NCBI RefSeq assembly: GCF_900637635.1
Contig: NZ_LR134383.1
Span: 1,519,501 to 1,583,500 of the forward strand
DNA: 64,000 nt
Source of the DNA: Legionella jordanis
GTDB taxonomy: Bacteria; Pseudomonadota; Gammaproteobacteria; Legionellales; Legionellaceae
Reading direction: 5' to 3'
Notes under the pieces: generated by a model
Database searches by the model: none
Told to the model about the DNA's origin: nothing
Seen by the model: the letters and a program-made list of their open reading frames with translations, nothing else
Translations under genes and position numbers: made by a program
Part shown: piece after piece, positions 1 to 64,000 of the stretch
How positions within the stretch are numbered: position 1 is the stretch's first letter
Layout: the number at the start of each line of letters is the position of its first letter

Positions 1-2
1 TC

Positions 3-257
3 TACGGCGGGTTTAAAGCTTCATTTAACTATGGGGCTGTTTTGGATGCAGATGGATATAATTTTGTGGTTTCAGAGGAAAGTAGGGAGCGATTTGAAGG
101 GAAAGTCAGAGAAAGGGAAGAATGGCTTGCACAAAGAAAAGCCGAGACTTCGATGGCTACTACCAGAATGATGAAACACGCACTGCATGAGATTGTAGGC
201 ACTCACACGGAGCATGCTGTTGAGTCCCCTACTTCAAAACCCCCAGAGCTTAGATAG
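3..257 (+). CDS. C-terminal end of an unknown protein (runs in from left edge)
   Basis: The reading frame is open to the window edge, so this is the end of a longer gene. About 84 residues are visible. The first TTG in frame (base 42) lies inside the open frame and has no ribosome binding site, so it is probably internal. The tail is charged and helical, rich in Glu and Arg (for example ESRERFEGKVREREEW), and ends in a loose Ser/Thr/Pro-rich stretch. I recognise no domain. It converges with the lipoprotein gene on the other strand, with a hairpin between them. Confidence 0.5.
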   Translation, partial: YGGFKASFNYGAVLDADGYNFVVSEESRERFEGKVREREEWLAQRKAETSMATTRMMKHALHEIVGTHTEHAVESPTSKPPELR

Positions 258-269
258 TTTAAAACAAGA

Positions 270-293
270 CAGTCTTTCACTATGGAAAGGCTG
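270..293 (-). terminator. Rho-independent terminator for the lipoprotein gene
   Basis: A 9-bp stem (CAGTCTTTC / GAAAGGCTG, one G-T pair) with a 6-base loop starts directly after the stop codon of the minus-strand gene. On the minus strand it is followed by TCTTGTTTT, a broken T-run. It may also stop transcripts from the left, but there is no T-run on the plus strand. Confidence 0.5.
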
Positions 294-1388
294 CTATGAC
301 AAACGGGTTAAAGAAATAGGAGGCCCTTGATCATCTTGTCCAATACTGGCAATCAGTCCCACAACATTGGATAGAAGAATTAATGTTTTCTTCGAATTAC
401 CATCGCGATCATCAATATAATACCAATGCCCTCGATAGGGAATAGCAACGGTTGCACAGGTTGGAGGTTTGTCACTATACCTTATCGTCATCATATTGCC
501 TAAAACCAACTGCCAATCAAATACTTGACCATTCGGGTAACGAGTGATAGTGAGCAGATGAGCCCTGGCGTCTTCTGGAGGTATCAAGACGCCTTTGGAA
601 AGGTAATTCATCATGCCTAAAACAGATCGTGTAGACACATAAGCTTTGTGCGGCCCAGGTGTATTCGAAAAAACAATACGATTTTGATGAATGCTGATAC
701 CGGCCTGATGCAAAATCCTTCTATCCTGAGGACTAAGCGTGTAATTCGGACTGAGTTGAAGCACAAGCTCTTCAACTTTATCTTTCGTCATGTGATAACT
801 TAATTGAATGGCATTGTTGCGTTGCATTTTTGCAAGCACCTGAGTCATGCTTAAAAAACTTCTAAATTGGGGAGGGTAACTTGATGTGGATCGTGCAGCG
901 CTAGGTGCATTTACAGCAGTACCTGCTTGTTGTAAAACCAGGCGAAAGACTTGAGCTATGCTCCAGGAGGATTGCAGTAATAATGCGACCTCCTTCAGAG
1001 AGGTCATTCTGAGCAGCTGAGTAGTATATTGTTTATCATCATAAGGCAAATAATTAAAAATAGGATTTTCCGAATAATCAAGTTGTGCAAATGCTGTACC
1101 TTCTCCGCTGGTTGGTCCTGTTTGCGGAAAAAAAGCCCGGCTTGTGAGTGAGCCTGTGCGAGTGAATTTGGTGCTGGCGGAAATGGCTCCCACGTGAAGG
1201 AACATAGGAACCTGATCGTATCGTAAACGAACCAAATTTAATAAAAGCTCTTGTTTATTACTGCTGGCCAAAGCGATGTTGTAATCGTAGCGGTCCCGAT
1301 GAACCACTTTTGGACCGATGGCACGACAACCACATAATAAAACCAGTAAAACCATAATCACTAAGGATAACGGTTTAATGTTTCTCAT
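294..1388 (-). CDS. Predicted lipoprotein of unknown function
   Basis: This is a 364-residue protein. A basic start and hydrophobic stretch end in LLCGC around residues 17-21, which reads as a lipobox, so it is probably a lipid-anchored envelope protein. After the anchor comes a segment of the type ALASSNKQELLLNLVRLRYD followed by a short region predicting a stable sheet. I recall this arrangement from uncharacterised proteobacterial lipoproteins but know no function. The ATG start is supported by AGGAAG about 7 bases upstream. The gene stands alone: nearly 300 empty bases separate it from the next gene on the same strand, and a hairpin follows its stop. Confidence 0.6.
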   Translation of the reverse strand: MRNIKPLSLVIMVLLVLLCGCRAIGPKVVHRDRYDYNIALASSNKQELLLNLVRLRYDQVPMFLHVGAISASTKFTRTGSLTSRAFFPQTGPTSGEGTAFAQLDYSENPIFNYLPYDDKQYTTQLLRMTSLKEVALLLQSSWSIAQVFRLVLQQAGTAVNAPSAARSTSSYPPQFRSFLSMTQVLAKMQRNNAIQLSYHMTKDKVEELVLQLSPNYTLSPQDRRILHQAGISIHQNRIVFSNTPGPHKAYVSTRSVLGMMNYLSKGVLIPPEDARAHLLTITRYPNGQVFDWQLVLGNMMTIRYSDKPPTCATVAIPYRGHWYYIDDRDGNSKKTLILLSNVVGLIASIGQDDQGPPISLTRLS

Positions 1389-1680
1389 TTACACTTCCTG
1401 TTTTATTCAACCTGAACTTCCAAATTTCATTTCGGCAGAAAAGAATGTATAGATGATATCTTGTTGCCAAATATTTTGGTAGAAGTGACAACATGAAATT
1501 CTTGGTAATATTGCGCTGTCTACACAAGCCTATAAATGGAATTAAATTTAAATCCGACTACACTAGCCTTGATTTCATTCATCTGTTGATGAAGAGCTCG
1601 CAGCAAAAAAATACAGCTTGGTAACATTCATAAAAATTACAACAGCTAGAAAGATGTGGTCTTTAGTTGTTGTGAATGCA

Positions 1681-2391
1681 CTAATCTATTTTAACAATTG
1701 AGGATTCCATAAAGTCGGATTTCATCTGCTCATGAGCAGAATGAGATTTGCAGTGGATTTCTGCAGGAACCCCCATCACTGTACTGTAATCTGGAACATT
1801 CTTTACTACAACAGACCCAGCTCCAACAGTTGCAGCACAGCCTATTTCAATTTGTTGGCGTATAGCCGAACCAATGCCGATCCAGCTTAAGTCAGCAATG
1901 CGCACGTTCCCTGCCAGGTGAGCCCCTGGAGAGATATGTACGCCATCACCTAAATTGCAATCGTGATCAATGGTTGCTCCTGTGTTGATAATGCAGGCCA
2001 AACCCACTTTAGCATCCGGATTAATTACCGCACCTGCAAAAATCACAGTTCCCATCCCGATATTGGCGAAACGGCTAATGGTTGCCCTTGGATGAATGAC
2101 AGTCGCTAAGGGAATATTGTTCCTGAGTAAATGCTGACAGATGGACAAACGTTTTTCATTATTACCGATGGCCACAACAACGGCGTCAAAATGTGCAGAA
2201 TTCAAATAAAAAGACTCGCTTCTGCCAATGACTTCCCAAACCCCTACTTTGCTTACATCAGGCCAGGCATCATCGAAAAAAACAATATTACTCCAGCCGG
2301 CGCAGAGTGCTGCGTCGGCTACAACTTTTCCATGGCCCCCAGCCCCAATGATTGCAAGAGATTTCAAATCAGCACCAAACCCTGTGTTCAC
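1681..2391 (-). CDS. NeuD/PglD-family sugar O-acyltransferase
   Basis: The protein has 236 residues. The N-terminus has a Rossmann-like glycine motif (AIIGAGGHGKVVAD, about residues 13-26) typical of the PglD_N domain. The C-terminal two thirds is a left-handed beta-helix of hexapeptide repeats, with GAVINPDAKVG and GDGVHISPGAHLAGNV as clear examples. Family members use acetyl-CoA to acylate amino sugars or sialic-acid-like sugars on surface polysaccharide. A conserved His in the ATIDHDC segment fits the catalytic base of the family. The longest frame starts with GTG at 2391; a TTG nine codons in is another possibility. No other sugar genes are nearby, so the substrate is unknown. Confidence 0.75.
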   Translation of the reverse strand: MNTGFGADLKSLAIIGAGGHGKVVADAALCAGWSNIVFFDDAWPDVSKVGVWEVIGRSESFYLNSAHFDAVVVAIGNNEKRLSICQHLLRNNIPLATVIHPRATISRFANIGMGTVIFAGAVINPDAKVGLACIINTGATIDHDCNLGDGVHISPGAHLAGNVRIADLSWIGIGSAIRQQIEIGCAATVGAGSVVVKNVPDYSTVMGVPAEIHCKSHSAHEQMKSDFMESSIVKID

Positions 2392-2579
2392 CGGTTAAAC
2401 GGCTTATCCTAATAATTTTTTTTAAAAATCTCAATGCAAAATAAATTTAGTAGCGCATCCTTCTATAATTAATCCTGGCATTCGGCGTGCAGTAAATCCC
2501 TTTTATTTTTATTTCATGGCAATATAATGGTTAAAATTTCAGCTTCATCAATGACAGTTTTCCTCAGGAGTTCAGCCAC

Positions 2580-3356
2580 ATGCAAACTATGAACAATAAA
2601 ATTATCTTTATTACCGGTGCTTCAAGCGGCATTGGTGAGGCTTGCGCACGGATCTTTGCGGCCAGTGGAGCGAAACTTATCTTGTCAGCCCGACGAACAG
2701 AAAGGCTTAAAACCCTTGCAGAGCATCTGGAAGAAGCACATGGCACGAAAAGTCACATTTTGCGCCTGGATGTTCGTTCCCAAGAGGAGGTGGACACTCA
2801 AATTTCCAACCTCCCCAAAGACTGGCAGCCCATTGATGTTTTAATTAATAATGCCGGACTTGCCCTTTCCAGTGATCCTTTGCAACAAGGACATATTGAA
2901 AATTGGGATACAATGATAGATACCAATATCAAAGGGCTTTTGTATGTCAGCCGAAAGATTCTTCCTGGTATGCTAGAGCGCAATCATGGACATGTAATAA
3001 ACATTGGTTCCGTTGCTGGTGAAGAATGTTACCCAGGGGGAAATGTTTATTGTGCAACGAAACATGCCGTGCGAGCGATTAGTAAATCAATGCGCCTGGA
3101 TTTGCTGGGTACTGCAATTCGAGTCACAGAAATAGCTCCAGGAGCAGTAGAAACGGAGTTTAGCGAAGTGCGCTGGAATGATAAACAAAAAGCAAAAGCT
3201 TTTTATAATGATTTTACTCCCCTATCCCCTGCAGATATCGCTGATGCAGTATTTTATTCCGCGACCAGACCTCCGCATGTAGACATTTCTGTTTTATCCA
3301 TCATGCCTACTGTTCAGGCTTCGGCACAAAACATGTTCCGAAATAAGCGGGATTGA
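2580..3356 (+). CDS. Short-chain dehydrogenase/reductase, YdfG-like
   Basis: This is a 258-residue classical SDR. The nucleotide-binding motif TGASSGIG is at residues 12-19, LINNAG follows near 90, and the catalytic set is Ser144, Tyr157 and Lys161 (YCATK). Overall it resembles E. coli YdfG, an NADP-dependent 3-hydroxy acid dehydrogenase that also reduces malonic semialdehyde. That substrate is inferred from overall resemblance, not from residues I can check. The ATG at 2580 has AGGAG nine bases upstream; a second ATG three codons later is possible. The gene stands alone, divergent from the acyltransferase gene. Confidence 0.8.
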   Translation: MQTMNNKIIFITGASSGIGEACARIFAASGAKLILSARRTERLKTLAEHLEEAHGTKSHILRLDVRSQEEVDTQISNLPKDWQPIDVLINNAGLALSSDPLQQGHIENWDTMIDTNIKGLLYVSRKILPGMLERNHGHVINIGSVAGEECYPGGNVYCATKHAVRAISKSMRLDLLGTAIRVTEIAPGAVETEFSEVRWNDKQKAKAFYNDFTPLSPADIADAVFYSATRPPHVDISVLSIMPTVQASAQNMFRNKRD

Positions 3357-3459
3357 GCATTATGCTTACATAAAGTATAATATTAACCCATAAGGCCGAT
3401 AACAAAAACATCTGAGGGATTCTTTGGTTGAGGCATAACAGAAATTTTTAGGGGATTTC

Positions 3460-5358
3460 ATGTATAGCGTTTCAAAATTTGGGTTTAATGTTCTAATCTC
3501 TAAGTATTTAAGCCGTTACCCTCAAACCTACAGTCAAATCCAAACGGCGCAAAAGAATAGATTTGAAACTGTTTCCGCCCTTTTAATGAACATTTCCCTT
3601 AAAGAGGAAGACTTTAGAGCCCGAAAGCAATACTGGCTCACACAAATTCACTTTTTGATTCTATTGATACGCAATCATTCAGATGAATTTAGAAAAATTC
3701 TTTCTGATGTCTCAGAAGAAGCCCTAACTCAGGGCAATTTCTCAACAACTGTAAAGGCTTTAATGAAAGCTCTTGAAAATCCCGAGCATGTCAGACAGTT
3801 TGTTGAAATATTGGAAAAAGATGAGCTCAATATAAAACTGGCAACTATTCCGGAAAAACCACATTCAGATGTGAAAAAAGATGGCCTCCATTTAGTGAAT
3901 GGTGATGTTATACAGCTCATCAAATCACAAATTGAATTAGGCCAACATGTTGTAGTAAATGATGCGGCTAACTCCCACCGAGATGGCGCAGCGAAGTACA
4001 ACAAGGGTTCAGTGGAGGAATTAATAGCTCGTCACACTGACGCTGGATGGAAAATGTTGCTTCATTTTGAAAACGTTCATAAGCGAAATCTGGCAACCGA
4101 TAAAAGCACGATCCCATCCGAGGCTCAAAATTTCCCAGACATTGACGTAATCCGTTTCCAAGGGCGTTATCTAAAAATGATGTTGAACATCATCAGCAAT
4201 GTTGTTGAGCATTCAGAAAATTATCTCAAATCGCAAGCTTTTTTAAGTGATTTATTTCTTTCGCAGCCCGATCCGGATGATCCACAATCCCTTCCAATTT
4301 ATTTTGAAATGCAAAATAATTGTTACGAAGTACCCATTGAGGGATTTACCTCCGAGCGCTGGTTTTCAGATTCCAGCCCGCTCCAGTCTCTAGTTGACGT
4401 ATTTAGGGAACAGGTGCAAAGTTATCCTATCACTGTGGTTAGCTATGCGGCGGCTGACCGTCGTACTTTCGATACTTCTCCAATGGATCAGCATTGTACT
4501 TCGAATAAAATTTTGCAAAATCCAAGTGAGGAAAGTCAAAAACTAATGATAGAGGAAGGAGTTAAAGGGCAATGTTTCCAGGCAGTTGAACTGAGTGAAT
4601 TTTTTCGAGCAAACAAAATTCAGAAATCCATCAGTATTATTTGCCTAATGCCCGGCTGTGGAGCATTTGCTAATCCAGCACAAGAGACTGCAAGATATTT
4701 TTTCGAAACGCTAAAAAACAATTATTCTGTGTTAGAACAACATGAAATTACATGTTTTGTACCTGAATTCAGTGAGACACTCTTCAACCTCATGGCCAGA
4801 GAATGCGACGCTTCGATGAGAAGCTCCCATATTCAACGGCACGTCCATCAAAAGAATAAACCCTCTCATGGAATCTGTTTTGAATTTTTGCACAGCAGCA
4901 TTGAATTACGGTTAGAGAGTATTAATTTAGGGAAGCCGGCTTATCACGGGTCTGGTGTAGTTACTATTCTGCCAAGTAATTTAGCAGGGAGCACAAAAAA
5001 GAGTGTAGGCTTTTTTCAAGAATGCAAAGATGTGATTACAACGAACATTCCAGAAAGGAAACATTCCAAAGAACCCTTGAAGACCCTCACAGGCGGTTAT
5101 CTAAAAGCTTTGGATGAGGTTCCGCCTGATACTATTGAGATTCATCTTATTTTAATGGGAACAGGCGGTTTAAAATACAGCATATCTGAAAGCATCACAG
5201 CATTAATGGATGCATTGGGCAGTAAATATCAACATGAATTCAAAATGCCCAAAATTATTTTGCATATTAATGAAAACTCCCCGGGTCAATTTCAGGAGTG
5301 CCAAACAATACTTTCAGAAGCTATCCATCAAGTTAAAATGAGCAGCAGAACGTTCTGA
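3460..5358 (+). CDS. Large cytosolic-type protein with PARG/macro-like motifs; candidate effector
   Basis: The protein has 632 residues, no signal peptide and no membrane segment. I do not recognise it as a whole. Residues 165-191 (VVVNDAAN, then G176, then GSVEEL) resemble the ADP-ribose loop of microbial PARG-type macro domains, where an AN...GG...QEE pattern is usual. Residues 398-406 (PGCGAFANP) resemble the closing GCGxF(G/A)N motif of the same family. The usual double glycine is not intact and Gln-Glu-Glu reads Val-Glu-Glu. A second region (VVTILPSN at 500-507, MGTGG at 566-570) also has macro-like spacing. The N-terminal 140 residues are helical. The ATG follows TTAGGGG. A role in ADP-ribose removal, or as a secreted effector, is inference. 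Confidence 0.45.
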   Translation: MYSVSKFGFNVLISKYLSRYPQTYSQIQTAQKNRFETVSALLMNISLKEEDFRARKQYWLTQIHFLILLIRNHSDEFRKILSDVSEEALTQGNFSTTVKALMKALENPEHVRQFVEILEKDELNIKLATIPEKPHSDVKKDGLHLVNGDVIQLIKSQIELGQHVVVNDAANSHRDGAAKYNKGSVEELIARHTDAGWKMLLHFENVHKRNLATDKSTIPSEAQNFPDIDVIRFQGRYLKMMLNIISNVVEHSENYLKSQAFLSDLFLSQPDPDDPQSLPIYFEMQNNCYEVPIEGFTSERWFSDSSPLQSLVDVFREQVQSYPITVVSYAAADRRTFDTSPMDQHCTSNKILQNPSEESQKLMIEEGVKGQCFQAVELSEFFRANKIQKSISIICLMPGCGAFANPAQETARYFFETLKNNYSVLEQHEITCFVPEFSETLFNLMARECDASMRSSHIQRHVHQKNKPSHGICFEFLHSSIELRLESINLGKPAYHGSGVVTILPSNLAGSTKKSVGFFQECKDVITTNIPERKHSKEPLKTLTGGYLKALDEVPPDTIEIHLILMGTGGLKYSISESITALMDALGSKYQHEFKMPKIILHINENSPGQFQECQTILSEAIHQVKMSSRTF

Positions 5359-5436
5359 ACTGAAGATTGAATTATCAGTTTTCTGCTGCTGTCTGATTGG
5401 TGGTTTCCAAAGAGCCTAAAGTTAAATTTTGTTCTT

Positions 5437-5775
5437 CTAAGGCTTAGATTTTGCCTCAACAGCCTGTTGCTGAACTTGCTTAATTTGTTGCTCCAAACTG
5501 GATTGCAGCTGTTTCATTTGATTTTGGGTGTCCTGATTTAACTTCTGAATTTGGCTCTGCAATTGACTTTGTGTCTGTTTGATTTGGTTTTGCAATTGGT
5601 TATTTAAGGTTGTCAGTTGCTGTTGTTGCTGGTCTTGCAACTGTTTGAGTTGGCTTTGGATTTGGTTATTTAATTGTTGGATTTGCTGTTCTGGAGTACC
5701 AGACAACTGGGATGCTGCAGCATAGATATCTACACTTATAAATGCCGCACAGGCAAAAAGAGTTATTTTTTTCAT
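5437..5775 (-). CDS. Small secreted glutamine-rich coiled-coil protein
   Basis: This 112-residue protein starts with a typical signal peptide (MKKITLFACAAFISV, cleavage probably after IYA or AAA near residue 19-21). From residue 35 to 111 it is built of seven back-to-back 11-residue units, such as LNNQIQSQLKQ, LNNQLQNQIKQ and LQSSLEQQIKQ, with hydrophobic residues at positions 1, 5 and 9. That is a hendecad pattern, expected to form a coiled coil. Gln is by far the commonest residue. AAGGA precedes the ATG. It is probably periplasmic and oligomeric; the function is unknown. It diverges from the LuxR-type gene, with about 100 bases between them. Confidence 0.65.
   Translation of the reverse strand: MKKITLFACAAFISVDIYAAASQLSGTPEQQIQQLNNQIQSQLKQLQDQQQQQLTTLNNQLQNQIKQTQSQLQSQIQKLNQDTQNQMKQLQSSLEQQIKQVQQQAVEAKSKP
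5443..5673 (-). repeat. Seven tandem degenerate 33-base repeats (11-residue units)
   Basis: The coding sequence for residues 35-111 divides with no remainder into seven units of 11 codons. Unit-to-unit DNA identity is partial but visible, for example repeated TTGCAATTG/TTGGTTATTTAA-type blocks on the plus strand. Residues 24-34 may be an eighth, diverged unit. This looks like internal duplication and would be prone to copy-number change. Confidence 0.7.
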
Positions 5776-5878
5776 TGAATTTCCTTATTATTACATTTGG
5801 ATTTACTTTAACAAGTTTTCGGGACATTGCAACTCAGCGTGTTGTCTTCAGTAAATATATTGCTAAGATGCCAACAAT

Positions 5879-6739
5879 ATGTTAAATTATTGCACAGTAT
5901 ATGTACTTTCAGGCTGTATTATGTGGGTTATGGATAGGAAAAATTCAGAGCAGGCTGTAAATCCCCAAAATTTAATCAATTATACAGACTATATAAATCA
6001 AACGTGTAAAAGTTTGTTTAAGCTTCTGGGCATTAATCACTTTAGTTATGTGGAGATTAATTGCGATGGTGAGTTTTTTTGGTTAGGCAGCAACAGTCAG
6101 TATTTAGAACGCTGCATTCACCAGCAACTAGTGGATGAAGCACCGGTGAGTATTTTAAAAACTTATCCTAAAAGTGGTTTTTATTTGATTGATGCATATC
6201 AAGAGGAATATAAGGCACACAGTTTACCGGTCTTTGAACTGCTTAATGATTTTGAATATGGCCATTCGTTTCGTATTTTAGAGGTGGATAACCAACGAAC
6301 TGTTAAGCTTTATTCTTTTGAAGCCCCTCTGCAAAGACCGGATATTAATCAAATTTATTTAAATAATCTTGATGTATTTAAACGTTTTAACATGTATTTT
6401 GAAAATAAATTGTCTTTTATCCGTGAAGGGATACACAAAAATTACATAGCCAACAGCCGCCACTCTGAGTTTCTTGATCTGCTTAATGCCCCTATTCAGC
6501 AAAATAATCGCATTGTATGCGAATGGGAAAATGAATTTCACAATGAAAACGAGGTTCAAATCACCCCTCGAGAGAAAGAAATATTAATGTGGTATTTAAA
6601 GGGAAAAACAGCTGAAGAAACCGCCCGATTGCTGAAAATATCCAGACGAACTATTGAAAGACATTTTGAGAATTTACGCGAAAAACTTGGTTGTTTTTCC
6701 AAAAATCAAATTGCTTTAAAATTACTCCGTTTAATTTAA
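5879..6739 (+). CDS. LuxR-type transcriptional regulator
   Basis: The C-terminal 65 residues are a clear GerE/LuxR helix-turn-helix: TPREKEILMWYLKGKTAEETA, then ISRRTIERHFENLREKLG. Arg and Glu positions fit the DNA-binding helix. The N-terminal 200 residues should be a sensory domain, but I cannot assign it to the acyl-homoserine-lactone class. Legionella carries many LuxR proteins of this size. The start is uncertain: ATGs at 5879, 5921 and 5930 are all in frame with weak ribosome sites, and the one at 5930 (MDRKNSE) gives a more typical cytosolic N-terminus. No receiver domain is present, so control by phosphorylation is unlikely. Confidence 0.75.
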   Translation: MLNYCTVYVLSGCIMWVMDRKNSEQAVNPQNLINYTDYINQTCKSLFKLLGINHFSYVEINCDGEFFWLGSNSQYLERCIHQQLVDEAPVSILKTYPKSGFYLIDAYQEEYKAHSLPVFELLNDFEYGHSFRILEVDNQRTVKLYSFEAPLQRPDINQIYLNNLDVFKRFNMYFENKLSFIREGIHKNYIANSRHSEFLDLLNAPIQQNNRIVCEWENEFHNENEVQITPREKEILMWYLKGKTAEETARLLKISRRTIERHFENLREKLGCFSKNQIALKLLRLI

Positions 6740-6751
6740 TTTGATTTAAAA

Positions 6752-7429
6752 CTATTTGTACGATTGCAAAATTTCATTGGTGAAGCGACTTCTTAAATAA
6801 AAGCCGCGTGGAAGCGTTAAAATTTTATTGCCTTCCTGATCAAACCCATAACACAGTGATTTGGCATTTGCGGCTTTCGGCCTAACTTGCAGATACGTTC
6901 CCATGCTGGCATTCAACTCTTCCAATCGTCCGCTACTGATCATAAAAACCAATTCTTCCCAATCTTTCTCGAGAATAGCTGTCTGTTCAGGACTAGGAGA
7001 CCACAAAAAACCCTGACCTATGCGCCTTTGATGAAACGGGATATTTCTGTCCCCTTCGATAGGGACCCAAAGAATACGTTGCAATTTGCTCCAGCATTGG
7101 GAAGTAGTCCATTGCTGTGTATGGATGCTTAAGAGAGGAATGCTTGTAACAAAAGTTGACTCTGAAGGTTTGCCTTGACTGTTTAAAGGCAATGTTTTCA
7201 GTTCGATCCCGAGTTGTGAAAAATCAGGGACAGCCTTATTTCCTGCAGTTGCACCAAGAGCAAGCTCGATCGCCATTCCCACCCAACCTTTGCGTCGATT
7301 ATTATCCTCGGGAATGTTTAACTGCAGTAAACTGGCAAGCTGTGCAAAGGTTAAGCTTTCGATGCGAGCACAAAGCGCCAGCAAATCGCCTTCATTCTTC
7401 AAAAGCTTTGGATTTGGCGGTTGAAGCAT
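6752..7429 (-). CDS. mutH: DNA mismatch repair endonuclease MutH
   Basis: The protein has 225 residues. The catalytic set Asp69, Glu76 and Lys78 lies in PDFSQLGIELKTLP, matching Asp70/Glu77/Lys79 of E. coli MutH. RKGWVGMAIELALGATAG precedes it and YLQVRPKAANAKS and LPRGFYLRSRFT follow, all MutH hallmarks. It nicks the unmethylated strand at hemimethylated GATC after MutS-MutL activation, so a Dam methylase is expected elsewhere in the genome. I take the ATG at 7429, with AAGGGGAG just upstream; a frame nine codons longer exists. The start lies inside the end of the channel gene, a 38-base overlap, so the two are probably translationally coupled. Confidence 0.93.
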   Translation of the reverse strand: MLQPPNPKLLKNEGDLLALCARIESLTFAQLASLLQLNIPEDNNRRKGWVGMAIELALGATAGNKAVPDFSQLGIELKTLPLNSQGKPSESTFVTSIPLLSIHTQQWTTSQCWSKLQRILWVPIEGDRNIPFHQRRIGQGFLWSPSPEQTAILEKDWEELVFMISSGRLEELNASMGTYLQVRPKAANAKSLCYGFDQEGNKILTLPRGFYLRSRFTNEILQSYK

Positions 7430-10328
7430 GCTGCTCCCCTTCTTTAAATTCAACACTTATGGGAGGAATTGGAGGTTTGACCCCTGCTGCTTTAAATTGG
7501 CTGGTGATGGCAAAGAGCACTTTTGAACGAATTTCAAATCGAGTGTGTAGCTGCACATTAATAAAATATCGTATTTCAAATTCTATTAATGCATCATCAA
7601 TCTGTTTTAAAAATACTTGCGGCGCAGGTTCGTTAACAATCTCAGGAATGATGGCCAAAACGTCCAAAATAAGTTGTTGAACCATTACCGGATCATCGGC
7701 GCGGCTGACTTTAATTGGAATAACCGTACGTACAATACTGTCTTGATGCGTCCAATTGGTGAAGGGTTTATTAAAAGTTTCTGCATTAGGGATAAGCACT
7801 TCCATATTATCCCAGGAACAAACACGCATGGATCGTATTCCAATGTGCGCCACTCGGCCTTCATAGTTTCCAAGTGTAATTAAATCCCCTTCTCTCACAG
7901 GCCGCTCTATGAGTAGCATAAGGCCGCCAACAATATTGGAAGCAAAATCTCTCAAGCCAAAGCCCATGCCAACAGCCAATCCTCCAACTACCATGGACAT
8001 CCCGCTAAAATCGAGTCCTAAAACACGAAGGGCAATGAATCCTCCAACCAGGATAACCGCGTATTGGGTGAAGACCGAAAGGCTATTGCGAATGCCGGAA
8101 TCTCTGGCATCTCGATAAAGCCATCGATAACCAAATTCCCTAGTCCACTTGGCAGCCCAGGCAAACACAGATGAAACAATAAGAAACTCAAGAATGCTGA
8201 TTGCTGTAATATACACTCCAGATAAATTGACCAATGGATATTCGCCGAACTTCAGCAAACTGGAAATAACAGCGGATTCAGAGTTCCAGCCAAACAACTG
8301 ACATAACACAAAAAAACTAAACATCAGTAACAGAACACGGAAAATTTTATCAAGAGGTTTTAAAAACACCTCAATCCATAGCCATCCGTTCCTTAAGGAA
8401 CTGATCATCCATTCAGACAGAAGCTCCAGGGCATCAATTAGTAATCCTCGACAGACCACATAACCTGTCATGATCATTAAAATTTGAACTTCGTATCGGC
8501 TAATGGTCCAGGCCAGGTTAATATAACCGATCAATCCAATCATGGCAGTGGTGAAAAGAGTTAAGGGAATTAATATCACCAGCAACATAATCGCGTTGCG
8601 AAAGTAGCGCTTTCTATTTTTAAGGAATGGGTGCAGTAAATGTTTAATTACTTCTTTGCTTTTCCAGCTAACGATAGAAACCGCGAGCAGAAAAAGCATA
8701 AAAAGACGATTAAAAATATCCTGAAGCAATATGGAGAGTGGCAGCAAATGACTAACCACCATCAAGGCAGTAGTCCATCCACCTGCTAAAAAAAGCCATT
8801 TCAAACGATGATACAAACGAACGTCGGTGCCTGATGAGTCGCTGATTCTTTCCAGTAGAACCAGGCGGGCGATAAAAATTAATACAAGAAAAAACAACCA
8901 GACGAAGGTTAAATTAAACAACAATTGATAATTTGAAAATGGAATATGGCTCAAATAAGGAATGGCTAATAGCAAAGTCGCAAGAGTGAAATGAGGAATA
9001 TTTCGTCTAAGCAAGGTAATGGCACCATGATATAAATGGCCTGATAAACGCGAGCGCTCTTTGTCCAGGCTCAAACGTTTAAGTAGCTTATGAAGCCCAA
9101 ATGCCAACAACACAATAAAACCTAACGTTGCCCATAATAACGTTGCGGGCAATCCATCTTGCCATACATAATTATCCTTAACTTTTAAAGTTAAGGATTT
9201 AAGATAATTGTAAAACTGGTTTGGAATATGAGACAGTTGATTGATGATTGCCGGCCAGCTATCGAGGCTATACTCTGAGAGACTTTGTCGAACTGAAATT
9301 TGTTTTTTCAATTCTTCCTGATGATTTTCAAGATCTTCTTGTAGAGTCTGTTGTTGAATAGCAATTCCTTCAATTCGGGAATTAACAATGCGCAACAGGG
9401 CGGAAAATTGCTGCTTTAAGCTATTTTCAGGTAGATGAGATTGCTCCTCTGTGAGCATAACGACCATTTTCTTTAACGATTGCTCCATATCAGACAACTG
9501 TCCAATGGATTCTTTATAAATTTCTGTGACTTTTTGCAGTGTTCTTATATTTGGATCTTTTAATAATAGATAGTCGGCTTTTACCAGCTTTTTTTGTAAT
9601 CCAATTTCAGCTATTTTGGCTTGCGTCAAATTAACCACCTGGTTATTTAGCAGTAATTTGGCTTCAGCAGCATAAAGGGAAGGAAAACCTGCGTCCGTTT
9701 TAATTTCTTGTTGTAATTTAATGGTGTTATCATACAGTCGTGTTAGTGATTCATTATATTTATCTTCCTGAGCTCGAAGTTTTTGCAGCTCTTCTTGCAT
9801 GTGTTCTCTTGATTTCCATAGCTCAAGCTGCTGCTTTCTAGCAAGCAAAACGGTTTGATAGTTATTAGCTAATGATAAATCTTCATTTATAAGATCAATT
9901 GTTCTTTTATTAACGTCCGTGAGTGTGCTGATCTTTCCAATGCGTTCTTGCGAATTGGTTTGATCATTTTCTGACAAGGGTGTTTGCTGCAACCGTTTCA
10001 GCTTTTGGCTAAAATCAAGCTGCAACCGCTTCTGATTGGTTAAGAAGCTTTCGAGGCTGCTGATTTTGGCTTGATTGAGGGCCAATAATGCATTGGTTTC
10101 TTGTTGTTGTTTAAGATAGGCGGCATGATCAAGCGGTGGCGCCATTAATTTGGTTTCATTAATGGCAAGGGTTAATTTCATCCGCTCCTGTACCAGGTAT
10201 TCAATTAATTTATTAGGACTAGCTTCAGATTTGGCATGCAGCTCTCCATGGCCCATACCAAGGGAGGCCAAACCGATAAAAACACACAAATAAAACCAGC
10301 GTAATTTCATAATTACACTGGTTTTCAT
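7392..10328 (-). CDS. MscK/MscS-family mechanosensitive channel
   Basis: About 978 residues. A signal peptide (hydrophobic stretch around residues 10-25) leads into a roughly 350-residue periplasmic coiled-coil region rich in Gln and Leu. Around ten membrane helices follow, then the MscS core: the glycine-rich pore helix (VVGGLAVGMGFGLRDFASN) and the beta domain with LIPNAETFNKPFTNWTH. The C-terminus is the alpha-beta vestibule. It should release solutes on hypo-osmotic shock; the size and periplasmic domain resemble MscK. The ATG at 10328 nearly abuts the aspS stop; a longer frame into aspS and a later ATG at 10310 are alternatives. It lies in an operon between aspS and mutH. Confidence 0.88.
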   Translation of the reverse strand: MKTSVIMKLRWFYLCVFIGLASLGMGHGELHAKSEASPNKLIEYLVQERMKLTLAINETKLMAPPLDHAAYLKQQQETNALLALNQAKISSLESFLTNQKRLQLDFSQKLKRLQQTPLSENDQTNSQERIGKISTLTDVNKRTIDLINEDLSLANNYQTVLLARKQQLELWKSREHMQEELQKLRAQEDKYNESLTRLYDNTIKLQQEIKTDAGFPSLYAAEAKLLLNNQVVNLTQAKIAEIGLQKKLVKADYLLLKDPNIRTLQKVTEIYKESIGQLSDMEQSLKKMVVMLTEEQSHLPENSLKQQFSALLRIVNSRIEGIAIQQQTLQEDLENHQEELKKQISVRQSLSEYSLDSWPAIINQLSHIPNQFYNYLKSLTLKVKDNYVWQDGLPATLLWATLGFIVLLAFGLHKLLKRLSLDKERSRLSGHLYHGAITLLRRNIPHFTLATLLLAIPYLSHIPFSNYQLLFNLTFVWLFFLVLIFIARLVLLERISDSSGTDVRLYHRLKWLFLAGGWTTALMVVSHLLPLSILLQDIFNRLFMLFLLAVSIVSWKSKEVIKHLLHPFLKNRKRYFRNAIMLLVILIPLTLFTTAMIGLIGYINLAWTISRYEVQILMIMTGYVVCRGLLIDALELLSEWMISSLRNGWLWIEVFLKPLDKIFRVLLLMFSFFVLCQLFGWNSESAVISSLLKFGEYPLVNLSGVYITAISILEFLIVSSVFAWAAKWTREFGYRWLYRDARDSGIRNSLSVFTQYAVILVGGFIALRVLGLDFSGMSMVVGGLAVGMGFGLRDFASNIVGGLMLLIERPVREGDLITLGNYEGRVAHIGIRSMRVCSWDNMEVLIPNAETFNKPFTNWTHQDSIVRTVIPIKVSRADDPVMVQQLILDVLAIIPEIVNEPAPQVFLKQIDDALIEFEIRYFINVQLHTRFEIRSKVLFAITSQFKAAGVKPPIPPISVEFKEGEQHASTAKSKAFEE

Positions 10329-10329
10329 T

Positions 10330-12111
10330 TTATTTTTTCGTTGAAGTGGACGCAAGACGAATTCCCAACTCATTCAGCTGAGCGCTACCTACCGCTGTTG
10401 GCGCACTGGTTAAAAGACATGCTGCCGTTTGCGTTTTAGGAAACGCAATTACATCACGAATGGAACTGGAATTGGTTAAAAGCATAGCTAGACGATCAAT
10501 GCCTAAGGCAATACCTCCATGAGGTGGACAGCCAAATTCCAGTGCATCCAGTAAAAAGCCAAATTTATCTTTAGCTTCCTGCTCACCTATCCCAAGTAAA
10601 TCAAATACGGTCTGTTGCAAGACTGGATTATGAATACGAATTGATCCACCACCAATTTCATAACCATTAATAACAATGTCATAAGCTTTTGCCAAAGTTT
10701 TAGTTGGTTGCTGGCGTAAATTCTCCGCAGATAATTCTTTTGGCGAGGTAAATGGGTGATGCATGGCTTGCAATTGGTTAGTTTTCATATCGACTTCAAA
10801 CATTGGCCAATCAACGACCCATAATAGACGCCAACCACTTTCAACCAAACCGCGGTCATGACCGAGTTTTACTCGCAAGGCGCCCATCGATTCATTCACC
10901 AATTGGTGATGCCCTGCCCCAAAGAATAAAACATCACCGGTTTGGGCATTAGCGCGATCCAGAATGGCTTTTACTGTATTCTCATTTAAAAACTTAAGGA
11001 TTGGTGATTGCAATCCTTGCATGCCTTGGCTTAGGTCGTTCACCTTAATGTAGGCCAGCCCCTTGGCTCCATAAATACCTACAAAATCCCCATAGCCATC
11101 TAATTCTTTGCGGCTTAACTCACAGCCCTGCGGTAATTTTAAAGCCACAACTCGCCCTTCGGCACTGTCAGCCGCAGCAGCAAATACATTGAAGTCAGAT
11201 CCTTTGACCAGATCAGCGATATCTATCAATTCTAATGGAATACGCAAATCCGGTTTATCACTGCCAAAACGCCTCATAGCTTCAGCATATGTCATACGGG
11301 GTAATTGCTCAGGTAATTCAACATCCAGAGTCTGTTTGAAGATTTCTTTCAGCATTCCTTCAATGAGCGCTTGAATATGAGTTTCATCAATAAAACTCAT
11401 TTCAATATCTAACTGGGTGAATTCAGGTTGTCTATCAGCCCTTAAATCTTCGTCTCGAAAACAACGGACAATTTGATAATATTTGTCAAAGCCCGCCATC
11501 ATTAATAACTGTTTAAACAGCTGTGGTGACTGAGGGAGCGCATAAAACTGGCCAGGATGAACGCGCGATGGAACCAGATAATCTCTTGCTCCCTCAGGCG
11601 TTGCCTTGGTTAACATAGGTGTTTCTACATCTAAAAACCCCTGGGCATTCAAATATTCACGCATGCAACTTATCATTTTATGCCGCAAAGATAAATTGTG
11701 CTGCATGCCTTCACGCCTTAAATCAATGTAGCGATAGCGATAACGTAAATCTTCACTTACAGTTTGATGTTCATCAGGTAAGAAAGGCGGCGTCTTGGAT
11801 TGATTAAGAATTTCAAGTTCAGCTCCAAGGATTTCTATTCTTCCAGTAAGCATTTTTTCATTGATCATCCCTTCAGGTCGACTCCGGACAGTACCCTTCA
11901 CAAGCACGACGTACTCGTGTTTCAGCTTTTCTGCGATGTTAAATACGGATTTAAATTCCGGTTCATAAACCACTTGCACCAAACCTGAACGATCACGAAT
12001 ATCTAGAAAAATAACCCCGCCATGATCTCTGCGATTGTGTACCCAACCACAGACAGTAACCGTTTGTCCAAGCATTGATTCATTAACACTGGTGCAATAA
12101 TGTGATCTCAT
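10330..12111 (-). CDS. aspS: Aspartyl-tRNA synthetase
   Basis: The protein has 593 residues, the usual length of bacterial AspRS. The N-terminal OB fold binds the anticodon ([19 protein letters not shown]). Class II motif 2 is seen in [15 protein letters not shown], the GAD insertion lies at about 290-420, and motif 3 is [13 protein letters not shown] near the end. It charges tRNA-Asp. The start ATG overlaps the DUF502 stop by four bases (ATGA), so the two are coupled. Whether it also charges tRNA-Asn cannot be judged here. Confidence 0.97.
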
Positions 12112-12764
12112 AAGGCCGCCTGTTTAGATGTATTTTTTAAATTGGAGTTAGCATGTTTTAAATTAGGTTGCATCACACCGAGAGAAATAATAAATTTTAA
12201 TGCTTCATCCACCGTCATATCGACTTCAATCGCTTCTCGCTTCGCAACCATGAGTAAGAAACCTGATGTTGGGTTTGGAGTGGTGGGGATAAATAATGAC
12301 ACCATCTCTTCTCCTGTATGCTCTGAAATGACTGAGCCGTTTGGATTGCCGGTTAAAAAAGCAATACTCCACACGTCTTTTCTAGGATATTCAACTAACA
12401 GCACTTTACGAAAAGCTTGGCTATTACTAGCAAAAAGGGCATTAATTACCTGTTTGGACGCATTATATATGGAGCGCACCAAGGGAATTTTTGCGAGAAT
12501 TTTTTCGCCCATCTTGACTAGGCGTTCACCAAAATAGTTGGTGGCGATGATGCCAGTCAATAAAATAATTGCCAAAGATAAAATAACGCCCAATCCTGGA
12601 ATATGTACTCCAAACACGCGATCAGGATGATAGGAATCGGGAAGCAATGCTATGGTTTTATCCAGCATTTCGACAATAAAGTGCAGTACAATAAATGTAA
12701 CAACGATAGGCAACCATACTACCAAACCTGCCAAAAGGTAGCGGCGCAGAGTTTTTGACTTCAA
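12108..12764 (-). CDS. DUF502 family inner-membrane protein
   Basis: This 218-residue protein has two strong membrane helices ([20 protein letters not shown] near residues 10-30 and [20 protein letters not shown] near 57-77) and a soluble C-terminal domain. The pattern [13 protein letters not shown] followed by [14 protein letters not shown] is the signature of DUF502. The biochemical role is not known. The family is often found beside aspS in gammaproteobacteria, as here. It overlaps both neighbours by four bases. Confidence 0.9.
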
Positions 12765-13048
12765 TCTTTATCACCTTTCTTATCGGATTTGGCCGGTTGT
12801 GTTTCGGTGGATTTTGGTTCTGAGGTTGAGGACTCTTTGGTACCCGGTTTGGCCTCTTTTTTGTCCTTGTTTTTAAAATCAGTAACGTACCAACCAGTTC
12901 CCTTCAATTGAAATCCGGCTGCGGAAACTAAGCGAACAGCGGTATCTTGAAAGCATTGCGGACATTGTTTCGCAGGCGCGTCCCCTATTTTTTGCATCAA
13001 GTCGAAATGGTGATGGCAACTTTTACATTCATATTCATAAATTGGCAT
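12761..13048 (-). CDS. FmdB-family zinc-ribbon protein
   Basis: The protein has 95 residues. Four cysteines in two CxxC pairs (Cys8, Cys11, Cys29, Cys32) form a zinc ribbon opened by MPIYEYEC, the standard start of this family. GFQLKGTGWYVTDF follows, and the tail is a Lys/Ser/Thr/Glu-rich disordered segment. The name comes from a formamidase regulator, but most members have no proven role. It is the first gene of the operon. The ATG at 13048 has GGAG upstream; a TTG one codon earlier is less likely. Confidence 0.9.
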   Translation of the reverse strand: MPIYEYECKSCHHHFDLMQKIGDAPAKQCPQCFQDTAVRLVSAAGFQLKGTGWYVTDFKNKDKKEAKPGTKESSTSEPKSTETQPAKSDKKGDKD

Positions 13049-13110
13049 CAACTAATCTCCACAAATTATCCAGTTACGCTATTTTTTAGCTACTTTTTAA
13101 ATAGTATTGA

Positions 13111-13139
13111 ATTATAGCTAACATCAGCATTATGAACAA
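13111..13139 (-). promoter_or_regulatory. Sigma-70-type promoter of the fmdB-aspS-mutH operon
   Basis: On the minus strand TTGTTC and a perfect TATAAT are separated by 17 bases, and the first gene starts about 60 bases downstream. The site lies between the bioD stop and this operon, so the operon need not depend on bio transcription. Confidence 0.55.
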
Positions 13140-13178
13140 CAACATGACCAAAGCTAATGGTGATAAATCATTGGGATT

Positions 13179-13826
13179 TCAAGAGCAACCCGGGAAAAAA
13201 CCCTTAAAATGGCCTTTATGGTCAACTCGACCTAAAAACGGCATGGACATTTTCGTTTTTAAGGTTTCGATGCTTTCTTCCAAACTAGGCATCCCAGGAT
13301 TTAAACAATTGGCAATCCATCCAGAGCATGGGATTGCTGCCTGTTTTAATGTCATTGCAGTCAACAATGCATGATTAATGCACCCCACCCGCATACCAAC
13401 CACCACAATCGCCGGAATTCCGCTTAGGTTTAAAAAATCAAGCCAGCTGTCTTCGTCATTAAGGGGGACCATTAATCCTCCTGCCCCCTCAATCAAAAGA
13501 CAGTCCAGTCCTTGGTAAGCTTGATTACAAAAATCGGCAATAGCTTTAACATTCAGTTCAACCCCTTCCTGCTTTGCAGCAAGATGAGGTGAAATTGGCG
13601 GGCGAAACATCCAGCCATTTATATTCAAGTTTCCATCGCCATTATGCTTTTGCAAATGGACGACATCCTCATTAATCAATTTTCCATTCGATTCATAGGC
13701 TCCACTCGCCACGGGCTTGATGGCTTTTGCTTTAATTGTTCTCTCGTTTAAATAATCAAGTATTTGGCAGGTTACATAAGTTTTACCGCAATCTGTATCA
13801 GTGCCGGTTATAAAAAAACGTTTCAT
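13179..13826 (-). CDS. bioD: Dethiobiotin synthetase
   Basis: The 215-residue protein has the P-loop GTDTDCGKT at residues 8-16, the switch-type motif LIEGAGGLMVPL, and Lys37 in AIKPVASGAYES, all standard for BioD. It closes the ureido ring of dethiobiotin from DAPA, CO2 and ATP. It is the last gene of bioB-bioF-bioH-bioD, and its start lies 29 bases inside bioH, which suggests translational coupling. Confidence 0.95.
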   Translation of the reverse strand: MKRFFITGTDTDCGKTYVTCQILDYLNERTIKAKAIKPVASGAYESNGKLINEDVVHLQKHNGDGNLNINGWMFRPPISPHLAAKQEGVELNVKAIADFCNQAYQGLDCLLIEGAGGLMVPLNDEDSWLDFLNLSGIPAIVVVGMRVGCINHALLTAMTLKQAAIPCSGWIANCLNPGMPSLEESIETLKTKMSMPFLGRVDHKGHFKGFFPGCS

Positions 13827-14541
13827 TCAACACATACTCCAAATGTTCAAGAAATTCGAATTGATGCGATAAAAATGGCATATGGGCTGCCCTTGGAAAT
13901 AAGACATAATTGAATTGGGGGTAATGGTTTTGCATGGCTTTCATGGTTTCTATGGGGGTAATGGCATCCAGTCTGCCAAACCAATAACTTGCCGGTTTTT
14001 TAAAGTTTAATAATTGTTCTCTTAAATCCCATTGTTCAAGGATTTCCAATCCTTTTTTTAAAGGTGCAATTGTTGGGTGAAAATCCAAAGCAGGAGAATG
14101 ATTCAAATTGCGGAATTGTAAACTAATAAAATCATTGATTGTTTTATGGGGATCAATTGCCAGATTTTTAAAAAAATTTTGAAAAACAATCTTCTCGACT
14201 CCAGGCCAATCTCCTTCTTTAATGAATCGCGGGGATGATGCAATATTAACCAAATGGAGTATTTTCTCCTGAGCTTCCAAAGCTAATTTACTTGCAAACA
14301 GGCCTCCCATTGACCAACCAACGAGAACAAAACGCTCTGGAAGCCGATTAAGAAGCTCCTCTTTGAATTGATCCCAACCCATTAATGGGCTGAGGCCAAA
14401 TCCTGGCAAATCCACTAAATAAAGTTGATATTTTGTTGCTAATGTATTCGCCAATGGCAGCCATACTTTATGATCAAAACCCCATCCATGAAAAAATACA
14501 AGGGCAGGCCCTGAGCCTATAATTTTAATGTTCAGTTGCAT
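13798..14541 (-). CDS. bioH: Pimeloyl-ACP methyl ester carboxylesterase
   Basis: This 247-residue alpha/beta hydrolase has the nucleophile Ser77 in VGWSMGG, the oxyanion segment FFHGWGFDHKVW, an acid Asp in FGRLDAITP and the catalytic His in RAAHMPFLSH. BioH removes the methyl ester that BioC puts on, releasing pimeloyl-ACP for BioF. No bioC lies in this window, so it must be elsewhere. The gene overlaps bioF by 17 bases and bioD by 29. Confidence 0.93.
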   Translation of the reverse strand: MQLNIKIIGSGPALVFFHGWGFDHKVWLPLANTLATKYQLYLVDLPGFGLSPLMGWDQFKEELLNRLPERFVLVGWSMGGLFASKLALEAQEKILHLVNIASSPRFIKEGDWPGVEKIVFQNFFKNLAIDPHKTINDFISLQFRNLNHSPALDFHPTIAPLKKGLEILEQWDLREQLLNFKKPASYWFGRLDAITPIETMKAMQNHYPQFNYVLFPRAAHMPFLSHQFEFLEHLEYVLNETFFYNRH

Positions 14542-15658
14542 AAATATCGTGAAGTTGAGAAAACAAAAAATTTATATCTTTAGGTTCGTGATGATAATTT
14601 AAAATGATGCGAAGGCCTGTTTCTTTACGGGTGACTGTCGGTTCACGCATCGGTGAGCAAAAAATCCCTTTTTCCCTAAGTTTTGCTCCATATGTTAATG
14701 CTTTGTGTGGGCAGCCCAATTGCAGTTGTTGAATGGCTGTAGAGGAATGACGCCATTTCAGTGGTGAGTTCTTAATGGCTTGACGAAAGTGCTCAACCAG
14801 CTCATACAATTTTTTTCTTCGTTCATCGGCAGCGAGCACGATGTAAAATGTTTCAAGCAGGCCATAAGAAAGAGCCGGGCTAATGGCGGTTGAATAAATG
14901 TGTGAACGAGCTGCTTGCAGTAAAGCCTCAATCCAGGGCTTTCGGCCAACAACAATGGCGCTTTGACAAGCGAGGCTTTTACCAAAAGGAATAATTCTTA
15001 AAGCCACTTCTTGCTGGGTTAAACCATGATGTTCGACCGCCCCTAAGCCTTTGTGTCCTAAAACTCCAAATGCATGAGCCTCATCAACAATTAATTCCGC
15101 ATTTGATTTTTTGCAAATCAAGTGCATTGCGGATAACTCCGCGACTTCGCCACTCATGCTAAAAATTCCTTCAGTGACGACTGTGCCAGGGCTGTTTATA
15201 AGGTTTAATTGTTCATCCAAGCTTGCGAGATTATTGTGCAAAAATCGTTTAAATTCCGCTTTATGCAATTTTATACCGTCGTAAATAGAAGCATGAATGC
15301 CTTTATCGATACAAAGCTTGATTTTAAGTCGCGCCAGCAGTGAAACTACGGCTAAATTAGCAGCATATCCAGAAGTAAACAAAATTGCATCGTCTGCATT
15401 TAGCTCTTGTGCAAAATTATGTTCAAGTTCTTTGTGCATGGGGTGATTGCCACAGACCACCATTGAGCCTCCGCTCCCCGCGGAATATTTCTTAAACCCT
15501 CGTTGAAACGCTTGTTTAACGAGAGGTTCATTGCTCAATGAAAGATAATCGTTGGAGCTAAAGTTCAACAAAGTATCATGACTTCTAATAAATCGAGCCC
15601 GATACAAACCTCTGTCCTTTAGCTCCTGGCAAAACTGATGTAGCAACGTATCCATCAT
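14525..15658 (-). CDS. bioF: 8-amino-7-oxononanoate synthase
   Basis: This 377-residue PLP enzyme belongs to the alpha-oxoamine synthase group. NFSSNDYLSLS stands near the start, TSGYAANLAVVSLL in the middle, VDEAHAFGVLGHKG carries the PLP-contacting Asp, and the Schiff-base Lys is in IIPFGKSLA. It condenses pimeloyl-ACP with L-alanine. The start ATG overlaps the bioB stop by four bases (ATGA). Confidence 0.95.
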   Translation of the reverse strand: MMDTLLHQFCQELKDRGLYRARFIRSHDTLLNFSSNDYLSLSNEPLVKQAFQRGFKKYSAGSGGSMVVCGNHPMHKELEHNFAQELNADDAILFTSGYAANLAVVSLLARLKIKLCIDKGIHASIYDGIKLHKAEFKRFLHNNLASLDEQLNLINSPGTVVTEGIFSMSGEVAELSAMHLICKKSNAELIVDEAHAFGVLGHKGLGAVEHHGLTQQEVALRIIPFGKSLACQSAIVVGRKPWIEALLQAARSHIYSTAISPALSYGLLETFYIVLAADERRKKLYELVEHFRQAIKNSPLKWRHSSTAIQQLQLGCPHKALTYGAKLREKGIFCSPMREPTVTRKETGLRIILNYHHEPKDINFLFSQLHDIYATEH

Positions 15659-16605
15659 AGACTTTCAAAAGCTTTAATTCCTAACTTACTTAACAACAAA
15701 TTATCTTTATCTTGTTTGGGATTGGCTTCAGTTAGTAATTTATTACCGATAAAAATGGAGTTTGCTCCAGCGAAATAACATAATGCTTGCAGCTCATCGC
15801 TCATTTCTGTCCGACCAGCAGTAAGCCGAATTACGCTCTTTGGCATAAGAATACGCGCAGTTGCAATCGTTCTTACCAACTCAATTCCCTCCACTTGCGG
15901 GGATTTAGCCAAAGGAGTTCCTTCAACTGGAATCAAACGGTTTATCGGAACGCTCTCTGGCGGGACTTCCATATTTGCCAAGGTTTGTAAGAATTCGATT
16001 CGATCTTCCCTTGTTTCACCAAGCCCAAGAATCCCCCCACAGCATACCGCAATGCCGGCTTTACGCACACGCTCCACGGTATCCAGACGATCCTTAAAGG
16101 TTCTGGTGGTGGTTACTTTATCGTAATGGGAGGGTGAAGTATCAATATTATGGTTGTAATAGTCTAAACCGGCTTCTTTTAGTGCTAAAGCTTGCTCGTC
16201 TTTCAGCATGCCTAAGGTCATGCAGGTTTCAAGACCGAGCCCCTTAACCTGGGTTATCATTTCTTTCAGTTGCGGCATCGCTTTATCTGGAGGGCAGCGC
16301 CATGCAGCTCCCATACAAAATCGCTTTGCACCCTGTTCCTTAGCCTCTTTCGCTTTAACTAAAACTTGCTCAATGGACATTAATTTTTCTTTTTCCACGT
16401 GCGTACTATAGTGGCCGCTTTGTGAGCAGTAACCGCAATCTTCCGGGCATGCTCCTGTTTTTATGCTTAATAATTTTGCGAGTTGGATGGAGTTCGCAGG
16501 CTGATTTTCCTTATGGATTCGATGTGCTTCATAAAGCAGATCATTAAAGGGTTGTTCGTAGATGGCAGCTATTTCATGAAGATTCCATTGCTTGGATGTA
16601 GTCAC
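15655..16605 (-). CDS. bioB: Biotin synthase (radical SAM)
   Basis: The protein has 316 residues. Cys53, Cys57 and Cys60 (CPEDCGYC) bind the SAM [4Fe-4S] cluster and sit at the same positions as in E. coli BioB. YNHNIDTS, the GGILGLGE segment and RLTAGR complete the usual set; the Arg near the end is a ligand of the second cluster. It inserts sulfur into dethiobiotin. AAGGTG lies before the ATG. It is the first gene of the minus-strand biotin operon and diverges from bioA. Confidence 0.97.
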   Translation of the reverse strand: MTTSKQWNLHEIAAIYEQPFNDLLYEAHRIHKENQPANSIQLAKLLSIKTGACPEDCGYCSQSGHYSTHVEKEKLMSIEQVLVKAKEAKEQGAKRFCMGAAWRCPPDKAMPQLKEMITQVKGLGLETCMTLGMLKDEQALALKEAGLDYYNHNIDTSPSHYDKVTTTRTFKDRLDTVERVRKAGIAVCCGGILGLGETREDRIEFLQTLANMEVPPESVPINRLIPVEGTPLAKSPQVEGIELVRTIATARILMPKSVIRLTAGRTEMSDELQALCYFAGANSIFIGNKLLTEANPKQDKDNLLLSKLGIKAFESL

Positions 16606-16652
16606 ATTTTCACCTTGCTGTTGTCAAATATTCTTTCTCTTAATGGGTCGAC

Positions 16653-16680
16653 ATGATAAAGTTCCGGCTTTTATTGTCAA
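16653..16680 (-). promoter_or_regulatory. bioB promoter
   Basis: On the minus strand there is a perfect -35 TTGACA (bases 16680-16675), 16 bases of spacer, then -10 TATCAT (16658-16653, five of six). The bioB ATG is 48 bases further on. The -35 box lies inside the left half of the candidate BirA operator. Confidence 0.65.
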
Positions 16681-16705
16681 CCAAAAAATTTAATATGGTT
16701 AACGT
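16674..16705. promoter_or_regulatory. Candidate BirA operator between bioB and bioA
   Basis: TTGTCAACC, 14 bases, GGTTAACGT. The enterobacterial BirA box is TTGTAAACC, a spacer of about 14-16 bases, then GGTTTACAA. The left half matches in eight of nine bases and the right in six of nine. It covers the bioB -35 box and the bioA start codon, so one bound BirA dimer could block both. Location and spacing are the main support. Confidence 0.6.
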
Positions 16706-18020
16706 CAACGACATTATTCAAAAAGATCTCAAACATTTTTGGCATCCCTGCACCCAAATGAAAGATTTTGAAATTTGTCCTCCTTTGGTCATTGAATCGG
16801 CTAAAGGCAGTTATCTTCATACGAACAAAGGACCGGTCATTGATGCCATTTCCAGTTGGTGGTGCAAATCTTTAGGTCATGGGCATCCTGCCATTCTCGA
16901 GGCAATCCAGTCACAACTTGGGCGATTTGAGCACGTAATTGGCGCCCATATAACGCATCCTTTGTTGATTGAGTTAGCAGAAAAACTTGCAAACATTAGC
17001 AACAATCAACATGTATTCTTTGCCAGTGATGGATCAAGTGCTGTAGAGATTGCAATTAAACTTGCTATGCATGCAGCTCAACTAAAGGGGCAAGGGCATC
17101 GCAAGCAATTCATTGCGTTGCAAGGAAGCTACCACGGAGAAACCTTGGCAACGCTTAGCGTCAGTGATCTGGGGCTCTATAAAAAACCTTACGACGGGTT
17201 TGGGGTTAGCTGCCATTTTCTTCACTCCCTTCCTTATGTCTGCAACACATCTGATCCCCTGTGGTCAAATTCTGAAACTTACTGGCCTTCTATTTTAGAG
17301 CAGCTTGAAGCCGTGAAAGAAAACTCATGCGCTATTCTGGTCGAACCTATCATTCAAGGTGCTGGGGGAATTCAATGTTATAGCGCCGATTTCTTAAAAC
17401 GATTAGCCGCTTGGGCGAAAGAAAATGATTTGTTTCTAATTGCAGATGAAATCATGACTGGATTGGGGAGAACTGGCAAATGGCTTGCCTGCGATCATGC
17501 TGAAGTTCAGGCGGACTTAATTTGTTTATCAAAAGGATTAACCTCTGGCTCACTACCACTTAGTTGTGTATTGATTAAACATAACATTTACGAGTTGTTC
17601 TACGATGATTACGAAAAGGGCAACTCTTTTTTGCATTCACATACTTATAGTGGAAATGCTTTGGCTTTGAGCGCCGCGCTTGCAACCATAGAGGTAATGG
17701 AGCGTGAACAAATCAATGAACAGGCTGTAATTTTAGGGCGGCAAATGGAAGAAAATCTTAAGGAAATTGCCCAATTAACAGGACACTTAAGCAATGTACG
17801 CTCCATCGGTGCTGTGGCCGCCGCCGAACTGCCAAAAGACGGTTCCAGAAGGGTTGGATTCGAATTATATCAAGAAGCCCTAAAGCGTGGCGCCCTCTTA
17901 AGACCATTGGGGAGAACCTTATATTGGATGCCTCCACTCAATTGCGACAGACAGACTATTGAGAAATTAGCCGATATTACTCTAAACTCTATTAAAGCGC
18001 TTTATAGCCAATCAAGATGA
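16695..18020 (+). CDS. bioA: Adenosylmethionine-8-amino-7-oxononanoate aminotransferase
   Basis: About 441 residues, class III aminotransferase. FWHPCTQM near the start, SSWWCKSLGHGHP, the GSYHGETLATLSV segment, IADEIMTGLGRTGK with the PLP Asp, and the Schiff-base Lys in CLSKGLTSGSLPLS all fit BioA. It makes DAPA using SAM as amino donor. I chose ATG 16695 (MVNVNDIIQ) because it gives the same distance to WHP as E. coli BioA. An in-frame ATG at 16653 would put the bioB -10 box and the operator inside the gene. The ribosome site is weak for both. Confidence 0.94.
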   Translation: MVNVNDIIQKDLKHFWHPCTQMKDFEICPPLVIESAKGSYLHTNKGPVIDAISSWWCKSLGHGHPAILEAIQSQLGRFEHVIGAHITHPLLIELAEKLANISNNQHVFFASDGSSAVEIAIKLAMHAAQLKGQGHRKQFIALQGSYHGETLATLSVSDLGLYKKPYDGFGVSCHFLHSLPYVCNTSDPLWSNSETYWPSILEQLEAVKENSCAILVEPIIQGAGGIQCYSADFLKRLAAWAKENDLFLIADEIMTGLGRTGKWLACDHAEVQADLICLSKGLTSGSLPLSCVLIKHNIYELFYDDYEKGNSFLHSHTYSGNALALSAALATIEVMEREQINEQAVILGRQMEENLKEIAQLTGHLSNVRSIGAVAAAELPKDGSRRVGFELYQEALKRGALLRPLGRTLYWMPPLNCDRQTIEKLADITLNSIKALYSQSR

Positions 18021-19570
18021 AAAACAAACTCCAGGAGAGTTCGGCAACGGTACAGCAGGCACTGAATATTATTTGGATGCTGCTTACGGTCTTTTTTCTG
18101 CTAAATGCTTTATATTATCAGTGGATTCATTACAAGGAAGACACTCATCGTAAGTTGGAATCTATGGCTGATGAATCCCGCATCAAACTGGATAATTTAA
18201 TTGAGAGCGTGCTTTCAACTGCATATTCCCTTCCACTTTCAGAGTTACACTCTTGCGAAAAGCTATTGCCCGTATTAAGAAATGCAATCTTTAGTAATCC
18301 CCAGATCTCAGGACTGGTTATCAGTAATTCCGATAATCAACCGATTTGCTCAACCTTAAATCAAACGAGTGGATTGCCTAAACCCTTTAGCAAGGGACCG
18401 GTATTGTTTGGGCCTGTAAAATTACCCTATCTGACTAATAAAGTTTTTTTACTACAGCAAAGGCTAGGCCAGAATTATATTGGCATATATCTCATTGGCC
18501 GCACGATTGAGCAAGCTTTCTCGTATACATCCCCTGAAGTGTTGGATGCTATCTTATACAACAAGAAAACTGGAAAAATCACTTTGCAGCGTGGCCAAAA
18601 AATTTTTTTTAAACTAAACGATTCCTCATTGCATTTGGCCGAGGCTCAATTGCAAAATTTGGATAATTTTAAAATAATTTTAGTGGGAAACTCCAAGCAA
18701 TATAAAGATGCCCTGCTTTCCCATCTTCTTGTGGCGGGCTTGATCATTCTTTCCATTTCTATTTTTTTATATTTGCAGATCAAAAATATACTCAGTCAAA
18801 GATTTTCAATGTCTTATGCTTTAAAGACCGCACTTAAAAGTGATCGGTTCCATCCGGCCTACCAGCCGATTATGGATGCTTCGGAAAATCGCTTTTGCGC
18901 TGCCGAAGTATTGACCCGCTGGTTTACTGATGATGATGAAGTGTCCCCTGATGTTTTTATTGAGGAAGCGGAACAATCCGGTTTAATTGTTCCCATTACT
19001 TTAAAAGTGTTAAAAAAAGTGTTTAAAGAAACAAAGTCAATATTGGATCGCTATCCTTACTTTCATCTGGCTATAAATCTTTCTGCAAGCCATTTTCACG
19101 ATAAACATTTTTTTGCCGATTTTTTTAAATTATGTGACGACTATCAAATTCAGCCCAGGCAAATTATGCTTGAGCTGACAGAAAGACAATTGCTGGATCA
19201 AGAAAATGCCGATTTAATGGCCAAGATGCATGAGTTGCGAGAAAAAGGTTATGCTCTAGCCATTGATGATTTTGGTACGGGACATGCTAGTATTAAATAC
19301 CTTCAACACTTCCCATTTAATTTCTTGAAAATTGATAAAATTTTTATTCATGCCATAGGGACAGGAGCAATTACAGAAAGTTTAAGTCAGGCGATTATAC
19401 ACATGGCCAATTCTTTAAAACTTGAAATCATTGCTGAGGGAGTTGAGACTGAAGAGCAAGTTAATTTTTTAAAAAAATACCAGGTGAAATATATGCAAGG
19501 ATGGTATTTTAGCAAAGCAGTACCCGTTGACCGTTTATATGAAATTATTACCGGGGTTGAACATGACTAA
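18017..19570 (+). CDS. CSS-motif EAL-domain c-di-GMP phosphodiesterase
   Basis: The 517-residue protein has an N-terminal membrane helix (about 18-40), a periplasmic domain with Cys80 and the CSS-like Cys111-Ser-Thr, a second helix (about 238-258), then a full EAL domain. E297-V-L stands for EAL, and INLSASHF, ELTERQLL, DDFGTG (417-422) and AEGVE are present, so hydrolysis of c-di-GMP is expected. There is no GGDEF domain. In E. coli CSS-type enzymes, periplasmic redox state controls activity through the two cysteines; here that is inference. The ATG overlaps the bioA stop by four bases. Confidence 0.9.
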   Translation: MKNKLQESSATVQQALNIIWMLLTVFFLLNALYYQWIHYKEDTHRKLESMADESRIKLDNLIESVLSTAYSLPLSELHSCEKLLPVLRNAIFSNPQISGLVISNSDNQPICSTLNQTSGLPKPFSKGPVLFGPVKLPYLTNKVFLLQQRLGQNYIGIYLIGRTIEQAFSYTSPEVLDAILYNKKTGKITLQRGQKIFFKLNDSSLHLAEAQLQNLDNFKIILVGNSKQYKDALLSHLLVAGLIILSISIFLYLQIKNILSQRFSMSYALKTALKSDRFHPAYQPIMDASENRFCAAEVLTRWFTDDDEVSPDVFIEEAEQSGLIVPITLKVLKKVFKETKSILDRYPYFHLAINLSASHFHDKHFFADFFKLCDDYQIQPRQIMLELTERQLLDQENADLMAKMHELREKGYALAIDDFGTGHASIKYLQHFPFNFLKIDKIFIHAIGTGAITESLSQAIIHMANSLKLEIIAEGVETEEQVNFLKKYQVKYMQGWYFSKAVPVDRLYEIITGVEHD

Positions 19571-20006
19571 TACAGGTCGAATATTCGCAATAACTGCATT
19601 ATATTGGATAATATCCAACACATACGCAATCACTGTCGTTGAGTCCACCTATTGGAAATGCACCGTGTCGGATGCGGAAAATCGCCAATGGCCAGGCCAA
19701 GCCGATTATCAGGTTAGCGCTATTAATCGTGCTTTAGAAAACTGTAAACGGGAAAGTAAAGTCCCTAAAACTTGTAAAGCCGCAAAAGAAGCTTGCGAAA
19801 TGATAGTAAATGGCGTCACAACTCGCCCAATGTGGCGTTGCCTCGCCCTTGATCAAGCTGCTGTACCCTGGTTTAGCAATATTTACGATCACGGTGATGA
19901 CGCAGCCATGGCGGCTAAAGCCTATTGCCAGGCAAACAGTACTTTACCTGAAACTTGTTACGTGTATTTGTTCAACTGCCGCAATTTAAATATCCGGAAT
20001 TTCTAA
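19563..20006 (+). CDS. Small secreted cysteine-rich protein
   Basis: 147 residues from the ATG at 19563, which overlaps the end of the EAL gene by eight bases. A signal peptide (RIFAITALYWIISNTYA, cut near residue 20) leads to a mature part with eight cysteines in the contexts WKC, ENC, KTC, EAC, WRC, AYC, ETC and FNC. The WxC spacing repeats (YWKCTVSDAENRQW and MWRCLALDQAAVPW), so the mature part looks like two related halves with up to four disulfides. I know no function. It ends one base into coaE. Confidence 0.6.
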   Translation: MTNTGRIFAITALYWIISNTYAITVVESTYWKCTVSDAENRQWPGQADYQVSAINRALENCKRESKVPKTCKAAKEACEMIVNGVTTRPMWRCLALDQAAVPWFSNIYDHGDDAAMAAKAYCQANSTLPETCYVYLFNCRNLNIRNF

Positions 20007-20611
20007 TGTATTGCATTGGCTTAACTGGCAGCATTGCCAGTGGAAAATCCACGGTTGCCTCTTTTTTCAAAAGAAAGGGAGTTTCAGTGATTAGTGCCGA
20101 TGAAATCTCCAGAGAAATAACAGCACCAGATGGTATTGCCTTGGCCATGATTGTACGTCATTTTGGGGAGTCAATTATTACGGCCAATGGAGAGCTAAAT
20201 CGAACAGCACTCAGGCACATAATTTTTCAAAACCCAAATGAACGATTATGGTTGGAGCATTTGTTACATCCACTGATTAGACGACGCATCATGGAAGAGG
20301 TTAAGCGCAGTAACTCTCCTTATAATATGATTGAAATTCCTCTTTTAAAAGATCGGGATTTATACCCATACTTAAATCGGATTTTACTGATTACGGCGGA
20401 TAAAGAGCAGCAAATTAAACGCGTTATGGCCCGGGATCAATGTTCGCGTCAACAAGCTGAAGCTATTTTGGCGGCGCAACCACCTGATCATGCACGCGAA
20501 CGAATTGCTGATGACATTATTATTAACCATGGCTCAAAGCAGGAATTAGAATTAAAAATTGATAATCTGCATCAACAGTATTTACAATTTGCCAAACAGA
20601 TTGATATGTAA
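20006..20611 (+). CDS. coaE: Dephospho-CoA kinase
   Basis: 201 residues. The Walker A motif GSIASGKST is at residues 8-16, followed by VISADEISREI and the DHARERIADDIIINHG segment typical of CoaE. It phosphorylates the 3' hydroxyl of dephospho-CoA, the last step of CoA synthesis. I chose ATG 20006, which shares its A with the stop of the cysteine-rich gene (TAATG); a longer frame exists but would add an unusual N-terminus. coaE followed by zapD is a common gammaproteobacterial pair. Confidence 0.95.
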   Translation: MYCIGLTGSIASGKSTVASFFKRKGVSVISADEISREITAPDGIALAMIVRHFGESIITANGELNRTALRHIIFQNPNERLWLEHLLHPLIRRRIMEEVKRSNSPYNMIEIPLLKDRDLYPYLNRILLITADKEQQIKRVMARDQCSRQQAEAILAAQPPDHARERIADDIIINHGSKQELELKIDNLHQQYLQFAKQIDM

Positions 20612-20632
20612 GTTTTTAATTTTATGAGATTT

Positions 20633-20660
20633 TTGGAGTTATTAATCTTTATGGTACAAT
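20633..20660 (+). promoter_or_regulatory. Promoter of zapD
   Basis: TTGGAG, 16 bases, TACAAT, with the zapD ATG 34 bases downstream. Both boxes match the sigma-70 consensus moderately well, which would let zapD be expressed apart from the long upstream operon. Confidence 0.45.
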
Positions 20661-20694
20661 TTGCATAAAACGAGCTAAGGACAGCATTTTTCTT

Positions 20695-21441
20695 ATGTTT
20701 GACGACACCATCACTTTTCAGTTACCTACTCACTACCTGCCCAAAATTGCATTAAGGCTTGAGTATTTGTATCAAACCATCGAACAAGCCTGCAGAGAAA
20801 ATCATCCGGTCGTCCATCATTATGCCTTAAAGAACATCATTGAAATTATTAAGTTAATTGAAAAGCCTGAACTTAAAAGTCGTCTCCTAAAAGAGCTGAT
20901 GCGTATCGAGCATAGCCTAAATAAATCCAATGCTGCTGTCCCAAGTCATTTATATAATGATTTGCACAGTCAAATTTTAGTGTTAACTCATGTGGTTGGA
21001 CGTTTTGGCGGGAACATACACAATAACCCATTTTTGCAATCGATAAGGCTTTCTTTGGCAACCCTTAATCATGATTGCGAAATGTATGCTCCGCAACTTC
21101 TACTCTGGCTTGAATCTGAACCTGCTTTAAGACAAAAGGATTTGTCCACGTGGCTGGATAACTTAAAAGCTCTATCATCTGCAGTCAGTCTGTACTTAAG
21201 TTTGCTTCGTCAAACAGCAGAATTCGATGAAATAGACATGTACAATGGTTTTTATCAACGCTCCTTACCGCCTAAAACTTCATGTCATCTCATTCTGCTA
21301 AGGATTGAGAAATCTTTTGGTATTGTCCCCCGCATGCAATTAGGACACCATGGTTTAAGTTTACGATTATGCGAAATTGCTACCATGCAAGAGGTCCGAG
21401 AGACCAACGCCAAGTTGGACTTAGCGCTCTGTCAACTTTGA
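20695..21441 (+). CDS. zapD: Cell division protein ZapD (DUF1342)
   Basis: This 248-residue protein begins TITFQLPTH and continues with RIEHSLN, VGRFGGNI, NDCEMYAPQLLLWL-type segments that mark ZapD/YacF. It binds the C-terminus of FtsZ and bundles filaments at the Z-ring. It follows coaE as in E. coli. The yacG gene usually next in line is missing here; the next gene is on the other strand, six bases away. Confidence 0.93.
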   Translation: MFDDTITFQLPTHYLPKIALRLEYLYQTIEQACRENHPVVHHYALKNIIEIIKLIEKPELKSRLLKELMRIEHSLNKSNAAVPSHLYNDLHSQILVLTHVVGRFGGNIHNNPFLQSIRLSLATLNHDCEMYAPQLLLWLESEPALRQKDLSTWLDNLKALSSAVSLYLSLLRQTAEFDEIDMYNGFYQRSLPPKTSCHLILLRIEKSFGIVPRMQLGHHGLSLRLCEIATMQEVRETNAKLDLALCQL

Positions 21442-21447
21442 CTCCTA

Positions 21448-22146
21448 TTACACTTTAGGAGTAAATTGAGCCAGGTCATAAATGCCTAATGCTTTCTCTA
21501 TTGAAGCCACCTGAAATAGTATATTTTCAAATCCTTTCTCACCAAAACGTTTATGTTCTTCATCTTCGAATTGTTCTCCCAACTCTTGATATTGGGCCTC
21601 AGACAGGATTCGATGAAGAGCAGGGAAAAGAACCGTATCCTCCCTGGCAGCATGAGGCTCATACATTGTTATGAATTCCTGCATAGCGGAGGCAAGCTGC
21701 CGTTCATGGTTTGAATACGTTGGCTTAGAGCTGCTAAGTTCAATAATACGCTTTGTTAAAGTTCTTCCAGCTGTGTGTTGCTGCTTTAAAATCCCCACCA
21801 AATTAGTCAACTGCCCTGCTTTTTCAAAACGAGGAAAAAGGAAGTGCTCTTCCAGCTCCTCATGATAGCCTTCAATGAACTCTCGAATGATGCTGGCGGC
21901 CTCATGGATTGAAGCAGGATTTAGTTCTTTCTTTTGATCAATTCTTAAAATCCCTTCACGATAAATTAAAAGAATACGGCGCAAAACCCCATGTTCTCTC
22001 ATTAAATCTTCATTTGGAGAAATGTCTTCCTTTTGTTCAAAATGTTTTAAGGGATTGGCAATAAGTGTTGTACTGGCTAAAACAGTACCGCTTATAAGCA
22101 TAGCTGTTTGTTTAATAAAGTTTCGACGATTTAGAAAATCAGACAT
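21448..22146 (-). CDS. Tat-exported hemerythrin-domain protein
   Basis: About 232 residues from the ATG at 22146, chosen because GGAGG lies six bases upstream and because it puts the twin-arginine motif RRNFIK at residues 7-12, followed by a hydrophobic stretch (LISGTVLASTTLIANPL). The rest is a four-helix hemerythrin domain. Metal-ligand candidates are REHGVLRRI, GYHEELEEHFLFPRFE, LKQQHTAG and EPHAAREDTVLFPAL, a full HxxxE-type set. Tat export suits a protein that folds around a di-iron centre before export. Oxygen binding or sensing is inferred from the family only. It converges with zapD. Confidence 0.82.
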   Translation of the reverse strand: MSDFLNRRNFIKQTAMLISGTVLASTTLIANPLKHFEQKEDISPNEDLMREHGVLRRILLIYREGILRIDQKKELNPASIHEAASIIREFIEGYHEELEEHFLFPRFEKAGQLTNLVGILKQQHTAGRTLTKRIIELSSSKPTYSNHERQLASAMQEFITMYEPHAAREDTVLFPALHRILSEAQYQELGEQFEDEEHKRFGEKGFENILFQVASIEKALGIYDLAQFTPKV

Positions 22147-22757
22147 ACATTCCTCCATGAATACCGGTTTATTTGCCAATCCTTGGGCATACTGGTCGCT
22201 GTGAATAAAAGAATTATCCTCTTTCTGTTGTAGTTCTGCAATTAAGGATTTTGTCAATTAGACTTAGAGGTTTATTGAGCACTTAACACACAGACAATAA
22301 ACGGAGCGATAAACGGTATGAACTAATGGTAGTTATCGGTTATACTAAAGCAGTTTTAGAAGAAATAAAAATGCAATCCTTACATCCGTTGGGCTATAAT
22401 TCGTTGTTATTGCCGAACTTAAAAATAAAAATGAATTGATCCACCCTACTCTTATGTGATTGTTGCTCCTGAGTCTTTATCATCCTAGCCTTCTAAAGGA
22501 GTAAAATTTTAATTTCTGATGTAATGAAGTTACGATTAATCCAGATGCAACAGGCAAGTTAGCAATTGCAAATCTGCTTTAGAAAATCTATTAGCAAAAA
22601 ATTGACTCAGAAAATCATCCTTATAGAATCAAAATGATTTAATATCTTTATGTATGCTTGTGGAAAAGAATAAGATTAGATAAACGCTAATCTCAATGGG
22701 CAGGCTTGTTTGGCCTGTTCCGTTTATTTTCAAGAGCCCTTGTTCGAGGTGACCCCG
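22147..22757. other. Intergenic region, possible gene relics
   Basis: About 610 bases without a convincing gene. On the plus strand, 22326-22439 encodes a 37-residue open frame (starts MVVIGYTKAV) with no clear ribosome site, and near 22526-22585 a frame reads NEVTINPDATGKLAIANLL before a stop. Both look more protein-like than random DNA but are broken by stops, so they may be remnants of a decayed gene. Divergent promoters for the hemerythrin and transporter genes must also lie here; I could not settle on one. Confidence 0.3.
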
Positions 22758-23627
22758 GTGTCTGTAAAAAATTATGGTGCCTTCTACGCAACCCTTTCTG
22801 GGCTTTTTTTTGGCCTAATTGGTTACTTTGGCGTTAGTATTATGAATGCCCATGTTTCTGTAAATAACATGTTGTTCTGGCGTTTTTTGGTCTCTGGACT
22901 CTTTATCATTCTTCTTTTGACTCCAAATTTAAAAAGTTTACAGATTGGCATTAAAGAAATAGGTAAAATCAGTTTCTATGGAGCAGCATTTTATGGCACC
23001 TGCTCCATACTTTATTTTTTAGCCACAGAATACATTGGTTCGGGCTTGGCGATGGTTATTTTCTTTACCTATCCCAGTATCGTCTTATTGATTAACTTTG
23101 CTTTCTTCAAACAAACGATTAGCAAAATTTATTATCTTTCTTTAACAATTATTTTTTCAGGTATGTTGCTCATGATCAATGGCAGCAAAGTGCATTTTGA
23201 TTTAATTGGTGTGGGCTTAAGCCTTTTGTCGGCAATTCTTTACGCCATGTATCTAATCGTCAGTAAAAATTGTAAAGCTCCTGCTTTGGTTTCGACTTTG
23301 TTTGTATCTTTAGGTGCGATGTTGGTATCCTTGTTTGCTGCGTTATGGGAGAACTCTTTTTTCCTGCCACTGAATGTAGACGTTTGGTTTAATATTTGTG
23401 GTATTGGTGTTGTTTGCACTGCCTTACCTATTGTTTTTCTTCTTGAAGGTTTAAAGCATATTAGTTCTCTACAAGCATCTATATTATCGGTTCTTGAGCC
23501 AGTGTTTGTGGTAATTTTTGGCATCCTGCTTTTGGGTGAGAAAATCAATATAACCCAAGCTTCTGGAGTTGTTATCCTTCTTGCAGGAGCTTTGCTCTCA
23601 TTGTTGAGCAACCGCTTTGAGAGGTAA
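22758..23627 (+). CDS. EamA/DMT-superfamily transporter
   Basis: About 289 residues with ten hydrophobic segments in two EamA repeats; SVLEPVFVVIFGILLLGEKI near the end is the usual hallmark of the second repeat. It should move a small metabolite across the inner membrane; the substrate cannot be told from sequence. I chose GTG 22758 because GAGGT lies about eight bases upstream and the first helix then begins a few residues in. A TTG 16 codons earlier is the longest option. It ends exactly where the gene on the other strand ends. Confidence 0.85.
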   Translation: MSVKNYGAFYATLSGLFFGLIGYFGVSIMNAHVSVNNMLFWRFLVSGLFIILLLTPNLKSLQIGIKEIGKISFYGAAFYGTCSILYFLATEYIGSGLAMVIFFTYPSIVLLINFAFFKQTISKIYYLSLTIIFSGMLLMINGSKVHFDLIGVGLSLLSAILYAMYLIVSKNCKAPALVSTLFVSLGAMLVSLFAALWENSFFLPLNVDVWFNICGIGVVCTALPIVFLLEGLKHISSLQASILSVLEPVFVVIFGILLLGEKINITQASGVVILLAGALLSLLSNRFER

Positions 23628-24518
23628 CTACAATTTGACTTTTCCAAAAATGGCTAAGCCTTGTGTGTTAAACCAATACTTATCTTCTCCAAGAAAATGA
23701 TTTTTCAGCCCTGGAATGCTTTGGATATCTGGATGGCCAGTTGTGACGAAATAACTTTGTCCACCCAGATAAAATTCTTTAGTTCTTTGTGAAGGAGTAA
23801 CTAAAATATGTCCATTTGGCACCAGTTCCAATAATTGCTGAATAAATCGAACAACATCTTTTTCTTTTTCAATGCCATTATTCACAGCTAATAGATAGGG
23901 AACGTAGGCTGTATCAAAAGTTAGGCATTTATCGCTTTTGAGCAACTGTTTAATTTCTTTAGCGTAAAATATTATGTATTTTTGTAACTCAAACTGATCA
24001 TTGACTTTGGACAAAACGGCAGCTCGTACCAATTGCAGAAGATAAACAATGTAAATTCGCCTCAAAGCCTTAGGCCTTATGAACCAAAAGAGAATAGTAC
24101 GTAGCTTAATTTTGGGTAAAATAATGAGTGGAGGATACCATTTGGTCAGTGCAGTGAGTAACTCACCAATTGTTGGATAGTTTTTTCCTTTAATACACTC
24201 TCGATAGTGGTAATATTTCTTAAACGCTTTAATCCAGGCAATTGTCACTGGGTCTTTGTCGCATACAGTAACTGATTTTGCTCCAGCTTCGGCAAACAGG
24301 AAAGCAGTGTTTCCATAACCAGGTACCAATAACACATCTTTTTCTTTTATGTCTTTGCCAATATTATATCGATCCTCGCGAGCGCCTGATAAAACGGAAG
24401 CCAAAAATCGTTCAGCACCCATCGGATATATCAGAGCCTCTTCATTGTCTGTGAGTCTCGTAATTCGCTGCTCTATGATCCATTGTTCTTCTTGCTTGCT
24501 CAGCCTGATTTCACTCAT
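23628..24518 (-). CDS. SAM-dependent methyltransferase-like protein
   Basis: About 296 residues from ATG 24518, with AGGGAAATT just before it. A motif-I-like stretch (LLVPGYGNTAFLFAEAGA) and a following acidic strand (VTVCDKDP) show a Rossmann fold of class I SAM binders. A basic, hydrophobic middle segment (about residues 130-180) may touch the membrane. NGHILVTPSQRT resembles a late strand of the fold. The substrate is unknown. It overlaps nothing and converges with the transporter gene. Confidence 0.55.
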   Translation of the reverse strand: MSEIRLSKQEEQWIIEQRITRLTDNEEALIYPMGAERFLASVLSGAREDRYNIGKDIKEKDVLLVPGYGNTAFLFAEAGAKSVTVCDKDPVTIAWIKAFKKYYHYRECIKGKNYPTIGELLTALTKWYPPLIILPKIKLRTILFWFIRPKALRRIYIVYLLQLVRAAVLSKVNDQFELQKYIIFYAKEIKQLLKSDKCLTFDTAYVPYLLAVNNGIEKEKDVVRFIQQLLELVPNGHILVTPSQRTKEFYLGGQSYFVTTGHPDIQSIPGLKNHFLGEDKYWFNTQGLAIFGKVKL

Positions 24519-24588
24519 AATTTCCCTATGGGATAAGCAGATCCGCAATCATTTAAGAATAGCTTCAGAATAAAAAAATGGTGACAAC

Positions 24589-24969
24589 TTATTTATCTAG
24601 TAGATTAATAATCTTGTGGTTGGCTTCGGGAAACTGGTAATTAATTAATTCACTCACTGCTACCCAGCGAAGATCCAGTTGTGATTCACGGCATTCAGCC
24701 TCACCATTAAAACCATCGATGGTAAAAACTAGCAGATGAACGGTTTTAGCTCCATATTGATGAGTTATCTCAGTGAGAAAAGAAGAGCTGGTGATTTCAA
24801 GCCCCACCTCTTCTTCCACTTCCCGTTGCAATGCCATTGCAGGTTCTTCATTAAGCTCCAGTTTTCCTCCTGGAAATTCCCAAAAACCCCCATGTGCAGT
24901 TTGTAAAGGGCGACGAGTAATTAGTACTTTGCCCTCTTCATTAAAAATGACCGCTACCGCTACTTTCAA
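24589..24969 (-). CDS. mutT: Nudix hydrolase MutT (8-oxo-dGTP diphosphatase)
   Basis: About 126 residues. The Nudix box is complete: [20 protein letters not shown] followed by EVGLEI, preceded by ITRRP and GFWEFPGGK as in MutT. It clears 8-oxo-dGTP from the nucleotide pool. I take TTG 24969 as start: it shares bases with the secA stop (TTGA), has GGAAG five bases upstream, and gives the N-terminus [11 protein letters not shown], which matches E. coli MutT. A TTG six codons further in front is also open. Confidence 0.92.
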
Positions 24970-27659
24970 ACCAAACTTCCGTGACAAACTTTATATTTTT
25001 TGCCGGAACCGCAAGGACAGGGATCATTTCGGCCAATTTTTCTTTCGGTTCTGCGGAATGTTGTATCTCCCCGCTGCTCAGTGTCAGACTCAAATTCATC
25101 TTGATGGAGGAATTGCATCTTTTGGGCTTGCTCTGCGCGTCTTTGCTCTTCGACCGCATCCACGTCTTCGGCAGTTTGAACCTCTACTGAAGACAATAAT
25201 CGGATGATGTCATATTTCAGACTATCAAGCATCATGGAAAACAGGCTAAATGCTTCCCGTTTGTACTCCTGTTTTGGATCTTTTTGAGCATAACCCCGCA
25301 AATGAATCCCTTGACGCAAATGATCCATCGCAGCCAAATGTTCACGCCAGTGATTATCCAGCGTTTGTAAAATAACTGATTTTTCAAAATTTGCGAGAAC
25401 TTCCCGACCAGTGATTTGTTCTTTCTCCTGATAACGATCTACGCAAAGTTGATAAATTTGTTCTCTGATTTGCTCAGGCTGCAGGCTGTGATCTTTTTCA
25501 ATCCACTCACTCACGTTGGCTTTAATTTTAAAGTCTTCTGATAATGCTTGAGTAAGTCCTGGTAAATCCCATTGATCTTCCAGACTTTGTGGTGGGATAA
25601 AGCTATCGACCAGACTGAAAATAACATCCTGCCTCATTCCGTCGACAACTTCTTTTGGATCTTTCGTCGCCATGAGAGCAGCACGCTGGCTGTAAATTAC
25701 CTTCCGCTGTTCATTGGCAACATTATCATAATCCAGTAGTTGCTTACGAACATCAAAATGATGCCCTTCCAACTTGCGCTGTGCGTTCTCAATCGCTTTG
25801 GTAACCAGGCTGTGTTCAATAGGTTCACCCGGCTTCATACCCAATCGGCGCATCATCGAGGCAACGCGCTCGGAAGCAAAAATGCGCATGAGGTTATCGT
25901 CTAGGGACAAATAGAACCGGCTGCTCCCTGGATCCCCTTGACGACCCGCACGGCCCCTTAACTGATTGTCAATACGACGGGATTCATGTCGTTCTGAGCC
26001 AATGATGCGCAAGCCACCAGCTTGTATAACTTGTTCATGGCGTTTTTGCCAATCGGTCTTAATTGCTTCCCGTTCAGCAGCGGTGGAGGTTTCAGGCAAT
26101 TGGGCAAGCTCAGCAGAAAGACTTCCCCCTAAAACAATATCCGTTCCACGGCCAGCCATGTTTGTAGCAATAGTAACCGTTCCAGGCCGACCTGCTTCAG
26201 CGACAATTTGAGCTTCTTTTTCGTGGAATTTGGCGTTTAGCACTTGGTGTTTAACGCCAGCCTTTTTTAGCAGATGGCTGAGCAATTCAGAAGCTTCAAT
26301 GGAGGCCGTTCCAACCAGCACAGGTTGTTTGCGAGCCACGCAATCTTTAACGTCTTCGATGATGGCTTGGTATTTGTCTTGTTGGCTGAGATAAACCAAA
26401 TCAGCTTGATCTTCCCGGCGCATGGGTTTATTGGTAGGGATAACCACTACTTCAAGGTTATAAATTTGTTGGAACTCGTAAGCTTCAGTATCAGCTGTAC
26501 CTGTCATACCCGACAGCTTGTTATAAATTCTGAAGTAATTTTGGAAAGTAATGGAGGCTAAAGTTTGGTTTTCATGTTGAATGGCTACGTTTTCCTTGGC
26601 TTCAACGGCTTGGTGCAAACCTTCAGACCAACGTCTCCCCTGCATGGTACGACCGGTGTGTTCGTCAACGATGACCACCTGATTGTCTTTTACAATGTAA
26701 TCTACATCGCGGTGAAACATGGCATGAGCGCGCAGGGCTGCATTCACATGATGCATCAAAATAATATTGCTGGCATGGTATAAACTTTCGCCTTCGTCCA
26801 ACAAATTATTTTGGGTAAGCAGTTCTTCGATAAATTGATGCCCTTCTTCCGTTAGATGAGCCTGCTTTTGTTTTTCATCAATTGTGTAATGGCCACCATC
26901 ACCTTCCTCTTCCTGCTTTCTGAGGCGTGGAATTAATTCATTCACTTTTTTATAAAGTTCTGAGCTGCCCTCTGCTGCGCCTGAGATAATAAGAGGCGTT
27001 CTCGCTTCGTCAATTAAAATGGAGTCTACTTCGTCAACGATGGCAAAATTTAATTCACGCTGAACCTTGTCCTCAAGACTAAAGGCCATATTGTCGCGCA
27101 AGTAATCAAAACCAAATTCATTATTGGTTCCATAGACGATGTCAGCTCGATAGGCAGCTTGCTTTTCAGGATGAGGCATGTCCGGATAAATAACCCCAAC
27201 ACTTAGACCTAAAAATTCATAGATGGGCTTCATCCATTGGCTGTCGCGTTTAGCCAAGTAGTCATTTACCGTAACAATATGAACTCCGCGGCCGGTTAAC
27301 GCATTCAAATAAGCAGGAAGTGTCGCCACCAGCGTTTTACCTTCCCCGGTGCGCATCTCGGCAATGTTGCCTTCGTGGAGAACCATACCACCAATTAATT
27401 GCACATCAAAATGCCTTAAGCCTAAAGTGCGAACTGCCACCTCACGGACTGCCGCAAAGGCTTCCGCCAGAAGTTCGTTTAGAGTTTCCCCTTCAGCCAA
27501 ACGTGATTTAAACTCGGCCGTTTTACCCGCTAGCTCTTCATTGGACAGTGCTTGCATATGGGGTTCAAATGCATTAATCGCCTGCACTGTTTTTTCCATG
27601 CGTCGTAAGGTTCGCTCATTACGACTTCCAAACATTTTCTTCATCAGGGTATTTAACAT
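24966..27659 (-). CDS. secA: Preprotein translocase ATPase SecA
   Basis: The protein has 897 residues. Walker A is [14 protein letters not shown] near residue 102, Walker B is [12 protein letters not shown], and the helicase-like part has [14 protein letters not shown] and [20 protein letters not shown]. The C-terminus is a SEC-C zinc motif ([14 protein letters not shown]). It drives proteins through SecYEG. The coding end overlaps mutT, so mutT is probably co-transcribed. AAGG precedes the ATG. Confidence 0.98.
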
Positions 27660-27940
27660 AGCCTTGATAATCCTCTAGACAATTCCAGCTTCAAAACTGC
27701 TTAATTTACTAGAAATTTGCTGAAAATACCATGCAAAGCGACGGAAATAACTCAGTGGAATCCTGAATAAGCAAGACAATGGAAGGTTTTGCTGAATTTT
27801 TATCCTAAACAGCCAAATTTCTCATCATAAAGCCTCATTTTCTCAACCTGAGACATGTTTCTAGTAATCACAAATCTTAATAACTGTATTATAGTTCTGT
27901 TAATTTGATAAATCCCCAAATGGGGGCAGGAAATTAATTT

Positions 27941-28936
27941 TCAAGCCATTTCCGTAGGTAATTGCTGTTCAACCTCAGCTAACCTGTCTAAAGCTTCATA
28001 CAAAGAGGTGAGTTGCTTGCATTGTTGAGCCTTTAAAAGCATTTCTTTCCAATATTTGGCCCCAGCCAGTCCATGGGCAAAATTAAAAAGGGGTTTAAGC
28101 AAAATACTTAAAGGTATACCCTCTGAAAATTTCTTTTCCAGGTAGTTTAAATAGGTCTTAAAAATCTCATAACGTGAAGCAACCGGGGTTTCTGGATAAA
28201 AATACTGATGGATGTGGGCTAAAGCATAAGGATTTTGGCAAGCCAAGCGCCCCAGCATGACTCCATCTACCTCAGGCATATGCTGTTTGATTTCATCCAA
28301 ATTGCCAATATTTCCATTGATGACAATGGGCAAGTTTGGGAATTCCCGTTTAATTTGATAAACGTAATCATAGTGTAAAGGTGGGATGCTGCGGTTTTGC
28401 TTTGGGTTTAAACCAGTCAGCCAGGCCTTTCGGGCGTGCACGATTAATTTATCGCAGCCTGCGTTGATTAACTCCTTTGCGAAAGCTGCAAAATAATCAT
28501 AACTGTCCTGATGATCAATTCCAATCCTGGTCTTTGCAGTAACAGGAATGCTAACTGCCGATTTCAAGGCTTTAATGCAAGCCGCAACTCGTCCAGGTTC
28601 CGCCATCAAACAGGCCCCAAAGCGACCTGCCAATACGCGGTCACTGGGGCAACCCAAATTGAGGTTAATCTCATCAAAACCAAGCTCTTGAGCAAGCCTT
28701 GCAGCGGCTACCAATTTTTCTTCATCGGCACCACCTAATTGCAACGCGAGAGGATGTTCGCATGGATCAAAGCCTAGAGCCCGGTCAGGGTTATTAAGCA
28801 CTGCTCCAGTGGTTTGCATGTCGGTGTATAACAAAGCCGATGGGGCAATAAGACGCATAAACACACGAAAATGCGTGTTCGTCCAGTCAACCATAGGTGC
28901 AATGGCTAAAGGTGAAAACAGGGCTGGGAATGACAA
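27941..28936 (-). CDS. dusA: tRNA-dihydrouridine synthase A
   Basis: This 331-residue TIM-barrel flavoenzyme has IAPMVDWTNTHFR, the catalytic Cys in NLGCPSDRV, and HARKAWLTGLNPKQNRSIPP, the signature of DusA rather than DusB or DusC. It reduces uridine 20/20a in the tRNA D-loop with NADPH. No ATG stands before the FMN motif, so the start is probably TTG 28936, which sits about 27 bases after the predicted transcription start. A stop lies eight codons upstream. Confidence 0.93.
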   Translation of the reverse strand: MSFPALFSPLAIAPMVDWTNTHFRVFMRLIAPSALLYTDMQTTGAVLNNPDRALGFDPCEHPLALQLGGADEEKLVAAARLAQELGFDEINLNLGCPSDRVLAGRFGACLMAEPGRVAACIKALKSAVSIPVTAKTRIGIDHQDSYDYFAAFAKELINAGCDKLIVHARKAWLTGLNPKQNRSIPPLHYDYVYQIKREFPNLPIVINGNIGNLDEIKQHMPEVDGVMLGRLACQNPYALAHIHQYFYPETPVASRYEIFKTYLNYLEKKFSEGIPLSILLKPLFNFAHGLAGAKYWKEMLLKAQQCKQLTSLYEALDRLAEVEQQLPTEMA

Positions 28937-28969
28937 ATCAATGCTGCTTTACTAATCAGTTAGTTTCAA

Positions 28970-28998
28970 ATTATACAATTAAAATGATCAGCTGAAAA
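28970..28998 (-). promoter_or_regulatory. Promoter of dusA
   Basis: On the minus strand, TTTTCA, 17 bases, perfect TATAAT. The dusA start codon lies 34 bases after the -10 box, which supports the TTG start. Confidence 0.5.
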
Positions 28999-29310
28999 CC
29001 TTAAGACATGCATCATAGGTTATGATAAATAGCAATGTGGGGCTGAGTCCAAGCGGCATTCATTCATTTAAGTATAGGTTTTAGATTATTTTTAATGATG
29101 AAGAAAAATAATTAGTAAAAGCATTCGAATGATTTTCTTTTAGAGTGCAGCCATGCAGTCGATGTGCCATTTAAGCCCATGACTTGTAAGGGTTTTAACT
29201 GCCTAAGACAAGGCCCATTCCGGATAACTCCCAATGTCACTTTTCTTTCAGCTACCTTGTAGTTACCATCCCCTCAGGCTATACCTATAAGAATGTTATA
29301 AGGATCTTTT
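28999..29310. other. Intergenic region before the kinase gene
   Basis: Roughly 310 bases between the divergent dusA promoter and the histidine kinase. I see no open frame of note, no tRNA and no clear hairpin. AAGGA at the right end is the ribosome site of the kinase gene, and CTATACCTATAAG about 35 bases upstream could hold its -10 box. Confidence 0.4.
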
Positions 29311-31758
29311 ATGCCAGAAAAGAAACTTAGCCGTCAGAAAAAATCTTCGGTCAGAGTCCCTCTTTTATCCCACACCAACAAAAGCGTGCTGTTAAGCATC
29401 ATCAAATCCTTACCCGGCAGTGTGTACTGGAAAGACAAAGATGGTAAATATTTAGGCTGCAATGAGGTTATGCTGCAAATGGCAGGCCTATCTTCTGTCA
29501 TTGGAAAAACTGATTTTGACATGCCTTGGGCGGATTCCGCTGCCTCTTTGCAGGAAAATGACCGAAAAGTCATGGAACTAAATATCCCTTTGGAAGTAGA
29601 AGAAACCGCGACACTTGCCTCAGGTGAAAAAGTCGTTGTGCTGACGAGAAAAGCCCCCCTTCACAATGAAGTTGGTGAAGTAATTGGCATTATCGGCATC
29701 TCACTCAACATTACTCAACGAAAGGAAGAAGAATCCTTCCTACGCTCAAGCCAAGAACAAATGCAATCCACCTTGGAAAACATCGTGGCCAACATGCCGG
29801 GACATGTGTTTTGGAAAGATAAAAATGGAGTGTATTTAGGGTGCAACAATCGTCAAGCTCAAAGCTTAGGTTTCCGTTTTGGCTATGAAATTGTTGGCAA
29901 AACCGATTTTGATTTACCTTGGGGAAACAACAAAGCGGAACTGTTTCGAAGACATGACAAGCTGATTATGGAAACAGGAACCACACAGATTATTGAGGAA
30001 AAAGCCCAAGTGGATGGCAAAGACGCGACGGTTCTCAGTCATAAATCCCCCATGCGAAACAAAGAAGGTGAAATTACAGGCGTACTGGGCATCTCTATTG
30101 ACATCAGCGATCGCAAAAAAATTGAAACTGAGCTCTATTATGCAAAAGAGCAGGCTGAAGCCGCAAGCCGTGCCAAAACTGAGTTTCTGGAAAACATGCG
30201 TCATGACATCAGAACACCGCTGACAGGAATCGTTGGGTTTTCTGAAATCATTAAATCGGAAGCCATTAACCCTCTTGTCAAAGAATACGCAGACAATCTC
30301 ATCGCCTCAAGCCATGCTTTGTTGGATTTAATGGATCAAATCCTTGAAGCGATACGTGTAAGTTCAGGCGAAATCCCAAAGGTTAAGAAAAAATTCGTTT
30401 TAAAAAACCTTGTACAGCAAGCCATTGATTTAAATATGGCCAAAGCAGCGTCAAAACAACTTAACTTAACGCTCGAATACAATGATGAAATACCTAAATA
30501 TCTCATAGGAGATAATGTAAGAATCCATCGTATTCTCCTTGAACTACTCAGCAATGCATTAAATTTCACAGATTCTGGATTCGTGAATCTAAAAGTCCAG
30601 CTCGCAAATCGGCATCATCGAGAAATCGTATTAAAATTGGTCGTTGAAGACAGTGGTATGGGGATTCCTAAAGACAAACAGGAAGAAATATTTCTCCACT
30701 TTAAACGCTTAACTCCATCCTATAAAGGAATATACAGAGGCGCAGGACTCGGGCTTTCCGTTATTAAACAATTTGTCGACGACATGGATGGAGAAATTTA
30801 TGTGGACAGTGAGTTGCGCAAAGGAAGCACATTTACTTGTGTTATTCCTTTAAAAGTTTCTCTTCTTGAAGACGACACAGGGCTTTCCAAAACCCAGGAA
30901 TTGGAACTCATTTCCTCATCCAATTTACCCAAAAACTCCACCCCTAACCCTGATAAAGTCGATAAACAAACTCATGTATTGGTCGTTGAAGACAATGCAA
31001 TTGCTCAAAAGGTTGCCAAAGTCATATTATCTCAATTGCAGTGTCAAGTTGATGCCGCCGTCACTGGCCAAGAAGCACTAAGTCTGTGTAGTAAACACGA
31101 ATACGATTTTATATTTATGGATATTGGACTCCCTGATCTTGATGGTTATCAAATCACTCGTCACATTCGTGCTCAAGAATTCACTAAAAACCACCACACT
31201 CCAATCATTGCACTTACAGCGCATGTCGGTGAAGAAGATAAGAAACGATGCATTTCATCCGGAATGAATGCGGTGTTGACTAAGCCCTTAACCCAAAAAA
31301 GCTGCAGTGAAATTGTGCACTCTTTTGCACCAAAGCAACAGGAATTGGGGAAATACATTTTGGCCTCCGACTTACCTCAAAGTGAGAAAGAACTATTTGA
31401 GTTAAGCTCATTTCCAATGCTAGACATTCAGGAAGGGATTAAAACCACTGGCTCAGAAGCCATGCTGGTAGAAATGTTGCAGTTTACGATAAGCTCTTTG
31501 CCGGATGATTTAACCCTCCTGAAACAGAACCATCAAGAGCAAGATTGGAAAAAAACGCAACAAATAGCGCACAAAATCAAAGGTGGTGTCGTCTATGTAG
31601 GAGCAATCCGACTAAAAATGGCTTGCCAATACCTGGAGCGCTACTGGAAAACAGGAGGCCGTGATTTATTGGAGCAGCTTTACGAACAACTACTCCAAAT
31701 CGCAAACGAGACTATTGTAGAAGTTGAACAATGGATAGAAAGGCAGCCATCCACTTGA
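29311..31758 (+). CDS. Hybrid sensor histidine kinase, PAS-PAS-HisKA-HATPase-REC-HPt
   Basis: The 815-residue protein has no membrane helix, so it is a soluble sensor. PAS 1 (about 28-145) and PAS 2 (about 155-270) are near copies (VYWKDKDGKYLGCNE and VFWKDKNGVYLGCNN). His298 in NMRHDIRTPL is the kinase His; NALNFTD, GMGIPKD and GAGLGLSV are the ATP boxes. Asp604 (FMDIGLPDLDG) is the receiver site and His754 (AHKIKGG) the HPt His, making an ArcB-style four-step relay without its final regulator. AAGGA precedes the ATG. The stop lies 7 bases before the next gene on the other strand. Signal and target are unknown. Confidence 0.92.
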   Translation: MPEKKLSRQKKSSVRVPLLSHTNKSVLLSIIKSLPGSVYWKDKDGKYLGCNEVMLQMAGLSSVIGKTDFDMPWADSAASLQENDRKVMELNIPLEVEETATLASGEKVVVLTRKAPLHNEVGEVIGIIGISLNITQRKEEESFLRSSQEQMQSTLENIVANMPGHVFWKDKNGVYLGCNNRQAQSLGFRFGYEIVGKTDFDLPWGNNKAELFRRHDKLIMETGTTQIIEEKAQVDGKDATVLSHKSPMRNKEGEITGVLGISIDISDRKKIETELYYAKEQAEAASRAKTEFLENMRHDIRTPLTGIVGFSEIIKSEAINPLVKEYADNLIASSHALLDLMDQILEAIRVSSGEIPKVKKKFVLKNLVQQAIDLNMAKAASKQLNLTLEYNDEIPKYLIGDNVRIHRILLELLSNALNFTDSGFVNLKVQLANRHHREIVLKLVVEDSGMGIPKDKQEEIFLHFKRLTPSYKGIYRGAGLGLSVIKQFVDDMDGEIYVDSELRKGSTFTCVIPLKVSLLEDDTGLSKTQELELISSSNLPKNSTPNPDKVDKQTHVLVVEDNAIAQKVAKVILSQLQCQVDAAVTGQEALSLCSKHEYDFIFMDIGLPDLDGYQITRHIRAQEFTKNHHTPIIALTAHVGEEDKKRCISSGMNAVLTKPLTQKSCSEIVHSFAPKQQELGKYILASDLPQSEKELFELSSFPMLDIQEGIKTTGSEAMLVEMLQFTISSLPDDLTLLKQNHQEQDWKKTQQIAHKIKGGVVYVGAIRLKMACQYLERYWKTGGRDLLEQLYEQLLQIANETIVEVEQWIERQPST

Positions 31759-31765
31759 TCACTCA

Positions 31766-32527
31766 TTAATTTTCAATGGATGTCTGAACAACAGCTTCTT
31801 CTTTGATCTGAAATTCAGGATTAGCTTTAGCAGGGTACTTTTTAAAACGAAGTGCAACCGGCCTTAATAAAGTAGGATGAAGGGGTTTGATTAAGTATTC
31901 ATAAGTAGCGCCCATGGCTTTATTTCGACCGCTGGGATATACCTCAAAATCATAACCCTTTTGCGTCCATAAACACATGACTGCACATTCTTCAATCAAA
32001 TAATCCAGACAAAGCCTGAATGCCCGCTGTTGATCGATGTCTTCTTGGTTGTATCGACTTAAATATCGAGTTAAAAATTCCTCAATATTGGCATGGATTG
32101 CTTTCTGGTAAGCCTGATTCGTTTCGTACTCATTTTGCACACGCAAATGGCTGTTAATGTAATCAGTACTATTGTACCAATCGTCCCATCGCATGATATC
32201 TACTGGAATTGACAATTGGTTGATAGCCATCTCATTTCGCTTCAACCAATGATCCCCCTCCTCCACCGCTAATTGGTACAATTCATCGGGAGAAGCATCA
32301 TTCATAATACCAATGGTATGTCGTTGAACGCTATCATCAACGAGAATGGTGCACTGTTTGAATGAGGAGTTTATGAGTTTAATAACCGCTTCAAATTTGG
32401 CTCCCTCATGAATGGCCTGTCCAACACTAATTGGCATTAAGCAGGAGGATTGAGGGAATAATTTCCTTTCTTCAGGTGGATTTTCTCTAAAAGAAGCCTT
32501 AACAATTCGGTTATCAACTAAACTCAT
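31766..32527 (-). CDS. tRNA-dependent cyclodipeptide synthase, XYP type
   Basis: This 253-residue protein fits the cyclodipeptide synthase family, which joins two aminoacyl-tRNAs into a diketopiperazine. The nucleophile is Ser34 in MPISVGQAIHEG (AlbC Ser37), then LVDDSVQRH, the GDHWLKRNE segment, Tyr176/Glu180 in DYLIEE (AlbC Tyr178/Glu182), and Tyr197-Pro198 in VYPSGRN (AlbC Tyr202/His203). Gln37 at the Asn40 position plus Tyr-Pro marks the XYP subfamily rather than NYH. GGAGG lies seven bases before the ATG. The product cannot be read from sequence. No oxidase, P450 or methyltransferase lies next to it. A rejected alternative is a bare Rossmann class I synthetase relative. Confidence 0.85.
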   Translation of the reverse strand: MSLVDNRIVKASFRENPPEERKLFPQSSCLMPISVGQAIHEGAKFEAVIKLINSSFKQCTILVDDSVQRHTIGIMNDASPDELYQLAVEEGDHWLKRNEMAINQLSIPVDIMRWDDWYNSTDYINSHLRVQNEYETNQAYQKAIHANIEEFLTRYLSRYNQEDIDQQRAFRLCLDYLIEECAVMCLWTQKGYDFEVYPSGRNKAMGATYEYLIKPLHPTLLRPVALRFKKYPAKANPEFQIKEEAVVQTSIEN

Positions 32528-32621
32528 CCTTTAACCTCCATACGAATTATTTACGACCATTTAATCTATGCAACAGTCGCTAGAGGTCATATTCTATACC
32601 ATTTGACTTATTAATGTCCAG

Positions 32622-32751
32622 TTAATCTCTCATTCTATTAAGAAATTCGCCTTTAGCATTAAGCTCATCAACCGCGGGGCCAGCTTTGGCAGCAAGCAAT
32701 AAAGAGTTATTTATTAGAAAATTAGCTATCTGAGCATCGTTTAAACTTGTT
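32622..32751 (-). pseudogene. Possible C-terminal relic of a lost gene
   Basis: On the minus strand a frame without any start codon encodes about 42 residues ending in a stop, including SLNDAQIANFLINN and LLLAAKAGPAVDELNAKGEF. The composition is that of a normal soluble protein. A stop precedes it directly, so it can only be the tail of something decayed, or chance. Confidence 0.25.
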
Positions 32752-32974
32752 TACATATTCTATCGTTTTTCAACGGATTGGCCGGAAAATGCGAATACAA
32801 TGTTTATTGAAAATTTAAGTAGGGAAAAATTATTTACTACTAAAATATCTATTTAATTAAAATGAGCTCTTGTCATTGCAAAAATTATAAAAGAACGTTT
32901 CTTTAACATCACCGACATCATTTCTAAGGGTAACAGAGATAAATTCGGCGATTGAGTGTGTTGCACAATTTATG

Positions 32975-33020
32975 GCCTGGATAAACATCAATCTATATGT
33001 CACGATTTATTCATCCAGGC
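32975..33020. repeat. Inverted repeat with 8-base arms, near the recJ end
   Basis: GCCTGGAT and ATCCAGGC are separated by 30 bases. A second structure, the perfect 12-base palindrome GGTAAATTTACC, lies at 33030-33041 just before the recJ stop. There is no T-run after either, so a simple terminator is not clear; an mRNA 3' structure is possible. Confidence 0.4.
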
Positions 33021-33047
33021 ATTGAAATGGGTAAATTTACCTAAACC

Positions 33048-34781
33048 CTAGGCTGAAATAAGTTGCAAATTTTCAATAACCAACTGCAGGCGACTTCTCC
33101 CTTGATAGACATTCACATCCAGCTTATAAGCAGCATGAATTTGTTTGGCTCGATAGTTGGGCCATTGATTTAAATCAATATTAAAAGCAATGGCTTCGAA
33201 ACTGCCTCCCTCAGGATGGGCCAAAGTTAATTTAAGATGATTTTGCCCAACCAGACGCTGATCAAGAATTTCAAAGATGTTATCAAAGCAAGGCTCGGGA
33301 AATTGCTGTCCCCATGGACCTGCTTGTTGCAACAGCACTGCAGTTTCGATGCTTAGTTCATTAATGGTGAGTGAGCCATCTGTCCAAAGTTCAGCTTCAT
33401 ATTGGGCAGGATCAATATGCTTTTCCACTTCCCTTATAAACATTTGCTGAAAGGGTTTAAAATTTTGGGGAATTAAACTGAGACCGGCCGCCATGGCATG
33501 GCCGCCGAATTTGGTTATTAATCCGGGATTATCCTTATCTACAGCAGCTAACACGTCGCGAATGTTTAGACCGGCTACAGAGCGGGCCGATCCTTTTAGC
33601 TCAGAATCGCTAACTTGTGCAAAAGCAATAACGGGTCGATGATATCTCTCTTTTAAACGCCCCGCTAAAATGCCGATAACCCCTTGGTGCCAGTTTGGAT
33701 CCATAAGGCAAAGTGCGGCTGGCAAGTGATTGCTGTGCTCTATTTTTTTGCTTAATTGGTCTACGGCAATCATAGCCTGCTCTTTCATTTCTGCTTCAAT
33801 AAGGCGTCGCTCCTGATTAAGCTCATCAAGATGCGCAGCAAGCACTTTGGCCTTCTCCAAATTCTCACTAAGGAGACAATCGATTCCCAGAGACATATCG
33901 TCCAGCCGCCCTGCAGCATTCAGTCGTGGAGCGATCGCAAACCCCAAATCAGTTTCCCGTAAGCGCGCACAGTCCCTGCCGGCAATTTCTATCAAGGCCC
34001 GAATTCCAGGACGACATAAGCCCTGACGTATACGAGCTAAGCCCTGATTAACCATTATGCGATTATTTTGATCCAGAGGCACCACATCGGCAACCGTACC
34101 TAAGGCTACTAAATCAAGAAACTGTGCCATATTAGGTTCAGCCAGACCTTGTTCACTAAACCAGCCGCTTTGTGCAAGCTGACGCCTTAAGGCCAGCATC
34201 ACGTAAAAAATAACCCCCACACCGGCAATAGACTTGCTTGGAAAAGGGTCGCCTGCCTGGTTTGGATTTACGATGGCACAGGCCTTAGGCAGGATTTCTG
34301 CAGGTAAATGGTGATCCGTGACCAGTACATCAATGCCATGGGCATTGGCCGCATCCACTCCCTCAATACTGGCAATACCATTATCCACAGTGATGATGAG
34401 ATTAGGTTGCCATTTTTTTGCCACTTCGATAATGGCTGGGGTTAAACCATAACCAAAATCAAAACGGTTTGGGACTAAAAATTCAACGTTTGTTGCACCC
34501 ATTAAGCGCAAAGCAGAAACAGCGAGGGTTGTCGAGGTTGCTCCATCTGCATCAAAATCACCGACAATCAGGATTTTCTCTTGTTCTCTCAATGCTTTTT
34601 CAAGGCGAGAAGCCGCTTTCCCAATATCCATTAAATCTTTAAAAGGCAACAAAGCTTGAAGATTTTTATCGAGCTGGGCCTCATGAGTAATTCCGCGCGA
34701 GGCAAAAATCCGTTGTAAAAATTCAGGGTAACTGGACAATGACGCCAAGGGTGCGGGTACCTGTCGTTGTTTGATACGCAT
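33048..34781 (-). CDS. recJ: Single-stranded-DNA exonuclease RecJ
   Basis: The 577-residue protein has the DHH phosphoesterase motifs: VGDFDADGATST with the metal Asp residues, TVDNGIAS, VTDHHLPAE (DHH), and later GHAMAAGLS of the DHHA1 domain. An OB-type domain ends the protein. It degrades single-stranded DNA 5' to 3' in recombination and mismatch repair. It starts three bases after the stop of the rpfE-like gene, so the two are co-transcribed. Confidence 0.96.
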   Translation of the reverse strand: MRIKQRQVPAPLASLSSYPEFLQRIFASRGITHEAQLDKNLQALLPFKDLMDIGKAASRLEKALREQEKILIVGDFDADGATSTTLAVSALRLMGATNVEFLVPNRFDFGYGLTPAIIEVAKKWQPNLIITVDNGIASIEGVDAANAHGIDVLVTDHHLPAEILPKACAIVNPNQAGDPFPSKSIAGVGVIFYVMLALRRQLAQSGWFSEQGLAEPNMAQFLDLVALGTVADVVPLDQNNRIMVNQGLARIRQGLCRPGIRALIEIAGRDCARLRETDLGFAIAPRLNAAGRLDDMSLGIDCLLSENLEKAKVLAAHLDELNQERRLIEAEMKEQAMIAVDQLSKKIEHSNHLPAALCLMDPNWHQGVIGILAGRLKERYHRPVIAFAQVSDSELKGSARSVAGLNIRDVLAAVDKDNPGLITKFGGHAMAAGLSLIPQNFKPFQQMFIREVEKHIDPAQYEAELWTDGSLTINELSIETAVLLQQAGPWGQQFPEPCFDNIFEILDQRLVGQNHLKLTLAHPEGGSFEAIAFNIDLNQWPNYRAKQIHAAYKLDVNVYQGRSRLQLVIENLQLISA

Positions 34782-34784
34782 TTA

Positions 34785-35603
34785 TTATTTTCTCCATAGC
34801 CTGGACCACCAACCACGAGGTTTCAGTGAATAGGCTAAGTTATTCCAATACCATTGAGATTGATTGTTCTGCGTTTGTTGCCGTAACTTCTGCAAATCCC
34901 ATCGTTGTGGATGTTTAATCAAAAGCAAACTGTTTTTTCCAAACTGGTTTGTTGCATCAAGCTTATGAACGATTGCGATGCTGTTGTGAGGCGGGCTTAA
35001 AAAAATGTCATCGTCGCTGTAAATCATCTGAGAGGTGGAAGGCTTAAAGGCGCCCTCTCCCCAAAGCCATAGGCCATTGACAATTAAGCTATGATCTCGA
35101 GCACTATTTAAGGGATGAGCACTTAGGAACATTTGTATCTCAGTTAATAGACGTTGCCAAAAAAAGGTCTTATCCATTTCGCTAATCACAGGCATCATGG
35201 AGTGGTGGAGCATGTTTGAGATGGACTGACTGGTAATGGCAGGTAAATGGTCTATTTTTAAAAGCCAGAGGTGTGGGCTGAAGTAAGCGGATTGAATCTC
35301 ATAGCCTTTCAAAAAATCGGTCACTTGCTCAAATAATAAACGAGATTCACTATCGTCCAGTGCAAGCTCAGCTCCAGCGGCGACAATCATGGCATCGTTG
35401 TGAGTGGCTTCCCAATGTATTGGAGAAGCAATCAGCCATTGCCCTTCCAGGTGCATGGCCCGACGTAGAAAATCTCCTAAGGGGGGATTGTCTGGCTTGC
35501 AACCCAGGGCAAATAAAGCGTTTTGATAAAATTCGCCCCGGCTTGTCAGTGGTTTGCTATCAGCCGGTGCAAAAGGAGTAGAAGCATTAACTATGATTTG
35601 CAT
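34785..35603 (-). CDS. RpfE-like protein of unknown function
   Basis: The 272 residues have no signal peptide or membrane helix. NGLWLWGEGAF (near residue 180) is the best-kept segment of this family, described in Xanthomonas as rpfE and grouped by others with regulatory relatives of cofactor-independent phosphoglycerate mutase. No catalytic motif of a mutase is visible. The position directly before recJ is conserved in several gammaproteobacteria, as I recall. The name should be taken as a family label only. Confidence 0.65.
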   Translation of the reverse strand: MQIIVNASTPFAPADSKPLTSRGEFYQNALFALGCKPDNPPLGDFLRRAMHLEGQWLIASPIHWEATHNDAMIVAAGAELALDDSESRLLFEQVTDFLKGYEIQSAYFSPHLWLLKIDHLPAITSQSISNMLHHSMMPVISEMDKTFFWQRLLTEIQMFLSAHPLNSARDHSLIVNGLWLWGEGAFKPSTSQMIYSDDDIFLSPPHNSIAIVHKLDATNQFGKNSLLLIKHPQRWDLQKLRQQTQNNQSQWYWNNLAYSLKPRGWWSRLWRK

Positions 35604-35605
35604 GG

Positions 35606-36799
35606 TTATACCGCTTGCAAATAACCATCCCGCTTAAATAATGCTTTCAAATTGCGCAAAGCTTGTCGTGTGCGTTGATGGTTTTCGATTAAACCAAAAC
35701 GGACATAGCCATCACCCTGCTGTCCAAAACCAATTCCAGGTGAAACAGCAACAAAGGCTTCTTTAAGCAAATATTTTGAGAATTCAAGGGACCCCATGTG
35801 TCGATAAGCAGCCGGGATAGGCGCCCAAACAAACATAGTTGCCTTGGGTTTTTCAACGTACCAACCTAAATCTTGTAAACCATCACACAACACATCACGT
35901 CTTTGCTCATATAATTTACTAATTTCATGGACACAGTCGTCTGGTCCCTCTAAAGCTGCAATTGCTGCAACTTGAATGGGAGTAAACGTTCCATAATCCA
36001 AATAGGATTTGATGCGGGTTAGAGCAGCAACCAACTCTTCATTGCCACAAGCAAAACCCACTCGCCAGCCAGGCATGTTGTAAGATTTAGACATGGAATA
36101 AGTTTCGATTGCTATGTCAATGGCGCCGGGCACTTGCAGAATTGATGGAGCTTTGTAGCCATCAAAAACAATGTCGGCATAAGCCAGATCGTGGATAATC
36201 CAAATACTATGGCGTTTAGCCAAAGCGACCACACGCTCAAAAAATTCATATTCCACGCAATGAGTACTGGGATTGGCCGGAAAATTAATAACTAGAGCTT
36301 TAGGCCGGGGCCAGGTTTGCTCTATAGCAACTTCAACCGCCTCTAGAAACTGATTCTCATCGATGAGTGGAATTTGCTTAACATTGGCACCTGCAATAAT
36401 GAATCCATAAGTATGGATAGGATAAGCAGGGTCAGGAACAAGAACCGTATCACCTGGCCCGCTGATGGCCAAAGCAAGATGTGCCAAGCCTTCCTTTGAA
36501 CCAATTGTGGTTAAAACTTGAGTTTCACTGTTCAACTCGACGTCATAATTTTTCTTATACCAGCTTGCCATTGCACGACGCAGACGTGGGATTCCTTTTG
36601 ACATGGAATAGCGATGGGTATCGCCACGCTGTGCGGTTTCAATGAGCTTGTCCACAATATGCTGAGGCGTGGGCTGATCCGGATTGCCCATTCCAAAATC
36701 AATGATGTCTTCCCCTCTTGCTCGCGCCTCAGATTTCAACTGAGTTAATGTATTAAATACATAAGGTGGCAAGCGTTTGATACGGGGAAATTGGCTCAT
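35606..36799 (-). CDS. alaC: Alanine-forming aminotransferase AlaC
   Basis: This 397-residue class I/II aminotransferase starts with IKRLPPYVF and has [39 protein letters not shown] and the PLP Lys in [16 protein letters not shown]. The opening segment and length fit AlaC (YfdZ), which makes alanine from pyruvate and glutamate. An aspartate-type aminotransferase is less likely. It lies just upstream of the rpfE-like gene with a two-base gap, forming alaC-rpfE-recJ. Confidence 0.9.
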
Positions 36800-36859
36800 G
36801 TTTTTTGCCTCTGTGGTATACTGAGCAAAATAGTATAAATTAATGTCCTATTAAAAACC

Positions 36860-37225
36860 ATGCATATTAATCTAGAGGCAAATGACAAGCACAGCATTCA
36901 AGCTTATACAGAACATGAGGTTCGTATTGATTCAATTAATTATCAATCAAGCCTAATTGTTAACTCTCAGGAAATTATTGCAAATTGGCCGATACGCCGG
37001 ATTCAAGAACTGGATGAGCAATCTTTGCAACCGTTGTTACAATGGCAACCTAAAATTATACTCATCGGCCATGGTCAAACTGGACATTTTCCTTCTGCGC
37101 CTACCTTAAAAACCTTAATGAAACTTGGGATCGGACTTGAATGTATGTCCATAGGAGCTGCTTGCCGAACCTTTAATGTTTTACTAAATGAACAAAGAGA
37201 AGTTGCCTTAGGACTTATTTTCTAA
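36860..37225 (+). CDS. Mth938-like domain protein (DUF498)
   Basis: The 121-residue protein has INYQSSLIVNSQEIIANWP, then ILIGHGQTGHFPS and the late segment GIGLECMSIGAACRTFNVLL. This pattern is that of the Mth938/NDUFAF3-like fold, which has no known catalytic role in bacteria. It diverges from alaC with 60 bases between them and converges with pbpC. Confidence 0.85.
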   Translation: MHINLEANDKHSIQAYTEHEVRIDSINYQSSLIVNSQEIIANWPIRRIQELDEQSLQPLLQWQPKIILIGHGQTGHFPSAPTLKTLMKLGIGLECMSIGAACRTFNVLLNEQREVALGLIF

Positions 37226-37226
37226 T

Positions 37227-39539
37227 TTAAGCCGCTGTTTTGATAATGAGTTCCCGGGCGTCGGATAATCCGTGCTCATCCACGACTCGAACAATGAATT
37301 TTCCTGGTCTTGCTGTCCAGAAAAATGGCTGGTCTGGCCGAGCTTGCCCGACAAAACTATCATTGATAAACCAAAAAATGCTGTGAACGTCCGCATCAGT
37401 AACAGCTGCAAAAGGGATTAAGGTGCTTGCTTTGGAATTCAGGGGCACCACATAACTTAATTCAGTTTGCGGTGATGTGATTTGCGGGCTTAAGCCTGTG
37501 TTCGCAATGGCTGAACACCCTGGGTTATAAGGCGGCGGAACCCTTCGCTGAATTCCTGCTTGTTTAAAAATTTTCAGCAGGTCGCTGGGCCAGAATTCAT
37601 AAATTTCAAATCGCGTATTTTGAGCGAAATGGCAAGCCCTGAGACCTGTTTTATTGTCAATAGCCACTTCGCGGTAAATTTTATCGGATTGAATTGGAGA
37701 TTTACCAGGTATGAACCAGGTCATTTCCTTATCCTGACAATAGCGGGTGGGAAGCATCCCTGAAGCTTTGCAAACTTCAACCCGTTGAAGGTTAAGTTGT
37801 TCTGGTCTTGGCCAATTGAATGCTATTTGGCCTTTCACTTGTCTAATAGCATCAATTAACTCGAAAAACAAAGGCGCAGCTATATTTTTTCCAATGAAAG
37901 CCGGATTTCCTTCATTGTTAAAATTCCCTATCCAAACTGCCATCACATAAGGTCCGAATACACCTACAGCCCAGGCATCACGATAACCAGAAGAAGTGCC
38001 TGTCTTCCAGGAAACAGGCAAAGAATTGCCGAGATGTTGTGAGTGGAGTTCAGGCCTCGGAGTTTCTTTAAGAATATCCATCACCAAAAAAGCAGCCTCT
38101 GGGCTTAGCAGACGCGTGCCCGTTTCAAAGGGAGCATCCAAACGAAAACGCAGAGGATGCCAAACGCCCTGATTGATCAACATTGCGTAAAGAGTCGTGA
38201 GCTCTTGCATCGTCAATTCAGCGCCGCCTAAAGTAAGCGCCAATCCATAATAAGATTCAGGTCTAAGTTGACTGACGTGTGCTTCTTCCAGAAATTGATA
38301 CAAATTCGGATTAATGAGTTTACTTGCTAAAAAAATTGCCGGAATATTTCGGCTGAGCACCAAAGCATCTTTAGCTTTGACTGGTCCCATGAAATCGTAA
38401 TCAAAATTTTCCGGGTTATAACTGCCAAAACTATGCGGCACGTCTTTTAAAACCGTGTCAGGATGAATAAGCCCCTGGTCGAAAGCCAAGGCATAGATAA
38501 AAGGCTTAAGAGTTGACCCTGGCGAGCGTTTGCTGTCAGTACCATTAATTTGTCCATTAATCTGTTTATTGAAAAAATCCGCTGATCCGAGTAATGCCTG
38601 GACGGACATGTCCCTACTGTCGAGCACTAAAACGGCAGCATTATAAACACCAATTTGCTTGTTTCGGCTGATGTAATTAGTAGTAATAGAGCCAACTATT
38701 CGTTGTAAATCACGATCAAGAGTAGTATTAATTTCCTGCTCGTTGAATGAATGCCCACGCAGTATTGCATTCACAAAATGTGGCGCTATAAAGGGCATAT
38801 CCCATTTATTTCGCATCTGCAAAGGTAAATTAATCATGGCTTTTTTTTGGACATCTTGTGGGTGAATTTTTAGCCAGCGCTCGAAGAGCTTATTGCGAAT
38901 GCCTTTAAGGCTTTGGTTGTTCGGAGTTCTTTTTGTGGGATTTTGGGGAATGACGCTCAGTGCCAAAGCTTCCGAAAGACTTAGTTTAGAGGCAGGTTTG
39001 TCAAAATAAATTAGACTAGCGGCTCCGATGCCTTCAATATTCCCGCCGTAAGGAGCCAAATTTAAATAAGCTTCCAATATTTGTGTTTTACTGTAGTGCC
39101 GCTCAAGCTGTAGTGCTCGAACAATCTGCATCAATTTTCCGGAAAATTTTTTACTATTTATCCCATAACGTATACGAGCCAGTTGCATGGTGATTGTTGA
39201 AGCACCAAGGCGTCTTGATTTAACAAAATAGGTTTGCCAACCTGCTTTAAATACGGCCAGAGGATTGATACCAAAATGCCAATGAAAATATTGATCCTCT
39301 TGCAACAAAGTTGCGGAAATTAGAGCCGGTGATATGTGCGATAAAGGTGTAAACAGGCGATATTTTTCATCGCGACTCAGAGTTAACCGCAATAGACGAT
39401 GTTTGTTGTCAAATACGGCCGTAGAGAAGTCGATTCCTTTTATTAGAGGGGGTTTAGGAGAAAAAAATAATAAGAGACTACCACCAATAAAAACGGTTAA
39501 AAAAATTACTGCAATTCGCTTTAAAAGTGGTTTCATCAT
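37227..39539 (-). CDS. pbpC: Penicillin-binding protein 1C
   Basis: The 770-residue protein has an N-terminal anchor (AVIFLTVFIGGSLLLFF), a glycosyltransferase domain with EDQYFHWHFGINPLAV and STITMQLARI, a transpeptidase domain with SPGSTLKPF (SxxK), SRN and KTGTSSGYRDAW, and a C-terminal BiPBP domain with paired Cys residues. It builds and cross-links peptidoglycan. Next to it, divergent, is a YfhM-type macroglobulin; in E. coli pbpC and yfhM also stand together. Confidence 0.94.
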   Translation of the reverse strand: MMKPLLKRIAVIFLTVFIGGSLLLFFSPKPPLIKGIDFSTAVFDNKHRLLRLTLSRDEKYRLFTPLSHISPALISATLLQEDQYFHWHFGINPLAVFKAGWQTYFVKSRRLGASTITMQLARIRYGINSKKFSGKLMQIVRALQLERHYSKTQILEAYLNLAPYGGNIEGIGAASLIYFDKPASKLSLSEALALSVIPQNPTKRTPNNQSLKGIRNKLFERWLKIHPQDVQKKAMINLPLQMRNKWDMPFIAPHFVNAILRGHSFNEQEINTTLDRDLQRIVGSITTNYISRNKQIGVYNAAVLVLDSRDMSVQALLGSADFFNKQINGQINGTDSKRSPGSTLKPFIYALAFDQGLIHPDTVLKDVPHSFGSYNPENFDYDFMGPVKAKDALVLSRNIPAIFLASKLINPNLYQFLEEAHVSQLRPESYYGLALTLGGAELTMQELTTLYAMLINQGVWHPLRFRLDAPFETGTRLLSPEAAFLVMDILKETPRPELHSQHLGNSLPVSWKTGTSSGYRDAWAVGVFGPYVMAVWIGNFNNEGNPAFIGKNIAAPLFFELIDAIRQVKGQIAFNWPRPEQLNLQRVEVCKASGMLPTRYCQDKEMTWFIPGKSPIQSDKIYREVAIDNKTGLRACHFAQNTRFEIYEFWPSDLLKIFKQAGIQRRVPPPYNPGCSAIANTGLSPQITSPQTELSYVVPLNSKASTLIPFAAVTDADVHSIFWFINDSFVGQARPDQPFFWTARPGKFIVRVVDEHGLSDARELIIKTAA

Positions 39540-39714
39540 GTTAATATAGATTGCGTTATTAGAGGGCCATTTTGAATTGATTATTTCAGCTAAATTTGAT
39601 CTCTTTTTTTACTTGATCAATAACCAGTTTCACTAAGTTATGAGAATTTCTCAATAAGGCACTCGGATCTTTTATGATTCCATAAATCAGGCATGTTTTA
39701 TAGCTGGATATTAT

Positions 39715-42700
39715 ATGAACAAAAAATCTTTTTCCCAAGCGTTTGCTGCATTTTTTACCCTTATTTTTGGTCGGCTGAATTGGAGCAGTCCACCCTGGGT
39801 TAGAGCACTACGCAGTCAAGCTCAAAGACATCCCAAGCCATTCTATGGAACAATAATTACTCTTCTACTATTTTTGATTGCTATCGCGTATGGCCTTTAT
39901 TGGTTTGCTCATCTTCCCAAACCTCAACTCATTACAGCTTTCATCAGCGCTCCTGAGATTACCCCTATTGAGGACAACAAATTAGCACCTCGAAATTTGA
40001 CCATTGATTTTGGGTTTCCCTCATCTAATCCTGACAAGAAATCTACGCAAGAGGCTAATTCGAATTCTGAAACCAGTAGGGCTGAGGAAAATTCAGAATC
40101 CAATGCAAGTAATGAGTTTACAACTAAACCCGTGGCGCCTCTTAATATGTTAGGCAAGGAAGTGACCAAAGGCATCGACATTCAGCCTTCGATAAAAGGG
40201 ACATGGCTTTGGGACAATGACAGTCGGTTGATATTCACGCCTCAAGAAGATTGGCCAGCAGGACAAACATTTAAAATTCGTTTTGCAAAGGATGTCTTTC
40301 GCGCTGATACAAAACTAGAACGCTATGACTATTCATTTGATACACAAGCTTTTCAGGCTAAAATTAGTGATCTCTCTTTTTACCAAGATCCTGTAAACCC
40401 CAAGCTAAGACAAGCAACGGCCACCATTGATTTTAATTTTCCAGTAGATCCTTCCAGTTTAGAAAACAAGACGTCCCTTATCCTTCAAGAAGTAAAAAAC
40501 GGCAAATTGAATTTGAATGCCCAACAGTTTAAATTTAATTTAACGTTTGATGATCATAAACGAGTGGCCTATCTTCGCTCCGAACCACTATCATTGCCCG
40601 AAGTGCCTCGCTTTCTGCTCTTGACTATTGAGAAAGGTTTAAAAGCATTGAAAGGAGACGGACACACGCAAGTTTCTTTAACTAAAAATTTGCTTATTCC
40701 GGATGCAGGAAGTTATTTTAAAATAACCGCCTCAAAAGCATCCATTATTCGAAACGAACAGGACCGGCCTGAACAGATTCTCACAATAGAAACTTCTCTT
40801 GGAGTTACAGAAAAGGAGTTGGCTAAATCGCTTAAGGTTTACCTGCTGCCGCAAAATTACCCTGCAACTGCACATGAAGACGAAAAAGAAAATTATGAGT
40901 GGCAAAACCCCGGTGAAATTACGCCCAATATTTTGAAGTTATCCTCCCCTCTTTCCCTGCAAGCAATTCCTGCAGATCGAAACTTTGCTACTCTTCGTAG
41001 CTATAAATTTAATGCAAAAGCACCGCGTTATATGTACCTTAAACTGGATAGGGGTACTAAAGCTTTTGGTGATTTTGTTTTAAACCAAAGTTACAGCACC
41101 ATCATTAAAGTCCCTGAGCTTCCAAAGGAAATTAGTTTTTTACATAAAGGCGCCCTCCTTGCTTTAAATAGTGACAAAAAATTATCGGTACTGGTCAGAG
41201 GAATTCCTGCGGTTAAGTTTAACTTTGCCAGAGTATTACCCTCTGACATCAATCAACTTGTCACGCAGACGGAGGGAGATTTTAATAACCCTTATTTCAT
41301 CAACCAAAATTTTAATCAACAAAACATCAGCCAAATTTTTTCAGAAATTCAACAATTTGATGATTCCGATCCCAGCAAACAACAGTACACAGCAGTGGAC
41401 TTTAACAAATATCTTTCTGCCAGTGCGAACCCCAGCGGTCCTCAGGGATTGTTTCTTTTGCAGGCCAATGGTTGGGATGTAACTACGAACTCCCCGTTAG
41501 ATGTCAAAGCAAGTCGTTTGGTTTTAATTACCGATTTGGGTCTTGTTGTTAAGGATAATCGAGATGGCAGCCATGATGTTTTTGTACAATCCATTACCGA
41601 AGGTGTTCCTGTTCCTAATGTAAATGTCAGTGTTTTAGGAAAAAACGGTTTGCCTCTGTTAACCTATGCAACAGACGCTCAAGGTCGTGCTAATTTCCCA
41701 TCCCTGACTGATTTTTCGGATGACCGCGAACCAGTTGTTTATCTAGCCAGTCAAGGGGCAGATGTTTCTTTCATTCCCTATAACAACCCAAATCGCCAGT
41801 TAAATTTTTCCCGGTTTGACGTAGGTGGCGTTTATAGCAACTATCCAGATCAAAATAGCCTAAGTGCCTATTTGTTTTCAGATCGTGGTATTTATCGACC
41901 AGGAGACGAGGCTCACATTGCCATGATCGTTAAACAAGCTTATGCTCAACCGCAACCACCAGGACTTTTGCTTGAAGCTACTGTCACTGATCCTAGAGGA
42001 ACCAGCATTTATGACCAGCAATTTACCCTCGACAACTCAGGTTATTCCAGTTTTGATCTTCCGACCACAGCCACTACCCTAACAGGGCAATATCAAGTCA
42101 ATCTCTACATTGTAAAAGACAAGCATGCGGAAAATTTACTGGGTTCAACATCCTTTCGTATCGCTGAATTTCAGCCTGATCGCATGAGGATTTCATCAAA
42201 TTTTTCCCAAGGACCTACAGAAGGCTGGGTAAATCCAAAAGATTTAAACGTCAAAGTCCACCTATGGAACCTATATGGATCTCCAGCGGTAAATCGACGT
42301 GTAAATGGCAAACTATTGCTATCGCCTAAGCGCATCGAATTTAAAAAATACCCCGACTATATTTTTGCTGATCCTTTAGTTGATCCACAAAAGCCTGCCA
42401 AGGTGTTCACCGACAATTTAGCGGATGTTAAAACAAACGAACAAGGGGAAGCAGAATTTAAACTGAAACTTGACCGCTTTGATAAGGCAACGTATCAATT
42501 AACATTTTTTGGGGAAGGTTTCGAAACGGAGGGCGGGCGAAGCGTTAGCACGCAATCCAGCATTTTAGTTAGCCCATTAGACCATTTGCTAGGTTATAAA
42601 CCAGATGGTGATCTTTCCTACGTGAAGCAAAACAGTCAACGTTCAGTCAGTTTGATGGCAATCAATCCCCAGCTGCAGCCTATTGCGCTTAGCAATTTGA

Positions 42701-45561
42701 AAGTGCAATTGCTGTCTTTACATCCAGTCACTACCCTGGTTAAGAAAGATAATGGCAGCTTTCAGTATCAATCCATTATCCAAAGCAGCCTCTTAAGCAG
42801 TAAACCTTTTAGCATTGATCCGAAAGGCAATGAGTTGGTTCTTCCGACAGACCAAATTGGGGATTTCGCATTTTCTATTCTAGATGAAAACAATACTGAG
42901 TTGAGCCGCTTCAAATTTTCCATAATTGGCGCCAGCCAACAGCCTCTCGCCAAAAATGCGGAGCTTAGCGTCAAGTTAAACAAAACTGAGTTTAAGGCTG
43001 GTGAAGATATAGAATTACAAATCACCTCACCCTATACCGGTTCAGGATTGATTACCATCGAACGTGATAAGGTCTATGCTGTGCAATGGTTTAAAACCAG
43101 TATGACCAATTCGGTCCAAAGGATTCACATTCCTGAAAATTTTCAAGGAAATGGCTATGTCAATGTAGCTTTCGTCAGAGATTGGAATTCGCCCGACATT
43201 TTCATAAGCCCTTTAAGTTACAGTGTAACTCCGTTTGCAGTTGACCATGACAATCATAATATTCACATAAATCTGGAAACAAAGGAGTTGGCTAAACCCG
43301 GTGAACCGTTCGTGATTAATTACAGCAGCGATAAAGCCGGCAAAATAATCGTCTTCGCTGTAGATGAAGGAATTTTACAAGTAGCCAATTACAGCACTCC
43401 AAACCCACTCGCCTTCTTTTTCCAAAAGCGCGCACTGGAAGTGTTGACGCAGCAAACAGTCGATCAAATTCTTCCGCAATACATCAAAGAGCGGGAGCTG
43501 TCTGCTGTTGGAGGTGATGGCGGAGAAGAAGCATTACGTAAGCACTTAAATCCTTTCAAGCGCAAAACCGATTTACCCGTGGTCTTTTGGTCTGGAATAA
43601 TTGATACGGATACTAACACTCGGCAATTGTCTTACAATGTCCCAGATTATTTTAATGGCACATTGCGCCTAATGGCTGTTGCTGCTTCAAGTGATTCTGT
43701 TGGTTCAGCGGAGAAAAAATCTCAAATTCGTGGAGATTTTGTAATTAATCCCAACACTCCAACATTTGTTTCACCAGGGGATGTCTTTGAAATTACCGCA
43801 AGCATCGCAAATAATGTCACAGGGGCAGGACAGCACGGGAAAGTTGATGTGCAATTGACGACTAGTCCTGGTCTTGAGATTGTGGGACCGGCAACGACAA
43901 CATTAACTATTGCCGAAGGTCATGAGCAAACGGCTCGGTTTAAGTTAAAGGCAAACACTTCTTTAGGTTCAGCAAAAATTAGTCTGCTTGCCAAAATGGG
44001 GGATCATTCCAGTAAAATGGATGCCAGTTTAAGCATCCGACCTGCCAGCAACTACCTCACAACCATGCTAAGTGGCATGACGAATGATAAACAAAAATCT
44101 TTGCCATTGAATCGGCTACTTTATCCAGAATACCAAAATACGACTGCAGCTGCATCAGGGAGTCCAATGATCCTGCTAAGCGGGTTACAACAATATCTTG
44201 ATAGTTTTCCCTACGGTTGTACTGAGCAATTAACCAGCAAAGGCATGCCTTTATTGGCTATGGCTGACCAGCCGTGGTTCAGTTCGAAGCTTAAGTCCAT
44301 CGATAAGCTTTTGGCGGCCACCGTGCAAATGCTCAGCCAGAGGCAAATGTCTAACGGCAGCTTTAGTTATTGGCCTGGACAAGGTGGCGATAACTACAGC
44401 ACTGATTTCTCAACCGTATATGCGATGCATTTTCTAACGGAAGCCAAAAATCAAGGTTATAGCATTCCTAATGATATTTACAGCGGTGGTGTTGGTTATC
44501 TAAAGGATTTAGCATCAAAAAGTCCAACCGACTTCGATATGGCGCGAGTACAAGCTTACGCCATCTATATTTTGACCCGCAATGAAATTGTAACGACGAA
44601 TTACCTGACCAATTTACAACTTTATATGGAGAAAGAATATTCTCAAAAATGGCAACAAGATATCGCTGGGGCTTATATGGCTTCTACTTATCAAATGCTC
44701 AAGAGTTTCAATGAGGCTAATGAACTGATTAGTAAATTTAAAATTCTGGATCAAGTTAAGGACTTTAGCGATTTTTATGATGCGAATATTGCGAATGCGC
44801 AATATCTTTATTTAATTGCCAAGCATTTCCCGGAGAGATTGCCAAAATTGGGAAATAATTTAGTTAATAAATTAGTTTCAGCTATGAATTCTGCAGAGAT
44901 AAATACCGTTTTATCAGGCTACATCACTTTGGCATTCAGCGCTTATGGTCAATCATCAGTCACTGAGGCAGTTAATTTATCAATTGGTGAAACGTTAAAT
45001 AATAATCTCAGCCGACTGTTAAACTCAACTGAAAACAATTACGTTAAAGCCAAGATTGATGATGAAGCCAAGCAAGTTAATTTTATTAATCCCAATCAGC
45101 AGAATTTCTTCTACCAATTAGTTCAGTCGGGTTTCGATAAAAACAAAGTCTTATCTCCAGTAAAGAATGGAGTGGAGATTTATCGCGAATATCAAGATGG
45201 TAAGGGCAATGTAATCAATACGGTTAAACTGGGCGATGAAATTGAAGTACACATCCAGATCCGAGCCCTTGAGGATCACTATTATAGCAATATTGCCATT
45301 GTCGATTTATTACCAGGCGGGTTTGAAGTCGTTCGAGATTCAGTAAAAAGTGACAATCTGGATTATGTAGATATCCGGGAGGATCGTGTTATTTTCTTCA
45401 CTGGTGTTGACGCCACAAGCAAACAACTGGTCTATCGCATCAAAGCTACAAATATTGGGAGCTATCAGGTTCCAGCCGTATCGGCAGAATCAATGTATCA
45501 TCCTAATATTCACGCTGAAGGCATTAGCAGCATGATAGAAGTGAGTAGTCCAGCTCATTGA
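39715..45561 (+). CDS. YfhM-type bacterial alpha-2-macroglobulin
   Basis: The protein has 1948 residues, longer than the roughly 1650 of E. coli YfhM. In place of a lipobox there is a single helix at about 43-64, so it is probably held in the inner membrane with the large part in the periplasm. The thioester motif Cys1502-Thr-Glu-Gln1505 (PYGCTEQL) is intact, and MG-type beta domains and an A2M-type receptor-like tail (EVVRDSV) are visible. RSDRGIYRPGDEAHI, seen here as DRGIYRPGDEAHIAMI, is the macroglobulin hallmark. It traps proteases that damage the envelope. A hairpin terminator follows. Confidence 0.93.
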   Translation: MNKKSFSQAFAAFFTLIFGRLNWSSPPWVRALRSQAQRHPKPFYGTIITLLLFLIAIAYGLYWFAHLPKPQLITAFISAPEITPIEDNKLAPRNLTIDFGFPSSNPDKKSTQEANSNSETSRAEENSESNASNEFTTKPVAPLNMLGKEVTKGIDIQPSIKGTWLWDNDSRLIFTPQEDWPAGQTFKIRFAKDVFRADTKLERYDYSFDTQAFQAKISDLSFYQDPVNPKLRQATATIDFNFPVDPSSLENKTSLILQEVKNGKLNLNAQQFKFNLTFDDHKRVAYLRSEPLSLPEVPRFLLLTIEKGLKALKGDGHTQVSLTKNLLIPDAGSYFKITASKASIIRNEQDRPEQILTIETSLGVTEKELAKSLKVYLLPQNYPATAHEDEKENYEWQNPGEITPNILKLSSPLSLQAIPADRNFATLRSYKFNAKAPRYMYLKLDRGTKAFGDFVLNQSYSTIIKVPELPKEISFLHKGALLALNSDKKLSVLVRGIPAVKFNFARVLPSDINQLVTQTEGDFNNPYFINQNFNQQNISQIFSEIQQFDDSDPSKQQYTAVDFNKYLSASANPSGPQGLFLLQANGWDVTTNSPLDVKASRLVLITDLGLVVKDNRDGSHDVFVQSITEGVPVPNVNVSVLGKNGLPLLTYATDAQGRANFPSLTDFSDDREPVVYLASQGADVSFIPYNNPNRQLNFSRFDVGGVYSNYPDQNSLSAYLFSDRGIYRPGDEAHIAMIVKQAYAQPQPPGLLLEATVTDPRGTSIYDQQFTLDNSGYSSFDLPTTATTLTGQYQVNLYIVKDKHAENLLGSTSFRIAEFQPDRMRISSNFSQGPTEGWVNPKDLNVKVHLWNLYGSPAVNRRVNGKLLLSPKRIEFKKYPDYIFADPLVDPQKPAKVFTDNLADVKTNEQGEAEFKLKLDRFDKATYQLTFFGEGFETEGGRSVSTQSSILVSPLDHLLGYKPDGDLSYVKQNSQRSVSLMAINPQLQPIALSNLKVQLLSLHPVTTLVKKDNGSFQYQSIIQSSLLSSKPFSIDPKGNELVLPTDQIGDFAFSILDENNTELSRFKFSIIGASQQPLAKNAELSVKLNKTEFKAGEDIELQITSPYTGSGLITIERDKVYAVQWFKTSMTNSVQRIHIPENFQGNGYVNVAFVRDWNSPDIFISPLSYSVTPFAVDHDNHNIHINLETKELAKPGEPFVINYSSDKAGKIIVFAVDEGILQVANYSTPNPLAFFFQKRALEVLTQQTVDQILPQYIKERELSAVGGDGGEEALRKHLNPFKRKTDLPVVFWSGIIDTDTNTRQLSYNVPDYFNGTLRLMAVAASSDSVGSAEKKSQIRGDFVINPNTPTFVSPGDVFEITASIANNVTGAGQHGKVDVQLTTSPGLEIVGPATTTLTIAEGHEQTARFKLKANTSLGSAKISLLAKMGDHSSKMDASLSIRPASNYLTTMLSGMTNDKQKSLPLNRLLYPEYQNTTAAASGSPMILLSGLQQYLDSFPYGCTEQLTSKGMPLLAMADQPWFSSKLKSIDKLLAATVQMLSQRQMSNGSFSYWPGQGGDNYSTDFSTVYAMHFLTEAKNQGYSIPNDIYSGGVGYLKDLASKSPTDFDMARVQAYAIYILTRNEIVTTNYLTNLQLYMEKEYSQKWQQDIAGAYMASTYQMLKSFNEANELISKFKILDQVKDFSDFYDANIANAQYLYLIAKHFPERLPKLGNNLVNKLVSAMNSAEINTVLSGYITLAFSAYGQSSVTEAVNLSIGETLNNNLSRLLNSTENNYVKAKIDDEAKQVNFINPNQQNFFYQLVQSGFDKNKVLSPVKNGVEIYREYQDGKGNVINTVKLGDEIEVHIQIRALEDHYYSNIAIVDLLPGGFEVVRDSVKSDNLDYVDIREDRVIFFTGVDATSKQLVYRIKATNIGSYQVPAVSAESMYHPNIHAEGISSMIEVSSPAH

Positions 45562-45566
45562 AACGG

Positions 45567-45593
45567 GCGGACGCGCGAGCGTCTGCTTTTTTT
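45567..45593 (+). terminator. Rho-independent terminator of the macroglobulin gene
   Basis: An 8-bp GC-rich stem (GCGGACGC / GCGTCTGC, one G-T pair) closes on a GCGA tetraloop of the GNRA type and is followed by seven T. It begins five bases after the stop codon. Confidence 0.85.
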
Positions 45594-47775
45594 AATCGGT
45601 TAAATCACAATCTCCCCTGCCATTCGAATGCCATCGCGCCTGAATAGTAAACGCAGAAGTACATGCGTTGTCTTTGCAGATCCTTGTTGCTGGAATGATT
45701 TGGCAAGCAGTTGCCCAGCCAACACCATTAAAAAAGCTTAGTTGCAGACCTTCGGCCCCTCTCGGTAAAGAAGTTATTCCCAAACTTTCTGCGGTACTAC
45801 CGGCTACTGTCCAGTTGATTTGAGAACCATCAAGGTTAAAACTGAGGATTAGTTTTTTTACTGGACCTAGATCTCCGCGCCCAAAGGCTACACGAATTGT
45901 TTTAGGTAATGCACCACCACTGGGTTCATTGTCATGATCAAAGACATCAACTCTCAACGGGGTGATGTAGTCTTCTCCTTCAAATTTTCCACCGTATTGC
46001 AAAGGATTAAAATCAAATTTATTCAGCAGAACCCAGGAAGTAGCACTTAAACTAGCTAAGGTATTGGCATTCCATAAAAATGGAAAAGGGAGTGCAAAAC
46101 GTCGACTTGCGTATAAATAGGCTCGTCCCATCGACTTAGGTAATTTAATAAAAAATTCTTCTGGTGTTGCGTCTATAAAGCCTATAGCCAAATACTGATC
46201 GCTTCTAAGATTAATTAGATTATCTTCCATGCTGAGAGCGTCAGCTTCCAGATCCTGTGTATCCAGCCCCAAACCTGAGTAGTAGTTAATTAACATCCTT
46301 AAAGCATTAATTGCGCTTGCACTGTTCTCCCCAGACATGATGTCTTCAGGTTCAACCTCAGTATGATTATTCAACGTGTAACCCACACCCCATAACTCAT
46401 CATTTTGGAAATACCCACCCTGATTACGCACGATTCGCCACAGATTACGGGCAGTGCCCTCCCCAAACCACTTATCAAGGGTTTCCACCCCTAAAGCAGA
46501 AATGGCCAATAGATTTACATTGACCGACATTCCAGATAATTCCCGCGACGTATCCGGAGACCAGTCGTTTTGCAAAGAAGGATTGTTAATTGAGCCTTGA
46601 GTGAAGAAAACCTGATTTTCATTATCAAAAGCTCCATTGTAGATAAAACTCAACAATCCCAAAGTTTCCCAGCCATTAATGGTCTTCCCACCGTTTAACA
46701 TGACGTCAATATTATGCAAAGCACTTGCTACTTCGGCAGTTTGCTCTGTGTTTCTAAGGATATGCCGCAGGATTTGCAAACCGGCAAGCACTGTAAAATT
46801 GTCTTCAATAGATACAAGACCTGGCGGAATCATTCCCTGGCCATCTAAAACGCCAGCGGGAGCATAATAAAACGCTCCTACGGCAGTTTGCATGGCAGAA
46901 AAAGCATAAAGACTATTGATTGCATTCTTAATTGCAGTGGAACTGGAAGACGGTTTTCCATCATTAAAAATGTATTCAGCTTGCAAAGGAGCTATTAATT
47001 GTGCCCAAGCATTCTCGCCAGTTAGGGGTTTCCAATCAGACCAGCTGCTAATGTATCTAAAGAAATCCGGGCTATGGCCTTCCGGATCATTGGCGGCTAA
47101 AATGGAGGGGTTATAATCCCATGATAGAAAGTTTTGGTAACGCCCACCATAAAATGGGTCCTTATTGTAATAATTGCTGGTAAGCAAGCGAAAACTAAAG
47201 GCTTTACCAGCGTCATCAATGACCAGCTGATTGCCATACAAAAACAGTGGAGCAGTAGCGCGGTTGCCAGGCAGCGAAATTGTGTTTAGCTGATTATTCA
47301 CCAAAGCTTTTGCCTTACTGCTGCTTAGATAACCGTTTCTTGCAGCTAAAGCCAAAGCAATTTGCCAAAGAGCTGCGTGATAGATATCCGTCCCATATTT
47401 CAAATTACTTCGTTCAATCTGGGCTTGGGCTTCAAACCATTGCTGAATCGTGCCATCTAGAGGGTCTAAACCACGGCCCAATATAATGAAAGGGCTAATT
47501 AAAAAAGAATAAATCTGACTGTAAATTCGGTCAACAACTGGGCAACTGCTTTCTGGCCGGCAGATAAAATCACCCAAATATCGAGCAATATCTTCAGTAT
47601 TGCCTAAATAAAAACTGAGAGGTATTGCCAACCCCGATTTGCTGGGGGTTAGCATGGGTGAAGAATTTAAAAAAAGAACCAAATCACTGATTTCCTTATC
47701 TCGATTGGCTGAGTTCAAGGAGCTGCAAGTGCTGTACAATAAAATGGCCACAATAAACGATGCAAATTTTCTCAT
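45592..47775 (-). CDS. Large secreted protein of unknown function
   Basis: This 727-residue protein opens with a signal-like stretch (KFASFIVAILLYSTCSSLN). Cys17 could carry a lipid, but YSTC is a poor lipobox, so either a cleaved peptide or a lipoprotein is possible. The middle is helical with repeated segments (QTAVGAFYYAPAG, then SVNVNLLAISALG and SASAINALRMLINYY) as in alpha/alpha toroid folds. The last 150 residues are beta-rich with Cys in CQIIPATRICKDNACT. I know no family. It converges with the macroglobulin gene and shares the hairpin region. Confidence 0.55.
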   Translation of the reverse strand: MRKFASFIVAILLYSTCSSLNSANRDKEISDLVLFLNSSPMLTPSKSGLAIPLSFYLGNTEDIARYLGDFICRPESSCPVVDRIYSQIYSFLISPFIILGRGLDPLDGTIQQWFEAQAQIERSNLKYGTDIYHAALWQIALALAARNGYLSSSKAKALVNNQLNTISLPGNRATAPLFLYGNQLVIDDAGKAFSFRLLTSNYYNKDPFYGGRYQNFLSWDYNPSILAANDPEGHSPDFFRYISSWSDWKPLTGENAWAQLIAPLQAEYIFNDGKPSSSSTAIKNAINSLYAFSAMQTAVGAFYYAPAGVLDGQGMIPPGLVSIEDNFTVLAGLQILRHILRNTEQTAEVASALHNIDVMLNGGKTINGWETLGLLSFIYNGAFDNENQVFFTQGSINNPSLQNDWSPDTSRELSGMSVNVNLLAISALGVETLDKWFGEGTARNLWRIVRNQGGYFQNDELWGVGYTLNNHTEVEPEDIMSGENSASAINALRMLINYYSGLGLDTQDLEADALSMEDNLINLRSDQYLAIGFIDATPEEFFIKLPKSMGRAYLYASRRFALPFPFLWNANTLASLSATSWVLLNKFDFNPLQYGGKFEGEDYITPLRVDVFDHDNEPSGGALPKTIRVAFGRGDLGPVKKLILSFNLDGSQINWTVAGSTAESLGITSLPRGAEGLQLSFFNGVGWATACQIIPATRICKDNACTSAFTIQARWHSNGRGDCDLTD

Positions 47776-47881
47776 TCCTATCCCTGGTCTTCTGTAGAGA
47801 AAAGCTTGCCAATATTTTTAGCTATGCTTTATTTTTAGCATAGGTTTTTAAACTGTGTTTAAATTCCCCAAGATTTAGCGT

Positions 47882-50083
47882 CTAGATTTGTCTTCTTGCT
47901 TCTAAAACATTAGGCACTTGTTCCAATTTAGTCAAAAGTCGGGACAAACTGTTTAAACCATCTATTTCAACGGTCAGTTTAATAAACGCTGTATTGTCTT
48001 GTTTATTGCTTTGTGTTTGCAAAGCATAGACATGAGCTTTTTCATTAGCGAGGATTGAAGTGATGTCACGCAATAAATCAGGTCGATCGAATGCTTTAAC
48101 CAACACGTCTACAACATAGTGATCACGGGTCGTGCTGCCCCAATTAACCTGCAGAAACCGTTGTCTCTGCTTCTCACTGGCATGAATAATGTTTGGGCAG
48201 TCTTTTTTATGAACAGAAACACCCCTGCCGACTGTAATATAACCCACAACGTCATCACCAGGCACAGGCTGGCAACAACGAGCCATATGGGTCAATAAAT
48301 TCCCTACTCCTTCGATTTTCAGATCACTTCCTGTAATTTCAGGCTTACTTTGGGGTTTTACAATATGTTGTATTGGTGGAGAAACTTCTTCAGTAGGCGA
48401 CAGTTTATTTAGAATATGTCCCAATTTAATGTCACCGCGTCCCAAAGCTGCTAATAGATCATCAATGCGTTTAAAATTAAAATAGCCTAAAATGTCATTC
48501 AATCGATCAGATTTAAGACCAAGATTTTTTAATTCTTTATCTAAAATCTCCCGACCCTCATCACGGTTCTTGTCGTAATCTTGCATTTTAAACCAATGAA
48601 GGACTTTGGCTTTGGCACGTGATGTCTTTAAATAATTCAAGTGTGGATTAATCCAGTCTCTCGACGGGCGCTCATCTTTGCCGGTTAGGATTTCAACCTT
48701 ATCACCAGTCTTTAGTTCATAAGTCAAAGGCACTATGGTGCCATTCACCTTTGCGCCGCGGCAACGGTGGCCGATTTGGCTGTGCACATGATAAGCAAAA
48801 TCAAGAGGGGTTACCCCTTGCGGCAAATCAAGCACATCTCCGCCTGGCGTAAAGACATACACTCGATCTTCAAGGAACTCAGACTCAATTTCCTCTGAAA
48901 CGCCTTTGGAAACCGCCATTTCCCGATGCCAGGCGAGAACATCACGAAGCCACTCAATTTTACGCTCATGGCTTTCCTTTTGACCTACACCTTCTTTGTA
49001 CTTCCAGTGTGCTGCAACGCCCATTTCAGCCAAATCATGCATTTGGAAAGTGCGAATTTGAACCTCAAACACGCGCCTTTCAGGGCCTTCGACAGCTGTA
49101 TGCAACGATTGGTAGCCATTGGCCTTAGGGTTAGCTATGTAATCATCAAATTCGGCAGGGACCTGTTCCCATAAGGCATGCACCAAACTCAATACCTCGT
49201 AACACTGTTCTTTACTGTCCACTAAAACCCTAACAGCAGTCGCATCATAAATTTCCCCAAGCGACACATTCTTGCGTTTCATTTTTCGATAAATACTATG
49301 AATATGTTTAGAGCGTCCATAAACGCCAAAATGTTTGATGCCAAGAGAATTGATTTGCTTGTTTAATTCATTAACAATGAAATCAACATACTTATCCCGT
49401 TCAAGACGTTTAGCATTTAATCCCTTGGCAATGGCTTTATATTCATCCGGATGCAGATAGCGGAATGCCAGATCTTCCATCTCCCACTTAATGGCTCCAA
49501 TACCCAGACGATTGGCCAAAGGAGCATAAATTTCCATCGCTTCGGTGGCAATTTGTTGACGCAGGGTTTCTGGAAGTTGGCCTGAAGTTCTTAAGATACA
49601 GAGGCGCTCGGCAAGCTTGATGAGGACTACCCGCACATCATCCACCATGGCGAGTAACATTTTTCGTATGTTATCAATTTGCTGCTTGTTTTGAGGGTAT
49701 TTTGCCAAGGCTTGCAAATTATGCATGGCACTCATTTTTTCGATACGTCTGACCAGTTTGGCAATGGAGGCCCCAAGTTGTTCTTCAACGTCGTCTAGGG
49801 ATAATTCGGCATAATGGACATTTTCAAAAATAATAGCCGCAGCCAGGGTCTCCTGGTCAACCTCAAGGTCAGCCAATACGTCTGCCATGGATAAGCCGAG
49901 CTGCAAGCAAGAAACACCCGTCTCAGTAGCATGATCCTGCCCTGCCAGTTGACTTAAGGTGCAAGCACTGCGGATTAAACTTAAATCCTGGAGATATCCT
50001 TTACTTGCTAATTGGTGCAACCATTGTTCAACATCAATTGTGCCATCTACGGACACAACTGAAGTTTCTTTGACTCTCACCAT
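47882..50083 (-). CDS. relA: GTP pyrophosphokinase RelA
   Basis: The protein has 733 residues. The hydrolase HD motif is lost (AAIIFENVHYAEL where an active enzyme has HD and ED), so it is RelA rather than SpoT. The synthetase part has IHSIYRKMKRKN, YDATAVRVLV and ANPKANGYQSLH. TGS (VYVFTPGGDVLDLPQG), the zinc-finger-like CC in ARCCQPVPGD and an ACT domain follow. It makes (p)ppGpp on stalled ribosomes. It lies five bases after rlmD in an operon. Confidence 0.96.
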   Translation of the reverse strand: MVRVKETSVVSVDGTIDVEQWLHQLASKGYLQDLSLIRSACTLSQLAGQDHATETGVSCLQLGLSMADVLADLEVDQETLAAAIIFENVHYAELSLDDVEEQLGASIAKLVRRIEKMSAMHNLQALAKYPQNKQQIDNIRKMLLAMVDDVRVVLIKLAERLCILRTSGQLPETLRQQIATEAMEIYAPLANRLGIGAIKWEMEDLAFRYLHPDEYKAIAKGLNAKRLERDKYVDFIVNELNKQINSLGIKHFGVYGRSKHIHSIYRKMKRKNVSLGEIYDATAVRVLVDSKEQCYEVLSLVHALWEQVPAEFDDYIANPKANGYQSLHTAVEGPERRVFEVQIRTFQMHDLAEMGVAAHWKYKEGVGQKESHERKIEWLRDVLAWHREMAVSKGVSEEIESEFLEDRVYVFTPGGDVLDLPQGVTPLDFAYHVHSQIGHRCRGAKVNGTIVPLTYELKTGDKVEILTGKDERPSRDWINPHLNYLKTSRAKAKVLHWFKMQDYDKNRDEGREILDKELKNLGLKSDRLNDILGYFNFKRIDDLLAALGRGDIKLGHILNKLSPTEEVSPPIQHIVKPQSKPEITGSDLKIEGVGNLLTHMARCCQPVPGDDVVGYITVGRGVSVHKKDCPNIIHASEKQRQRFLQVNWGSTTRDHYVVDVLVKAFDRPDLLRDITSILANEKAHVYALQTQSNKQDNTAFIKLTVEIDGLNSLSRLLTKLEQVPNVLEARRQI

Positions 50084-50088
50084 AACTA

Positions 50089-51423
50089 TTATCCTTTTTC
50101 AAACAAGGCAATGGATTCAACATGTGAGGTATGGGGAAACATGTCCATCACCCCTGCTGCCTTTAATCGATACCCTTGCTGATTAACCAGCACGTCAGCA
50201 TCTCTAGCCAAGGTAGCTGGATTACAGGAAACATAAACAATTAAATTAAATTTAAATTTATGTATCGACTTAACGATCTCAAAAGCACCTGATCGAGGTG
50301 GATCAAGCAGCAGTTTGCTAAACCCATAATTTTTGAGGTTTGTTAAGGCATCAATTTGTTCCAAATTAACGCAATAAAATTCTGTATTGTGCAAATTATT
50401 CATTTGAGCATTCATTTGAGCTCTGGCCACCATCGTTTGGCTTCCTTCAATCCCAACTACCTTGGCACAATGTTTGGCAATTGGAAGTGAGAAATTGCCC
50501 AACCCACAAAACAGATCCAACACCACATCTTCTGCATTCAAATTCAAGAGCTGCAGGGCTTGGGTAACCATAAGCTGATTTAAACCAGCATTCACTTGAG
50601 TAAAGTCCGTAGGATGAAATTGAAATGTAATGCCTTGTTGAGGTAAAGCATAGCTTAAAAATTCTGGGCTTTCCTTTGGATAGAACAGCTGCACGCTGTC
50701 AGGACCGCCAGGTTGTAAAAACAATCGAAACTTTGTCCTTTGGCCAAACGCTCTTAATTTTTCCTCGTCCGCAATGGACAACTCATTAAGGTTACGGAAA
50801 ATCAAGGCAATAACTTCATCTCCGGCAGCAACTTCAATTTGGGCAATTGCGCGGGGATCATCGAGTGAATCAACAAGGCTCCTTAAGTTTTTAATTTCCT
50901 CATCAATTTGCGTATTGAGTACGGGGCATCCATTAATTTCAGTAATAAAGCGGGGGTTAATTTTTTCCCGAAAACCTACCAGACTGGCATGTTTCTTTTC
51001 TACAAAGCGAACACTCAATCGAGCCTTATTGCGGTAATGCCAACTTTGACTTCTAAGGGGGGGCAGAATTAGCTCAGGTTCACAATGACCAATCCGTTGT
51101 AGAAGATTAAGCAGCAACGCTTCCTTTTCCTGGATTTGAGTTTCTTCATTGAGGTGCTGAAGAGAGCAGCCACCACACATCTTGTAATGGGAGCAGCGAG
51201 GTTCTACGCGGGACGGTGATGAGGATAAAATGTCGAGGACCCGGCCTTCATCAAAATCACTTTTAATTGTGCTGTATTGAAAAGACACTGTCTCACCTGG
51301 TAAAGCTCCTTGTATGAATGTAGTTTTGCCGTTCAATCGAGCGATACCACGACCATCATGGCTAAATCGTTCAACCTCTGCAATTTTTGGTTCTGTCGGT
51401 AATTTTTGTCTTCTTTTACTCAT
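50089..51423 (-). CDS. rlmD: 23S rRNA (uracil-1939 C5) methyltransferase
   Basis: About 444 residues. A TRAM-like N-terminal part is followed by the iron-sulfur Cys set ([10 protein letters not shown]), the SAM motif [15 protein letters not shown] and the catalytic Cys in [12 protein letters not shown]. This is RlmD/RumA, which makes m5U1939. The ATG at 51423 follows a GTG at 51426; I prefer the ATG. relA follows after five bases, as in many gammaproteobacteria. Confidence 0.95.
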
Positions 51424-51646
51424 CACTGCTTCTCGTTAGGCAGAATCTGCACACCGCCATAATATTTTTGGCCTTGCTGTGTATTTTTAAGGCGGTTAAT
51501 TGAAAAAATAAAACAAAAGAATAGCACAAGCCAACCCAGACTGTCATTGATGAATCGTCTTGAAAAAAGAATGAAAACACCTTTCGGTTATAATCAGTAA
51601 AGCATTAATGAAATTGGATTGGGAGCAGTGAAGCCCCCTAATGCAG

Positions 51647-52468
51647 TTATAGCAACAAAGCAAAAGAGCCACTAACGCCATTTGCGGCTAACTTATTTTT
51701 AAGACTGTCTGACATTTGCTTACTAGCAAACGGACCGACACGAACGATGTATCGTTGCTTGTATTTCTCAATAATAACGGGTGAAGGTGTTAATTTGGCC
51801 AATTTGCTTTTTAAGGCTAAGGCCAGATTTTGCGAACTGAAAGCTCCTGCCTGAACATAATAATGGGCCACTCGTTTACCCATATTTAATGCCTCAATTT
51901 CAACAGGCGCTGTTCCCTTTGGAAGCAAGCCCAGCTTGGCCGCTGCAGCATAAGAGAGGTCAATTACCCGATCATTGCGAAATGGTCCCCTATCATTGAC
52001 TTTCACAATAGCAACTTGTCCATTGCTTAAATTTTTTACTCGCACATAGCTCGGTAAAGGCAAAGTTTTATGGGCTGCCGTCATAGCATACATATTGTAA
52101 TCATCGCCGCTAGATGTTCTTTGCTTGTGAAACTTTGTGCCATACCAGGAAGCTACTCCCCGTGCCTTGTATCCACTTGAGGATTTCAAAACTTGATAGC
52201 GTCGACCTTCGACCAAATATACATCGGGGTTCCCATAGCGGCTAAGCGGTTCAGACTTAGGTTTTACCTCTTTAAAGGTTGTGGGAATTGGACCTGCTGG
52301 AGCCCCATCATTGGCTTGTTTATAGCGGGATACGGAAGAGTATTTTCCCTTGGTGTTGCTTTGTTTGTGTGCCGTTACATGTCTGGATTTTCCAGCCCCT
52401 TGCTGGGTAACCGGTGCAGTCGCGCAAGCAGCGAGAAGACAGAAGGCTAAAAGATAGAGGACTCGCAT
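51647..52468 (-). CDS. rlpA: RlpA-family septal-ring lipoprotein
   Basis: About 273 residues from ATG 52468, 12 bases after AGGAG. A lipobox LLAAC near residue 15 anchors it to the outer membrane. The double-psi beta-barrel runs through GVASWYGTKFHKQRTSSG, with the catalytic-type Asp in VKVNDRGPF and VIDLSYAAA. A SPOR domain (YYVQAGAFSS to VGPFASKQ) ends it. RlpA cuts glycan strands lacking stem peptides. It diverges from dacA. Confidence 0.93.
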   Translation of the reverse strand: MRVLYLLAFCLLAACATAPVTQQGAGKSRHVTAHKQSNTKGKYSSVSRYKQANDGAPAGPIPTTFKEVKPKSEPLSRYGNPDVYLVEGRRYQVLKSSSGYKARGVASWYGTKFHKQRTSSGDDYNMYAMTAAHKTLPLPSYVRVKNLSNGQVAIVKVNDRGPFRNDRVIDLSYAAAAKLGLLPKGTAPVEIEALNMGKRVAHYYVQAGAFSSQNLALALKSKLAKLTPSPVIIEKYKQRYIVRVGPFASKQMSDSLKNKLAANGVSGSFALLL

Positions 52469-52710
52469 TAATATACTCAACTCCTATTATTTTTTTTCTG
52501 TAATATATACAAAGAAAATTGGCATTAAAATACTTTTTAACGGATTCATGGAGTGGAAAAGTAGACAATACAAGCTTTTACACTTGATTCTTAAACACAA
52601 TTTAAAAAAATTCTGCTGTCATGGTAAGCAAAATCACAGTAAAAAATTTTCCAGCACGATGAGTTTGGTTCGGATTGAGGCTGTGATAACATGACGGAAT
52701 TTTTGTAACC

Positions 52711-53955
52711 ATGAGTAAAGAAAACATGAAGTCATCATTCTCAAAATGCAAATTGCTAACCAGTGCCAGTTTGATTTTCGGTTCTAGTTTATTGTTTGCA
52801 AGCGCAGATGTTCTACCGACAGCTAACTTGTCCAATAGCATTCCACCTACGGCACCGGTAAATAATAAGCCACTTATCACGCCCTCGGCTCCAACATTAA
52901 ATGCGAAAGCTTACATTCTTATTGATGTGAACAGCGGTAAAATTATTGCTGAAAAAAATAGCGATCAGAAATTACCACCCGCTAGCCTAACCAAGATGAT
53001 GACACTTTTTGTCATTTCCAATGCGCTACAAAATCAACAAATTCATTTAACTGACACAGTGAGGATCAGTCGTGATGCCTGGAAAACAGGCGGCTCTCGC
53101 ATGTTTGTCAAGGAAGGCCAACAAGTTTCAATTGAGGATTTACTCAAAGGAATCATCGTAGACTCTGGGAACGACGCCTGCGTCGCTATGGCCGAGCACC
53201 TCGGAGGCAGTGAGCAAGGCTTCTCAGAAATAATGAATCAACAAGCCCAGAATTTGGGAATGAAGGATAGCCATTTTACAGACAGCACAGGCTTACCTGA
53301 TGAAAATCATTACACCACTGCCAAAGATTTAGCAATTCTTGGGCGAGCTCTAATTCTTAATTTCCCCCAATACTATGAATGGTACAAACAAAAATGGTTT
53401 ACTTATAATGGTATCAGGCAGCCAAACCGCAATCGTCTCCTTTGGAGAGACAACCAGGTGGATGGAATAAAAACCGGGCATACCAACGAAGCAGGTTTCT
53501 GCCTCGTCTCTTCTGCTAAACGCGATAACATGCGTTTACTGGCTGTTGTTATGGGATCGCCAACCGACGCTGCACGTGCGGATGATAGTGAGCGACTGTT
53601 AAATTATGGATTTCGTTTCTTTGAAACTCATCAACTTTACAAAGCGGGTCAAACCATTAGTGAAATCCCGATTTATAAAGGGGCTGTGGATAAATTAAAC
53701 GTAGGTTTGCAAACCGATCAATTTGTAACCATACCCAGTGGTCAGTACCAACGTTTGAGCATCAATACAAAGATACCTCCTAATTTGCAGGCTCCTATCG
53801 AAAAAGGCCAAAAAGTGGGCGAATTAGTTGTCCAATTTGATAACAATATTCTCTCCAGCTACAATTTGTATGCACTACAAGCCGTGCCTAAAGGAGGCAT
53901 GTTTACATGCATGAAGGACTCTATCCGTTTGGCATTTAGAAGCTGGTTTGGTTAA
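52711..53955 (+). CDS. dacA: D-alanyl-D-alanine carboxypeptidase DacA (PBP5-like)
   Basis: The 414-residue protein has a signal peptide (LLTSASLIFGSSLLFASA), SLTKMM (SxxK), SGNDACVAMAEH (SxN), and KTGHTNEAG (KTG), then a PBP5 C-domain. The last residues (MKDSIRLAFRSWF) form the amphipathic helix that binds the inner membrane. It removes the terminal D-Ala of stem peptides. A second ATG five codons in is another start. It heads dacA-dat-ybeD-lipB. Confidence 0.95.
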   Translation: MSKENMKSSFSKCKLLTSASLIFGSSLLFASADVLPTANLSNSIPPTAPVNNKPLITPSAPTLNAKAYILIDVNSGKIIAEKNSDQKLPPASLTKMMTLFVISNALQNQQIHLTDTVRISRDAWKTGGSRMFVKEGQQVSIEDLLKGIIVDSGNDACVAMAEHLGGSEQGFSEIMNQQAQNLGMKDSHFTDSTGLPDENHYTTAKDLAILGRALILNFPQYYEWYKQKWFTYNGIRQPNRNRLLWRDNQVDGIKTGHTNEAGFCLVSSAKRDNMRLLAVVMGSPTDAARADDSERLLNYGFRFFETHQLYKAGQTISEIPIYKGAVDKLNVGLQTDQFVTIPSGQYQRLSINTKIPPNLQAPIEKGQKVGELVVQFDNNILSSYNLYALQAVPKGGMFTCMKDSIRLAFRSWFG

Positions 53956-53966
53956 AAGGGATTTAT

Positions 53967-54818
53967 ATGATGGGCATTGTCTATCTTAATGGTGAGTTTG
54001 TTGAAGCTGCAGACGCAAAAATTTCCATTTTTGATCGTGGCTTCTTATTTGCAGATGCCATATATGAGGTAATTCCAGTCTATCAAAGCCGCCCTTTTTT
54101 CGTCGCCCGGCATATGAAACGATTGGAAACCAGTCTTGACAATGCCAGAATTCCAAAGCCAAATCTAGATTGGTTAAACCTGTTTCAGCAATTGATTGAA
54201 TTAAATGGCGGAGGAGACCTGCAGATTTATGTACAGGTTACACGTGGAAACCAAGGGGTTCGTAAACACGACATTCCAGATGGGCTGCGCCCCTCGGTGA
54301 TTGCATTTACCATTCACACCCCTTATGCCTCCTTCGAAACCAAGGCAAAAGGTCTAAGGGCCAATGTGATTGAAGACATCCGTTGGTTACGCTGCGACAT
54401 CAAAACCACTTCTTTGCTTGCTAACATTCTGCTCAATGATGCTGCCGTGTCGAATGGCGCTCATACTGCAATTTTATCTCGCGATGGCTTTTTAACTGAG
54501 GGAAGTGCAAGCAATATTTTCATGGTGGATGAGGAAGGAATTGTGCTAACCCCTCCCCTGGATAATTTATGTTTGGCAGGTATCACGCGTCAAATTACCA
54601 TTGAACTGCTTCGATCTATGTCCTGGCCATTTCGAGAAGAAAAGATTCCTATAGGGCGTTTGTATCAAGCTCAGGAAATTTGGCTTACCAGCACAACCAA
54701 GGAAATTTATCCTATAACTTATATTGATGATGTGATGATAGCCGAGGGCCGTGGAGGTTCATACTGGGATAAAATTCATCGAAATTTTAAACAATTAATC
54801 CAAAGCAATTATGACTGA
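53967..54818 (+). CDS. dat: D-amino-acid aminotransferase
   Basis: This 283-residue class IV PLP enzyme has FDRGFLFADAIYE, the PLP Lys in CDIKTTSLLANILL, GSASNIFMV and GITRQITIELL. These match D-alanine transaminase. It lies 11 bases after dacA; AAGGG precedes the start. A role in supplying or recycling D-Ala beside the carboxypeptidase is likely by context. Branched-chain or aminodeoxychorismate enzymes share the fold but fit less well. Confidence 0.9.
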   Translation: MMGIVYLNGEFVEAADAKISIFDRGFLFADAIYEVIPVYQSRPFFVARHMKRLETSLDNARIPKPNLDWLNLFQQLIELNGGGDLQIYVQVTRGNQGVRKHDIPDGLRPSVIAFTIHTPYASFETKAKGLRANVIEDIRWLRCDIKTTSLLANILLNDAAVSNGAHTAILSRDGFLTEGSASNIFMVDEEGIVLTPPLDNLCLAGITRQITIELLRSMSWPFREEKIPIGRLYQAQEIWLTSTTKEIYPITYIDDVMIAEGRGGSYWDKIHRNFKQLIQSNYD

Positions 54819-55077
54819 TAAAAAATCATTAATAGAATTCCCCTGTAATTTTCCTGTAAAAATTATCGGCAGGAATAACGATGACTTATTCAAAGAGATT
54901 TGTGGAATTGCAAAAAAACATTTTCCTGACACGCTTGATGATGCAATTAGTGCCAAGGAGAGTGGGCAAGGAAATTATCTTGCCATCACAGTAATAATCT
55001 ATGCTCATAGTCAACTTGCTTTGGATGCTCTTTATCTTGAATTAACACAGCATCCTGATATTAAATGGGTATTATGA
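54811..55077 (+). CDS. ybeD: YbeD/DUF493 family protein
   Basis: The protein has 88 residues. [13 protein letters not shown] at the start and [11 protein letters not shown] followed by [15 protein letters not shown] are the DUF493 pattern. In E. coli ybeD stands between dacA and lipB, and here too. It has an ACT-like fold with no proven role. It overlaps dat by eight bases and lipB by four. Confidence 0.9.
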
Positions 55078-55682
55078 TGCTTCAAATAAAATATTTAGGG
55101 GTGCAACCCTATCTGAGTGTTTGGGATGATATGAAGCGATTCACGTCTTCAAGAGATGAAAATACGGATGATGAATTATGGCTTCTTGAACATCCAGCCG
55201 TATACACTCAGGGACAGGCCGGGAAAGCAGAGCATATTTTAAATCCTTCTTCAATTCCGGTGGTGCAAACCGACCGCGGTGGGCAGGTTACCTATCATGG
55301 ACCTGGACAATTGGTTGCTTATGTTCTAATGGATATCAGCAGACGAAATCTTGGGGTAAGGACCCTGGTGGCAAAACTCGAACACATTCTAATGGATTTA
55401 CTAGGTAAATACGGCATCGTAGCCAATATTCAACCTGGGGCGCCAGGTGTATATGTCGACGATAAAAAAATTGCTTCAATAGGACTGAGGGTAAAAAATG
55501 GCCGTACTTATCATGGGATTGCTTTAAATGTGGCAATGGATTTAGAACCTTTTAATGGAATTAACCCCTGTGGATTTGCCAAATTAAGAATGACGCAGAT
55601 TAGTGATTACTTTCACCCTGTTAGTGTTTCAACTGTCAGCAAAGATTTTGCTGACACTTTTTTAACCTATTTTGAACGCTAA
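55074..55682 (+). CDS. lipB: Octanoyl-[ACP]:protein N-octanoyltransferase LipB
   Basis: About 202 residues. [18 protein letters not shown], the catalytic Lys in [22 protein letters not shown] and the acyl Cys in NPCGF mark LipB. It moves octanoate from ACP to lipoyl domains. I take ATG 55074, which shares ATGA with the ybeD stop; an ATG three codons upstream and one three bases downstream are also in frame. Confidence 0.95.
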
Positions 55683-55684
55683 TT

Positions 55685-57730
55685 ATGCATTTTTTCTCTA
55701 ATTATCTTCAACCACTTGTACTTTGGCTTCATGACCATCCCAATTGGGCATTATTGATCACGTTCTTCATTTCTTTTGCTGAATCTTTAGCCATTATTGG
55801 CAGCATAGTGCCTGGCTCAGTAACTATGACTGCGGTTGGAATTTTGGCTGGATCTGGCGTCATGAGAATTGATTTAACCTTTGTAGCTGCCACTCTTGGA
55901 GCAGTGGCCGGGGATGGAGCAAGTTACGCACTTGGCTACATTTTCAGAGACCGACTCATTAACGTTTGGCCCTTTAGCCGTTATCCAAACTGGTTATCGC
56001 TTGGTAAAGATTATTTTTCAAAGCATGGAGGAAAAAGTGTTGTCGTAGGACGCTTTGTAGGTCCTTTGCGCTCAATAATTCCTGTTATTGCCGGAATGAT
56101 GGGAATGAGTCATTGGCGTTTCTTCCTAGCCAATTTCATATCTGCACTGGGTTGGTCAATCCTTTATGTATTACCCGGTGTTTTAATTGGTGCCGCAAGC
56201 AGTGAGTTATCCCCTGAGAGTGCAACTCGCCTGTTTTTGCTTGTTTTATTTTTACTTGCTGGACTTTGGCTTTTAAGTGTGGGTTTGAAATGGCTATTTA
56301 TTCGTTTAAACCACATCCTGCGGAAGGGTTTACACAGTTTCTGGTCCTGGTCCCGCGAACACCCTTATCTGGCCAGGCTGTTTATAAAGGTTACTCCCGT
56401 CGATGAAATTAATTATTATCCCACAGCGGCCATCGTTATTCTGTTTATCTTAAGTTCGGTTCTATTTTGCCTGTTATCCATACTCGTTATCCACCAAAGC
56501 TGGATAACAGACATTAATGAACCGGTTCACTTATTTTTACAAAGCTTACGAACAAAACCATTTGATTCATTTTTTATCGTGGTTTCAGAGCTATCCGGAT
56601 CAGTTGCTGTTGTTACGCTAATCATTGCTGTTGCGTCCATTGCCATTTATTTTCGGGATTGGCGCTCACTTTCCTATTGGCTTAGTCTTTGTCTCACAAC
56701 CACCATTGTATTGTTGTTTTTATATGGATTCATACACTACCCAAGGCCACGTGGATTGTTGGAGGTTCAAACTGGTAATTCTTTCCCATTGATTGGTTTG
56801 ACTTATGCTGCATCTCTTTTTACAGCATTTATGTTTTTCTTAAATGCCTATTGCGTTAATTTAATCAACCGGTTTGTGAAAATCATTCTCTCCATTAGTT
56901 TATTTTTAGCTGGATTTGCTCCAGTTTATCTCGGAGATAACTGGTTGACTGACGTCTTGGGGGCTTACCTTTGTGGTTTCAGTCTTAGTTTAATTCATTG
57001 GCTTTTTTATCGCCAACAGAAGCCAGTCATCCACTGCTCAGCTTATGGTCCTCTTTCCTTAAGCCTTGTCCTGATTATTTTTAGCTTTATGGAAGCCATC
57101 CCCTTTTATCGACAGGAACTGCATAATCATCAACCTTATTTAGCACAATACCTCTTCACCGATGATTTATGGTGGGATCAAAGTAAACCCCTTTTGCCTA
57201 TTTATCGTACTAACCGAATTGGCAACCGCATCAGTGTGTTTAATATACAATATGCTGGCTCATTGAATAATCTTGAGCAATCTCTTAGCTCCTACGGCTG
57301 GCGAAAAGTAGATGATTCTTTTTTCAATTCCCTTATTTCTCGGGTGAGCGGTCAACCGGCTGCACAAGATTTGCCTTTAATGGCGCAGCTGTATCTAAAC
57401 AAAAAACCTATGTTGATGATGATTTTTCAACCCAACGATGGAAATCCAGTACAGGTTTTACGCATTTGGCGATCCAATTTTCACTTGAAAAGTATGAAAC
57501 AACCTATCTGGCTTGGTAGCGTTCATCCGAGAAGGTTACCTAAAAATCAAATTAAGAATCAGCCAATAAGCAATGTAAAAAATAGACCAGCATCCATTTA
57601 TTACGTAAGTGCTGCTTTATCGCAATACATGCAGAGACAAGTTTCCCTGCCCATTAAATTTAAATTACCTGTAGAAGTAGAGCCGATTTTGCTATTGATA
57701 AAAGAGCCCTCTGTTTCGCAAGAGCCCTAG
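55685..57730 (+). CDS. lssY: DedA / degenerate PAP2 / LssY_C membrane protein
   Basis: The 681-residue protein has a DedA domain (AESLAIIGSIVPG, VVGRFVGPLRSIIPVIAG), a PAP2-type membrane domain (about 270-430) and a soluble C-terminus of LssY_C type (LPLMAQLYLNKKP, VLRIWRSNF). In the PAP2 part HYPRPRG is kept but the PSGH His is Leu372 (PLIGLT), the Arg of the SR motif is Pro413 and the final His is Asn419 (APVYLGDNWLTD), so phosphatase activity is unlikely. It lies two bases after lipB in the same operon. The symbol follows the Legionella lss locus and is a family-level call. Confidence 0.8.
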   Translation: MHFFSNYLQPLVLWLHDHPNWALLITFFISFAESLAIIGSIVPGSVTMTAVGILAGSGVMRIDLTFVAATLGAVAGDGASYALGYIFRDRLINVWPFSRYPNWLSLGKDYFSKHGGKSVVVGRFVGPLRSIIPVIAGMMGMSHWRFFLANFISALGWSILYVLPGVLIGAASSELSPESATRLFLLVLFLLAGLWLLSVGLKWLFIRLNHILRKGLHSFWSWSREHPYLARLFIKVTPVDEINYYPTAAIVILFILSSVLFCLLSILVIHQSWITDINEPVHLFLQSLRTKPFDSFFIVVSELSGSVAVVTLIIAVASIAIYFRDWRSLSYWLSLCLTTTIVLLFLYGFIHYPRPRGLLEVQTGNSFPLIGLTYAASLFTAFMFFLNAYCVNLINRFVKIILSISLFLAGFAPVYLGDNWLTDVLGAYLCGFSLSLIHWLFYRQQKPVIHCSAYGPLSLSLVLIIFSFMEAIPFYRQELHNHQPYLAQYLFTDDLWWDQSKPLLPIYRTNRIGNRISVFNIQYAGSLNNLEQSLSSYGWRKVDDSFFNSLISRVSGQPAAQDLPLMAQLYLNKKPMLMMIFQPNDGNPVQVLRIWRSNFHLKSMKQPIWLGSVHPRRLPKNQIKNQPISNVKNRPASIYYVSAALSQYMQRQVSLPIKFKLPVEVEPILLLIKEPSVSQEP

Positions 57731-57849
57731 CCTATTTTTCATACTGGTACTTTGCAATTCGTCTTTAGCCTTGGTATTCTCGAGACAGAAGCTTTAGTCT
57801 GAGGTACACTAAATTCCAATTAGTCATTGTTCCAGGAAAGGATACTTTA

Positions 57850-58449
57850 ATGATTAACATTGCGGACTTGATTCACATCATACTTCCATTCTTGGCGCTT
57901 ATTGTTTTGGTTTTAGGACTTAAATTTAAGCGCAGTAATTATATCCTAATTGCCTTATGGGTAAGTTTAATTACCTTATTGCTGGCGTACCGAGCCTCAG
58001 GCGGTGAAATTTTAGGAAGTTATTTTAACTATCTTCATGCCTCAACCTATTCTTTAAATTTAATAATCCTTTTGGTCTCTTTCCTGTATCTCTTATTAAC
58101 TGCCGTAGCTCGAATCAATCACTATCTAATCCGCTCTGTCTCCAGTTTAGTCTCAGCTGCATTAACAATTGGAGTGGTTTTTTTATTAATTAATTTGTGG
58201 GTTAATGCCATTTTTATTGAGCATCGCCTGGCAGGCACACCAATACTGCAAGTAGCTACCTTCAACAAACCACCTTATTGCGATTATAAATATGTTTTTT
58301 ATAAAATCAGTGACAACAACAAGGTGAAATTCATGTGCCCAAATCACTATGGCCTTTTACCATCAATTGGCGAATTAAATGCAGCCCCCACCTTTGTAAT
58401 AAAACAGCTGCCTACAGAGGTGAGAGCGAGGTTTCAGCAACCTACATAA
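57850..58449 (+). CDS. Inner-membrane protein, possible LssZ
   Basis: The 199-residue protein has four membrane helices (about 8-23, 31-46, 66-84, 100-117) and a soluble C-terminal tail of some 75 residues with two Cys (PPYCDYKYVFYK, FMCPNHYGLL). I know no domain. Because it follows an LssY-like gene and has the right size and topology for LssZ, I suggest that name as inference only. AAAGGA precedes the ATG, and 119 bases separate it from lssY. Confidence 0.5.
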   Translation: MINIADLIHIILPFLALIVLVLGLKFKRSNYILIALWVSLITLLLAYRASGGEILGSYFNYLHASTYSLNLIILLVSFLYLLLTAVARINHYLIRSVSSLVSAALTIGVVFLLINLWVNAIFIEHRLAGTPILQVATFNKPPYCDYKYVFYKISDNNKVKFMCPNHYGLLPSIGELNAAPTFVIKQLPTEVRARFQQPT

Positions 58450-58485
58450 GTGAATTATTGTATTGCTTAGTAAGGAGTTGAAGTC

Positions 58486-59268
58486 GTGTTATCAATTTGT
58501 TCTATCAAATATTTTTTGTTAACATACCGAAAATTTTTTGCCAAATCAATTATGCGCAGTTTGCTTTTATTCATTGCATTTTTGTTTTCTTCATTCACCT
58601 TCAGCATGGCCCCAAAACTTAATTGGGAACAGGCTGTTGATAAAGCAATTGCCAAATATGGTTTAAGAACAGAACCCGAATTAAAACGTTTTTTTGCGAA
58701 TGCACACGTTGCCTACCCACCGAACGATGTTGCGCTTTTGGCCTTTAAAAAAGAAAGACAGCTAGAGCTTTGGGCTAAAGATGACAATCAAACCTGGCAG
58801 TTCATTCATACCTACCCCCTTACAGCATTTAGTGGACGATTAGGACCAAAATTGAAAGAAAGGGATGGACAAATCCCTGAAGGTATTTATCGCTTAATTA
58901 CGTTTAATCCTTTCAGTTCAATGCACTTATCAATGATGATTGATTACCCCAATAATTTTGATCGTTTACAAGCGATTAAAGATGGACGCAAGCAACTTGG
59001 GAATAATATTTTTCTTCATGGAAAATCCCTCTCCGTAGGCTGTTTAGCCGTGGGGGATCGAGCAATTGATCAACTTTTTTTACTGGCAAGACGGGTGGGT
59101 TTAAGGCATGTCAAAGTCATCATAGCCCCCAATGATTTACGAGTGGCAAAACCAGCAACCTCCAATTTTGCCCAACCGCGATGGTTGCCTGAGTTGTATA
59201 AGCAAATCTCAACGGCTTTGAACCAATTCCCACCAGCACAGAAAAAAATACTTATTGCGAATAAATAA
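58486..59268 (+). CDS. L,D-transpeptidase-family (YkuD) periplasmic protein, YafK-like
   Basis: This 260-residue protein contains the YkuD catalytic stretch His178 (FLHGKSLS) and Cys186 (SVGCLAVGD), closer to E. coli YafK/DpaA than to Ldts that attach lipoprotein. Family members cut or form L,D cross-links in peptidoglycan; YafK removes Braun lipoprotein from it. The GTG at 58486 has AAGGAG eight bases upstream, so I prefer it, though an ATG at 58552 (MRSLLLFIAFLFSS) gives a shorter signal peptide. It follows the LssZ-like gene after 36 bases. Confidence 0.82.
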   Translation: MLSICSIKYFLLTYRKFFAKSIMRSLLLFIAFLFSSFTFSMAPKLNWEQAVDKAIAKYGLRTEPELKRFFANAHVAYPPNDVALLAFKKERQLELWAKDDNQTWQFIHTYPLTAFSGRLGPKLKERDGQIPEGIYRLITFNPFSSMHLSMMIDYPNNFDRLQAIKDGRKQLGNNIFLHGKSLSVGCLAVGDRAIDQLFLLARRVGLRHVKVIIAPNDLRVAKPATSNFAQPRWLPELYKQISTALNQFPPAQKKILIANK

Positions 59269-59765
59269 TTTTTTGTTTTCTACTCTATTTCAGCCCTCGC
59301 AAATTTTTAAAGATTGCGTGACCATGATATTTTTCATCCTAATTATTTAAGTTTTGAACTGCAAAAAATTACTCTCTGCTGTTCCAAGTAGCCATCAAAA
59401 CTGCAAGCCTTTGAGAAATCATTTAAATAACATTAGCTGCTCGGCTAATTACAAGAGCAAAACAACTATCATTTCCATTTAACTAGTTAGGTATCGATGC
59501 TTAACTGTGTTTTTATACATACAGACGCTGAATAATAAGTTAGTGTTCTGCAGCCATATAGAAAGAATGTAGGGAATTAAGTATTAGAAGATAAGCACAA
59601 CTTTGGTTAATTATACCCAAGGATCATTTCTAATCTTTTTACCCTCTCATCTGCAAAAATTATTATCTATGTTAAAGATTTCTGTGTTCGTTTAAGGGGG
59701 GTCGCCCTATAATAATTATATATAAATTATTATTAAAATGGATTTATTATTGGAGGAAAATTTCT
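59269..59765. other. About 500 bases of AT-rich intergenic DNA
   Basis: No gene is visible. Near the right end a perfect TATAAT (59708-59713) and the AT-rich partial palindrome that follows it may be the promoter of the small gene after it, but no good -35 box stands at the right distance (TGTTCG). I see no terminator hairpin after the transpeptidase gene. Confidence 0.35.
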
Positions 59766-60008
59766 ATGCATAGAAAACAAATTGTAGATAATCTGCTCGT
59801 ACGTACCATTACTGATGCAGGCTATAATCCTAAGGATTTTACTTGGGACTATACGGATAGGTCAATAACCCAACCAGATATTTTCCTTATAGAAGCAGAG
59901 TTATTAGTGATTAAAAATGATAGTAAAAAAAGCAAGAACTATCAGTTTTCCTCATCATGGCCTGCTCAATTATGTAAAGATTTAACTGCAGGCTATTTTG
60001 ATAATTAA
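59766..60008 (+). CDS. Small orphan protein of unknown function
   Basis: The 80 residues (starts MHRKQIVDNLLVRTITDAG) have no signal peptide or membrane helix. GGAGG stands nine bases before the ATG, a strong ribosome site, so I think it is real. Alternating Lys, Asp and Tyr/Trp give a compact soluble protein. No family recognised. It stands alone between two regions with no gene. Confidence 0.5.
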   Translation: MHRKQIVDNLLVRTITDAGYNPKDFTWDYTDRSITQPDIFLIEAELLVIKNDSKKSKNYQFSSSWPAQLCKDLTAGYFDN

Positions 60009-60237
60009 TGTATTTAAAATTTTTGCTTATCTTTAACGCTATTATGACGCGCAAGTAATTTTAGCTGCTGTTTATCCATAACCTGAAGCTGCAGTTTGAA
60101 ATTGCTTCATGAGAACTTAACCCAGCACGTTATGATTTTCAGAAATTTCAAAATACTCAACCATCTTTTTCGACCTGTGCATATGAAAAGTTAACAAGTT
60201 GCCACTCCATCGAAATAGTTAAGAGTCGTTTACAGCA

Positions 60238-62811
60238 CTAAACTAAATCTTGAAACCAATTCCACATTAATTTTCTTTTAACTAATTCTACGAGTAGTAA
60301 ATAACTTGCAGTTGCAAGAACTAAAAAAACAAAGAAGCCCCATGGCAAGGGAACCAATCCGAGGTATGGGGCTATTGGGCTAAAAGGTAAAACAATTGCG
60401 AGGGTTAACGCAGCCAAAACACTCATTGTCAAAGGCAGGCTGGGTGGGCTTTTAAAGGGATTTTTTGCGGTGCGAATGATAAAGATTACTAAAATCTGCG
60501 TTGCCAGAGATTCTAGAAACCATCCGCTTTGAAACAGCGACTCAGAAGCATGGAATACTTTAAGCATTACAAAAAATGTAACAAAATCAAACAAAGAACT
60601 GATTGGACCAATGTAAAACATAAAACGTTTTACAATCGTGATGTTCCATTTTTTTGGTTTTTGGAGAAAACTGTCATCCACTTTATCGGTAGGAATGGTC
60701 AGCTGAGATACATCATACAAAAGATTATTAATCAATATCTGTGTGGGCCTCATAGGGAAAAATGGCAAAAATGGTGCTATAAATGCCATGCTTAGCATAT
60801 TGCCAAAATTGGAGCTGGTTCCCATCATCAGATATTTCATTACGTTTCCAAATGATTTCCTTCCTTCAAAAATACCATTCAGTAAAACTTTTAAGTTATG
60901 CTCAAGTAAAATAATGTCAGCAGCTTCTTTCGCTACATCAACCGCATCAGCTACTGAGATTCCCACATCCGAAGCACGCAAGGAAGGTGCATCGTTAATG
61001 CCATCGCCGAGAAATCCCACGACATGTCCTTTAGCACGTAGAGCTTGTATGATCATTAACTTCTGCTGGGGAGAAAGGCGGGCAAATACATGGGTTTGTT
61101 CGGCAATTGTCGTTAGAGCAGAAGAAGAAATATGTTCCATCTGCTCTCCAACTAAAATGTCCTGGCAAGATAAACCAACTTCACTGCACACATGGCGAGT
61201 TACTAATTCATTATCTCCTGTCAAAATTTTAATTTGAATTCCTGCTCTCTTAAGATCATTAATCATCTGACTAGAATCTTTTAAAGGCGGATCTAGGAAA
61301 GTCAAAAAACCGGCTAAGACTAAATCTTTTTCATCATCTACCTGATAAATCTGCTGTTTTTTAAGTTGCCGATAGGCTACTGCAAGCACTCGATAACCGT
61401 CTTGACTTAAGGTATTAAATAAAGACCTATATTTTTTAATGCTGGAATCTTTTAAGGGATGGATCTCTTCTTGCATCATATAGAACGTGCAAAGCTGGAG
61501 TATCTGCTCAGGTGCCCCCTTCGTTATTAACCAATGAACATCCCCCTTGTCAACGACCACGCTGGAACGACGTCTTTCAAAATCGAAAGGTATTTCGTCC
61601 ACTTTATTGTAAGAAGTTATATCCGGATGATGATGGCGCAAAATGGCTTCATCCAGAGGATTGAGCTTGGTATTTTCTAATATGGCTATATCTATGGGAT
61701 TTTTTATTCCAGTTCCATATAAACTGTTTAGATAGGCCAATAACATAACTTGTTCTGAGTTGTTACCGGTCAAATCAATCGATTGCTCTAAAGTCATCTT
61801 GTTTTCAGTTAAAGTACCGGTTTTATCGCAGCATAAAATATCAATGCTGCCAAAATTTTGAATTGCTGTTAAATGTTTAACAACCACTTTTTGTTTGGAC
61901 ATCCGCAGCGCACCTGTTGCTAGAGTCACGGTGGTAATCATGGGCAAAAACTCAGGTGTGAGTCCAACAGCCAAGGCCATAGCAAACAATAATGATTCTA
62001 TTGGTGAATGACCAAACCAAAAATTTATGACAAACACAAAAAGCACGAGAAAAAAAATGGTCTTCATTATAAACAGGCCAAAATTCAACATTCCTCTTTC
62101 AAATTCGGTCTGTACTGAAGTTTTTGTGAGCTCTTTGGCAATTTGCCCTACCAAACTGTTTAATCCAGTAGATACAACTAAAGCAATTGCATAGCCGCTT
62201 ACTATTGAGGAGCCTGCAAAGACAGCATTGTTTGCAGCTGCAGGATTTGTAGGAATTACAGGAAGAGGCGCGAAGTCTTTTTCAACAGCTAAGGATTCTC
62301 CGGTTAGGACGGCTTGTTGAACATGTAAATCTTTGGCATTCAACAAGCGGCAATCTGCTGGCACCATATCACCCGCAACCAATTTGATGACATCACCTTG
62401 AACCAGCTCCTTTGAAGGAAGATTAATTTCCTTACCATCTCTAAACACTTTTGATAACTGCGCTACTGTATTTTGTAATTTTTCAGCAACCAACAGCGAA
62501 CGATGGCTTTGAAAAAAATCCAGAAAAATACTCACTGTAATGACAAGAATGATAATAACTGCATTTGCAAGATTTCCTGTAAATGCCGAAACAACAGCAG
62601 CAAACATTAAAATTGCCACTAAGGGATTTGTGGAGTGTGAGAGCGCTTCCAGAATAATGGAGCGATAGCGCTTGGATTTGATTTCGTTTGTTCCATACCC
62701 TTCCAAGCGGTTTTGTGCTTCCTCAGCTGATAAACCTCCCCATGAACTGTGAAGAAACTGGAGAGCCATCTCGGCACTCATTTGCGAGAGTTCGAATATA
62801 TCATGAGGCAT
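60238..62811 (-). CDS. mgtA: Magnesium-transporting P-type ATPase MgtA
   Basis: The 857-residue protein has the phosphorylated Asp329 in CCDKTGTLTENKMTL, TGES (VLTGESLAVEK), GDGINDAPSLRASDVGISV and the P3B-specific NLLYDVSQLTIPTD near the C-terminal helices. This pattern is that of MgtA/MgtB, which bring Mg2+ into the cytosol with ATP. No mgtC gene and no recognisable Mg2+ leader appears in the 90 bases upstream. It ends about 230 bases from the small orphan gene. Confidence 0.93.
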   Translation of the reverse strand: MPHDIFELSQMSAEMALQFLHSSWGGLSAEEAQNRLEGYGTNEIKSKRYRSIILEALSHSTNPLVAILMFAAVVSAFTGNLANAVIIILVITVSIFLDFFQSHRSLLVAEKLQNTVAQLSKVFRDGKEINLPSKELVQGDVIKLVAGDMVPADCRLLNAKDLHVQQAVLTGESLAVEKDFAPLPVIPTNPAAANNAVFAGSSIVSGYAIALVVSTGLNSLVGQIAKELTKTSVQTEFERGMLNFGLFIMKTIFFLVLFVFVINFWFGHSPIESLLFAMALAVGLTPEFLPMITTVTLATGALRMSKQKVVVKHLTAIQNFGSIDILCCDKTGTLTENKMTLEQSIDLTGNNSEQVMLLAYLNSLYGTGIKNPIDIAILENTKLNPLDEAILRHHHPDITSYNKVDEIPFDFERRRSSVVVDKGDVHWLITKGAPEQILQLCTFYMMQEEIHPLKDSSIKKYRSLFNTLSQDGYRVLAVAYRQLKKQQIYQVDDEKDLVLAGFLTFLDPPLKDSSQMINDLKRAGIQIKILTGDNELVTRHVCSEVGLSCQDILVGEQMEHISSSALTTIAEQTHVFARLSPQQKLMIIQALRAKGHVVGFLGDGINDAPSLRASDVGISVADAVDVAKEAADIILLEHNLKVLLNGIFEGRKSFGNVMKYLMMGTSSNFGNMLSMAFIAPFLPFFPMRPTQILINNLLYDVSQLTIPTDKVDDSFLQKPKKWNITIVKRFMFYIGPISSLFDFVTFFVMLKVFHASESLFQSGWFLESLATQILVIFIIRTAKNPFKSPPSLPLTMSVLAALTLAIVLPFSPIAPYLGLVPLPWGFFVFLVLATASYLLLVELVKRKLMWNWFQDLV

Positions 62812-62852
62812 AACTGTCCCTAGTTAGCTGTTATATTCCTTCAATGAGTAAG

Positions 62853-62885
62853 AAAAACAGGAAGGCTGTTCACGGACACTTCCTG
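62853..62885 (-). terminator. Rho-independent terminator of hpt
   Basis: On the minus strand a 7-bp perfect stem (CAGGAAG / CTTCCTG) with a 14-base loop is followed by TTTTTCTT. It starts 17 bases after the hpt stop and lies in front of mgtA, so mgtA needs its own promoter. Confidence 0.7.
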
Positions 62886-62901
62886 CTAAAGACATCCCGC
62901 A

Positions 62902-63462
62902 TTATTCGTGTTCAGGGGCCACAACAAAAATGCCAGGAGCGTTACGTAGGTATTCATTGTAGTCCATGCCGTAACCAAAAATATAATGGTCATCAACTCG
63001 CAAACCGACAAAATCAGCTTCTTTCAAGCCATTGGGTACTCGCTTATGATGTTTATCCACTAAAACGGCGCTATACACTTCACTGGCGCCCATGGTTTTG
63101 ATTTCTTCTATAATTGCAGCCAAGGTAACTCCGCCATCGAGTATGTCATCGACGACCAATACCGTTCTACCTTGTAAATTTGCGCTTGGTTTTACTTTCC
63201 AGTGCAAATTCCCACCTTTAATTTCGCCGCGATATCGAGTCGCATGGACGTAGTCAACCTCTAATGGAAAATCCAATCGGGGCAGTAAATTTCCCATTGG
63301 TACCATGCCCCCTATCATGACGCACAAAATAACAGGATTTTTATCGTGCAGGCGTTCATGAATATTAATTGCCATACGATCTAAAGCAGCCTCAACCTCT
63401 TTGGTTGTAAACAGACAAGTTGATTTCTCGTAAACTTCTTTAATTTTGTTTGGGATAGACAT
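62902..63462 (-). CDS. hpt: Hypoxanthine phosphoribosyltransferase
   Basis: The 186-residue protein has the PRPP loop [14 protein letters not shown], plus [16 protein letters not shown] and [19 protein letters not shown] near the end, as in Hpt of proteobacteria. It salvages hypoxanthine (and guanine to some degree) to IMP (GMP). AGGA precedes the ATG. It lies 21 bases after the DUF1820 gene and probably shares its transcript. Confidence 0.93.
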
Positions 63463-63483
63463 TAAAATTCCTAAAGTTAAGAA

Positions 63484-63810
63484 TTAATCTTTACGTTTGC
63501 TGGGTAAAGGAAACATACTGACTTTACTGTCATCCCTTACTTTATCATGAACCTTTGCAATCCCTTCTTTATCGACTTCATCAATGCGGAAAATGGCATG
63601 CATGGGGATGTAAGTCCGCTTCACACTATTAAATTCCACCTTTAAACGCTCTTCAGAAGGATCAACCACTAATGACGTGTGTTCACCGAAGACAAAATCT
63701 TCAACTTCCAAGAATCCGAACATTTCACTTTCACAAACCTTACGCGCATAAATTTCGTAAATCGCATCCTGATTTGCGAAGGTAATTCGAAAGAGTGATT
63801 TTTTTGACAT
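63484..63810 (-). CDS. DUF1820 family protein
   Basis: About 108 residues from ATG 63810. IYEIYARKVCESEMFGFLEV, VVDPSEERLKVEF and KRTYIPMHAIFRIDEVDKEG mark DUF1820, a small soluble family of gammaproteobacteria with no known role. A frame 26 codons longer exists upstream but would add an unconserved hydrophobic segment. Confidence 0.85.
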   Translation of the reverse strand: MSKKSLFRITFANQDAIYEIYARKVCESEMFGFLEVEDFVFGEHTSLVVDPSEERLKVEFNSVKRTYIPMHAIFRIDEVDKEGIAKVHDKVRDDSKVSMFPLPSKRKD

Positions 63811-63910
63811 GAGACAAACCCAAAAGTAAAGCCGGCCATAGTATAGCAAAGCTCTTTGTATAATTGCAGCAATTAGCTGCTCATCCACAAAAATCGGTTC
63901 ATTTTACTAA

Positions 63911-64000
63911 TCAGGACTGAGAGCGATCATGTGGGCAGATGGTTTGTACCGGCAGCTGTTCTCGTTCCAATAATTCATCCTCGAGAATTTCAGGCAAAAA
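63911..64000 (-). CDS. C-terminal end of an unknown protein (runs off right edge)
   Basis: The minus-strand frame is open from the edge to the stop at 63911, giving about 29 residues (ends LPVQTICPHDRSQS). Its upstream part is outside the window. Too little is seen for a name. It could be co-transcribed with DUF1820 and hpt, 100 bases downstream. Confidence 0.45.
   Translation of the reverse strand, partial: FLPEILEDELLEREQLPVQTICPHDRSQS

What the first reader, a model, noticed from the sequence alone, without database searches (positions are those of the whole stretch)
31766..32527. Orphan XYP-type cyclodipeptide synthase
Ser34, Tyr176/Glu180 and Tyr197-Pro198 line up with the catalytic and subfamily positions of AlbC-like enzymes. 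XYP members are known from a few Legionella relatives (from memory). Here there is no tailoring enzyme, transporter or regulator beside it, and it stands between a hybrid kinase and recJ. It may release a bare diketopiperazine, possibly a signal; that is inference.
Basis: partly seen in the sequence, partly recalled or inferred. Interest (0 to 1): 0.75.

Follow-up and report, generated by a model that had tools for sequence, protein, structure and literature searches.

The report
Cyclodipeptide synthase paired with sensor kinase
A Legionella-type bacterium carries a known kind of enzyme that joins two amino acids into a small ring, and the gene is not alone: in many related bacteria it sits beside a sensor kinase whose sensing domain resembles a known receptor for a similar small ring, which suggests an untested chemical signalling pair.

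Summary
The ORF at 31766-32527 (minus strand) is a real XYP-type cyclodipeptide synthase (CDPS), about 80% identical to the solved Fluoribacter dumoffii enzyme, which makes cyclo(Gly-Gly). The enzyme itself is known. "Orphan, no regulator beside it" fails: the hybrid kinase next to it (29311-31758, PAS-PAS-HisKA-HATPase-REC-HPt) is a conserved partner. Of 99 CDPS genes in 59 of 143 Legionellaceae genomes, 83 lie beside or within 5 kb of a PAS kinase (67 by position, 1.9 expected by chance; 16 more after reading flanks). Twelve of the other 16 sit in one tailoring operon type. Outside the family, 25 of 30 are paired. Orders vary: convergent, divergent, tandem (CDPS first in 28 of 28). In the window the pair lies between dus and recJ, neighbours in 10 of 10 congeners fetched. 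CDPS distances follow the PAS domain (r 0.84) more than the kinase core (0.47). Both PAS domains have VqmA, PAS receptor of the autoinducer DPO, as best PDB sequence match. Best reading: the cyclodipeptide is the kinase's ligand. Binding and activity were not tested. A 2018 paper already noted PAS domains near CDPS genes and suggested quorum sensing.

The parts
31766..32527 (-). XYP-subfamily cyclodipeptide synthase, 253 aa; Ser34 nucleophile, Tyr176/Glu180, Tyr197-Pro198
29311..31758 (+). partner hybrid histidine kinase, 815 aa, PAS-PAS-HisKA-HATPase-REC-HPt, no membrane domain found by Pfam; phospho-acceptor motifs with His298, Asp604, His754 present
29407..29727 (+). PAS1 (residues 33-139), VqmA-like sensor domain
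29773..30105 (+). PAS2 (residues 155-265), VqmA-like sensor domain
   Evidence: Pfam; best PDB sequence match VqmA E 4.5e-10
30172..30855 (+). HisKA-HATPase kinase core (residues 288-515)
30976..31305 (+). receiver domain (residues 556-665)
31471..31698 (+). HPt domain (residues 721-796)
31759..31765 (.). 7-bp gap between the convergent stop codons of kinase and CDPS
28937..33047 (.). stretch holding the pair between dus and recJ; dus and recJ are neighbours in 10 of 10 congeners fetched, so the pair looks gained or lost as one unit

Best explanation
The gene is an orthologue of Fdum-CDPS and most likely joins two glycines from Gly-tRNA into cyclo(Gly-Gly) (inferred from about 80% identity and near-identical pocket segments). 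It is one half of a two-gene module. The other half is the convergent PAS-PAS hybrid histidine kinase. With no tailoring enzyme in the window's module, the bare cyclodipeptide is most likely the product that matters, and most likely it binds the kinase's VqmA-like PAS domains, either inside the producing cell or after leaving and re-entering cells. Binding would change phosphoflow His298 - Asp604 - His754 to an unidentified response regulator. Shown here: enzyme identity, conserved pairing, co-divergence with the PAS domain, VqmA-like PAS. Inferred: product, ligand binding, signalling, and whether the signal passes between cells.
For: Fold and residues. Product of the orthologue: two Gly-tRNA used (PMC12945691, passages). 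Pairing: 83 of 99 Legionellaceae CDPS genes (67 within 5 kb by position, 1.86 expected; 16 more typed, recounted); 25 of 30 outside, including the sponge symbiont Endohaliclona, CDPS then kinase 37 bp apart. Gene order among 85 typed CDPSs: 28 tandem with CDPS first, 0 the other way, 24 divergent, 12 convergent, 21 unpaired. Twelve CDPSs in one tailoring operon type have no kinase. CDPS distance tracks PAS (r 0.84) more than kinase core (0.47); partial 0.79 against 0.18; thinned to 31 loci 0.56 against 0.07. Where CDPS is close and core distant, PAS is close in 21 of 21 locus pairs; where CDPS is distant and core close, PAS is close in 0 of 109. VqmA is the top PDB sequence match of both PAS domains and the top VIA-align match; it beats TodS PAS in 62 of 64 partners. 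The VqmA Lys101 position is Lys in 83 of 87 partner PAS domains. Exporter-type genes (MatE or MFS) stand on the other side of the CDPS in 4 of 10 paired loci scanned. Kinase orthologues without the CDPS at that site stay intact, dN/dS 0.10.
Against: No binding, activity or phenotype was tested. VqmA-like PAS domains are not exclusive to CDPS-linked kinases: 108 of 143 genomes have a match at E 1e-3, against 59 with a CDPS. In Foldseek's own order VqmA is only rank 46. Other VqmA positions recalled as DPO contacts differ (F99 is Ser or Thr, Y36 mostly Gln or Met). Rank correlations are lower (0.58 against 0.20; thinned 0.42 against -0.02) and nearest neighbours agree in only 25 of 48 pairs. In tandem and divergent loci the PAS-coding end lies beside the CDPS, so one recombination could swap the core and keep CDPS with PAS without function. 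Seven genomes keep an orthologous kinase without a CDPS beside it, though each has another CDPS elsewhere. Two CDPSs without that tailoring operon have no kinase (L083, L087), and 5 of 30 outside the family have none. A methyltransferase (L066) and a glycosyltransferase-like gene (L158) lie beside two paired CDPSs, so not every paired product need be bare. Related genomes are not independent samples.
Confidence: 0.55

Rival explanations
1. The kinase is the regulator of the CDPS gene: it senses another cue and switches cyclodipeptide production on or off; the product acts elsewhere.
For: Neighbouring regulators often control their neighbours; 24 of 85 typed CDPSs are divergent from the kinase and share an intergenic region with it.
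Against: The window kinase has no DNA-binding domain, and among the clustered flank families no dedicated regulator recurs with the pair (not searched further). It is the PAS sensor, not the signalling core, that co-diverges with the CDPS. Six kinases without the adjacent CDPS stay under purifying selection.
Confidence: 0.2
2. The cyclodipeptide is an exported effector or competition molecule (for example towards protist hosts), and the kinase is linked only because both answer to the same life-cycle cue.
For: [quoted passage not shown] Exporter-type genes stand beside the CDPS in 4 of 10 paired loci scanned.
Against: Does not predict PAS-specific co-divergence or the same pairing in 25 of 30 CDPSs outside Legionellaceae.
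Confidence: 0.15
3. The pair is a mobile cassette whose genes merely travel together.
For: Different flanks: 62 paired loci fall into 25 to 53 contexts according to how strictly shared flank families are counted; clean site between dus and recJ; a phage-type integrase gene near the pair in L115.
Against: Gene order differs yet adjacency persists; CDPS is first in 28 of 28 tandem pairs; 12 of 12 CDPSs in the tailoring operon lack the kinase.
Confidence: 0.06
4. The CDPS drains charged tRNA as a stress or defence effector triggered through the kinase.
For: The enzyme family consumes aminoacyl-tRNA (PMC12945691, passages).
Against: PADLOC: no model for the CDPS, one weak 19.9-bit match to the kinase; catalytic residues conserved as in ordinary CDPSs.
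Confidence: 0.04

Closest known systems
Fdum-CDPS, Fluoribacter dumoffii (PDB 5ocd)
   Same: 80% identity, rmsd 0.7; same catalytic residues; XYP; orthologue
   Different: Nothing essential seen; one difference (Ala182 against Ser) in the recalled pocket segments. Two CDPS surveys searched for the word kinase do not contain it in the main text
VqmA-DPO quorum sensing (Vibrio)
   Same: PAS sensor of the same subfamily by sequence and model; in VqmA the PAS domain binds a small six-membered nitrogen ring
   Different: Output is a hybrid kinase, not an HTH; the candidate ligand comes from a CDPS encoded next door, whereas DPO needs threonine dehydrogenase
Synthase beside sensor-kinase pairs such as CqsA/CqsS and LqsA/LqsS (recalled)
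   Same: Autoinducer synthase gene next to its sensor kinase gene
   Different: Different synthase chemistry; in the window no membrane domain was found by Pfam (no membrane prediction was run). The L113 and L115 partners do carry a PQ-loop match
CDPS tailoring clusters (albonoursin, pulcherrimin type; in Legionellaceae the 2OG-oxygenase operons)
   Same: Same first enzyme
   Different: No tailoring enzyme in the window; the 12 CDPSs found in that operon type lack the kinase

Membership tests
CDPS, XYP subfamily | Catalytic Ser, Tyr/Glu pair and X-Tyr-Pro motif | tested here: met
CDPS, XYP subfamily | CDPS Rossmann-type fold | tested here: met
CDPS, XYP subfamily | Match to curated CDPS profiles over their cut-off (a property of the libraries, not of the enzyme) | tested here: inconclusive
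   below both cut-offs: TIGR04539 41.9 of 45 bits, E 8.2e-11; PF16715 19.5 of 27 bits
CDPS, XYP subfamily | tRNA-dependent cyclodipeptide formation | not testable with these tools
   known only for the 80% identical orthologue
CDPS, XYP subfamily | Placement in a CDPS family tree | not tested
   no tree was built; the claim rests on identity to 5ocd
cGG specificity group | Pocket-lining segments as in Fdum-CDPS | tested here: met
   residues 25-41, 58-75, 111-120, 151-158 and 194-205 identical; 170-187 identical but for Ala182/Ser. Which residues line the pockets is recalled
Synthase-sensor signalling pair | Synthase gene linked to sensor gene across taxa | tested here: met
Synthase-sensor signalling pair | Sensor binds the product | not testable with these tools
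   indirect only:
Synthase-sensor signalling pair | Signal accumulates and acts between cells | not testable with these tools
   indirect only: exporter-type genes in 4 of 10 paired loci scanned, none in the window
VqmA receptors | VqmA-type PAS domain | tested here: met
VqmA receptors | DPO contact residues (recalled: Tyr36, Phe67, Phe99, Lys101) | tested here: inconclusive
   Lys kept in 83 of 87 partner PAS domains, aromatic positions mostly not
VqmA receptors | C-terminal HTH | tested here: not met
   kinase, REC and HPt instead
Tailored CDPS gene cluster | Tailoring oxidase, transferase or P450 beside the CDPS | tested here: not met
   P450 matches only at 1489646-1489954 and 1696218-1697192 of the genome, CDPS at 1551269

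The most novel reading that the evidence does not exclude
XYP cyclodipeptide synthases and VqmA-like PAS kinases form a family of aminoacyl-tRNA-fed signalling systems spread through Legionellaceae and other Gammaproteobacteria. Each CDPS clade makes its own tiny diketopiperazine (cyclo(Gly-Gly) here; perhaps cyclo(Ala-Ala) in the long-form clade), exported in some loci by a neighbouring MATE or MFS pump and read by the co-evolving PAS domain, while kinase output modules are swapped; kinases without an adjacent CDPS would be listeners.
Probability: 0.45. Interest if true: 0.82.

Novelty: new variant of a known kind. Interest (0 to 1): 0.62.

Why it matters
I found no stated role for bare XYP products such as cyclo(Gly-Gly) in the papers seen. 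A conserved partner with a VqmA-like sensor gives a concrete receptor candidate and turns the earlier suggestion that cyclodipeptides from CDPS genes are signals into a direct binding test. If true, the charged-tRNA pool would feed a chemical signal in intracellular and symbiotic bacteria.

Tried and rejected
Rejected: 'orphan CDPS'; tailoring pathway at this locus; anti-phage defence; an RNA element in 29000-33300 (0 Rfam matches at gathering score); promoter and terminator scans of 28900-33100 (7 and 2 found, 10.7 and 3.9 expected); repeats and composition (lower G+C, 0.37, at 32000-33500, nothing decisive). My first wording, that pairing and tailoring exclude each other, was too wide: one search found a methyltransferase and a glycosyltransferase-like gene beside two of ten paired CDPSs. 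What holds is that one operon type (families c0, c1, c3) occurs in none of the paired loci clustered.

Led nowhere or weak: order search returned the same 143 genomes as the family search; phylum search found only the own genome among 398; PF16715 whole-genome search rang nowhere, controls included. Orphan-kinase dN/dS: PAS2 0.099 among six orphans against 0.034 among five paired, kinase core 0.067 against 0.054, REC 0.042 against 0.077, HPt alike; few non-independent pairs, so only suggestive. Dropped rows: 10 of 58 pairs left the mirror test for short or missing domains; one of 30 class-search matches outside Legionellaceae (G276:C7, L179) showed no CDPS ORF when typed and was left out; L123 and L153 were left out of the PAS structure alignment.

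Not tested: species-tree correction of the mirror test; a CDPS tree; ligand docking; membrane prediction; the response-regulator partner; the species name of the window's genome.

Full report

What it makes. Fdum-CDPS uses two Gly-tRNAs (PMC12945691, passages). PMC5816076 (passages) lists a cGG group in the XYP subfamily with 1 of 17 members characterised, and says that CDPSs predicted to make mainly cAA all come from Legionellaceae and carry insertions and an extra C-terminal domain. The window protein is identical to Fdum-CDPS in the segments around the recalled pocket positions except Ala182/Ser. Product cyclo(Gly-Gly) is therefore likely but inferred. Identifying the 'long' CDPSs found here (open frames of 340 aa or more) with the cAA group rests on size and taxonomy only.

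It is not an orphan. In 13 of 14 named contigs (among them L. shakespearei, L. anisa, L. bozemanae, L. parisiensis, L. steelei, F. gormanii) a relative of the neighbouring hybrid kinase lies beside the CDPS; in L. tunisiensis (L019) it is in several frames. The exception is L. tucsonensis (L026), where none lies within the 16.7 kb fetched; in G112, whose contig has the same length, the kinase lies 10 kb away. The window kinase has two PAS domains, HisKA, HATPase, REC and HPt, with the phospho-acceptor motifs present (His298, Asp604, His754).

Counts. A profile search of 143 Legionellaceae genomes found 101 matches in 59 genomes, 99 genes after merging double hits. Kinase PAS matches come, whose list is cut, so the count by position is a lower bound. 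By position 67 of 99 lie within 5 kb of a listed kinase PAS match; 1.86 are expected by chance if PAS matches were placed at random. I read the flanks of the other 32 (recount): 16 have a kinase or PAS gene as neighbour (in L080 one gene lies between; in L063 only a kinase fragment is present; in L074 the contig ends within the PAS gene; in L088 PAS and kinase are in separate frames), 12 sit in the tailoring operon, one (G112, L081) has the kinase 10 kb away, one reaches a contig end (L084), and two have none (L083, L087). Of the 67, 23 were typed in full and all 23 have the kinase as next gene; the other 44 rest on distance alone.

Outside the family. The class search drew 369 genomes, 21 with a match, three of them Legionellaceae. 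With the Endohaliclona plasmid 30 CDPS genes outside Legionellaceae were typed; 25 have a PAS kinase as neighbour, 5 do not (L157, L163, L167, L171, L173). Some CDPS matches are weak (L178 21 bits, L177 29, L176 37), L160 shows only the PAS part before the contig ends, and L175 has its kinase in pieces 840 bp away. The phylum draw gave no further case.

Arrangement. Among 85 typed CDPS genes: 28 tandem with the CDPS first, none with the kinase first, 24 divergent, 12 convergent, 21 unpaired. Nine tandem pairs overlap by 4-71 bases, counted from the longest open frames, so true overlaps may be smaller. The 62 paired loci fall into 25, 31 or 53 flank contexts, from the loosest to the strictest rule for shared flank families. 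In the window the pair lies between dus and recJ; in 10 of 10 congeners fetched (of 22 genomes with a recJ match, own included) dus follows recJ within about 180 bases.

Tailoring and export. The 12 unpaired Legionellaceae CDPSs in operons have families c0 and c1 beside them, 11 of 12 also c3, and in the loci clustered these families occur nowhere else. In L067 Pfam calls them class V aminotransferase, AMP-binding_C_2 (24.3 bits, under its cut-off of 25) and 2OG-Fe(II) oxygenase; single genes of three other such loci were scanned. Of ten genes on the far side of paired CDPSs scanned in ten loci, two are MatE and two MFS transporters (L114, L151, L152, L154), one a methyltransferase (L066), one a glycosyltransferase-8 match (L158), one a phage-type integrase (L115), one a beta-eliminating lyase (L105), one an HTH protein (L123), one without match. 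In L114, L152 and L154 transporter, CDPS and kinase run on one strand in that order, which would suit export of the product. The window has no such gene.

Which part of the kinase belongs to the CDPS? For the 48 usable of 58 pairs, CDPS distance correlates with the PAS domain next to the kinase core at r 0.84 and with the core at 0.47; partial 0.79 against 0.18. After thinning to 31 loci at least 40% apart in CDPS the values are 0.56 and 0.07; within Legionellaceae (34) 0.90 and 0.50, outside (14) 0.66 and 0.08; the bootstrap difference is 0.24-0.51; rank correlations are 0.58 against 0.20, thinned 0.42 against -0.02. In 21 of 21 locus pairs with similar CDPS but different core the PAS is similar; in 0 of 109 with different CDPS but similar core is it similar. 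Nearest neighbours agree in 25 of 48. So output modules seem to have been swapped while CDPS and sensor stayed together at clade level. Caveat: in tandem and divergent loci the PAS-coding end is physically next to the CDPS.

Kinases without the CDPS. Seven genomes (G076, G080, G081, G091, G092, G107, G113) have a 65-67% identical kinase without a CDPS beside it; each has another CDPS elsewhere. In the six with full-length kinases the gene is intact with whole-gene dN/dS 0.10, as in five paired ones. A receptor retained after loss of the synthase, or a kinase with another ligand, both fit.

What is in print. PMC5767969 (section 9 read in full; [quoted passage not shown] the word kinase is not in its main text. 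PMC13220807 (passages) lists diketopiperazines as signals in other bacteria. PMC11828895 (passages) mentions a plasmid CDPS in L. lytica. Seven of my ten library searches bear on the pair; in the listings and passages seen nothing describes it. Subscription papers are not held, so this is not proof of absence.

Verdict. The enzyme is a known kind. The new part is the module: a CDPS kept together with a VqmA-like PAS kinase. Ligand binding is the untested step.

Noticed in passing
L183 1150-1872 (G005) and L184 1462-2193 (G056): Proteins of 240 and 243 aa, 54% and 50% identical to the VqmA PAS domain, in two Legionellaceae genomes, with an HTH-like tail and each divergent from an alanine-racemase-like gene (both by eye, not scanned). 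PMC12802170 (passage) calls VqmA vibrio-specific.
   Followed up: partly
L065, L067-L072, L075-L079: Second Legionellaceae CDPS kind in operons with a class V aminotransferase, an AMP-ligase-like protein and in 11 of 12 a 2OG-Fe(II) oxygenase, some with an MFS transporter; product unknown.
   Followed up: partly
L123 (MK748464.1 1-11270): The CDPS-kinase pair sits on the renieramycin plasmid of the sponge symbiont Endohaliclona, a few kb from renA and renB; the CDPS is annotated only as hypothetical protein.
   Followed up: partly
L114, L152, L154: Transporter (MatE or MFS), CDPS and PAS kinase on one strand in that order.
   Followed up: partly
L121 (G028:C6): Two CDPS-kinase pairs in tandem; Pfam finds no REC or HPt in these kinases.
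   Followed up: no
L113 and L115 partner kinases: PQ-loop match ahead of the PAS domains, so some partners may be membrane-bound.
   Followed up: no
G000:C1:1489646-1489954 and 1696218-1697192: P450 matches in the window's genome at two places, 61 kb or more from the CDPS.
   Followed up: no
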